NCBI GenBank assembly: GCA_025456225.1
Contig: JALOLB010000039.1
Location: 1-37,699 of the forward strand
Direction of reading: 5' to 3'
DNA length: 37,699 nt
Origin: Thermoanaerobaculaceae bacterium
GTDB taxonomy: Bacteria > Acidobacteriota > Thermoanaerobaculia > Thermoanaerobaculales > Thermoanaerobaculaceae
Shown here: positions 1-37,699 of the stretch, piece after piece
Numbering within the stretch: the first letter of the stretch is position 1
Layout: every line of letters begins with the position of its first letter
Translations under genes and position numbers: made by a program
Notes under the pieces: model-generated
Database searches by the model: none
Seen by the model: only the letters and a program-made list of their open reading frames with translations
Told to the model about the DNA's origin: nothing

Positions 1-838
1 GGCGGCTCTGCTCGAGCAGCGCCTCGGGCACCACCAGCTCCCAGTCGGGAGCCCCCGCGTGCAGGCGGTCCAGCAGCGTCCGCATGGACGCCGCCGCCAG
101 GCCGGGCGGCGCGCCCGGCCTGAGGCCCACCACGATCTCGTCCAGAGGCGAGCGGTTGGGCTCCCGCTCCAGCTTGCGCTGCACGGTCGTCACGGGGGCA
201 AGGATCTCGTTGGCCGGATCGCCCAGCGCCACGCCCTGGAAGGTGACGCCACCCCGCACCTCGCCGGCCAGCACCCCCACCACCTCGAGCCAGAGATCGT
301 TGACCTTGACGCGCCCTCCGATCGCCGGGGCCGACCCGAAGAGGTCGCGCCGCACCGCGGCACCGAGCACGCAGACCTGGGAGAGCTCGCGCTCGTCCCG
401 CGCATCCAGGAACCGCCCCTCGGCCAGCTCCACCTGCTGCAGCGCCGCCTGGCGGTGGGACACCCCCCAGACCCTGGCCTTGCTCGTGCCGTCGGCCGCC
501 AGCACCTTGTACGGCTCGACCGCCACCCGCGGCACGACGATCTCGACCCCGGGAACCGTCTCGGCGATGGCCTCGGCGTCGCGCAGGGCCACGCCGGGAC
601 ACCGCTTGCGGATCTCGGTGAGCTCCTCGTCCTTCGGTTCCTTCGATCGCACCAGGACGTTGCGGACGCCCAGGCGGTCGATCATCGCCATCGCCTGCCG
701 CTCGGCCCCGGCCCCGATCGACAGCATGGCGATCACGGCGCCCACGCCGAAGACCATCCCCAGCATCGAGAGGACCGACCGCAGACGGTGGCCCTCGAGG
801 TTCCGGCGGGCCTGCTGCAGCGCCTCGCGCCAGGTCAC
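1..838 (-). CDS. MacB/FtsX-type ABC transporter permease (3' end cut by window edge)
   Basis: The visible 279 residues read as the N-terminal part of a MacB-type permease. A basic amphipathic start (MTWREALQQARRNLEGHRLR) is followed by the first membrane helix (SVLSMLGMVFGVGAVIAMLSIG). The periplasmic core domain follows, with the family hallmarks 'LGVRNVLVRS', 'VPGVEIVVPRV' and 'RRDLFGSAPAIGGRVKVNDLWLEVVGVL'. Such permeases work with an ATPase and an HlyD/MacA adaptor to move substrates or transmit force across the envelope. The start is the GTG at 838-836, which overlaps the TGA of the upstream adaptor in a GTGA, so the two are probably translationally coupled. The C-terminal helices and stop lie beyond position 1. 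The family assignment is firm; the substrate is unknown. Confidence 0.9.
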   Translation of the reverse strand, partial: MTWREALQQARRNLEGHRLRSVLSMLGMVFGVGAVIAMLSIGAGAERQAMAMIDRLGVRNVLVRSKEPKDEELTEIRKRCPGVALRDAEAIAETVPGVEIVVPRVAVEPYKVLAADGTSKARVWGVSHRQAALQQVELAEGRFLDARDERELSQVCVLGAAVRRDLFGSAPAIGGRVKVNDLWLEVVGVLAGEVRGGVTFQGVALGDPANEILAPVTTVQRKLEREPNRSPLDEIVVGLRPGAPPGLAAASMRTLLDRLHAGAPDWELVVPEALLEQSR

Positions 839-2100
839 TCGGCACCCCCCAGCACCGGTCCGGGGGTGACAGGAGGCGTGGCCCGGACCGCGGCCTGCTC
901 CGGGTCCACTGCAGCGATCACGTCTCCGGCAACCAGGCCGCGGGTGATGATGACGCGCTCCGGCGCGACCGCCTCCATCTCGACCTCGGCCGGCTCGAAC
1001 CCACCCCACCGCCGCGTGCGGAACACGACCCGCCTGCCCTCCCGCTCGAAGACGGCCTGCCGCGGCACCACCAGCGCCTCGGCCCGGTCGGCGACGACGA
1101 TGTGGGCGCCGACCCGCATACCCGGCTTCATGAAGGTCGGATCGGTGCGCCCGATCGTCAGCACCGCCCCGAAGTACTGCACCTGCGACCCCTGCTGGCG
1201 AGGTTGCGCCAGGGCGTCCACGTGGCGCACGTGGGCCTCCACCTTCGCATCCGGGCGCCCCTCGACGAGCACCGTGGCGGCCTGGCCCACCGTCAGGCCC
1301 CCGGCATCCACCTCCAGCACCCAGACCTCGGCCTCCATGGACCCGAGGTCCGGGATCTCGGCCACCTTGTCGTTCGGCCACACCATGTCGCCGACCTGCG
1401 GGAGCGAGTCGCGGAAGCCCCGCGAGAGAAGGAGGAGGCCATCGTGCGGGGCGCGCATCTCGAGCTGTCCGAGCGTCTGGGTGGCACGCTGGCGCTCGAT
1501 CTCCGCCCGGCGGCGCTCGATGCGCAGCAGGTCCAGCTCGGAGGCGGCAACCCCGGGACGGGCGCCGAGCACGGCGTCCGCGTGCTCCTTGCGCTTCGCC
1601 GCCAGCTCCGTGTCGATGGCCGACGTGGCGATCTCGAATCGGGAGTAGATCTCCTCGTCGGTGGTCTGGAACGAGCGCGCATTCTCGAGCTCCCGGGCCG
1701 CCAGGCCCGCCTCCCGCTCGAGGGCACGCCCGGTGGCCTGGGCCTGCGCGGCTGACTTGGCCAGCCGCTGGTCCACCTGTGCCACCGTGGCCTCGCTCTC
1801 CTTGAGCGCCTTCTCGGCGTCGGTGGAGTCGAGGCGCACGACCACGTCTCCGGCCTTGACCGGCGTGCCATCCGGCAGCAGCCAGGCGATCTTGAGGGAC
1901 TGCCGGAGCTCCGCCGGGCAGGTGATGGGGGTCGAGCGCACGGCGCGCAGCACCCCGTCCGCCGCGACAGCGCGGTGAAAGCGCTGCGGCCGCACCGTCA
2001 GGACCGGGACGTCTTTCTGGCCCAGCATGCGACTGCCGGCCAGCAGGGCCGCGGCGGTCGCCACCACGGCGACGCCCGCACCAACCAGCCGCCGCCTCAT
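835..2100 (-). CDS. HlyD/MacA-family periplasmic adaptor (third of three paralogs)
   Basis: This protein of 421 residues is anchored by an N-terminal helix (about residues 4-22). It then has the split lipoyl/barrel-sandwich pattern of membrane-fusion adaptors: 'LLPDGTPVKAGDVVVRLDS' first, a long Ala/Glu/Arg-rich coiled coil (about 90-200), then 'MRAPHDGLLLL' and 'VGDMVWPNDKVAEIPDL'. The beta-barrel part contains 'FMKPGMRVGAHIVV'. Such proteins bridge an inner-membrane permease to the periplasm or outer membrane. The ATG at 2100 overlaps the upstream stop (ATGA), and its own stop overlaps the permease start (GTGA). It shares motif order with the two adaptors upstream (xPDGxxVxAGDxVxxLD; GDxxWPxxxVAEIxD), so the three look like paralogs from tandem duplication. 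The cargo is unknown. Confidence 0.9.
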   Translation of the reverse strand: MRRRLVGAGVAVVATAAALLAGSRMLGQKDVPVLTVRPQRFHRAVAADGVLRAVRSTPITCPAELRQSLKIAWLLPDGTPVKAGDVVVRLDSTDAEKALKESEATVAQVDQRLAKSAAQAQATGRALEREAGLAARELENARSFQTTDEEIYSRFEIATSAIDTELAAKRKEHADAVLGARPGVAASELDLLRIERRRAEIERQRATQTLGQLEMRAPHDGLLLLSRGFRDSLPQVGDMVWPNDKVAEIPDLGSMEAEVWVLEVDAGGLTVGQAATVLVEGRPDAKVEAHVRHVDALAQPRQQGSQVQYFGAVLTIGRTDPTFMKPGMRVGAHIVVADRAEALVVPRQAVFEREGRRVVFRTRRWGGFEPAEVEMEAVAPERVIITRGLVAGDVIAAVDPEQAAVRATPPVTPGPVLGGAE

Positions 2101-3308
2101 GGCGCGGCTCCAGCACCGAGGAGCACCCGGTCCCCGTCCGCGAGCCCTGCCAGCACCTCGATGCGGGTCGCGTTGCGCGCCCCCAGGCGCACCGCCAGGC
2201 GCTCGGTCCGCATCCAGCCCTTGCGCACCACCACCGGGCCCTCGGCCCCGACGGTCACGGCGTCCAGGGGGATGCTCACGACGTCGCGACGGCGGCCGAC
2301 CTCCACGTCCCCTCTCACCCGCATGCCCGGTCGCATGCGGACCCGGTCGGTCGTCTCGAGCTCCAGCTCCAGACGCACCACCTTGAGCTGGGGCTGGGTC
2401 CGCTTCGGCTGCAGGGCCGACTGCACGGTGCGGATGCGCGCCCGGTACTCGATGTCGCCGTGCGCATCCAGGCGGAGCACCACCGGCTGGCCGGGCTCGA
2501 GCTTGGCGGCGTCCTCCTCGTCGGCCTCGCAGCGCGCCAGCATCGCGTCGAGGTCGGGCAGCTCCAGCACCCGGTCCGCGTACCAGCAGGTGTCGCCGAC
2601 CTTGCGCTTCTGCTCGTTCCAGTCCGTGAGGTAGATCACCGTGCCCGCCTGGGGGGCGGTCACCCGCATGCGGCCGATCGCCTCCTCGATCCGCTGGACC
2701 CGCATCTCGGCCCGGTCGAGGGCATCCTTGAGGGAGGCCAGCTCGGAGCTCCCCGCCCGACGCCGGGCCTCGACCTGCCGGTGGAGGAACTCCACCTCCT
2801 TGCGGGCGATCCCCAGGTCGAGCAGGACCTGCTGCAGCTCCTTGGCCGGCACGAGGTCGTCGGGGCGCCCGGCCTTGAGCGTGGCGGTCCGGAGGCGCGC
2901 CTCGGCCTCGGCGAGCTTGAGGGCGTCGTCGTGGTCCTGCAAGGAGAGCTCCTGCCGCCGCTTCTCGAGCTGCTCCCGGGCCGCGTCCCGATCCGCCCGC
3001 CGTCGCTCCAGCTCCCGCCGCCGCTCGCTCGCGTCGAGCTCCAGCACCATGTCCCCCGCCTTCACGTCGGCCCCCTCGGGCGCCATCGCGGCGATCTTGA
3101 ACTCCCACTGACCCCACACCACGGGAGGGCCGATCTGGATGGATCTCACCGCCGCCAGGACGCCCGTGATGGGCACCGTGAGGATGAGGTCGCCCTTCTC
3201 GGCCCGCACCCAGTCGCCATGCTGGCCGGAGCCCCGAGCCAGGGTCAACGCCGCCACCGAAACGGCGACGGCGCCCACCGCACCGGCGATCAGCCACCGC
3301 CGCCTCAC
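2097..3308 (-). CDS. HlyD/MacA-family periplasmic adaptor (second of three paralogs)
   Basis: This protein of 403 residues opens with a basic stretch and one membrane helix (MRRRWLIAGAVGAVAVSVAA). It then has 'MAPEGADVKAGDMVLELDAS', a strongly charged coiled coil ('ERRRELERRRADRDAAREQL' and following), 'RVTAPQAGTVIYL' and 'RMRPGMRVRGDVEVG', the usual adaptor order. A longer reading from an ATG at 3371 is possible. I prefer the GTG at 3308 because it forms a GTGA overlap with the upstream stop, the same arrangement as the neighbouring genes, and gives a clean signal-anchor start. It lies between two related adaptors and upstream of a MacB-type permease. The family is clear; the specific partner and substrate are not. 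Confidence 0.88.
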   Translation of the reverse strand: MRRRWLIAGAVGAVAVSVAALTLARGSGQHGDWVRAEKGDLILTVPITGVLAAVRSIQIGPPVVWGQWEFKIAAMAPEGADVKAGDMVLELDASERRRELERRRADRDAAREQLEKRRQELSLQDHDDALKLAEAEARLRTATLKAGRPDDLVPAKELQQVLLDLGIARKEVEFLHRQVEARRRAGSSELASLKDALDRAEMRVQRIEEAIGRMRVTAPQAGTVIYLTDWNEQKRKVGDTCWYADRVLELPDLDAMLARCEADEEDAAKLEPGQPVVLRLDAHGDIEYRARIRTVQSALQPKRTQPQLKVVRLELELETTDRVRMRPGMRVRGDVEVGRRRDVVSIPLDAVTVGAEGPVVVRKGWMRTERLAVRLGARNATRIEVLAGLADGDRVLLGAGAAP

Positions 3309-4552
3309 GCGCCGCTCCCCAGCGACGGCCGGAGCCGCTCGCCCTCCGCGAGCCCGGCCTCGACGACGCACGCCTGCGGCCCGCAGGCGCCGATCGTGAC
3401 CGGTCGCGTGCCACCCCCGTCCAGGGCGGCCTGCGGCGGTGTGGCGGTCAGGTCCAGGGCGACCCGGGGCACCAGCAGGGCTCCTGGATACCGGCCGCTC
3501 TCGATCTCGACTCGGACCGACATGCCGGGTGTGACACGCTTCCCGGCCTCACCGTCGAGGGCGACGATGACCTGGAAGGCGCGGCGCGCCCCGTGCTCGC
3601 CGAGCTCCCGCGCAGCGGGTGCGACCGTGAGAACCCTTCCCTGACGTGGCTCCTCCGGATAGGTGTCGCACACGCACGACGCCAGCGCGCCCTCGCGCAC
3701 CCGGCCGTCGTCAGCGTCCAGCAGCCACGCCTCGACCTGCATCTCGCTGGTGTCGGCGATCTCGGCGACCGGCCAGCCGGGCCACACCGTGTCGCCGACG
3801 CCCAGGTGGCGCCCCCGCCAGCGCGGCCCCGTGACCAGGAACGGCCCCGACCGCGACGCCCTGAGGGTGAGCAGGTCCAGCGACTCCTCGGCGGCCCGCA
3901 GCTCCCGCTCGACCTTCCCGAGCTCGATCTGGGCAACCTCCAGATCCGCCGTGCACCCCTGCTCCGTGGCCTCCAGCTCGTCCTCGGCGCGCGCCAGGGC
4001 CACCCGGGCGCGGTCGAGGGCCAGTTGCCTCTCGCGCAGCTCGCGGTGGGGGAGCACCTCGGCCGGGAGGTCGGCCCAGATGCGGGCCTTCTCGAGCTCC
4101 ACCCCCTGCCTTTCCACCTCGAAACGGCGCTCGGCCAGGACCGCCAGGTTGGCCGCCTTCTGGCGTTCGACCTCGTTGCGCCGGCCGTCCACGCTCGCCC
4201 GGAGGTCCTCGATGGTGGAGACGATGGCCGAGTTGTCGAGCTCGATGACCTTGTCGCCGGCCCGCACCAGGCTCCCATCCGGGGCCATCCAACGGATCTG
4301 CACGGCGCGTGCCGCGGTGCGGGGCACCGTCAGTTGGTCGCGCCGCGCCGCCCTCGCCTCGCCGGTGAGCAGGACCGTGGTGACGAGGTCGCCCCGCCGC
4401 ACTGCCAGCTCGGAGCCGCGCTGTGACGACGGACCCGGCCGGGCTGCCGATCGGCCGCAGGCCAGGGTCGTCAGCGCGACCACGGCCGCTGCCAACAGCA
4501 TGGCCGCACGACGTGGCCGTGGGAGTGTCCAGCTTGTCTGCACCGCAGTCAT
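3305..4552 (-). CDS. HlyD/MacA-family periplasmic adaptor, possible lipoprotein (first of three)
   Basis: This is the first gene of the overlapping minus-strand operon, 415 residues. A hydrophobic segment (about 17-32) ends in 'LTTLAC', a weak lipobox, so it may be a lipoprotein or simply anchored. The adaptor motifs follow: 'MAPDGSLVRAGDKVIELDNS', a coiled coil (about 115-225), 'GVGDTVWPGWPVAEIADTSE' and 'VTPGMSVRVEIESGRYPGAL'. Its TGA overlaps the next adaptor's GTG. An ATG at 4501 is an alternative start but has no visible Shine-Dalgarno sequence. GGTGAG lies directly against the ATG at 4552, so that start is also not strongly supported. A TATCAT hexamer at 4569-4564 could be a -10 box, but no good -35 accompanies it. 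Confidence 0.86.
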   Translation of the reverse strand: MTAVQTSWTLPRPRRAAMLLAAAVVALTTLACGRSAARPGPSSQRGSELAVRRGDLVTTVLLTGEARAARRDQLTVPRTAARAVQIRWMAPDGSLVRAGDKVIELDNSAIVSTIEDLRASVDGRRNEVERQKAANLAVLAERRFEVERQGVELEKARIWADLPAEVLPHRELRERQLALDRARVALARAEDELEATEQGCTADLEVAQIELGKVERELRAAEESLDLLTLRASRSGPFLVTGPRWRGRHLGVGDTVWPGWPVAEIADTSEMQVEAWLLDADDGRVREGALASCVCDTYPEEPRQGRVLTVAPAARELGEHGARRAFQVIVALDGEAGKRVTPGMSVRVEIESGRYPGALLVPRVALDLTATPPQAALDGGGTRPVTIGACGPQACVVEAGLAEGERLRPSLGSGA

Positions 4553-4653
4553 CTCACCAGCAGATGATACGGCTTGCGGGGCGGGACTGTTGTGACCGGA
4601 GGAGGTCCCGGCCCTTCTCGTCGGGTGGGCCGACGTGCGCCGACCTCCACCAG

Positions 4654-5130
4654 CTACTCGATGACAGCCAGCACCTGGCGCATCTCGACGCTGTCGCCTT
4701 CCTTGACGAGGACCTGCTTCACCACGCCGGCCTGCTTGGCGTGCAGCTCGTTCTGCATCTTCATGGCCTCGAGCACCACCACGACGTCCCCGGGCTGCAC
4801 GCGGTCGCCCTCGTGCTTGAGGATCTTCATGATGAGGCCCGGCATGACGGCGGTGATGGCGCCGGCCTCCTCGGCTGCAGCCGCCGAGGCTGCCTTGCGG
4901 GTGGACTTGGGCTTGGGCTCCTCGAGCCCTTCCGCCTGGAAGCTGTAGGCGACGCCGTCCACCTTGGCCGTTGCACCGGACAGCTCCACGGTGTGTGGGC
5001 TGCCGCCCACCTGGATCTGGGTGCCCGCGAGCGCCACCGGCATCTCGCAGCCGTTGACGATGATGAGATCGCCGCGCTGCTCGATCTCGTAGGGCGCCCC
5101 TTCCAGCACGAGCTTGAACTTGTTCCTCAT
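4654..5130 (-). CDS. Biotin carboxyl carrier protein (transcarboxylase 1.3S-like)
   Basis: This 158-residue biotin carrier has three parts. The N-terminal domain ('NKFKLVLEGAPYEIE...') resembles the start of 1.3S/OadA-type carriers. A Lys/Ala-rich flexible linker follows (about 73-90, 'KSTRKAASAAAAEEAG'). The biotinyl domain (about 91-158) contains the canonical EAMKM site, with K124 as the predicted biotinylated lysine. It would carry a carboxyl group between the two carboxyltransferases encoded just upstream. The ATG at 5130 overlaps the stop of the OadA-like gene (ATGA), which implies coupled translation and a shared complex. It is the last gene of the cluster, and no biotin carboxylase follows within the window. 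Confidence 0.94.
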   Translation of the reverse strand: MRNKFKLVLEGAPYEIEQRGDLIIVNGCEMPVALAGTQIQVGGSPHTVELSGATAKVDGVAYSFQAEGLEEPKPKSTRKAASAAAAEEAGAITAVMPGLIMKILKHEGDRVQPGDVVVVLEAMKMQNELHAKQAGVVKQVLVKEGDSVEMRQVLAVIE

Positions 5131-6623
5131 CGCACCCACCTCATGCCGCCGGCCGACCGGCCGGAGATCGTCCAGGGTGAGAATCCGGGGCCGGCCGGCG
5201 TTGCGGCCTTGCGCCTGGCCTTCGCCTCCTGCTGCTGGAGCAGCGCCATGGCGATGGCGGCCGCGATCTCCTCCTTGCCGCCCAGGCCCTTGGCTCGGCG
5301 CTCCAGGAACGGCCGCGCCACCTGGGGGAACAGGGCATAGGAGAGAACGTCCTCCTCCGAACGCGCCAGGCTGCCGATCTCGCGCCGGGCATCCTCGAGC
5401 CCCGGGCACAGCATGTCCGCGGGGCGGCAGGTGATGGGCTCCTCGTCACCGATCGCCTTGCGCTGCAGCTCGGGGTCGATGGGCGCGGGCGAGCGGCCGT
5501 AGTAGCCACGCACGTACTGCTTGACCTCCTCGGGCACCACCTTGTAGCGCTCGCCCAGGATGACGTTGAGGGTCGCCTGGGTGCCGACGATCTGGCTCGA
5601 GGGCGTGACCAGGGGCGGGTAGCCCATGTCCTTGCGCACGCGCGGGATCTCGTCGAGCACGTCGTAGTAGCGGTCGGCGGCGCCCTGCTGGCGGAGCTGG
5701 CTGACGAGGTTCGAGAGCATGCCGCCCGGCACCTGGAACTGCAGCACGTTCACGTCCACCGCCGCCACGCCGGCCTCGAACGACGCGTAGCGCTTGCGGA
5801 TCTCGCCCTCCTTGCGGGCGATCCCGGCCAGCACCCCAAGGTCGAGGCCGGTGTCGCGCTCGGTCCCCTTGAGGATCGCCACCAGCGTCTCGGTGGGCGG
5901 CTGGGAGGTGGACATCGCCATCGACGAGATCGCCGTGTCCACCGTGTCCACTCCGGCCTCGATGGCCTTGAGGAGCGTCGCCGTGCCCATGCCGGAGGTG
6001 TAGTGGGTGTGGAGCTGCACCGGCAGCCCGACGTCCTTCTTGAGCGCCGAGACCAGGTCGAAGGCGGCGTACGGCGTGAGCAGCCCGGCCATGTCCTTGA
6101 TGGCGATGGAGTCGGCGCCCAGGTCGGCGAGCTCCTGGCCGAGCCGGACGAACCCCGGGATGTCGTGCACCGGTGAGATGGTGTACGAGATCGACGCCTG
6201 CACGTGCCCGCCCTCGCGCTTGGCGATCTTCATGGCGTAGGACATGTTGCGCGTGTCGTTGAGGGCGTCGAAGATGCGGAAGACATCGATCCCGTTCTTG
6301 CGCGCCAGGACGATGAAGCGCTCGGCGATGTCGTCGGGGTAGTGCTTGTACCCGACCAGGTTCTGGCCGCGCAGCAGCATCTGGAATCGCGTGCGGGGCA
6401 TGGCGCGGCGCAGGGTGCGCAGCCGCTCCCAGGGATCCTCGTTGAGGAAGCGCATGGCGGAGTCGAAGGTGGCGCCGCCCCACACCTCCACCGACCAGTA
6501 CCCCACCTTGTCGAGGGCCTCCGCGACCGGCAGCATGTCCTCGGTGCGCATGCGGGTGGCGAGCAGCGACTGGTGGGCGTCACGCAGCAACGTCTCGCAG
6601 ATCTGTACAGGCTTGGCGCTCAT
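5127..6623 (-). CDS. oadA: OadA/PycB/transcarboxylase-5S-type carboxyltransferase subunit
   Basis: This 498-residue TIM-barrel carboxyltransferase transfers CO2 between carboxybiotin and pyruvate/oxaloacetate. Visible active-site features are the N-terminal 'TLLRDAHQSLLATRMRTED' with metal ligand D15, 'SIAIKDMAGLL' with the probable carboxylated lysine K176, and 'QLHTHYTSG' with metal-ligand H205 and H207. The length matches a stand-alone 5S subunit; there is no fused biotin domain, and the carrier is the next gene. I chose the ATG at 6623 because AGGAG sits about 5 nt upstream. A GTG at 6629 would overlap the cupin stop but leaves no room for a ribosome-binding site. The family also includes oxaloacetate decarboxylase alpha and pyruvate carboxylase B. 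The context favours a transcarboxylase. Confidence 0.94.
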   Translation of the reverse strand: MSAKPVQICETLLRDAHQSLLATRMRTEDMLPVAEALDKVGYWSVEVWGGATFDSAMRFLNEDPWERLRTLRRAMPRTRFQMLLRGQNLVGYKHYPDDIAERFIVLARKNGIDVFRIFDALNDTRNMSYAMKIAKREGGHVQASISYTISPVHDIPGFVRLGQELADLGADSIAIKDMAGLLTPYAAFDLVSALKKDVGLPVQLHTHYTSGMGTATLLKAIEAGVDTVDTAISSMAMSTSQPPTETLVAILKGTERDTGLDLGVLAGIARKEGEIRKRYASFEAGVAAVDVNVLQFQVPGGMLSNLVSQLRQQGAADRYYDVLDEIPRVRKDMGYPPLVTPSSQIVGTQATLNVILGERYKVVPEEVKQYVRGYYGRSPAPIDPELQRKAIGDEEPITCRPADMLCPGLEDARREIGSLARSEEDVLSYALFPQVARPFLERRAKGLGGKEEIAAAIAMALLQQQEAKARRKAATPAGPGFSPWTISGRSAGGMRWVR

Positions 6624-6625
6624 CG

Positions 6626-6958
6626 TCACTCCTGCTCGCCCCGCGAGCCGAACATCTCCTTGGGCTTGATCATCAGCACCAGTGCCCCGGCCGGCGACGA
6701 CGGAGAGTGCGTGGTGTAGGCACGCACCACGGTGCTCTCGTTCTTCTTCAGGGTGATCGCCGGCATGTTGCGGAAGCGGATGGTGATCTCGCCGTCCAGC
6801 ACCAGGTACAGCTCGTCCTTGGTGTGGCGGTGGAACGGGTACTCGTCCTTGAAGTGCATGACGTACGCGGCGTGGTCGTTGACCTGCCCCAGCTCGAGGT
6901 GCGTGTAGGGGGCGGTGAGGACCGCCGCCAGCTCGTCAACGCTCATCTTGTTGGCCAT
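6626..6958 (-). CDS. Small single-domain cupin protein
   Basis: This 110-residue protein is one cupin_2 barrel. Motif 1 is visible as 'YPFHRHTKDELYLVLDGEI' (about residues 40-58), with two His and one Glu of the usual metal site. Motif 2 is 'YTTHSPSSP' with the last His. GGGAGGAGG lies 6-8 nt before the ATG at 6958. It sits between the two carboxyltransferase genes and its stop is 2 nt from the next start, so it is surely in the same transcript. Its role is unknown. It could bind a small acid or metal and act as an accessory or regulatory factor. It is not a normal subunit of any characterised biotin-dependent decarboxylase or transcarboxylase that I know. Confidence 0.9.
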   Translation of the reverse strand: MANKMSVDELAAVLTAPYTHLELGQVNDHAAYVMHFKDEYPFHRHTKDELYLVLDGEITIRFRNMPAITLKKNESTVVRAYTTHSPSSPAGALVLMIKPKEMFGSRGEQE

Positions 6959-6974
6959 GGCATCCTCCTCCCGC

Positions 6975-8525
6975 CTACAGCGGCATCGTGTTGTGCTTCG
7001 AGGGCGGGTTCGAGTCCCGCTTGGTCTGCAGGGTGCGCAGCGCCTCGATGAGCCGCGGCCGCGTCTGCTTCGGCTCGATGACGTCGTCGAGGTACCCGCG
7101 CCCGGCCGCCGCGTACGGGTTGGCGAACTTCTCGCTGTAGGCCTTGATCAGCTCGGCGCGCTTCGCGGCGGGGTCCTTTGCTTCCTGGATCTCCTTGCGG
7201 AAGATGATGTTGACCGCGCCGTCGGGACCCATGACGGCGATCTCCGCGGTCGGCCACGCGACGTTGAAGTCGCCGCGGATGTGCTTGGAGGACATCACGC
7301 AGTAGGCGCCGCCGTAGGCCTTGCGGGTGATCACCGTGAGCTTGGGCACCGTCGCCTCGCAGTAGGCAAACAGCAGCTTGGCACCGTGGGTGATGATGCC
7401 GCCGTGCTCCTGGTCGAGACCCGGCATGAAGCCCGGCACGTCCTCGAAGGTCACGATCGGGATGTTGAAGGCGTCGCAGAAGCGCACGAAACGCGCCCCC
7501 TTGATCGAGGCCTTGATGTCCAGCACCCCGGCCAGGATGAGCGGCTGGTTGGCGACGATCCCGACCGTGCGTCCGCCGAGGCGGGCGAAGCCGATGACGA
7601 TGTTGCCGGCGTAGGAGTCCTGGATCTCGAAGAACTCGCCGTTGTCGACGATCAGGCGGATCGCCTCGGTGATGTCGTAGGGCTTACCGGGGTCGTCGGG
7701 GACGATCGAGTTGAGCTTCTCCTCCATGCGGTTGGGGTCGTCGCCGGTGTCCTGGAGCGGCGGGTCCTCCATGTTGTTGGAGGGCAGGAACCCCACGAGC
7801 TGCCGGATCATCTGCAGCGACTCGGCCTCGTCGGCAGCCACCAGGTGGCAGACCCCCGACTTCTTGGCGTGCACGTCGGCGCCGCCCAGCTCGTCGAACG
7901 AGACCTCCTGGCGCGTCACGGCCTTCACGACGTCCGGGCCGGTGATGAACATGTGGCTCGACTTGCGCACCATGATCACGAAGTCGGTGAGGGCCGGCGA
8001 GTAGACCGCGCCGCCGGCACAGGGGCCCATGATCGCCGAGATCTGCGGCACCACGCCCGAGGCCAGGGTGTTGCGCAGGAAGATGTCGGCGTAGGCGCCG
8101 AGCGAGACCACGCCTTCCTGGATGCGAGCGCCGCCCGAGTCGTTGAGGCCGATCAGCGGCGCGCCGTTCTTGGTGGCCAGCTCCATGACCTTGCAGATCT
8201 TCTCGGAGTGGACCTCGCCGAGCGAGCCGCCGAACACCGTGAAATCCTGGGAGAACGCGTAGACCGTCCGGCCGTCGATCGTGCCCCAGCCGGTGACCAC
8301 GCTGTCGGCGAGGTACTTCTTGGCGTCCATCCCGAAGTCGGTGGTGCGATGCACCACGAAGGCGTCGATCTCCCGGAACGATCCAGGGTCGAGCAGCGCC
8401 TCGAGACGCTCCCGCGCCGTCATCTTGCCCTTGGCGTGCTGCGCATCGATGCGCTCCTGCCCGCCACCGAGCTGGGACTCCGTGCGGAGCTTGTGCAGTT
8501 GCTTGATCTTGTCCTGTGCGCCCAT
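6975..8525 (-). CDS. Acyl-CoA carboxyltransferase (MmdA/PccB/transcarboxylase 12S family)
   Basis: This 516-residue crotonase-fold carboxyltransferase has both acyl-CoA and carboxybiotin halves. Visible motifs are '[14 protein letters not shown]', '[18 protein letters not shown]', '[17 protein letters not shown]', '[14 protein letters not shown]' and the typical C-terminal 'SKHNTMPL'. Enzymes of this family act on propionyl-/methylmalonyl-CoA, as propionyl-CoA carboxylase beta, methylmalonyl-CoA decarboxylase alpha or transcarboxylase 12S. AAGGAGG precedes the ATG at 8525. It is the first gene of an operon with a cupin, a 5S-like subunit and a biotin carrier. That set points to transcarboxylase, though the protein alone could serve a carboxylase or a Na+-pumping decarboxylase whose other subunits lie elsewhere. 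Confidence 0.94.
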
Positions 8526-8663
8526 CCGCCCTCCTTACCCCGAGCCGCTTGTCATCTGGGCGGGCCCCGGGAGGCCCTCATGGGTGCGCGGATTCTCCCA
8601 CGTTTCTCTGACTTTGACCATGGTGACGAGTTTCACAAGGCCCGTCACCACCCACCCCTGCCG

Positions 8664-8820
8664 GTCGAGAGTCCTCCCCCGCCCGGTCGAGAGTTGAGAG
8701 TCGAGAGTTTTCCCCCACCCGCCCCACACAACACGGCCACCTCCCGCCGCATCCCGTCCACCCGCCCGGTCGAGAGTCCTCCCCCCGCCCGGTTGAGAGT
8801 TGAGAGTTGAGAGTCGAAGG
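8664..8820 (+). repeat. Degenerate heptanucleotide repeat block 1 (GTCGAGA orientation)
   Basis: The gap between the carboxyltransferase start and trmL is filled by runs of a 7-bp unit, consensus GTCGAGA with GTTGAGA, GTCGAAG and GTTTTCC variants. The runs are separated by C-rich spacers (CCTCCCCCGCCCG). The longest run, at the right end, has three GTTGAGA units followed by GTCGAAG. The period of 7 makes coding use unlikely. The same unit recurs in blocks 2 and 3. Apart from these repeats I see no gene in 8526-8859; the carboxyltransferase promoter must lie between it and this block. Confidence 0.85.
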
Positions 8821-8859
8821 TTGTCTCCCACCCAACGTCAAGAAGGGACAGGGCGCAGG

Positions 8860-9312
8860 TCAGGGACGGTGCTGGCGGAGGACCTCGAAGAGGGCGACGG
8901 CGACAGATGTGGAGAGGTTCAGGGAGCGAACGGGGCCGACGGCCATGGGGACGCGGACCAGGCGGTCCCGGTACCGCCGGCGCACGTTATCGGGAAGGCC
9001 GACGCTCTCCCGACCGAAGACGAGGGCGACCCTGTCCGGGAGCACCACATCCCAGAGCACGCGATCGGCCTCGGCAGAGAAGAAGAACGGCTCCCCGAGC
9101 TCGCCCAGTCTCGGCTCCAGGACCTCCCAGGCCGGCCAGAGCACGGGGTTCACGTGCTCCCAGTAATCCAGGCCCGACCGCCGCACGCTCGCCTCGTCCA
9201 GGGAGAACCCGATCGGCCGGACGAGGTGAAGCTGCGCCCCGGTGGCCACGCACGTCCGCCCGACATTCCCCGTGTTCCAGGCGATCTCCGGATGCACGAG
9301 CACCACATGCAC
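8860..9312 (-). CDS. trmL: tRNA (cytidine/uridine-2'-O-)-methyltransferase TrmL
   Basis: This SPOUT-class methyltransferase of 150 residues would 2'-O-methylate position 34 of certain leucine tRNAs using SAM. All three SPOUT motifs are visible: 'HPEIAWNTGNVGRTC' (about 7-21), 'VFGRESVGLP' (98-107) and 'VRSLNLSTSVAVALFE' (128-143), which forms the trefoil-knot SAM pocket. I chose the GTG at 9312 because it gives the family's normal N-terminus (MHVVLVHPEI) and has GGGGAG just upstream. An ATG at 9348 would add 12 residues. The gene lies alone between two heptad-repeat blocks of opposite orientation and is not part of either flanking operon. Confidence 0.93.
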   Translation of the reverse strand: MHVVLVHPEIAWNTGNVGRTCVATGAQLHLVRPIGFSLDEASVRRSGLDYWEHVNPVLWPAWEVLEPRLGELGEPFFFSAEADRVLWDVVLPDRVALVFGRESVGLPDNVRRRYRDRLVRVPMAVGPVRSLNLSTSVAVALFEVLRQHRP

Positions 9313-9450
9313 CGCGCTCCCCTCGTCTCCCCCTCGCACACCGCTCATGCAGCGAGAATACCGGGCGCTCCCCCACCCCGCCATCCTGCGGCCGACGACC
9401 AGAGCCTTCCACACCCCCTGGGCCGGGTGGGCGCCCCGGGCGGCGGACCC

Positions 9451-9587
9451 TCTCGACTCTCAACTCCCGACCGGGCAGGCGGGTCCTTCGACTTTCGACC
9501 TTCGACCGGGCGGGCCTTTCGACTCTCGACTCTCAACTCCCGACCGGGCGGGCGGGTCCTTCGACCTTCGGCCTTCGACCTTCGACC
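9451..9587 (+). repeat. Degenerate heptanucleotide repeat block 2 (inverted relative to block 1)
   Basis: Here the unit reads TCTCGAC, TCTCAAC, CTTCGAC and TTTCGAC, the complement of the block 1 unit. Runs of two to four heptads are separated by CGGGCGGGCGGGTC-like spacers, and the spacer-plus-run module appears about three times with small changes. Blocks 1 and 2 thus bracket trmL as inverted copies. The rest of 9313-9698 holds the short end of the trmL leader and the promoter region of the next gene. I see no coding sequence in it. Confidence 0.85.
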
Positions 9588-9618
9588 GAGCGGGGAAGGA
9601 CTCTGGGGCGGGCGGGGG

Positions 9619-9632
9619 TTGACTTCCGTCAA
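9619..9632 (+). promoter_or_regulatory. FNR/DNR-type palindrome with aligned -10 box
   Basis: TTGAC-TTCC-GTCAA is a perfect 5-4-5 inverted repeat, the layout of CRP/FNR-family sites (FNR consensus TTGAT-N4-ATCAA; DNR/NnrR sites are close variants). A possible -10 hexamer, GATACT (4 of 6 consensus bases), lies at 9655-9660. That places the palindrome centre at about -41.5 from the predicted start near 9667, the geometry of a class II FNR-activated promoter. The downstream gene begins at 9699. No regulator gene is in view, so the factor is inferred. Confidence 0.6.
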
Positions 9633-9698
9633 GGCCAACCCCCTCCAGCAGGCGGATACTGGCTCCAAGGTGAGACGACCTCTCACCGGGAGGTCCCG

Positions 9699-10943
9699 AT
9701 GAGCGAGCTGATCGACAACCGCCGCCACCGCCTGGAGGCGCTCAAGCAGATGATTCACGAGCTGCACGACGGGGCGTCGCCGGACGCCCTCAAGACGCGC
9801 TTCCGCGCCGTCCTCGACCACGTCGGGGCGACCGAGATCTCGGCGCTCGAGTCCGAGCTGATGGCCGAGGGGATGCCGGGGGACGAGATCAAGCGCATGT
9901 GCGAGCTGCACGTCGCCGTCTTCCGGGACACCCTCGAGCAGCGCCCGCCCGCCGACGCGCAGCCCGGTCACCCGGTCCACACCTTCCGCGCCGAGAACCG
10001 GGAGATCCTCGACCTGGTGGCGGCGTACCGGACACTGCTCGCCGGGCTGCCGGCCGCCGGAGCTGACACCCCGACCGCCGAGCAGGCGGCTGCCTGGCAG
10101 GCGCTGCAGGCCCGGCTGGAGCTCCTGGACGGTCACTACAAGCGCAAGGAGTTCCTGGTGTTCCCGTTCCTCGAGAAGGCCGGCATCACCGCCCCCCCGA
10201 AGGTGATGTGGGGCGTCGACGATGGCGTGCGGGAGATGCTCAAGGCCGCCCGCGAGGCCGCGGCGGCGGCCGCCGGGACGCCGGGCGAGGACCTGGCGCT
10301 CATCCGGCAGGTGGTCATGGAGCCCATGCTCGAGGCGGTGGCCGGGATGGTCGAAAAGGAGGACAGGGTCCTCTGGCCAATGGCGCTGGAGCACCTCTCG
10401 GACACCGAGTGGGGGCAGGTGCAGCAGCAGTGGGGCGACCTCGGCCCGGGGATCGTCGAGCCGGGCGAGGGCTGGAAACCTCCCGCCGCGGCCGAGCCGG
10501 AGCACGTGGCAGAGGTCCTGGCCGGCGACGCGGTGCGGCTGCCGTCCGGGCACTTCACCGTGCCGCAGCTCGTCGCCGTCCTCAACACGCTGCCGCTCGA
10601 CGTCACCTTCGTGGATGCCGACGACCGCGTGGCCTACTTCTCCGAGGGGAGCGACCGCGTCTTCGCCCGCAACCGCGCCATCATCGGCCGCCGCGTGCAG
10701 GACTGTCACCCGCCGTCCTCGCTGCACATCGTGGAGCGCATCGTCCGGGAGATGCGCGCCGGAACCCGCGACCTGGCCGAGTTCTGGATCTCCCTCGGCC
10801 CCCGCTTCGTGCACATCCGCTACTTCGCCGTCCGGGACGAGAGCGGAGCCTATCTCGGCTGCCTCGAGATGACCCAGGACGTGACGGCGATCCGCCGGCT
10901 CGAGGGCCAGCGCCGCCTCCTCGCCGAGGAGTCAGGAGCATGA
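9699..10943 (+). CDS. DUF438 / hemerythrin-like / PAS domain protein
   Basis: This 414-residue soluble protein has three parts. The N-terminal DUF438 region covers about 5-75 ('LKQMIHELHDGASPDALKTR'). A hemerythrin-like four-helix domain (about 95-235) has 'HTFRAEN', 'GHYKRKEFLVFPFLEKAGI' and 'KVMWGVDD', whose His/Glu residues could hold a di-iron site. A C-terminal PAS domain (about 275-405) has 'DVTFVDADDRVAYFSEGSDRVF', 'GRRVQDCHPPSSLHIVE' and 'RFVHIRYFAVRDESGAYLGC'. Such proteins are thought to sense or handle O2, NO or redox state; none of these activities can be proved from sequence. GGGAGG precedes the ATG at 9699, and the FNR-like palindrome upstream fits anaerobic or nitrosative control. 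The last codons overlap the next gene (ATGA). Confidence 0.9.
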   Translation: MSELIDNRRHRLEALKQMIHELHDGASPDALKTRFRAVLDHVGATEISALESELMAEGMPGDEIKRMCELHVAVFRDTLEQRPPADAQPGHPVHTFRAENREILDLVAAYRTLLAGLPAAGADTPTAEQAAAWQALQARLELLDGHYKRKEFLVFPFLEKAGITAPPKVMWGVDDGVREMLKAAREAAAAAAGTPGEDLALIRQVVMEPMLEAVAGMVEKEDRVLWPMALEHLSDTEWGQVQQQWGDLGPGIVEPGEGWKPPAAAEPEHVAEVLAGDAVRLPSGHFTVPQLVAVLNTLPLDVTFVDADDRVAYFSEGSDRVFARNRAIIGRRVQDCHPPSSLHIVERIVREMRAGTRDLAEFWISLGPRFVHIRYFAVRDESGAYLGCLEMTQDVTAIRRLEGQRRLLAEESGA

Positions 10944-11455
10944 CCATGCAGATCAACGGTGACACCAAGGTCGGACCGCTTCTCGACGCCCACCCCGAGC
11001 TGGAAGAGGTGCTCGTGGGGCTCTCCCCCGAGTTCAAGCGGCTCCAGAACCCCATCCTGCGCCGGACGGTCGCCCGCATCGCCACCCTCTCGCAGGCGGC
11101 CCGCATTGGCAACGTCCCCGCTCCCGACCTCGTACGGGCGCTGCGCCGCGCCCTGGGGGAGCAGGTCGTGGAGCCCCCGCCGGGGCACGAGGCACCTGCC
11201 GGCCGCGACCCCGAGCCCGAGTGGGCCCGCGGCGTCCAGCCCGCCGAGTGGCTTGATGCGCAAGCCATCCTGGCTGCGTCCGGCAGCCCGGTCGGGGTGC
11301 TCGGGGCACGCCTGGCCGAGGCGGATCCGGGCACCGTTCTCGGCCTGCGGGTGCCGTTCTACCCGGCGCCTCTCGTGGACGCCCTGCGCCAGCGCGGGCA
11401 CGCTCTGTTCGCCAGGGAAGCGGGTGCCGTGTGGGAGGTCCTCGCCCGCGCCTGA
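10940..11455 (+). CDS. DUF1858 / DUF2249-like protein
   Basis: The N-terminal 70 or so of the 171 residues match the DUF1858 pattern ('VGPLLDAHPELEEVLVGLSPEFKRL', 'NPILRRTVARIATLSQAARI'). This small helical domain is found beside hemerythrin and DUF438 proteins and in hybrid-cluster-type redox loci. After a Pro-rich linker the C-terminal part ('LRVPFYPAPLVDALRQRGHALFAREAGAVWEVL') resembles the end of DUF2249. The start overlaps the stop of the DUF438 protein (ATGA), so the two are co-translated. A second ATG at 10946 is possible. A role in nitrosative or oxygen stress is inferred only from partners and the promoter. Confidence 0.82.
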   Translation: MTMQINGDTKVGPLLDAHPELEEVLVGLSPEFKRLQNPILRRTVARIATLSQAARIGNVPAPDLVRALRRALGEQVVEPPPGHEAPAGRDPEPEWARGVQPAEWLDAQAILAASGSPVGVLGARLAEADPGTVLGLRVPFYPAPLVDALRQRGHALFAREAGAVWEVLARA

Positions 11456-11583
11456 GCAGCACGGGGCGGCTGCCTCCCGACGCGACACTACCTCGCACCC
11501 ACTCCACCACCCGGGCGGCATCCCGGGCGATCCGGCTTCCCCAGAACCTCCGCCCCGGTCGGTGCGTTGAAGGGAGTGCAGGA

Positions 11584-11611
11584 CCGGGACGTTTGTCGTG
11601 GCGTGTCCCGG
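11584..11611 (+). promoter_or_regulatory. Inverted repeat in the leader of the MacA-like gene
   Basis: CCGGGAC (11584-11590) pairs with GTCCCGG (11605-11611) around a 14-nt loop, ending just before the GGGGAGG ribosome-binding site of the adaptor gene. It could be an operator or an RNA hairpin controlling translation, but at this GC content chance is a real alternative. The rest of 11456-11626 shows no gene and no clear promoter. Confidence 0.3.
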
Positions 11612-11626
11612 GCGGGGAGGGACGGC

Positions 11627-12727
11627 ATGAGGACGCTGGTGAAGGTCATCATCGGCACCGTCGCGGTGGCGACGGTGGGTTACGGCGCGGTGCGCGCCAC
11701 GTCGAACGGCAAGGACAAGGGCAGCGCCTGGACCCTCGTCAAGATCGAGCGCGGCACCATCACCGACAAGGCCCTGGCGACCGGCCAGATCGTGCCGGAG
11801 CAGGAGATCCAGGTGAAGTCGCAGATCTCGGGCATCGTCAAGGAGTGCCTGGCCGAGGTGGGCGACCGGGTCGAGGTCGGCCAGCCCCTCTTCGTCATCA
11901 GCCCGGATCCGACACCGACCGAGCTCAACGAGGTGCAGCGCAAGGTCGACCTCGCCGACGTCACCTACGCCAAGATCAAGACCGACCTCGAGCGCTCCAC
12001 CTCCCTCTGGAAGGAGGGAATCCTCTCCAAGGAGCAGCTCGACGCCACCCAGCGCTCCTTCGACGAGGCCAGCATCCAGCTCGACCTGGCACGCGAGAGG
12101 CTGGCCCTCACCAAGGAAGGCAAGATCAGCCGCCTCAAGAACTCCGTGGACTCGGTGATCCGCGCCCCGGCCAGCGGCACGCTGCTGCGGCGGCACGTCA
12201 ACCCCGGGGATCCGGTGGTGCCGCTCACCTCCTACCAGGCCGGCACGCCCCTGGCCACCATGGCCGACATGGGGACGCTCCTGTTCCGTGGCACCGTGGA
12301 CGAGATCGATGTGGGCAAGCTCAAGGACGGGATGCCGGTCCGCATCAAGATCGGCGCCCTGCCCGACGCCAGGGTCGAGGGCCGCCTCACCCGCATCGCC
12401 CCCAAGGCCACCGAGAAGGAAGGCACGACGCTCTTCGACGTGGAGGCCGCCATCACCGCCGCCGCCGGCACCACGCTGCGCGCCGGCTACTCGGCCAACG
12501 CCGACGTCATCATCCAGGAGAAGACCGGCACCCTGATCCTCCCCGAGCGTCTCGTGACGTTCGAGGGCGAGAAGGCGTTCGTCGAGATCCCGCCCGGCAA
12601 GCCCGAGGGACAGCCGGAGAAGAGGGAGATCAAGGTCGGCCTCTCGGACGGCCTCTCGATCGAGGTGCGCGAGGGGCTCCAGGAGGGCGATCAGGTGATC
12701 CAGCGCCCGCCGAAGGAGATCATGTGA
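11627..12727 (+). CDS. MacA-like periplasmic adaptor of an ABC export system
   Basis: This adaptor of 366 residues has one N-terminal anchor helix (MRTLVKVIIGTVAVATVGYG), then 'RGTITDKALATGQIVPEQEI' and 'VKSQISGIVKECLAEVGDRV', the first lipoyl half. An alpha-hairpin follows (about 105-165; 'LWKEGILSKEQLDATQRSFD'). The second lipoyl half has 'IRAPASGTLLRRHVNPGDPV', and the beta-barrel has 'ATMADMGTLLFRGTVDEIDV'. It is closer to classical MacA than the three adaptors at the left edge. The start is the ATG at 11627 behind GGGGAGG; an upstream ATG at 11567 would place 20 unlikely residues before the anchor. The two permeases and the ATPase downstream complete a MacAB-type exporter. Confidence 0.92.
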   Translation: MRTLVKVIIGTVAVATVGYGAVRATSNGKDKGSAWTLVKIERGTITDKALATGQIVPEQEIQVKSQISGIVKECLAEVGDRVEVGQPLFVISPDPTPTELNEVQRKVDLADVTYAKIKTDLERSTSLWKEGILSKEQLDATQRSFDEASIQLDLARERLALTKEGKISRLKNSVDSVIRAPASGTLLRRHVNPGDPVVPLTSYQAGTPLATMADMGTLLFRGTVDEIDVGKLKDGMPVRIKIGALPDARVEGRLTRIAPKATEKEGTTLFDVEAAITAAAGTTLRAGYSANADVIIQEKTGTLILPERLVTFEGEKAFVEIPPGKPEGQPEKREIKVGLSDGLSIEVREGLQEGDQVIQRPPKEIM

Positions 12728-12754
12728 GCCGGCGCCGGAGGTAGGGAGGAGCCA

Positions 12755-13874
12755 ATGGGCGTCAAGGCCTTCCTCAGGCAGTTCCTCCGCGACCTGAAGG
12801 CGCAGAAGCTGCGGTCCGCCCTGACCCTCTTCGGCATGGTCTGGGGCACCACCGCGGTGACGCTGCTGGGCGCGTTCGGCGAGGGGCTGCAGGTGCGGCT
12901 CATCAAGAACATCCGCGGGCTCGGCGAGAACATCGTCATCGCCTGGCCCTCGCAGACCTCCAAGCCGTGGGAGGGCCTCCCCCGCAACCGCCGCATCGTC
13001 GTCAAGGACGACGAGATCGCCGCCATCCGCCGGGATGTGCCCGAGATCGCCGCCATCTCCGGCGAGTACTCGGACGGCGACAAGAAGTTCAAGGTCGGGC
13101 ACAAGGTCCTGGTGCCGGGGCTGACCGGCGCCAGCCCGGTGTTCGCCGCGATGCGCAACCTCATCCCCCAGGAGGGTGGCCGGTACGTCAACGACCTCGA
13201 CATGGACGAGCGCCGGCGGATTGTCTTCCTCGGCGACGAGCTCAAGAACGACCTTTTCGGCGACAAGGAGGCCGTCGGCAAGTACGTTCTGATCAGCGGC
13301 GTCCCCTTCCTCGTGGTCGGCGTCATGCAGGCCAAGGAGCAGGACTCCTCGTACCAGGGCCGGGACAAGGACCGGGCGTCCATCCCCGCCTCGACGTTCC
13401 GCGCCATGTACGGCCAGCAGGCCTACGGCAACTTCGTGTTCCAGGTGAAGGACGCCTCCACCGTGGAGAGCGCCAAGGACAAGGTCGTCGCCACCCTGGC
13501 GCGGATGCACCGGTTCGACCCCACCGACAAGGAAGCCGTGCGCATGTGGGACGTCACCGAGAACGAGAAGTTTATGCGCGCCTTCATGCTCGGCTTCCGC
13601 ATCTTCCTCGGGGTGATGGGCGTGCTCACGCTGGTGGTCGGCGGCATCGGCGTCTCCAACATCATGAACGTGGTGGTGGAGGAGCGCACCAAGGAGATCG
13701 GCGTCAAGATGGCCCTCGGCGGCCAGCCTCGACGAGTTCGTCGGCACGCCCCGCATCTCCCTGCTCGTGGGCGCGCTCACGATGCTGATCCTGGGGGTCA
13801 TCGGCTTCCTCGCCGGCTACTTCCCGGCGCGCACGGCCGCGCGCCTCAACCCCGTGGAAGCGCTGAGGCTCTAG
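12755..13874 (+). pseudogene. MacB-type permease with out-of-frame internal deletion
   Basis: The gene opens normally: strong GGGAGGAG site, ATG at 12755, helix 1 'LTLFGMVWGTTAVTLLGAFG', periplasmic domain, and helix 2 'GVMGVLTLVVGGIGVSNIMN' followed by 'EERTKEIGVKMALGG'. At about 13722 the frame breaks. The original frame continues as Arg/Pro-rich nonsense, while another frame gives the genuine family C-terminus ('SLDEFVGTPRIS...', last helix 'LVGALTMLILGVIGFLAGYF', 'NPVEALRL', TAG at 13872). Against its neighbour paralog about 46 residues are missing, including the third helix. The nonsense frame reads on into the next gene, so a naive call would fuse both into one 792-residue protein. It is either a real disabling deletion or an assembly error. 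Confidence 0.85.
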
Positions 13875-13876
13875 CC

Positions 13877-15133
13877 ATGCTCACGACCCGACTCATCATC
13901 CGGCTGTTCCGCAGCGCCGCCAAGCTCCAGCGCAAGCGCATGATCCTGACCGTGACGGCCATCGCCTGGGGCACCGTCGCCATCATCCTGCTCCTGTCCT
14001 TCGGCGAGGGGCTCAAGCGCTCCATGGACAAGGGGCGCAAGGGCCTCGGCGAACGTCTCGTCATCCTGTGGATGGGCGAGACCGAGAAGGCCTTCGCGGG
14101 CCTCCCGGCGGGGCGGCCGATCCGCCTGCTGCCGGAGGACGTCGAGCTGGTGCTCAAGGCGGTGCCGGAGATCGGCGCCGCCACCGGCGAGATGCACAAC
14201 TGGAACGTGCAGCTCGTCAACGGCCGGACGGCCCTCAACAAGCGCGTGGTCGGCGTGCACCCGGCGTACGGCGAGCTGCGCTCCAACTACCCGCAGGTCG
14301 GAGGTCGGTACATCAACGACGTGGACCAGCGCCTCAAGCGCCGCGTCGTCTTCCTCGGCGACGAGCTCGCAAAGGACCTCTTCGGCAGCCAGGACCCGGT
14401 GGGCCAGACCCTGCTCGTCGCCGACTCGCCGTTCACGGTCGTCGGCGTCATGCAGAAGAAGCGCCAGATGGGCATGTACGGCGGGCCCGACGCCGACCGG
14501 GCGACGATCCCCCTCTCGACCTTCGAGGCCATGTTCGGCCGGCGCTACCTCTCGAACCTCGTCTACCAGCCGGTGAGCGAGGCGGCGGCGCCCGCCGCGA
14601 AGAAGGCGTTCATGCGGACGCTGGGCGCCAAGTACCGGTTCGACCCGGAGGACACCCGCGCCCTCAGCTTCTGGGACACCATCGAGAACGCGAAGGTCTT
14701 CAACAACATGATGATCGGCATCGAGATCTTCCTCGGCATCATCGGCGCCCTGACCCTCATCATCGGCGGCGTCGGGGTCGCCAACATCATGTTCGCCGCC
14801 GTGCAGCACCGCACCCGCGAGATCGGCGTGCAGATGGCCCTGGGGGCGCGGCGCATCTACATCACCGGCGCCCTCGTGCTGGAGTCGCTGGCCCTCACGT
14901 TCGCCGGCGGCGCGACCGGGATCGGCGTCGGCGTGGCCCTGGTGCAGGCACTGGCCACGGTGCAGGAGAAGGCACAGAGCGAGGCCATGGAGTTCCTCGG
15001 GCAGCCGACGATCTCCATCCCCATCGCCCTGACCACGGTGGCCCTGCTGGGCTGCATCGGGCTGCTGGCCGGGTACTTCCCGGCCCGCCGCGCGGTCACG
15101 ATCCAGCCGGCCGTGGCGTTGCGGTACGAGTGA
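13877..15133 (+). CDS. MacB-type ABC transporter permease
   Basis: This intact 418-residue permease has an N-terminal helix ('MILTVTAIAWGTVAIILLLSFG') and a periplasmic core domain of about 230 residues ('LGERLVILWMGETEKAFAGL', 'VVGVHPAYGELRSNYPQVGG', 'GDELAKDLFGSQDPVGQTLL'). Three C-terminal helices follow, with 'IGALTLIIGGVGVANIMFAA', 'REIGVQMALGARRIYITGAL' and the usual end 'LLAGYFPARRAVTIQPAVAL'. Its ATG is 2 nt after the stop of the broken paralog, so translation is probably coupled. Two permeases beside one adaptor and one ATPase suggest that the original transporter was a heterodimer. With its partner broken, the system may be impaired or may use this subunit as a homodimer. Confidence 0.93.
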   Translation: MLTTRLIIRLFRSAAKLQRKRMILTVTAIAWGTVAIILLLSFGEGLKRSMDKGRKGLGERLVILWMGETEKAFAGLPAGRPIRLLPEDVELVLKAVPEIGAATGEMHNWNVQLVNGRTALNKRVVGVHPAYGELRSNYPQVGGRYINDVDQRLKRRVVFLGDELAKDLFGSQDPVGQTLLVADSPFTVVGVMQKKRQMGMYGGPDADRATIPLSTFEAMFGRRYLSNLVYQPVSEAAAPAAKKAFMRTLGAKYRFDPEDTRALSFWDTIENAKVFNNMMIGIEIFLGIIGALTLIIGGVGVANIMFAAVQHRTREIGVQMALGARRIYITGALVLESLALTFAGGATGIGVGVALVQALATVQEKAQSEAMEFLGQPTISIPIALTTVALLGCIGLLAGYFPARRAVTIQPAVALRYE

Positions 15134-15139
15134 GGGGAA

Positions 15140-15358
15140 GTCGAGAGTCAGGAGTCGAGAGTCGAAAGTCGAGAGTCGAGAGTGGAGGCCCCAGAGTCAT
15201 GACTCGAGAGTTGAGAGTCGAGAGTCGAGAGTTGAAGCCCCCCGCCCCCAGGCGGGCACCAGGCGTCCTTCGAGTTCCGCCTCTCGACTTCCTCCTCTCG
15301 ACTCTGGCCTCTCGACTCTCGACTCTCGACTCTCGACCCGTGACCGAGGGCCTTCGAC
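15140..15358 (+). repeat. Heptanucleotide repeat block 3, self-complementary, inside the exporter operon
   Basis: About 13 GTCGAGA-type heptads (15140-15235; variants GTTGAGA, GTCGAAA, GTCAGGA) are followed by a spacer and then by TCTCGAC-type heptads in the opposite sense (four perfect tandem units at 15310-15337, others at 15282-15305 and CTTCGAC at 15352-15358). The two arms can pair into a stem of some 25-30 bp. The block fills the whole gap between the second permease and the ATPase. A short related piece (GAGAGTCGAC) also appears in the last codons of the ATPase near 16137. Confidence 0.85.
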
Positions 15359-15377
15359 AGGGCGGCAGGGGGTAGCC

Positions 15378-16160
<783 letters not shown>

Positions 16161-16231
16161 CCAGGGGTGTCGGAGACCCCGGCCCGGAGGGCCGCTCGGA
16201 CCCCGCCGCGCAGGGACCCCTCCTTCCCGGA

Positions 16232-17051
16232 TCAGGCCCGCTCTCGCGGCGGGGCGCCCAGGGGCGCAGGAGCCTGGGGGAGCTCGATCTGGATGGTGGT
16301 GTGGCCGATCCCGAAGCGAGCGTGGAGGACCCGGTGGATCCTCCACAGGATCTCCTGATCGGCCTGCACGCCCACCTGGACGTGGGCCGAGAGGGCGACA
16401 AAGCGTGAGCTGATCGACCACACGTGCAGGTCGTGGACCGCCGTGACGCCCGGCACCGACATGATCGCGTCCCTGACCTGATCGACATCCAGGTGCCCTG
16501 GCACGCCTTCCATCAGGACCGCCACGGCCTCGCGCAGGAGACCCCAGGCCGAGAGGACGATGAGCAGCGCGATCACCAGCGACGCGACCGGGTCCACCCA
16601 GCGCCAGCCCAGCCAGTGCATCGCCGCACCCGCCAGCAGGACCTGGACGCTGCCCAGGGCGTCGCTGGCGACATGCAGGAAGGCCCCGCGCACGTTCAGG
16701 CTCTCGTGGACGCCCCGCCGCAAGACCAGCATGCCCACCACGTTCACGAGCAGGCCGCCGGCCGCGACGATCATCAGGATGCTCCCGCGGACCAAGGGCG
16801 GGGCGGCCACGCGTTCCACCGCCTCGCGCGCGATCAGGGCCGCCAGGGTCAGCAGGAGAGCTCCGTTGGCGAGGGCCGCCAGGATCTCGGTGCGGTAGCA
16901 GCGACAGGGAGTTCGTGAGCCTGGCTCCGACCAGCTCGGCAACCATGTAGGTCAGGGTGAGGCCCAGGGTCCAGCTCAGCCGCGCGCCGGCCTGCCCGCC
17001 GGTGCCGACGTGGGGGTGCCGATGCGAGTGGGTGGTGGGTGGGTGGCTCAT
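16232..17051 (-). pseudogene. Cation diffusion facilitator (CDF/CzcD family) with out-of-frame deletion
   Basis: The N-terminus has the His-rich CDF start ('MSHPPTTHSHRHPH', then 'LSWTLGLTLTYMVAELVGAR' and 'LTNSLSLL'). Near 16893-16903 the frame changes. The other frame resumes at 'YRTEILAALANGALLLTLAA' and runs correctly to the end, including 'LHVASDALGSVQVLLAG' (the second HxxxD metal site) and the cytoplasmic dimer domain ('VTAVHDLHVWSISSRFVALS'). The piece between 'SLSLL' and 'YRTEIL' normally encodes 'ADAGHMLTD'-type helix 2, the first HxxxD half-site, and spans roughly 45 residues. As it stands it cannot make a working Zn/Co/Cd exporter. Real pseudogene or assembly error cannot be told apart here. 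It is convergent with the ATPase gene. Confidence 0.85.
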
Positions 17052-17144
17052 GCGCCGTCCGGCTCGTGCCCCGCCGCCTTCGAGCCGGCAGCGGAGCAGC
17101 AGCCGTCGAATGGCAACACCGCCAAGTCGGCAGGCGTTCCCGAT

Positions 17145-17182
17145 GCCGGAAAAGAAGAAGGCCGCCGGAGGGATCCGGCGGC
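17145..17182 (-). terminator. Intrinsic terminator for the PEGA-protein transcript
   Basis: GCCGCCGG (17161-17168) and CCGGCGGC (17175-17182) form a perfect 8-bp stem with a 6-nt loop. On the minus strand it is followed by a pyrimidine-rich tail with TTTT (17160-17145). It lies about 160 nt beyond the PEGA gene stop, in an AT-richer pocket (17205-17345) in which I find no gene. Confidence 0.6.
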
Positions 17183-17339
17183 GGTGAAAAGAACGGGAGG
17201 TCGGTCGCTCAATGCGCTATATGATTGGCCTATTAAGGCAGGAACAGATTCGATAGGAAAGTATGGTAGGCTCCGTTTGGCTGGTTTGCAAGAGTGGTCG
17301 CTTGACCGCCGCCTCCCTCCGAGCTATCGGCTATCGACA

Positions 17340-18212
17340 TTATAGGGCCTCGCCACCGCCTTGTCTAGCCCCCTCGCCCGACACGGCATCATCGAGCTCA
17401 ACAACAACTTGCTGCTGTTCCCCGGGCCCCACCTCCACCTCGAGCTCGCGCGGGGCCTTGCCGGGGGCCATGACCTGGATCTGGTGCCTGCCCGGGGGGA
17501 CCGCCAGCCCCCGCTGGAGCCTGCGGAGCTCCTCGGCGGTACCGACCAGCTCCCCGTCCAGGTAGACGGCTGCGTTGTCGGGTGTCACCCGCAGGTCCAA
17601 CGCGGCACCCCGGGGCACCCGGGGCGGCCTCGCCTTCTCGGCCTGCGCCTCCTCGGCCTCGTCCAGGTCCTCGTTGTCCCCCTCGTCGCTCATCTCCGGT
17701 CGCAGGGAGGCATCGGGAGCCGCCAGCTCGACCCGCTTGCCGTCGGCCCTCCGGGGGCCGAAGACCCGGTAGTGCGGCAGCCCTTCCGGCTGGTCGTACC
17801 AGGCCGCGACCGGCTCGCCCGGGATCCGCTCCAGCTCGATGTCGATCGGGAAGAACCGGCCCTTGCGTGCCTCGAGCTTCATGACCGCGCTCTTGTACCC
17901 GCCCAGCTTGAACTCCACGGCGTAGGTGCCGGGCTCCAGGTAGAGGTAGTCCGGGAACCCGTCGAAGTCGTCGGCCGTGCCGATGAGCTCCCCATCCAGG
18001 TACACCAGGGCCCTTTCGGGCTCCACATCGGTGTCCATGACCGCCAGGTCGGGGGGTGCCGCCACGGTTGGGCCATAGTAGGGTCCGGGCCACCCCCACC
18101 AGGAGTTCCAACCCCAGTACATCGACGGGTAGCCCCAGTGGTGCGCTCCGGCTGGCACTGCGGCCGTCGCCAAGATCAGCATGACACCTGCGAGCAGGAG
18201 ATGCCTGCGCAT
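17340..18212 (-). CDS. Exported protein with two PEGA domains
   Basis: This 290-residue protein has a Sec signal peptide (1-23, ending AGA) and a Trp/Tyr/Gly-rich stretch (25-50). The first PEGA domain (about 57-130) has 'ERALVYLDGELIGTADDFDG' and 'YLYLEPGTYAVEFKLGGYKS'. An acidic linker (174-192) follows, then a second PEGA domain (about 203-274) with 'NAAVYLDGELVGTAEELRRL' and 'LAVPPGRHQIQVMAPGKAPR'. PEGA domains are small beta-sandwiches found on surface and envelope proteins; their ligand is not known. GGAGGTG sits 6 nt before the ATG at 18212. An in-frame extension to 18410 lacks any sign of function. It is last in line after the glycan genes, about 90 nt downstream of the deacetylase, and may be transcribed separately. 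Confidence 0.88.
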   Translation of the reverse strand: MRRHLLLAGVMLILATAAVPAGAHHWGYPSMYWGWNSWWGWPGPYYGPTVAAPPDLAVMDTDVEPERALVYLDGELIGTADDFDGFPDYLYLEPGTYAVEFKLGGYKSAVMKLEARKGRFFPIDIELERIPGEPVAAWYDQPEGLPHYRVFGPRRADGKRVELAAPDASLRPEMSDEGDNEDLDEAEEAQAEKARPPRVPRGAALDLRVTPDNAAVYLDGELVGTAEELRRLQRGLAVPPGRHQIQVMAPGKAPRELEVEVGPGEQQQVVVELDDAVSGEGARQGGGEAL

Positions 18213-18303
18213 GATTCCACCTCCGCGAACGGTGTAAGCAACCGCCATGCCCTCACCGGACACGCTCTCACGAGGCCCAGTCGTGACCGGACGGAGGCGG
18301 GCG

Positions 18304-19071
18304 TCACCAGTTGTGGTCGGCTGTACTCCCGTCCAGGACACGGGTCGCGCCCACCCTCGAGACCCACCAGCGATGCGTGTGACGCGCCAGGACCCTGGCC
18401 GGAAGGACATGGAAGGCTTCGGCCCGGCTGCAGTCCGGGAGCGTGAGCGTGCGGAACGTCCCGAGCCCCTCCATCACCGCTGCGTAGGGGCGGAAGGCGA
18501 GCTGACTGCGATAGCAGGCGAGGGCGCGACGCTTGGGCTCCCAGGTCGCGTCCGCCGCCACCAGCAGGTTGGGCAGGATCGGCACGCTCACCTCGTAGGC
18601 GGCGACCCAGGCAGGCGATCCCCCTCGGCAGCCCCACAGCAGCCTGCGCCGGAGCGCGCGGTGGAGCTGCCACGCCACCGCTCGATGGTCGGGGTGCAGC
18701 TCCACGGGCGACGGGGTCAGCACGGTGTCCGGCGCGACCCGGGCCAGGACCTCGCCGAGCCGGGAGCAGAGCTCGTCTCCCGACGTGGCGAGGGAGCGGT
18801 CGGCCAGCCTCCAGAGCTCGGGGGCCGGGAGCTGCAGCTCCCGTGCCGCGTCGACGGCCTCCCGCTCCCGCTCGCCCGCCTCGCCCTGGGCGCCGCCGCT
18901 CGTGACGCACACGACGGTCAGCTCACACCCTTCGGCTGCCGCCGCCGCCAGGGTCGCCCCTCCACCCAGGACCTCGTCATCCGGATGCGGAGCGAGCACG
19001 AGCACGCGCCGCCCCGGCAGGCGGCCCGGGGCATACGGAACGATCTCGGCTTCCTGCAGCGTCCCGGTCAT
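18304..19071 (-). CDS. PIG-L/LmbE-family N-acetyl-sugar deacetylase
   Basis: This 255-residue Zn-dependent deacetylase has the hallmark 'LVLAPHPDDEVLGGGATLAA' near the N-terminus (HPDDE at 29-33: two metal ligands and the catalytic Asp) and 'VELHPDHRAV' later, supplying the third His ligand. Family members remove acetyl groups from N-acetylglucosamine-type sugars on lipids, thiols or polysaccharides. The neighbours (glycosyltransferase, YfhO-like protein, Wzt-like ATPase) favour a role in tailoring a surface glycan. The start is the ATG at 19071 with GGAGGGG close upstream; an earlier ATG at 19116 adds 15 unconserved residues. The exact substrate is unknown. Confidence 0.9.
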   Translation of the reverse strand: MTGTLQEAEIVPYAPGRLPGRRVLVLAPHPDDEVLGGGATLAAAAAEGCELTVVCVTSGGAQGEAGEREREAVDAARELQLPAPELWRLADRSLATSGDELCSRLGEVLARVAPDTVLTPSPVELHPDHRAVAWQLHRALRRRLLWGCRGGSPAWVAAYEVSVPILPNLLVAADATWEPKRRALACYRSQLAFRPYAAVMEGLGTFRTLTLPDCSRAEAFHVLPARVLARHTHRWWVSRVGATRVLDGSTADHNW

Positions 19072-19158
19072 GGCCCCTCCAGCTCCCAGCTTGACAACCA
19101 ACGCCGGACCTTGCAAGCGCCGCCCGGTCGCGGTTCGACGCGGCGGGCGCGCCTGGTG

Positions 19159-21435
19159 CTACCCGTGCACTCGCGTCCCACGCCGGCGACGCAGCGCCAT
19201 CACCAGGCAGCCGGCCAGCCCGGTGACCGTGAGGACGATTCCGGCGGGAAGCCCCGGCGGGTGATACTCCCAGCGGACGTCGTGCTCCCCGGCCGGGACC
19301 AGCACCGCCATCGCCGCGAGATTGGCGCGCCGGACCGTCGTCGCCCGCCCATCCATGAAGGCCCTCCACCCCAGCGTCCGGGGCACGTGCAGCACCGCCA
19401 GCACCGGCCCGTCGGCGCGCACCCGTGTGCTCCAGCGCCAGGGTCGTGCCTCGGTCACCGCGAGTGCGCCCCGCCCCCCGAGCTCGACCGGCTCCTCGAC
19501 CACCGCCGTCGAGCCGAAGTCGATCCCTTCCCACTCGCCCCGCCCGGGATCGCCCGGCGACCCGACGGCCACCGTCGCCACCCGGCAGGCGGGGAGGACC
19601 CGCACGTTGCGGTAGAGGCGCCCACCTCCGTCGGCCGTCACGTCCTGCCACCCGGCGGCGGCATCGGCCGGCAGCCCCGCCGGGGGCGCCGCGAGAAAGC
19701 GCACCCCCCAGCACCCGGCCAGCCCTGCCCACGGCCGCGTCACCGGGCCGGGAAGGTCCAGGCCCGCGCTGCCGAGCGCCTGGTGCAGCCGCGCCAGCGC
19801 CAGGGACCGCACCGGGTCGCTCCCTCGCAGGTCAGGAAGACCCAGGGCCGCCGCCCGGTTGGGCGGGAGCGCCTCACCCAGGCCCAGGACCCGGCCGCCC
19901 TCGCGGACCTGCAGCCGCTGAAGCTCCGAGAGCACGGACCCGGCCGTGACGGGCGGCGGCTCGGCCGAGGCCCCGATCACGCGCCACCCGGCGAGGCCGG
20001 CCTCGGCTGCCACCAGCACCGGCACCGCGACACCCGCTCCAGCCAGCCCCGCCACCCCGACCAGCGCCGGGACCGGCACCAGCGGCCACAGGTGGCGGCG
20101 CGGGACGCCCGCAGGCGCCGTCGCCACGATCAGCACCACCAGCGCCTGGACCGCCGCCGTGGCTGCGAGAATCTGCGCCCGGCGAGGGCGGCGGACCAGG
20201 CTGTCGACACCCAGGGCCGCCAGGCCGGCGATGGCGAAGCCGACGAGGAACGCGGCCCGGGGCCAGGTCATGACGCCCAGCACCGGGAGTCGCCCCACGG
20301 CCCATGCGACCCCGGGGGGCTGCCAGGTGAACACCACCGACCACGCCCCCAGCGCCGCGAAGGTGAGCCAGACCCGGGCATGCCGCCGACGCGGCACCCC
20401 CGCCAGGAGGAGGAGCAGGGGCGCCGCCCCGGCGCCCACGACGAGGGCGGCGGCCGGGTATGGCCACCGCCAGGACCCGTCCGCAGGATGGCCGTCCCGC
20501 CACGGGACCGCCAGGTAGGCGGCCAGGTGCGCGCGGAAGCTCCAGTCGAAGATCGAGCCCGGGTAGTTGGGGCTGGCCGCCAGCCCGGCCAGCTTCGAGG
20601 TGTCGCGGAGCGTCAGGGCGGTCGGCACGGCGCCAACCCCCGCGACGGCGAGGGCCAGGAGCAGGGGTGCCGCCAGGCGGCGGAGGCGCCGGATCCGGCC
20701 CCACGCCAGGACCACTCCGGCGCTGCCGACCGCCAGCCAGAGGAAGCCGGCGGTCTCGGGGTGCACGGACCATCCCGCCATCACCCCGAGCACAACCGCG
20801 AGGACCGCCGCGCTCCGCCGGTCGCCTCGCAACGCGCCGGCCAGCGCCCACATCGCCCAGGGCATCGCCGCCACGACCCACGCCAGCGGGACGACCGCCC
20901 ACGACAGGGGGTACAGCCCGAACCCGAAGGCGATCGCACCGGTCGCCGCCGCCACCGCCCGCAGCCGCCAGCGCCGCAGCATCAGGAACGCCCCCAGCGC
21001 CCCGAGCTCCAGCTTCCAGAACACCATGACGTCGGTCCCCCGTCGAGCACCCAGCAGCCAGGCTGGAGCGTGAAGCGGGAACGGGAGCTGCGTCTGACCG
21101 TTGGCGAGCAGCGGCATGCCGCCGCCGAGCCGTTCCGAGATCCAGGGCGGCTCACCGGATGCGACCAGCCGCCGCACCTCCTCCCACCAGACATCGAACT
21201 GCAGGGGCAGGTCGATCTGCTCGCCGCTTCCGGCCACCGTCGCCGCGCCGCCCCAGGACGGGTCTCCGGGTGCTCCGGGGCCGAGGTGCCAGCCGCGCAC
21301 CAGGAGCCTTCCCGGCAGCAGCACCAGCAGGATGTCCACGAGGAGCTGGAACACCAGCAGCTCCCGCCGCCGCCGCATCGCCAGGTGCAGCAGCGCGAGG
21401 GGAGCCAGAATCCAGGCCGCGGTCGCGAGGTCCAT
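19159..21435 (-). CDS. YfhO-family polytopic membrane protein (GT-C-like)
   Basis: This 758-residue integral membrane protein has around a dozen hydrophobic helices between about residue 5 and 490, then a periplasmic beta-rich tail and a final helix (about 725-745, 'PAGIVLTVTGLAGCLVMALR'). The first loop carries family-like 'WISERLGGGMPLLANGQTQL' and 'FPLHAPAWLL'. The tail includes 'HVPRTLGWRAFMDGRATTVR' and 'VLVPAGEHDVRWEYHPPGLP', the usual ending of YfhO proteins. YfhO proteins are related to GT-C glycosyltransferases and are implicated in adding sugars to teichoic acids or other cell-surface polymers. It sits 2 nt after the stop of the GNAT-like gene, in the same operon. The transferred sugar cannot be predicted. 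Confidence 0.9.
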   Translation of the reverse strand: MDLATAAWILAPLALLHLAMRRRRELLVFQLLVDILLVLLPGRLLVRGWHLGPGAPGDPSWGGAATVAGSGEQIDLPLQFDVWWEEVRRLVASGEPPWISERLGGGMPLLANGQTQLPFPLHAPAWLLGARRGTDVMVFWKLELGALGAFLMLRRWRLRAVAAATGAIAFGFGLYPLSWAVVPLAWVVAAMPWAMWALAGALRGDRRSAAVLAVVLGVMAGWSVHPETAGFLWLAVGSAGVVLAWGRIRRLRRLAAPLLLALAVAGVGAVPTALTLRDTSKLAGLAASPNYPGSIFDWSFRAHLAAYLAVPWRDGHPADGSWRWPYPAAALVVGAGAAPLLLLLAGVPRRRHARVWLTFAALGAWSVVFTWQPPGVAWAVGRLPVLGVMTWPRAAFLVGFAIAGLAALGVDSLVRRPRRAQILAATAAVQALVVLIVATAPAGVPRRHLWPLVPVPALVGVAGLAGAGVAVPVLVAAEAGLAGWRVIGASAEPPPVTAGSVLSELQRLQVREGGRVLGLGEALPPNRAAALGLPDLRGSDPVRSLALARLHQALGSAGLDLPGPVTRPWAGLAGCWGVRFLAAPPAGLPADAAAGWQDVTADGGGRLYRNVRVLPACRVATVAVGSPGDPGRGEWEGIDFGSTAVVEEPVELGGRGALAVTEARPWRWSTRVRADGPVLAVLHVPRTLGWRAFMDGRATTVRRANLAAMAVLVPAGEHDVRWEYHPPGLPAGIVLTVTGLAGCLVMALRRRRGTRVHG

Positions 21436-21437
21436 GG

Positions 21438-22394
21438 CTACACCATATCCGCATCGGTCATGGTGACGTACAGGTTGGGCCCCACCCGCTCGAGCGCCGC
21501 AGCCGGGTGGTGGCTCCGGGCCACCACGAAGATCGGCGCCTCGGGCGGAGCCGGCCGCCAGCCGCGCTCCAGCAGGACGACCGCCGCGTCCGGGTCACCC
21601 AGGAGCCACATCTCGGAACGGCTGCACCCCGCAGTCCGGCCGAGGCGCTGCGAGGCCGCGTCGAGGGCGGCCAGCGCCCCGGGGTCCCCGCCGTCCCAGA
21701 GGATGTCGGCCACCCGCAGCACCCCCCCGTCGAGCCGGGCCACGAGCCACCCGTGGAGCGCCCCCCGCCGCCAGGCCTGCAGGTGCACGTAGGGCACCCC
21801 GGGGCGCCCCGCGAAGCGCCGACCGTACCAGCGGCTGTCGCGCACCACCGCCCAGCGATACCGGTCGGCGCACCGCGTCCACAGCGCGTCGAGGGCGCCG
21901 GGCTGGAGGCCGTGCCGAACCGTGTACCCCCATCGCCGCAGCGAGGCGTGCGGCCTCCGGCTCCACAGCGGGACCTCCAGCAGCACCCGGTAGTCGAGGT
22001 GCGAGACGAGGACGTGGGCGTTGCGCGCCCCGGCGAACCCGTAGAAGAAGCCGATCCCGCCCGGCCCGCAGCACCGCTCGTGGAAGAACCGGGCGGTGGC
22101 CGAGTACAGCCGCGACCGCTGCGCCTCGGGCCGGCAGTAGGCGTCGGCACCCTGCCCGCCCAGCACCTCCTGCCCGGCCATCGTCATGACCGCCGGCACC
22201 GCCGCGAAGTGTGCGACCACGCGTCCGGACGGCTCGGCCGCCACCGTGACGAACCGCCCGACCGGCTCCGCGGGGTACTTCCAGTGCCAGTCCTCGACTC
22301 CCCGCCCCTGGCCGAACACCTCGTTGAAGCCATCGTTGATGGAGAGCTCGTCCCCCGGCTGATAGAGCCGCACGATCGCATCGGCGGCGCTCAC
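21438..22394 (-). CDS. GNAT-like acyltransferase of the glycan cluster
   Basis: This protein of 318 residues is probably a GNAT-fold acyltransferase. The N-terminal half has 'VRLYQPGDELSINDGFNEVF', 'DWHWKYP' and 'VVAHFAAVPAVMTMAGQEVL', which read like beta strands 1-4. 'YCRPEAQRSRLYSATARFFH' sits at the acetyl-CoA loop position, and 'IGFFYGFAGARNAHVLVSHL' follows. The second half ('WTRCADRYRWAVVRDSRWYG', 'YVHLQAWRRGALHGWLVARL') suggests a second degenerate GNAT domain, as in FemAB-like enzymes. The GTG at 22394 overlaps the glycosyltransferase stop (GTGA). Its likely role is acylating a sugar or amino sugar of the polymer. The family is moderately sure; the substrate is unknown. Confidence 0.78.
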   Translation of the reverse strand: MSAADAIVRLYQPGDELSINDGFNEVFGQGRGVEDWHWKYPAEPVGRFVTVAAEPSGRVVAHFAAVPAVMTMAGQEVLGGQGADAYCRPEAQRSRLYSATARFFHERCCGPGGIGFFYGFAGARNAHVLVSHLDYRVLLEVPLWSRRPHASLRRWGYTVRHGLQPGALDALWTRCADRYRWAVVRDSRWYGRRFAGRPGVPYVHLQAWRRGALHGWLVARLDGGVLRVADILWDGGDPGALAALDAASQRLGRTAGCSRSEMWLLGDPDAAVVLLERGWRPAPPEAPIFVVARSHHPAAALERVGPNLYVTMTDADMV

Positions 22395-23431
22395 TGGACA
22401 CTCCACACGCCGAGCGGCTCGCCCGTCGCCCGGCTCACGGCCAGCAACGAGAAGCGCACGCCACCCCGTGCGCCGCCCTGCATCGCGGCCAGGTCCTCCG
22501 CACCGGGGCGCCCGGAGCCCTCGAAGAGCAGGGCGGGCATCCCGAGCGGGGACGGCGAGAGCAGCCAGAACGCCGCATCCGCGGGGACCTCGGCTGGAGA
22601 CGTCGCCAGGCCCGGCGGCCAGCCCGGGGCTCGCGGCATCAGCCCGGTCACGAGCCGGCCCCGCCACCCGAAGCACTGCCGGAGGTACCGTGCCCGCGAG
22701 CTCTGCACGGTCCGGGCCTGCGCGGCGGGGTCGGCCGCGTGGGCCCACAGGTGCGTCACCCGCGCCCGCGGGTCGAGCGCGATCCGCATCCCAAGGCGCG
22801 CGGCACGCACCAGCCAGTCGGTCTCCTCGAAGTAGAGGAAGTACCCCTCGTCCCAGGGTCCGAGCCTGTCCCAGGCGCGGCGGCTGCACGCCACCAGGGC
22901 GCCCGTGAGGAACCGCACCGCGACCGGCTCGCGGGCCTGCCACACCGCCATCCAGCGCCGCACCTCGGAGCGGAGCTCCCGCCGCCAGCGGCCGGCTCCG
23001 CCGCTCGCCCACCACTGCCGGAGCAGGGCGCCCGGAGTCTGGAGGTCGGCCGGGGGGAAAAGCCAGCGTCCACAGACGAACAGCGGCCCCGCGATGTCGA
23101 AGCCCCGCGCCAGCGTCTCCAGGAGTGACGGCAGCCCACCTTCCGCCAGCTCGATGTCCGGGTTGCCGACCAGCAGGACGCCTCCGCGCGCGACGGCCAC
23201 CCCGGCGTTGATCCCCGCCGCATAGCCGCGGTTGCCCTGCACGACCAGCCGGTCCGGGGCCAGCTCCCCGAGGGCGCTGGCCTCCGCCGGGCTCTCGGAG
23301 TGGTCGACCAGCACGACCTCACCCGTCAGGCCCGCCGCGGCGACCTCGCGGCGGAAGCTCGCGACCGCCGCCGGCGCGACGGCGCTCGACCGGTAGCACA
23401 CGAGGACCAGTGAGACATCGGGCGTGCTCAT
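22391..23431 (-). CDS. Family 2 glycosyltransferase (rhamnosyltransferase-like)
   Basis: This 346-residue GT-A enzyme has 'VSLVLVCYRSSAVAPAAVAS' at the N-terminus, then 'VVLVDHSES', 'LVVQGNRGYAAGINAGVAVA' and 'VLLVGNPDIEL' (the DxD-equivalent position, here NPD). 'FLTGALVACSRRAWDRLGPW' and 'DEGYFLYFEETDWLVRAARL' follow, the acceptor and base region typical of rhamnosyltransferase-like GT2 enzymes. After about residue 250 the tail diverges. It would add a sugar from a nucleotide donor to the growing surface glycan. The start is the ATG at 23431; an ATG at 23455 would add eight residues. A gap of 150 nt with no visible gene separates it from the Wzt-like gene upstream. Confidence 0.92.
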   Translation of the reverse strand: MSTPDVSLVLVCYRSSAVAPAAVASFRREVAAAGLTGEVVLVDHSESPAEASALGELAPDRLVVQGNRGYAAGINAGVAVARGGVLLVGNPDIELAEGGLPSLLETLARGFDIAGPLFVCGRWLFPPADLQTPGALLRQWWASGGAGRWRRELRSEVRRWMAVWQAREPVAVRFLTGALVACSRRAWDRLGPWDEGYFLYFEETDWLVRAARLGMRIALDPRARVTHLWAHAADPAAQARTVQSSRARYLRQCFGWRGRLVTGLMPRAPGWPPGLATSPAEVPADAAFWLLSPSPLGMPALLFEGSGRPGAEDLAAMQGGARGGVRFSLLAVSRATGEPLGVWSVQ

Positions 23432-23581
23432 CGCGACCCACCGCGGGCAGGCCACCCGGGGACCGGCGGCCGGGAGCCCCCGTGCCGTGAGGATCGACGC
23501 CGGCCCGTGCCTGCCACGGTCACCTCAGGGCCTTGCGCCGCCGGAGAGCATCGTGCCGAGGGGTCCGCAGCGGAAGGGCAT

Positions 23582-24793
23582 CTAGCGCTCCCCGGACTCC
23601 CACGCGTGGGGCAGGCGCAGGAGCGCCGGCGTCCAGCGGTCCCCCCCGGTCACCACCAGCGGCCTGGGGGCCACCAGGCGGTCGAGGAGCTGCAGCCCGG
23701 TCTCGTCGAAGACCACGGCCGACGCGGTGTACTCCCCCGGCTGCACCGGGAGGTTGGGAATCGTGAGCGCGGCCCACAGCCGCTCCCGCCCGCCGAACGG
23801 CTCCCGCCCATCCCACTGCGAGCACGCCAGCAGCGCGGTCCGCCCGTCCAACGTGTCGATCGCGACCGCCACCTGGAAGCGCCGGTCCGCCGACGCGTTG
23901 TCGATCTCGAACTCGAACCGGAGCGGGCTCGCACCGTCGATCGGACCGTCTGGAATCACCCGGAGCCCGGTGATCGAGGCGCCTCCCGGCTGCGAGGCGC
24001 CGTCGAGGGCGTGCTGCTCCATCCGCCGCTTGTCGCGCGTGTAGACGAACGACTCGTACGCGCGGACCACCTCGTGCGCCGGCCCGTGCGCCGCCACCCG
24101 CCCCTCACGCAGCCACACCGCGGTCTGGCAGAAGCTCGTCACCATGTACATCGAGTGGGTGCAGAACAGCACCGTCCCGCCGGCGTCCTTGGAGCGGACC
24201 ATGCGGTCGATGCACTTCTTCTGGAACGACGTGTCGCCAACCGCCAGCACCTCGTCGACCACCAGCACGCGCGGCTCCACGTGGGTCGCGACCGAGAAGG
24301 CGAGGCGGGCCGACATGCCGGACGAGTAGGTGCGCAGCGGCTGGTCGATCGCCTCCCCCAGCTCGGCGAACTCGAGCACCGTGGCCAGCCGCTCCCGCAT
24401 GATCTCCTCGGGCACCCCGACCAGCGCCCCGTAGAGCATGGCGTTCTCGCGCCCGGTGAAGGAGGGGTGGAACCCGAGGCCGAGCTCGAGGATGGCCGAG
24501 ACCGGCGGCTCGACCCGCACCGTGCCGGTGGTCGGGCTGGTCGTCCCGGCGATGATCCGCAGCAGCGTCGTCTTGCCGGAGCCGTTCTCGCCGATCAGGC
24601 CGACCGTCTCCCCGGCGCCCACCGAGAGGCTGACGTCCTCGAGCGCGACCTTGTGGGCGAGCCGCCCCGTGGCCCCCAGCAGCCCCCACGCCCGCTCCCG
24701 CCGCCGGCCGAGCAGGGGAAACCGCTTGCCGACCCCGTGCACCTCGACCAGGGGCCTGGCGATCGCGCTGCCGTCGGCTCGCTCGGCGTCCAC
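23582..24793 (-). CDS. Polysaccharide ABC exporter ATPase, Wzt-like with C-terminal glycan-binding domain
   Basis: The ATPase part of this 403-residue protein has Walker A GENGSGKTT (68-76), the 'LELGLGFHPSFTGRENAMLY' loop typical of O-antigen and teichoic-acid exporters, the modified signature 'YSSGMSARL', and 'VLVVDEVLAVGD' with 'FQKKC'. The C-terminal 140 or so residues ('ITGLRVIPDGPIDGASPLRF', 'VAVAIDTLDGRTALLACSQW', 'LPVQPGEYTASAVVFDETGL') look like the Wzt_C beta-sandwich that recognises the finished glycan end. It normally needs a Wzm-type permease, and none is encoded in this window. It is the first gene of the minus-strand glycan cluster. Confidence 0.92.
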   Translation of the reverse strand: MDAERADGSAIARPLVEVHGVGKRFPLLGRRRERAWGLLGATGRLAHKVALEDVSLSVGAGETVGLIGENGSGKTTLLRIIAGTTSPTTGTVRVEPPVSAILELGLGFHPSFTGRENAMLYGALVGVPEEIMRERLATVLEFAELGEAIDQPLRTYSSGMSARLAFSVATHVEPRVLVVDEVLAVGDTSFQKKCIDRMVRSKDAGGTVLFCTHSMYMVTSFCQTAVWLREGRVAAHGPAHEVVRAYESFVYTRDKRRMEQHALDGASQPGGASITGLRVIPDGPIDGASPLRFEFEIDNASADRRFQVAVAIDTLDGRTALLACSQWDGREPFGGRERLWAALTIPNLPVQPGEYTASAVVFDETGLQLLDRLVAPRPLVVTGGDRWTPALLRLPHAWESGER

Positions 24794-24938
24794 GCGCCGA
24801 AGGGTAACACAGCCAGCAAGATCAGGGCGTGGAGGGAACCGCGAGGGACGGCATCAGGCCGGACATCGAGCCGTCCCAGCGCACGCGCCCACCGCCACAA
24901 GGACTATCGGGAGTGCCGGACCTAGCGCTCGAGACAGA

Positions 24939-25226
24939 CTAGCCCCTGGCGCCGTCCACGTCTTCGGACCGTTCGAGCATCAGGTACTTCCCACCTATCA
25001 GTGAGAGCTCTCTGTGGAGGGCATGAAGCTCATGCTGCGATAGGTGCGGAGCAAGGTGGCACACAGTGGCGTTGAAGCGCTCGTTCCATTCCGCAAGGAA
25101 CAGCATCGCGAAGTCCTCCTGCTGGATGCCCTCATGGCTCCTGAGGATGGTCTCCCTGAGCCTCTCGCAGTACTCAATGCAGATCTGACGCGCGTGTTCC
25201 AACAGGGTACCAGGTATCACACTCAT
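24939..25226 (-). CDS. Small hypothetical protein downstream of the transposase
   Basis: This 95-residue protein has no family I recognise. It is rich in Leu, His, Glu and Cys and looks helical and soluble ('HARQICIEYCERLRETILRS', 'LFLAEWNERFNATVCHLAPH', 'LSQHELHALHRELSLIGGKY'). Its base composition appears lower in GC than its neighbours. The ATG at 25226 starts 4 nt after the transposase stop, and codons 2-7 are written inside the left transposase-associated repeat. That suggests either a passenger gene of the element or an older gene whose 5' end was replaced on insertion. No good ribosome-binding site is visible, so coupling to transposase translation is likely if it is expressed. Confidence that it is a gene is moderate. 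Confidence 0.5.
   Translation of the reverse strand: MSVIPGTLLEHARQICIEYCERLRETILRSHEGIQQEDFAMLFLAEWNERFNATVCHLAPHLSQHELHALHRELSLIGGKYLMLERSEDVDGARG
25205..25224 (-). repeat. Left RAYT-associated repeat
   Basis: On the minus strand this reads GAGTGTGATACCTGGTACCC. It matches the right copy (26275-26293) over 19 nt with one mismatch, in inverted orientation, and lies 6 nt beyond the transposase stop. GGTACC inside it is itself a palindrome. Confidence 0.8.
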
Positions 25227-25230
25227 CTGA

Positions 25231-26223
25231 CTATCTTCGGTCCCTTGCCACTGGCACGCTCGGCTGCAGGTTCGCCTGCACCATCTGAACACGCGCTGCG
25301 AACTCCGGATCGTCTCGTCGCCTGCCGACTGCCGCTCCGTACAGCCGGCTCGCCGAGCCGGCGTTCCTCCCCAGGCTCTCGCCGAGGTCCTTCACCTTCA
25401 GGTTGCAGACCTCGACGCCGAGCAGCATCACCAGCTCCCGCGCTCGCGTCAGCGCCGCGGTCTGGCCCCGGCCGGCCAGCGCCGCCGGGCTCACCCCGAC
25501 CTCCGCGGCGACCCGCGACACCAACTCGCCGGTCCCCAGCCGCACTGGCGCGGGGAGCTGCGCCAATCCCAGCCAGTCGAGGCGGGGTCGGGCCGGGTCG
25601 GGCTGCAGCACCTGATCCGCCGCCCCGGCCCGACGCCACCACGGCAGCTCGCCGGGCATGTCCCCCATCCACCCTTCGTCACGCCCACGACCGAGGATGG
25701 TCCGGTACGCGGCCCGCGCAGCCCGCAGGGTCGATCCGAACACCAGCAGCGCCTCGCTCACGTCCACCAGGCCCGTCCGCGCGCGCCCGAGGAGCTGCCG
25801 GTACCCACTCCACCGCCAGGCTGCGGGGTCAGCCATCATGCCGCTCGCCACCGGGTTGAGGTGCACGTAGGCAATCGCCTGCATGAGGTAGGGCGCATCC
25901 TCGATCGACCGCGCCTTGTACCGCCCTTGCCACAGCGGTCCCAGCACGCCCTGCCGGCGGTTGAAGGCCTTGGCGAAGCGCCCCTGCAGCAACCGCATGC
26001 TGCGCCACAGGGGGAGGACGCCGGACCGCAGCACGAGGTGGTAGTGGTTGGGCATCAGGCACCAGGCGAGGATGGTCAGCCCGTGCTCGGCCTTCACGGC
26101 CGCCAGGGTCTCGACAAACCGCGCGGCCACGGTGTCATCGGCGAACGGCCGCTCGCCGCGCGCGGCGCGGCAGTAGACGTGGTACGCGGCTCCCGGCACA
26201 AACACTCTCGCCTGGCGCGGCAT
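25231..26223 (-). CDS. REP-associated tyrosine transposase (RAYT, Y1/HUH family)
   Basis: This 330-residue single-strand DNA transposase starts with 'MPRQARVFVPGAAYHVYCRA', typical for RAYTs. It has the HUH metal motif in 'MPNHYHLVL' (H60, H62) and the catalytic-tyrosine helix 'LMQAIAYVHLNPVASG' (probable Y119), with 'GPLWQGRYKARSI' between them. The C-terminal 100 residues end in 'LTRARELVMLLGVEVCNLKV' and 'KDLGESLGRNAGSASRLYGA', which look like the DnaA-C-type helix-turn-helix often fused to RAYTs; this would bind the repeat DNA. GAGGAGGG precedes the ATG at 26223. It is complete, with no frameshift. It is flanked by the GAGTGTGATACC-type repeats described separately. Confidence 0.93.
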   Translation of the reverse strand: MPRQARVFVPGAAYHVYCRAARGERPFADDTVAARFVETLAAVKAEHGLTILAWCLMPNHYHLVLRSGVLPLWRSMRLLQGRFAKAFNRRQGVLGPLWQGRYKARSIEDAPYLMQAIAYVHLNPVASGMMADPAAWRWSGYRQLLGRARTGLVDVSEALLVFGSTLRAARAAYRTILGRGRDEGWMGDMPGELPWWRRAGAADQVLQPDPARPRLDWLGLAQLPAPVRLGTGELVSRVAAEVGVSPAALAGRGQTAALTRARELVMLLGVEVCNLKVKDLGESLGRNAGSASRLYGAAVGRRRDDPEFAARVQMVQANLQPSVPVARDRR

Positions 26224-26274
26224 CGCGACCCTCCTCGTGTACGCCGGGTTACGAGTCTACCTCAGGAGTCGCAG

Positions 26275-26339
26275 GAGTGTGATACCAGGTACCGATCTGT
26301 GATACCAGGTACCGATCAGGTACCGATCAGGTACCGATC
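26275..26339 (+). repeat. Right RAYT-associated repeat array
   Basis: Two exact tandem 20-bp units, TGTGATACCAGGTACCGATC, at 26278-26297 and 26298-26317 are followed by two exact 11-bp units, AGGTACCGATC, at 26318-26328 and 26329-26339. The first unit with its preceding GAG is the inverted partner of the left repeat. It lies about 50 nt upstream of the transposase start. Confidence 0.9.
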
Positions 26340-26623
26340 TTGGGTCAGGCCATTCAACCCTCGGATGTTGCCTTCCGCTCCTGGTCGGGCGTCGGCACCT
26401 GCGTTTGGTGATTTCGGGGTCCGCAGGCGCGGCCTACGCACTCGCTATCTACGCTTCGTGGGCGGGGTCACCCCCGCGCCGCACGCAAGACTCGCTTCTG
26501 GCTGGTGGCCACCCTTCGCCGACGGGATTCTCACCCGCACGGTCCGTCAAGGAGGTTTCCAAGATCCCTGCTCGTTCTCCTCAGGTCATCTCTTCCCCCT
26601 CCTCCAGGCTTCGCCTGGCGCGC

Positions 26624-26645
26624 ACCAGGTACCGATCAGGTACCA
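26624..26645 (+). repeat. Third copy of the RAYT-associated repeat
   Basis: ACCAGGTACCGATCAGGTACC repeats the core of the right array, preceded by a CCAGGC-TTC-GCCTGG hairpin (26604-26618). The 26340-26623 stretch between the two arrays has no gene I can support. It contains several short GC-rich hairpins but no recognised RNA family. Confidence 0.8.
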
Positions 26646-26666
26646 ATCCTGGCACTCAATACCAAG

Positions 26667-27083
26667 TCAAATGAAGACCAGCATCAGAAGGCGGGCAAAG
26701 AAAGACGCAACAAAGGCCGCAACGGAGATCTGGAAGACAGCGGTCATTCGGCTTGACACCATGGCAGGCAGCTCGGTAAGGAGTCTGTCAATTCGAAACG
26801 TCCGACCTCGCACAAGTACCACAACCAACATGGCGACCGCCAAGCCAATACTGCAGACCGTCACGAAGCGCAGGACATAGTAGGCTTGGCCAAGCAGCTG
26901 ACTAACCTCCCTTACTGAGTTGCCATGAATCAAGATGTAGCGACCATCGCGAAAGGCGACACCGCGGCCGCCTGCCGCGCCGGACGCCAGATTCGTGGCC
27001 GCCAGCAGCGAGAGCGTAATACAGACAGTCGCAGCCCAAGCGACGATAACTCTGCATTCGACAGTTGGCCTCGTGGCGCACAT
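26667..27083 (-). CDS. Small three-helix membrane protein; candidate RHS immunity protein
   Basis: This 138-residue protein has three predicted membrane helices (about 11-33, 68-92, 112-136). A periplasmic loop between the first two has 'GVAFRDGRYILIHGNSVREV', and a short cytoplasmic basic loop has 'VRGRTFRIDR'. I do not recognise the family. The start is the ATG at 27083 with GGGAGG about 9 nt upstream. It lies 134 nt after the stop of the RHS gene on the same strand and, like the RHS tip, appears lower in GC than the surroundings. This is the usual place and style of an immunity gene for a polymorphic toxin. That role is inferred from position only; a neutral membrane protein is the alternative. 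Confidence 0.72.
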   Translation of the reverse strand: MCATRPTVECRVIVAWAATVCITLSLLAATNLASGAAGGRGVAFRDGRYILIHGNSVREVSQLLGQAYYVLRFVTVCSIGLAVAMLVVVLVRGRTFRIDRLLTELPAMVSSRMTAVFQISVAAFVASFFARLLMLVFI

Positions 27084-27217
27084 GACGAGACCTCCCTTCT
27101 CCAGCCTACACCCCAAACTGACAGGAGTCCCTGAATCCGCCAATGAAGGCCACTTACACGCCTTTGAGTGCGTCCGCTAGCGCCGCGGGCCGACCAACGC
27201 AAGTGACTTACTCTGCA

Positions 27218-30200
27218 TCACGGCTGCGGCTTGTCGTCCGAAGGTGGCCGAAGCGTGAGGTACTCTGTTTGGCTTTGCGTGACGGCTGGCAAGAGAGTGG
27301 TAGTCACTCCGACAAATACGACCTTCGCACCCTGTGGTGCGAGGGGGTTGCCCGCGATGCCTAGTTGAAACCCCCCAGCAGACCCGGCGACAGATGTGAA
27401 AGCCCCCTGATAGCTGCCACGGCCATTGTAGTCAAGTACCAAACCGATTGAGAAAGAGCCTGTGAGAGCTGCTCCCCCGATTGTCTTCGTGGGGCCGGCG
27501 AAGACGTAGGGGTCGTTGAGATTCACAACGGCAAAACCTGCTGTCCCCTCAAGCCCTGGGAACCGCTTTAGAGGGCTCCCACTCACAGAAGCCTCGAGGA
27601 CGACATCGACTTTCTCTGGGGCATGCTTTCCAACGACCCTCCCCGCATCGAAAGAGCCACCAGCAGACCGAAGGGGGTGTGCTCCGAGAGCAGCGTCCGC
27701 ACTAGCCTTCTCAGCAACGCCTCGCCCGAACCCTTGCACGAAGAGCGCCATCTGCAGGCAGGCATCAAAGAGCCCTGAGTCAACAGAACAGCGCCCGTCA
27801 GGATCTGTCCTGTCAATTGGGTTGTCGAGTGCATACGTATACCTATTCCACGACTGCGTCGACCCAGGCGTCGCCCCCGCCGGATCCACACTCAAGAACC
27901 GCCCAATCCCGAAGTTGTAGTACCTCGCGTGCATGTAGTCCAGGTCGTCCCCCCACCCCGCGCCGAGCGTTCGCTGCGTGTCCCGCTCGTGGCCGGTGAA
28001 CTTCATGCGCTCGGTGTCGTACTGCACCTTGCCCGCGCTGTCGGGCGCCTCCTGGCCGTAGGGGTAGTAGACGTGGCGCCCGGCATTGAACTTGCCGGAG
28101 TCGGTCATGTACTGCGCCGTCCCGAGATGGTCGAGGTGCATGTGCCGCACCCCGAGGTTGGGAGCCACGTCGGCGAGCAGCCGGCCGCCAGCGTAGACGT
28201 AGTCCTTCGACCACATCCAGACGTCGATGTTGCCGGAGTACCCGCGCACCGCGCGCGCCTCGCGGAGCACCTTCTGGTCGAGGCCACGCAGGGTGAAGGT
28301 GTAGTGCTGCGGCGGCTGGTTGGCGTGGAGCCGCTCGAGCGTGAGCACCCGCTCGTCGTTGGCGTCGTACACGTACTCCCGGTCGACGCCCGCCGTGGAG
28401 CGGTAGCGCTCCATCGACCCCGTCGGCGCCCAGTCGTAGGTGAAGTCCGTGGTGCCCCGCCTCCAGTTGAGGAGGTAGCCCGCCGCGTTGTACCAGACCC
28501 CTTCGCCGCCGAGGCCGTTCCACTCCGTGACCTCGATCGGCATTTCGGTGCCGTTCGTGGTGATGCTCGTGATGTTCCCGAACCCGTCGTACACGTACGA
28601 CTGGGTCTTGGTGCAGCCGCGCACGCAGGCGTCGAGCACCCGGCTCATCCGGTCGTACCGGTACTTGTCGGAGCCGATGTACTTGATGTTGCCCGCCCCG
28701 TCGTACTGGTAATACCCGGAGTCCCAGTTGGCTGTGCCGGGCGAAACGGGATCGAGCGCCGAGGAGGTGTAGAGCCGGTACGGGCGCGGCATGCCGTAGA
28801 CGATGGTCTGCGTCTCGCTCACGCCGCTGCCCCGGGTGATCTGGTTGATGGCCCCGTTCGGATGGTAGGCGATAGCGGTCGCGTACCCGTAGAGGTTCGC
28901 GCCGCTCGCCGAACGCTCGCCGACCGACGTCAGGATGCCCTTGGTGTAGGTGTACTTCACCTCGCGCCGCGGCAGCGCAGACAGGCCCTCCGGGTAGACC
29001 TGCCTCGCGAGGGAGCCGAGGAGGTTGGAGTCCCAGGTGAACGACTGGGTGAAGACCCACCCGGGCGTCTGGCCCGCCACGTCGACGGCGGTGCTCTTCT
29101 GGGTCACCCTGCCGCGCAGGTCGGCGTACGTGAAGGTGTCGACGACCTTGTAGTCGCTACCGTCCAGCAGGTAGTTGTGCGCCTTCGACTGCCAGAGCCG
29201 GCCCCGTCGGAGGTCGGCGCCGCTGTTGTCGGTGTAGTACGCGTACTCCTTGAGGAGTTGGTTCGTCTCACCGTCGCGCACGGTGGCGAGCCGCTCCTGT
29301 GAGTCGTAGGTGTACGTGAGGTGGAACTCGCCGAAGTAGCGCTCGGTGACGTGGCCACGGGCATCGTACCAGGCGCACATCCCATCGACCGGGCAGCCAG
29401 GATAGCCGGCGCTGACGGTCTCCGGGGTGGTCGACCTGACGAGGAAGCCTCGGCCGTCGTAGACGAACGATGACGTCTGATGCATGCCATTCGTCGGAGC
29501 GTTACTCGAGAGGGAGACCGTCCTGAGCTGCCCGCCCGGCGCATAACCGTAGATGGCCCTGGTCCAGAGGGTGGCGTCAATCTGCTCGAAGACCGTGCGG
29601 AGTCGCCCGAGATTGTCGAACGTCTCGGTCGTGGCGGCCGACACGTCCTGGTTGCCGCCACTCGACGACCTCGAGAAGATCGTCACCGTCCGTGTCTTGG
29701 AGCGGTCGCCCAGGTACGTGAAGGTCTCCACCTTCGAGTCGGGCTTCGTCACCGTGAGCGGCCGGTTGAACCGGTCGTAGGTGTAGGTCGTCCAGTTGGA
29801 GGGGGTGCCCCCCGCCGCCACGACCGCCGAGACGCGCCTGGTGCGTCCCAGGCTGTCATACTCGGTGACCTGCTGGTTCCACGACTCGCTTGCGGTGGGC
29901 CGTAGCTGCTCGGTCTTGGTGAGGCGTCCGAACCCGTCGTAGGAGTGCCGTGCATGCCCCACCGAGCCAGGAGTCCCGGTTGTCTGCCCAAACCCACGAA
30001 CGATCGCCTCGGCCTTTGGGCCGATCGTCCCACTCGCCTTCGTGTACACGTACTGGGTCCAGGCGCCGGCGTTTCGTGGCTTCTCCCACTCCAGTCGGCC
30101 CATGATGTCGTAGGTGAGGTCGGTCCCGATGCCGGCGGTGTCGTAGGTCGTGGTGACCACCCCGGCGGGATCGATGGTGAGGTTGAGCGACGGGTAGGTG

Positions 30201-32497
30201 GCGCCGCTGTATTGGCTCGTCGCCCGGGTGCCGTAGGCGTAGGAATGGGTGATGGTGTAGGCGGCGGCAGGCAAGGTGGCGTTGCACAGCGACTCCAGCC
30301 CGACGCCTCCCGAGTCGCCGCCGTGGTACGACTCTGTCACGGCATTCCCCCAGCCGTCGTCCGTGAAGACGGCGACCGTGTCGATCGCCTGTCGCACTGG
30401 GCTTACCTCGAGGCTGGCGAGGTTCCGAACCCGGGTCACGAACCCGGTCATCGGGTAGCCGCTCTGGAAACGGCTCACGCAGTACTCACTGCGGAGCTTC
30501 GGGCTGCCGAGACCGTCCTCTTCGGTCTCACACCTGGCGTCGAAGGTGCCCAGGATCCACGGCATGTTCACCGGCCACGGAACGTAGCTCCCAGGGTACT
30601 GGGGGTAGTCGGTCTCAACCCACCCGTTCTCCGGCTCGCTCGCGTACGGTGGCGGGTTGTAGCCCGTGAATGACACATGCTGCGTGTAGGGCACGAGGCT
30701 CCCGAGCGTCGTGCCCTTCCGGAAGTGTCCCAGGCCGTCGAAGTTGGAGTACGCGGTCTGCAGGTACGCATCCGCATCGTCGTGGTAGACCGTCTTCGTG
30801 AGGGTCATGTGACGGTTGAAGTGACGGTGCTCGAGCCACAGGTCGTCGCTCGGATCGTGGGTGTAGTCCACGAACACCGACCGCACCTTCGAACCGGTCG
30901 GCGGCCCGGGGACCTTTCGGTCGCTCGGGATTCCAGCAGCACCCGTGTAGTACTCCACCGACAGGAACGGTCCTGAGGTGTTTCGGGTGCTGTCTCCCGG
31001 GTTGCGGCGTGTGAACGGCAGCACGTAGTCCCACGACTCGGGCATGTCGCTCTCGTCGGAGATCATCCCCATGGCGTACGGAATCGCTCGGAAGTAGTGC
31101 ACGGTGTCGTTGCCGGCAGGATCGGTCACGTACGTCCGGCGTTCCTCGTACGCGAGGCCCTCGTCCGGTTCGATCATCATGGGGTCGGCCCACCCGTACC
31201 AGGCCCGGTAGGTCCACGTCTTGGTCGAGCTATCGAGCTCGGTCATGGTCCTCGTGGCGATCCCGGGCCAGTCCTCGCGGTGGAACTCCCGGGTGCAACC
31301 GTTGCTGCCGGGCACACAGCCTCCCGGCCCGAGGAAGTTCCGCATGAGTGACGTCCATTGCTGGTAGGTCCACGACAGAGTCCCGCCGGTCGGCAGTGTC
31401 ACCTTCTTGACGGCGCCGGTGGGAACCCACCACCCATTGGGACAAGAAGGGGGGCCATCCTTGCAGGTGTAGTAGCCATCAGTTGCGGAGGTCCCAAACA
31501 CGTACTTGGAAACCTGGTCCGGCAGCACGACCTCCTTGAGTAGGCGCGCAGGGATAGGGGCTTGATACGGTGGCACAGACCAGTTCTGGGCAGGGGGACG
31601 CTGGATGGGAATGGAATCGTAGTACCTGAACTGGTACTTTGCCACCTGGCCACCGGGGGCGACGAGGAGGACGTGATCGACCAGCCCTTCGCTCAAGCAC
31701 ACCTGCTGCCTGCGCGGGTACTCAACGCCACCCACCGCGGCGTTGTCGGTGATCGTCCAGGCGGGCATCATGTCGTCGTCGTCGCAAAGCTGGTTCTCGT
31801 ACTGGACACTGAAGCCGTTACCATTCGCGTCGACGATCGCAAGCAAGCGCCACTTGTAGTCCTCGTATAGCTCGAACAGGTGAGTTGTGCCGTCCGGGAA
31901 CTCCACTCTCGCGTGATCGTTGGTCGGAGGCTCGTTGTCGAGGTACCTGAACCGCAAATAGCTGCCATCACGGGTGTACTTCGCGCCGTCCTCCACCTCG
32001 AAGTCGTGCAACGTGTCGTGGAATACGTGCCGCCCACCGTCAGGTGAAACATAGGTGAAGCTGCCTATCACGGGATTCTGCGGGGTGGCGTCGCGCGAGT
32101 CGATGACGTCGCCGAGCGACAGCCGCCAGCCGAAGCCGACGTTGTTGGAAACGTCTGGGACGGCGCCAATGCATGTGCAGTAGTACTGGATGCCATCTTC
32201 ATCCTGGCAGGTGCAGGGCTCCGGCACTTCCACATAGTTCCACAGCTCCGCGTTGGTCGTCAGCTTGAGGCCGTACGAGAAGCCGCCGTTCAAGGAGAAC
32301 GAAGGTCCGATCGGGATCGTCAGTACCACATTGCCGGTGGCCAGGTCGATGGAGTCGATGTCTCCCATCTGGTAGACCTTGTCGGCAGAGAAGCCGCGCT
32401 CGCGGGTGTTGTCGTGTCCGCCGCTCTCCTGGGCTCCCACGGGCACGACGAGCAAGAGGGCGAGGACCGCTGCCATCAACATGGTTCTTCTAGTCAT
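27218..32497 (-). CDS. Giant secreted YD-repeat (RHS) protein with unrecognised C-terminal tip
   Basis: The 1759 residues begin with a Sec signal peptide (1-22, ending VGA). The N-terminal region is typical of RHS/SpvB-like shells ('DIDSIDLATGNVVLTIPIGP', 'VGFGWRLSLGDVIDSRDA'). Dozens of YD repeats follow (about 450-1480; for example 'YDSLGRTRRVSAVVAAGG', 'YTYDSQERLATVRDGETN'). The RHS core is about 1490-1570: 'DHLGTAQYMTDSG', 'MHARYYNFGIGRFLSVDPAG' and 'NRYTYALDNPIDRTDPDGR'. After the DPDGR hinge comes a tip of about 190 residues, Gly/Val-rich and probably beta-structured ('LTGSFSIGLVLDYNGRGSYQ'), with no nuclease, ADP-ribosyltransferase or other toxin motif I recognise. YD shells encapsulate and deliver C-terminal cargo. 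AGGGGG precedes the ATG. It starts 10 nt after the small secreted gene, in one operon. Confidence 0.93.
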   Translation of the reverse strand: MTRRTMLMAAVLALLLVVPVGAQESGGHDNTRERGFSADKVYQMGDIDSIDLATGNVVLTIPIGPSFSLNGGFSYGLKLTTNAELWNYVEVPEPCTCQDEDGIQYYCTCIGAVPDVSNNVGFGWRLSLGDVIDSRDATPQNPVIGSFTYVSPDGGRHVFHDTLHDFEVEDGAKYTRDGSYLRFRYLDNEPPTNDHARVEFPDGTTHLFELYEDYKWRLLAIVDANGNGFSVQYENQLCDDDDMMPAWTITDNAAVGGVEYPRRQQVCLSEGLVDHVLLVAPGGQVAKYQFRYYDSIPIQRPPAQNWSVPPYQAPIPARLLKEVVLPDQVSKYVFGTSATDGYYTCKDGPPSCPNGWWVPTGAVKKVTLPTGGTLSWTYQQWTSLMRNFLGPGGCVPGSNGCTREFHREDWPGIATRTMTELDSSTKTWTYRAWYGWADPMMIEPDEGLAYEERRTYVTDPAGNDTVHYFRAIPYAMGMISDESDMPESWDYVLPFTRRNPGDSTRNTSGPFLSVEYYTGAAGIPSDRKVPGPPTGSKVRSVFVDYTHDPSDDLWLEHRHFNRHMTLTKTVYHDDADAYLQTAYSNFDGLGHFRKGTTLGSLVPYTQHVSFTGYNPPPYASEPENGWVETDYPQYPGSYVPWPVNMPWILGTFDARCETEEDGLGSPKLRSEYCVSRFQSGYPMTGFVTRVRNLASLEVSPVRQAIDTVAVFTDDGWGNAVTESYHGGDSGGVGLESLCNATLPAAAYTITHSYAYGTRATSQYSGATYPSLNLTIDPAGVVTTTYDTAGIGTDLTYDIMGRLEWEKPRNAGAWTQYVYTKASGTIGPKAEAIVRGFGQTTGTPGSVGHARHSYDGFGRLTKTEQLRPTASESWNQQVTEYDSLGRTRRVSAVVAAGGTPSNWTTYTYDRFNRPLTVTKPDSKVETFTYLGDRSKTRTVTIFSRSSSGGNQDVSAATTETFDNLGRLRTVFEQIDATLWTRAIYGYAPGGQLRTVSLSSNAPTNGMHQTSSFVYDGRGFLVRSTTPETVSAGYPGCPVDGMCAWYDARGHVTERYFGEFHLTYTYDSQERLATVRDGETNQLLKEYAYYTDNSGADLRRGRLWQSKAHNYLLDGSDYKVVDTFTYADLRGRVTQKSTAVDVAGQTPGWVFTQSFTWDSNLLGSLARQVYPEGLSALPRREVKYTYTKGILTSVGERSASGANLYGYATAIAYHPNGAINQITRGSGVSETQTIVYGMPRPYRLYTSSALDPVSPGTANWDSGYYQYDGAGNIKYIGSDKYRYDRMSRVLDACVRGCTKTQSYVYDGFGNITSITTNGTEMPIEVTEWNGLGGEGVWYNAAGYLLNWRRGTTDFTYDWAPTGSMERYRSTAGVDREYVYDANDERVLTLERLHANQPPQHYTFTLRGLDQKVLREARAVRGYSGNIDVWMWSKDYVYAGGRLLADVAPNLGVRHMHLDHLGTAQYMTDSGKFNAGRHVYYPYGQEAPDSAGKVQYDTERMKFTGHERDTQRTLGAGWGDDLDYMHARYYNFGIGRFLSVDPAGATPGSTQSWNRYTYALDNPIDRTDPDGRCSVDSGLFDACLQMALFVQGFGRGVAEKASADAALGAHPLRSAGGSFDAGRVVGKHAPEKVDVVLEASVSGSPLKRFPGLEGTAGFAVVNLNDPYVFAGPTKTIGGAALTGSFSIGLVLDYNGRGSYQGAFTSVAGSAGGFQLGIAGNPLAPQGAKVVFVGVTTTLLPAVTQSQTEYLTLRPPSDDKPQP

Positions 32498-32507
32498 GAT
32501 TGGCCCC

Positions 32508-33155
32508 CTACCGCTTCTCGCCCAGGCGGGCGGCGAAGTACTTCAACGATTCCATGTCGATGCCGATGACGACATCGTCGACGGCGAGCGTGTCCGGTGC
32601 TGCCGGGCTGGTACCGGCGGGCGTCAGGCTCGACGTGCGGACCACGAGGCTTCCGGGCGTGTCGATTGCCATGTCACCTGCATCACCATCAGCGCATGTA
32701 CGCAGCCATACCCCACCACCAGGCCGCACCAGGAGCAGCGCTGTGTACGTTCCGGCACTCCGCACCTCCCGTGCCGGGGTGCTTGCCGCAAGAACCGTGG
32801 TGTCTGGGAACGGAACCGGGAGGTCGGGACCGTCCGGGTGGGGCTGGACCGCGAAAGCACCCGTCGTCAGATCCACAGCCGCGAACACCGAGTGCGGAGA
32901 AACCTCCTCCTCGAGCTTCCAGACAGCGATGCCGTCTCGGTCGTCGTCGGAGAGCAGGGCTTCCTGTCGGACCATCCGAATGTAGATCCTCGGGCGATCG
33001 TGGGCGACCATCATCAGGACCGCCTGGCCACCTGGAGTGATCCCCGTGACCGTGACCTGGTCCTTGTCGATCTGCACCCTGGGGGCCCCATCAGTTGGCG
33101 CAGCCTGGAGCGCCGTGGCGCTGAGTAACAGTGCGGCGAGAAGTCGCGGTGTCAT
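32508..33155 (-). CDS. Small secreted protein preceding the RHS gene
   Basis: This 215-residue protein has a signal peptide (1-18, ending LQA). A mature beta-rich domain has 'VQIDKDQVTVTGITPGGQAV', 'IRMVRQEALLSDDDRDGIAV' and 'AGTYTALLLVRPGGGVWLRT'. No family is recognised. GGGAG lies about 7 nt before the ATG at 33155. It is only 10 nt from the RHS start and 21 nt from the SLH gene stop, so all three share a transcript. It could be an export or anchoring partner of the RHS shell; this is inferred from position. Confidence 0.82.
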   Translation of the reverse strand: MTPRLLAALLLSATALQAAPTDGAPRVQIDKDQVTVTGITPGGQAVLMMVAHDRPRIYIRMVRQEALLSDDDRDGIAVWKLEEEVSPHSVFAAVDLTTGAFAVQPHPDGPDLPVPFPDTTVLAASTPAREVRSAGTYTALLLVRPGGGVWLRTCADGDAGDMAIDTPGSLVVRTSSLTPAGTSPAAPDTLAVDDVVIGIDMESLKYFAARLGEKR

Positions 33156-33176
33156 GTTCAGCTCCCTTCCTGATGC

Positions 33177-33974
33177 TCAGTTCGATGTGCAGGCCGAGCG
33201 CACCCTGGTCGGCGGCGGCGCGATGAAAGCGGCATCGAGGAAGACTGCCACTTCCCAGCGCGAAGCGTAGTTTTCCGGGCAATACTGGCGATTGGGAGCG
33301 GGAGCACAGCCGGAAGTGATGCCCTCGAGCCAGAGCTGCTCGATCCATGCGGCAGCCCAATGCGAGCAGTCCGGCACGTCGCAGAAGATCCTGGGTTCGG
33401 AGGGGTTGCACGCCGGAAGCGTCCACCCGGCAGCATGCTTCCCGCCGAGAATGAAGACCGCCATCTGCGCCCTCGTCATGGGTTCCTGCGGGCAGTAGTA
33501 GCGCTTCCCGCCGATCAGCGCACACCCGGAGGTCAACCCCTCCGCGTAGAACTGCTCGATCCAGCACGCCATCGGGTGCTCGACCGGTACGTCCGCGAAG
33601 ACCCCGGTGGCCGCAGGAAAGGTCGTGGGCGGCACGATCGGGGAGGCGTTGCGGTTCGAGCGGTGTCTGGCGTTCAGGACGAAGAAGGCGATCTCCTCCC
33701 TGGTGACCGGGCGATACGGGCAGAACTGCCCAGGGCCGCACCCGGTCATGATTCCGTTCCCGACCAGGTTGTTGATGATCGTCTGGACGCCCGACGACAG
33801 CCCACTGATGTCGGTGAAGGCCTCGACGGGCCGGGGCGCCCAGAGGGTGCGGCACCCGTAGTCGATGCCCGCGGTCTGGCCCGAGGCCGAGGCTGCGAGC
33901 GTGAGAATGAGAAGGCAACCAAGCGGCACGACACCAAGCGAGGTCAAGCATCGAGCAGCCACTCGAGTTTCCAT
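33177..33974 (-). CDS. Secreted protein with three SLH domains
   Basis: This 265-residue protein has a signal peptide (about 1-33) and three SLH-type repeats: about 52-102 ('NLVGNGIMTGCGPGQFCPYR', 'PVTREEIAFFVL'), 125-177 ('FYAEGLTSGCALIGGKRYYC', 'PMTRAQMAVFIL') and 198-248 ('LWLEGITSGCAPAPNRQYCP', 'SRWEVAVFL'). Each repeat has paired Cys residues, so disulfides are likely. SLH domains usually hold proteins to the cell wall or envelope glycans. Nothing else is in the protein, so it may be a pure anchor or adaptor. The ATG at 33974 has AAGGG about 9 nt upstream; an ATG at 33983 is possible but has no space for a binding site. It is the first gene of the RHS operon. Confidence 0.88.
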   Translation of the reverse strand: METRVAARCLTSLGVVPLGCLLILTLAASASGQTAGIDYGCRTLWAPRPVEAFTDISGLSSGVQTIINNLVGNGIMTGCGPGQFCPYRPVTREEIAFFVLNARHRSNRNASPIVPPTTFPAATGVFADVPVEHPMACWIEQFYAEGLTSGCALIGGKRYYCPQEPMTRAQMAVFILGGKHAAGWTLPACNPSEPRIFCDVPDCSHWAAAWIEQLWLEGITSGCAPAPNRQYCPENYASRWEVAVFLDAAFIAPPPTRVRSACTSN

Positions 33975-34062
33975 CAGGACCATCCCTTCGTGGGCGAGCA
34001 TCCGCCTCGGCGTGTCGTGACACGTCGCTGCAAATCTCTCGCCCCCCAGCAGTGATTCGCGG

Positions 34063-34091
34063 AAGATAGCCTGATTATTTCACGGCGTCAA
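34063..34091 (-). promoter_or_regulatory. Sigma70-type promoter of the SLH-RHS operon
   Basis: On the minus strand TTGACG (34091-34086) is followed by a 17-nt spacer and TATCTT (34068-34063). This is near-consensus -35 and ideal spacing, in an AT-rich stretch of otherwise GC-rich DNA. Transcription would start near 34056, giving a leader of about 80 nt before the SLH start codon. Confidence 0.65.
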
Positions 34092-34185
34092 GAGGAGTGC
34101 GACACGTGGTCTGGACGGCCAGCGCAGGGCCGCGGTGCAGGTTGGGATGCCGGCCGCGAGCGAATCGAAGGCCGAGGCGCCAACG

Positions 34186-34212
34186 AAAACGGCCCACATT
34201 GCCGTGGGCCGT
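34186..34212 (-). terminator. Intrinsic terminator of the PKD-protein gene
   Basis: CGGCCCAC (34190-34197) pairs perfectly with GTGGGCCG (34204-34211) around a 6-nt loop, extended by one A-T pair. On the minus strand it is followed by TTTT (34189-34186). It lies about 26 nt beyond the stop of the large PKD protein, the expected position. Confidence 0.8.
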
Positions 34213-34237
34213 GTTCGAGGGTGCGTTGCGTTCGGGA

Positions 34238-37200
34238 TCAGGGGGCTTCTTGCGCCGGGACGAAGACCGGAGCGTTGGTCCCGTTGTTGACGAGGGAGCT
34301 GCCCAGGGCGATCGCGGCCCCCGGCTCGATCTCGACCTTGAGGATGACCTGGCCGAGGTCGTCCTCGGGGGTCAGGTCCGTGAAGAAGCTGTCGAGGGAC
34401 TTCTGCCAGTAGCCGTACTTCCCGGACGCCCAGAGCTGGCGCTCCTTGACGAAGGTCGGGTCGTCGGCCTTGGAGAGGGTCAGCTTGACGTCGTCGGCTG
34501 CCCAGCCGACCCCGGCGGGCTCGACGATCGTCACATTGGTCCGGAACCCCTGGCCGGATGTCTGGGCCGTCTTGCCGTTGTGGCGGAGGCCGGTGAAGTA
34601 GAGGGTCAGCTTCTTGTTGGTGGCCTGGTAGACCTGGTACACCATCACGAACTGGCCAAAGTCGTCGTACGGAGCGACTGCCCCCGTGTGGGTGCGGGCC
34701 GAGATGATCGGCAGCGGCTTGACGCCCCGGTAGACAGGATCGGCCTGGTAGAACCAGAGCGATGCCTTCGAGAACTCGATCTCCACCTTCGAGAGCACCC
34801 ACTCGAGGGAGCGGGTCTGCCCGGCCGGCAGGGTGAAGGTCCCGGACTCCTCGCGCGGCGAGGCGTCGGGCCGCTTCACGGCCAGCCTGAGATCCATGTC
34901 GTTCTCGGTGGGGTTGTACAGCGTGAGGTCGGTATTCCACAACGCCCCGTTGTTGCCCGGCAGATTGCGGGCGACGTCCATGACCATGAGGGACTGCGGC
35001 GAGCACTGCGAGCCTCCCACCGTGACATCCCTGGTGGCTGCCTGGGACTTGACGTCCGACCCGCTCTTGATGCGCCTCGAGATCAGCTTGACCGGGAAGG
35101 TTCGGCCGCAACGGAAGGTGTGCACCACCTCGGCCTTGTCACTGCCGGATGCGGTCTCGCCGTCACCGAAGTCCCAGATGTAGTAGTTGGGGTCGCCGTA
35201 GGTTGCGCCGGTCGCGGCGTTGAACGTCACGACCTGGGGGTTCTGGGCGTCGGCCACGTTCGACGTGAAGCTCGCGATGACCGGCCGCATGTCCGGGAAC
35301 ACCTTCACCGTGAGCGGCACCTGCGCCGAGGTCCCGATGCAGTTCGTGGCCTTCATGCGCACGATCTTGTCGCCCGGGGTCTGCCAGGTGTGGGTCGGGT
35401 TCGCCACCGTGTAGGTCGCCCACGGCGACTGGCTGAAGTCGGTCCACTCGTACGAGGTCGGGAAGTTGGTGGTCCCCGAGGGGTCGAACGTCACCGCCTG
35501 CCCCACGTACGGCTGGTCCTGCACCACCCCGCCGATCGTGACCTGGTCCTTGGGTTCCCAGGTGAAGCTCGCCACCGGCACCGCCGTGGCCTGGCAGACC
35601 GAGAACTTCCAGGTGGGGCTGGTTCCGGTGCCGCATGAGTTGAGGGCCTTGACATACCAGGTGCGCTCTCCGCTCGTGACGCTCGGCACCACACACTGTC
35701 GGGTGGTGATCCCCTGGCAGAGCCTGACACCGCCTACGTACACATCGTAGGTGAGAGAGTTGCCCGTGGCCGGGGCCGCCCACGTCAGCGTGACGTTACC
35801 CGGTGGGACGACGCCGTTGTCGGCCGGCGTCGGGTTGGTGGGCTGGCCCGGCGCCACACAGGGCTCGCCGACCGTGACGTTCGTGGCCGTCGATGACGCG
35901 CTGCCGCACGAGTTCCTGGCGGTTACCAGCCACGGGTACGGTCCTCCGTTCGCCACAGCGGTGGTATGGCTCGTGCCAGTCAGGCCGCTGGCCTTCTTGA
36001 CGAGACCGACGTACAGGTCGTAGGTCGGGGTCGGCGATCCGCTGGAGGCCGTCCAGGTGAACGTGACGTTGCCCGCCGGGACCGTCGCCTGGTGGGCCGG
36101 CGAGATGTTGGTGGGTGCAGTCGGCATCGTACACGCGGAGCCCACCGTGAAGCTCGCCTGTGCCGAGGTAGCCGACCCGCACGCATTCGACGCCTTGACC
36201 GTCCAGGAGTAGCTCCCGGCCGCCAACTGGGTGGTGCTGGTGCAGGAGTTGCCGGACGAGCTGCACACCTTCGCGAACTCCACGTAGACGTCATAGGTGA
36301 TCGGCGACGTTCCCGAGACCGTGGTCCACTGGAAGGTCACGGTGCCGGCAGGGACCGTCGTGTTCTTGGGCGACGAGGCGTTCGGCGTCCCCGGGCCCGT
36401 GCAGCTCGTCGGGCAGGTCCCGGTGTTGTTGACCGTGAGCTGCTGGCTGGCGATCGTCGTGTAGCTCGTGCCGTCCATCGAGATGGCAAGGGTGACGGTC
36501 TTGGTACCGGCGCTCTTGAAGCGGAACCCGGTGACACAGCCGAGAGTGCAGGTCCCCTCGATCACCGAGGCGTAGCCGGTGCACCCCGTCTCGCCGAAGC
36601 TCCACCGGGCCTTCTGGACATTCGAGGGCAGCCCCTCGCCCATGAACGACACCAGCGTGCCGATGTTGACGGTGCTGGGCGTCCAGGAAAAGGAGCCGCT
36701 GATGTCCGAGGCGGTGAACGTCAGGCTCGCCACGGCCTGGTCCACGGCCGGTGCCGACACCGCGGTGAGCTGGAGGGTGTACTGCTGCCCGTTCGTGAGC
36801 GTGTCGGCCGGGATCGTCGCGCCACTGGAGCACGGCACGCTCGCGGCCGACCAGGCGTTCGGCGTCAGGGCCCAGGAGCACGTCGCCGTGCTGCCCGAGG
36901 CCACCTGCCCCGTGAAGGTCAGGTTGAGGGGGCTGCCGATCATGGCGGTGCCGCCGTTCGTCACCGTGGTGGAGCCCTGGGTCGCGGTGAAGGCGGCGGT
37001 GACGGCGCCGGAGTGGACCGTCACCACGGAGGTGGCGACCGGTAACTGGAGGAACGGGTAGGACACAGCGGCGCCCACCTTGTAGTCCCCGGTGCTGTTG
37101 AGGGTCAGCTCCAGCGTGCCGTTCCCGTTGTTCACGTAGTCGGCGGTCGGGGCGACCGTGCACCCCGCCCCGGTGGGGCAGAGCTGCACGGTCCAGGCCG

Positions 37201-37699
37201 GGTTGGCGGAACCCCACGCGGGGTGGCCGTCGCTCGTGAGCGTGGACAAGCGCAGGCCGTAGCCCTGCAGCCACGAGCAGGAGGTGCACGCCTGCCAGCT
37301 TCCGCCCGGGGCCTTGACGTGGGTAAGCGTCAACCGAGACACCGGGTCGCCGCACAGGTACACCGAGCCCGTGGCGGTGAGCAGGTTCTGGGAGGCGTCC
37401 CGCACCTTGAGGGTCGCCGTGAAGGTGCCGGTCAGGTGGGTCGGGGAGGTCCAGGTCGTGGACCCGCCAAGCATGCTGCCGGTGACGTTCTCGTAGTACT
37501 GGCTCGGGCCGGTGATCACCAGCTCCTCGAGGGTCGTGCCGCTGCTCGACTGGTTGGTGAGCACGAAGCCGTCGCCCGGGAACCCCTTGACCGCGTCGGT
37601 GGGCGTCGCCGTGCACGTGGGAGTGCCCGGCATCCCGCTGGCCCGGGCCACGCCCAGGTTGGCCGTCGGCGTGGTCGACAGGCACGAGGTCTTGATGGT
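34238..37699 (-). CDS. Large secreted FN3-like/PKD repeat protein (N-terminus beyond window)
   Basis: 1153 residues are visible; the frame is open to the right edge, so the signal peptide and start lie outside. The first 430 or so residues are Ig-like, Cys- and Thr-rich. Three FN3-like repeats of about 90 residues follow (roughly 433-706; 'TYDVYVEFAK', 'TYDLYVGLVK', 'TYDVYVGGVR', each with 'NSCGxxxS' or similar). Then come PKD domains ('YEWTDFSQSPWATYTVANPT'; 'YYIWDFGDGETASGSDKAEV' near 840). A C-terminal domain of about 250 residues has 'GALWNTDLTLYNPTENDMDL' and 'LTLYFTGLRHNGKTAQTSGQ'. Such proteins are extracellular adhesins, matrix proteins or exoenzyme scaffolds; no catalytic domain is visible here. 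An intrinsic terminator follows directly. Confidence 0.88.
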   Translation of the reverse strand, partial: TIKTSCLSTTPTANLGVARASGMPGTPTCTATPTDAVKGFPGDGFVLTNQSSSGTTLEELVITGPSQYYENVTGSMLGGSTTWTSPTHLTGTFTATLKVRDASQNLLTATGSVYLCGDPVSRLTLTHVKAPGGSWQACTSCSWLQGYGLRLSTLTSDGHPAWGSANPAWTVQLCPTGAGCTVAPTADYVNNGNGTLELTLNSTGDYKVGAAVSYPFLQLPVATSVVTVHSGAVTAAFTATQGSTTVTNGGTAMIGSPLNLTFTGQVASGSTATCSWALTPNAWSAASVPCSSGATIPADTLTNGQQYTLQLTAVSAPAVDQAVASLTFTASDISGSFSWTPSTVNIGTLVSFMGEGLPSNVQKARWSFGETGCTGYASVIEGTCTLGCVTGFRFKSAGTKTVTLAISMDGTSYTTIASQQLTVNNTGTCPTSCTGPGTPNASSPKNTTVPAGTVTFQWTTVSGTSPITYDVYVEFAKVCSSSGNSCTSTTQLAAGSYSWTVKASNACGSATSAQASFTVGSACTMPTAPTNISPAHQATVPAGNVTFTWTASSGSPTPTYDLYVGLVKKASGLTGTSHTTAVANGGPYPWLVTARNSCGSASSTATNVTVGEPCVAPGQPTNPTPADNGVVPPGNVTLTWAAPATGNSLTYDVYVGGVRLCQGITTRQCVVPSVTSGERTWYVKALNSCGTGTSPTWKFSVCQATAVPVASFTWEPKDQVTIGGVVQDQPYVGQAVTFDPSGTTNFPTSYEWTDFSQSPWATYTVANPTHTWQTPGDKIVRMKATNCIGTSAQVPLTVKVFPDMRPVIASFTSNVADAQNPQVVTFNAATGATYGDPNYYIWDFGDGETASGSDKAEVVHTFRCGRTFPVKLISRRIKSGSDVKSQAATRDVTVGGSQCSPQSLMVMDVARNLPGNNGALWNTDLTLYNPTENDMDLRLAVKRPDASPREESGTFTLPAGQTRSLEWVLSKVEIEFSKASLWFYQADPVYRGVKPLPIISARTHTGAVAPYDDFGQFVMVYQVYQATNKKLTLYFTGLRHNGKTAQTSGQGFRTNVTIVEPAGVGWAADDVKLTLSKADDPTFVKERQLWASGKYGYWQKSLDSFFTDLTPEDDLGQVILKVEIEPGAAIALGSSLVNNGTNAPVFVPAQEAP

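Follow-up and report, generated by a model that had tools for sequence, protein, structure and literature searches.

A predicted polymorphic toxin gene of the RHS/YD-repeat type in a Thermoanaerobaculaceae bacterium (Acidobacteriota) ends in a 190-residue tip that very likely forms a toxin-immunity pair with a 138-residue protein encoded downstream on the same strand. The gene lies in a stretch of 37,699 nucleotides, analysed as a whole and termed the window, and its features are collected in Table 1. Judged by sequence, the tip and its three-helix partner are new families within the known RHS toxin-immunity kind and not a new kind of system. The overall reading considered likely is that of an exported RHS toxin with a membrane-acting, beta-rich tip, which would cause a pore or ion leak, and a three-helix immunity protein. 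The pair would represent a new candidate toxin-immunity family in a phylum whose antagonism has hardly been studied.

Table 1. Positions of the RHS locus in the window and of the homologous cassette array in genome G008
Feature	Position	Strand	Basis or remark
RHS/YD-repeat polymorphic toxin gene, 1759 aa	27218..32497	(-)	ORF, RHS_repeat PF05593, Rhs_assc_core TIGR03696
Sec-type signal peptide of RHS protein, MTRRTMLMAAVLALLLVVPVGAQ	32429..32497	(-)	Read directly from sequence
RHS-associated core domain, residues 1477-1568	27794..28069	(-)	TIGR03696
Predicted autocleavage/hinge motif PIDRTDPDG (PxxxxDPxG), residues 1560-1568	27794..27820	(-)	Motif scan
Candidate toxin tip, 190 aa, new family	27218..27790	(-)	Everything after DPDGR; homologue in G008:C70, 1900-2484
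Shine-Dalgarno sequence GGGAGG, 7 nt before ATG 27083	27091..27096	(-)	Sequence
Candidate immunity protein, 138 aa, three TM helices, predicted GRY beta-hairpin loop TM1-TM2	26667..27083	(-)	Adjoining homologue, profile, hydropathy
Secreted accessory gene, 215 aa, directly upstream of RHS gene	32508..33155	(-)	Homologues at same place in order
G008:C70 (L007, 8.5-kb contig), first in array: end of RHS protein with unrelated tip and small gene			
G008:C70, core fragment and homologous tip	1756-2559		
G008:C70, three-helix homologue	2590-3006		30 bp after tip
G008:C70, next: HEAT-repeat protein, then third core fragment with HETAE tip and own downstream gene			

The RHS protein contains RHS repeats (E of 1.7e-6 in the Pfam scan) and an RHS-associated core (E of 6e-15 in NCBIfam) with two DPxG motifs, DPAG (residue 1538) and DPDG (residue 1565), of which DPDG lies within the previously described PxxxxDPxG motif (PMC3150448, PMC13018210). 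The N terminus is formed by the signal peptide instead of a PAAR domain, which is absent from the Pfam scan, and no Pfam match to an NHL propeller was obtained up to an E value of 1. By these tests, the protein belongs neither to the PAAR effectors nor to the teneurin-like proteins. Repeats and core, PxxxxDPxG before the tip, variable tips and an adjoining candidate immunity gene were all found, and together they mark it as a predicted RHS polymorphic toxin.

The first-pass annotation had described a tip of about 190 residues after DPDGR without a known toxin motif, followed by a small membrane protein on the same strand, and this description was accurate. Neither protein had a usable match in Pfam, NCBIfam, PADLOC, PHROGs, PDB sequences, plasmids or phages, and the viral contigs searched contained no relative. 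Weak Pfam names (GSK-3_bind, UQCC3 and BNR_2) were far below their own cut-offs and were dropped. The lower GC content reported for both genes was also correct (0.597 for the tip and 0.573 for the small gene, versus 0.648 for the RHS body) and is sharper at third codon positions, where the values are 0.59 and 0.65, compared to 0.88 for the RHS body.

A reading of the small ORF from position 27143 would give 158 aa, but the ATG at 27083 is the better start and leaves a gap of 134 bp to the tip. Homologues at the same relative place in another genome of the order (G008) and elsewhere in a third genome (G051) show that the ORF is a real gene. Hydropathy places hydrophobic segments at residues 12-30, 73-91 and 119-137, and three such segments are present in all three homologues. 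Imm17 and Imm-CdiI, which are likewise membrane immunity families of polymorphic toxins, have two TM segments and other motifs (PMC3482391), whereas the window partner has three, carries GRY and corresponds to no Pfam or NCBIfam model. GR[YW] and a following G are common to the three homologues and lie in the loop that joins helices 1 and 2. The AF2 model, of low to moderate confidence (pLDDT of 59), shows three long helices and, at 41-59, a small beta element; a fold search with the model gave no PDB match (best E of 2.7). The GR[YW]-bearing loop (31-72) is weakly predicted to be periplasmic, as positive charges favour the N terminus and the second loop inside, but charge is a poor basis here, with loop one also positive in the window protein.

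Co-occurrence of the two proteins carries most of the argument for a pair. Among the 37 genomes of the order, the tip has a relative in only one other genome, G008 (E of 3e-15 with the single sequence; a G019 match at an E of 0.0096 was ignored), and outside the genome of the window the small protein, too, has a relative in this genome only (E of 4.5e-5). In a sample of 396 genomes of the phylum, tip and small protein were found in the same two genomes and were adjacent in both, as expected from the earlier suggestion of a toxin-immunity pair, and a two-sequence tip profile again recovered only G008 besides the genome of the window. Scanning 84,980 species genomes for two conserved tip patterns, an approach that could miss divergent relatives, led to the same second contig (WGCW01000070.1, from the MAG Acidobacteria bacterium S145_17). 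The two tips are 33-39% identical. The small proteins are 29% identical, with a local score of 94 versus 33 +/- 5.7 for shuffles, i.e., 11 standard deviations above them, while random partner pairs average 0.1. The pairing is thus drawn from two loci. Since it also adjoins the tip in the only other tip-bearing genome found, the three-helix protein most likely serves as the antidote.

In G008, the tip homologue is part of an array of orphan cassettes, each combining core fragment, tip and small gene, which is the layout of the orphan tip/immunity modules of Rhs and CDI loci (PMC3150448). As the same pair ends a full-length RHS gene in the window and forms an orphan cassette in G008, tip and small gene move as one unit. 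Were the tip instead a decayed or structural RHS end, e.g., an adhesion domain, beside an unrelated ORF, its richness in Gly, Ala and Val and its low GC3, as in newly arrived or decaying DNA, would be accounted for. Nevertheless, the tip has been kept, with its frame intact, in two families of the order at the identity given above, and the small gene has been conserved along with it inside a cassette array, which makes a nontoxic end very improbable.

The small protein is not common apart from RHS genes. Its single stand-alone homologue (L102, G051:C62, 7413-7811; E of 4e-5) lacks an RHS core over 11 kb and possibly represents an orphan immunity gene. Weak profile matches in G362, G045 and G136 were left uncounted. 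The stand-alone copy, and the fairly long gap to the tip in the window, would also suit a toxic tip whose true immunity gene is another one, with the three-helix protein as a passenger. This arrangement is improbable: a homologue of the three-helix protein follows the tip homologue immediately in an independent cassette array, the same strand has no other plausible gene in the interval from the tip to the start of the transposase gene at 26223, and orphan immunity genes are known to occur.

Exchange of tips on a common core is widespread in the order. The RHS core query identified about 45-50 places in 18 of the 37 genomes; the tips that follow the shared core are mostly unrelated, with few related to each other, and a small ORF lies close downstream of nearly all of them. 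In G022, which belongs to the same genus as the window, the core is about 50% identical and the tips differ. These loci show that Acidobacteriota maintain arrays of interchangeable RHS tip cassettes. Several other tips were characterized by inspection. An orphan tip with HETAE (L007, 3834-4676) resembles by eye a zinc metallopeptidase toxin, and the tip of L044 (G025:C109; VAIYRSLDAAGNVQYVGFT...) resembles a GIY-YIG nuclease. Two otherwise unrelated tips of L007 (1039-1134 and 2461-2556) have a common C-terminal tail, DDATAASTVxRC...YxF...C, which is possibly a recombination footprint; it was rejected as a general tip end, being confined to L007 among the 37 genomes. Gly-rich, beta-like tips were seen in L042, L046, L054, L056, L057, L062, L069 and L074, several of them after a VTVTA linker and mostly beside small multi-helix proteins. 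L042 and L046 have homologous partners (E of 3e-4) but tips without detectable homology.

The tip of the window is rich in Gly (14.7%), Ala (12.6%) and Val (10%) and ranks first of 39 tips in beta over alpha periodicity, with the G008 tip second. The signal is modest (z of 1.8 and 1.3, respectively, versus shuffles). The tip is also the fourth least charged of 40, with charge counted over the last 120 residues. Across these 40 tips, charge was negatively associated with the number of TM helices of the partner (Spearman rho of -0.42, P = 0.006), and partners with at least two TM helices accompanied 9 of 12 low-charge tips compared to 5 of the remaining 28 (Fisher P = 0.001); the link was noticed before the test, its thresholds are post hoc, and a few of the tips are related to one another. 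The partner was taken as the longest ORF starting at -100 to +160, a rule that errs at least once (for L042, an 85-aa two-helix ORF at +4 is likelier). If general, the association of poorly charged tips with multi-helix membrane partners could predict membrane-attacking tips among unknowns.

The proposal that the tip acts on membranes thus gained indirect support from its low charge, its beta periodicity and the class-wide link between charge and partner, but not from its modelled fold, as the AlphaFold model built from two sequences (mean pLDDT of 28.9) was discarded. On balance, these sequence features lean towards action on a membrane. A beta pore is a tentative possibility and would be unusual, because alpha-helical structures are predicted for the known membrane toxins of Rhs and CDI systems.

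A membrane immunity protein suits any toxin working at a membrane, and the tip of a true toxin-immunity pair could also be an enzyme of the periplasm or membrane, attacking lipid, lipid II or peptidoglycan precursors, with the partner binding it through the periplasmic loop. The blocks conserved in both tips (NDPY, Y-x-G-x2-S-x-QG-x-FTS and AGNP in the two-tip comparison) could make an active site, and one high-charge tip of the order is also paired with an 8-TM partner. Comparison of the two tips, however, revealed no conserved His or Cys and no GxSxG nucleophile or lipase motif, and neither Pfam and NCBIfam nor the other family searches matched an enzyme family. An enzymatic tip is consequently regarded as unlikely.

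For a nonenzymatic, membrane-acting tip, the following sequence of events is proposed. The RHS protein would be exported through its Sec signal peptide, without PAAR, and its YD-repeat shell would enclose the tip, which would be cut off at PxxxxDPxG and delivered to a competing cell. There, the 190 residues would act as a beta-strand-rich toxin at the cytoplasmic membrane, and the harm to the inner membrane of the competitor would most likely be a pore or ion leak. In the producer, the 138-residue protein would sit in the inner membrane with its GRY beta-hairpin loop towards the periplasm and would block insertion or assembly of the tip. Extension of this scheme to an Acidobacteriota group of beta-strand pore tips, combining a Sec-exported RHS protein, the secreted accessory protein encoded at 32508-33155 and a three-helix neutraliser with a periplasmic hairpin, is doubtful.

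The locus shares the RHS core, the PxxxxDPxG boundary, the polymorphic tip and the downstream small gene with the Rhs-CT/RhsI and orphan modules of Dickeya and E. coli; it differs in its new tip and partner families, in having a signal peptide and not a T6SS PAAR end, and in its occurrence in Acidobacteriota (PMC3150448). Tse5-CT/Tsi5 of Pseudomonas aeruginosa likewise combines a membrane-acting RHS tip with an integral membrane immunity protein, but Tse5-CT is predicted to be alpha-helical and is delivered by the T6SS, and Tsi5 has two helices versus three in the window partner (PMC9637101). No similarity to either protein was seen in Pfam, NCBIfam or PDB searches. The CDI ionophore toxins are five-helix domains on a CdiA carrier, and their CdiI proteins are two-helix hairpins of 72-100 aa, unlike the three helices and 138 aa found here; CdiI proteins are nevertheless also small and hydrophobic and diverge to about 30% identity, as does the pair of small proteins described above (PMC11630599). 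Bacterial teneurin-like proteins have a YD-shell, DPxG cleavage, polymorphic C-terminal toxins and an immunity gene in common with the window locus, and some of their C-terminal domains are predicted to be outer-membrane-protein-like, while one membrane-damaging tip is toxic only if exported (PMC13018210). Their FN-plug/NHL superfold (PMC13018210) sets them apart from the window protein, in which Pfam gave no NHL match.

The 215-aa gene upstream of the RHS gene has relatives in 10 of the 37 genomes, at least six of them directly upstream of RHS genes (G024, G001, G003, G010 and G034 among them), and its product has no Pfam or NCBIfam match. This is apparently a conserved accessory gene of RHS loci. 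As it travels with these RHS genes, it may belong to a PAAR-free delivery route; that its product may help RHS export or anchoring is a guess. Further upstream of the RHS operon, the same strand encodes an SLH-domain protein (33177-34001) and a PKD-repeat protein (34238-37651). Downstream of the candidate immunity gene lies a Y1_Tnp (IS200-like, RAYT-type) transposase gene (25231-26223, minus strand), and repeated CAGGTACCGATC units occur between the two at 26278-26343 and 26615-26652. Elsewhere in the window, an ORF at 12755-15133 (plus strand) fuses two MacB-like permease halves and has a seemingly out-of-frame stretch around 13800-13950, probably reflecting a frameshift in the sequence.
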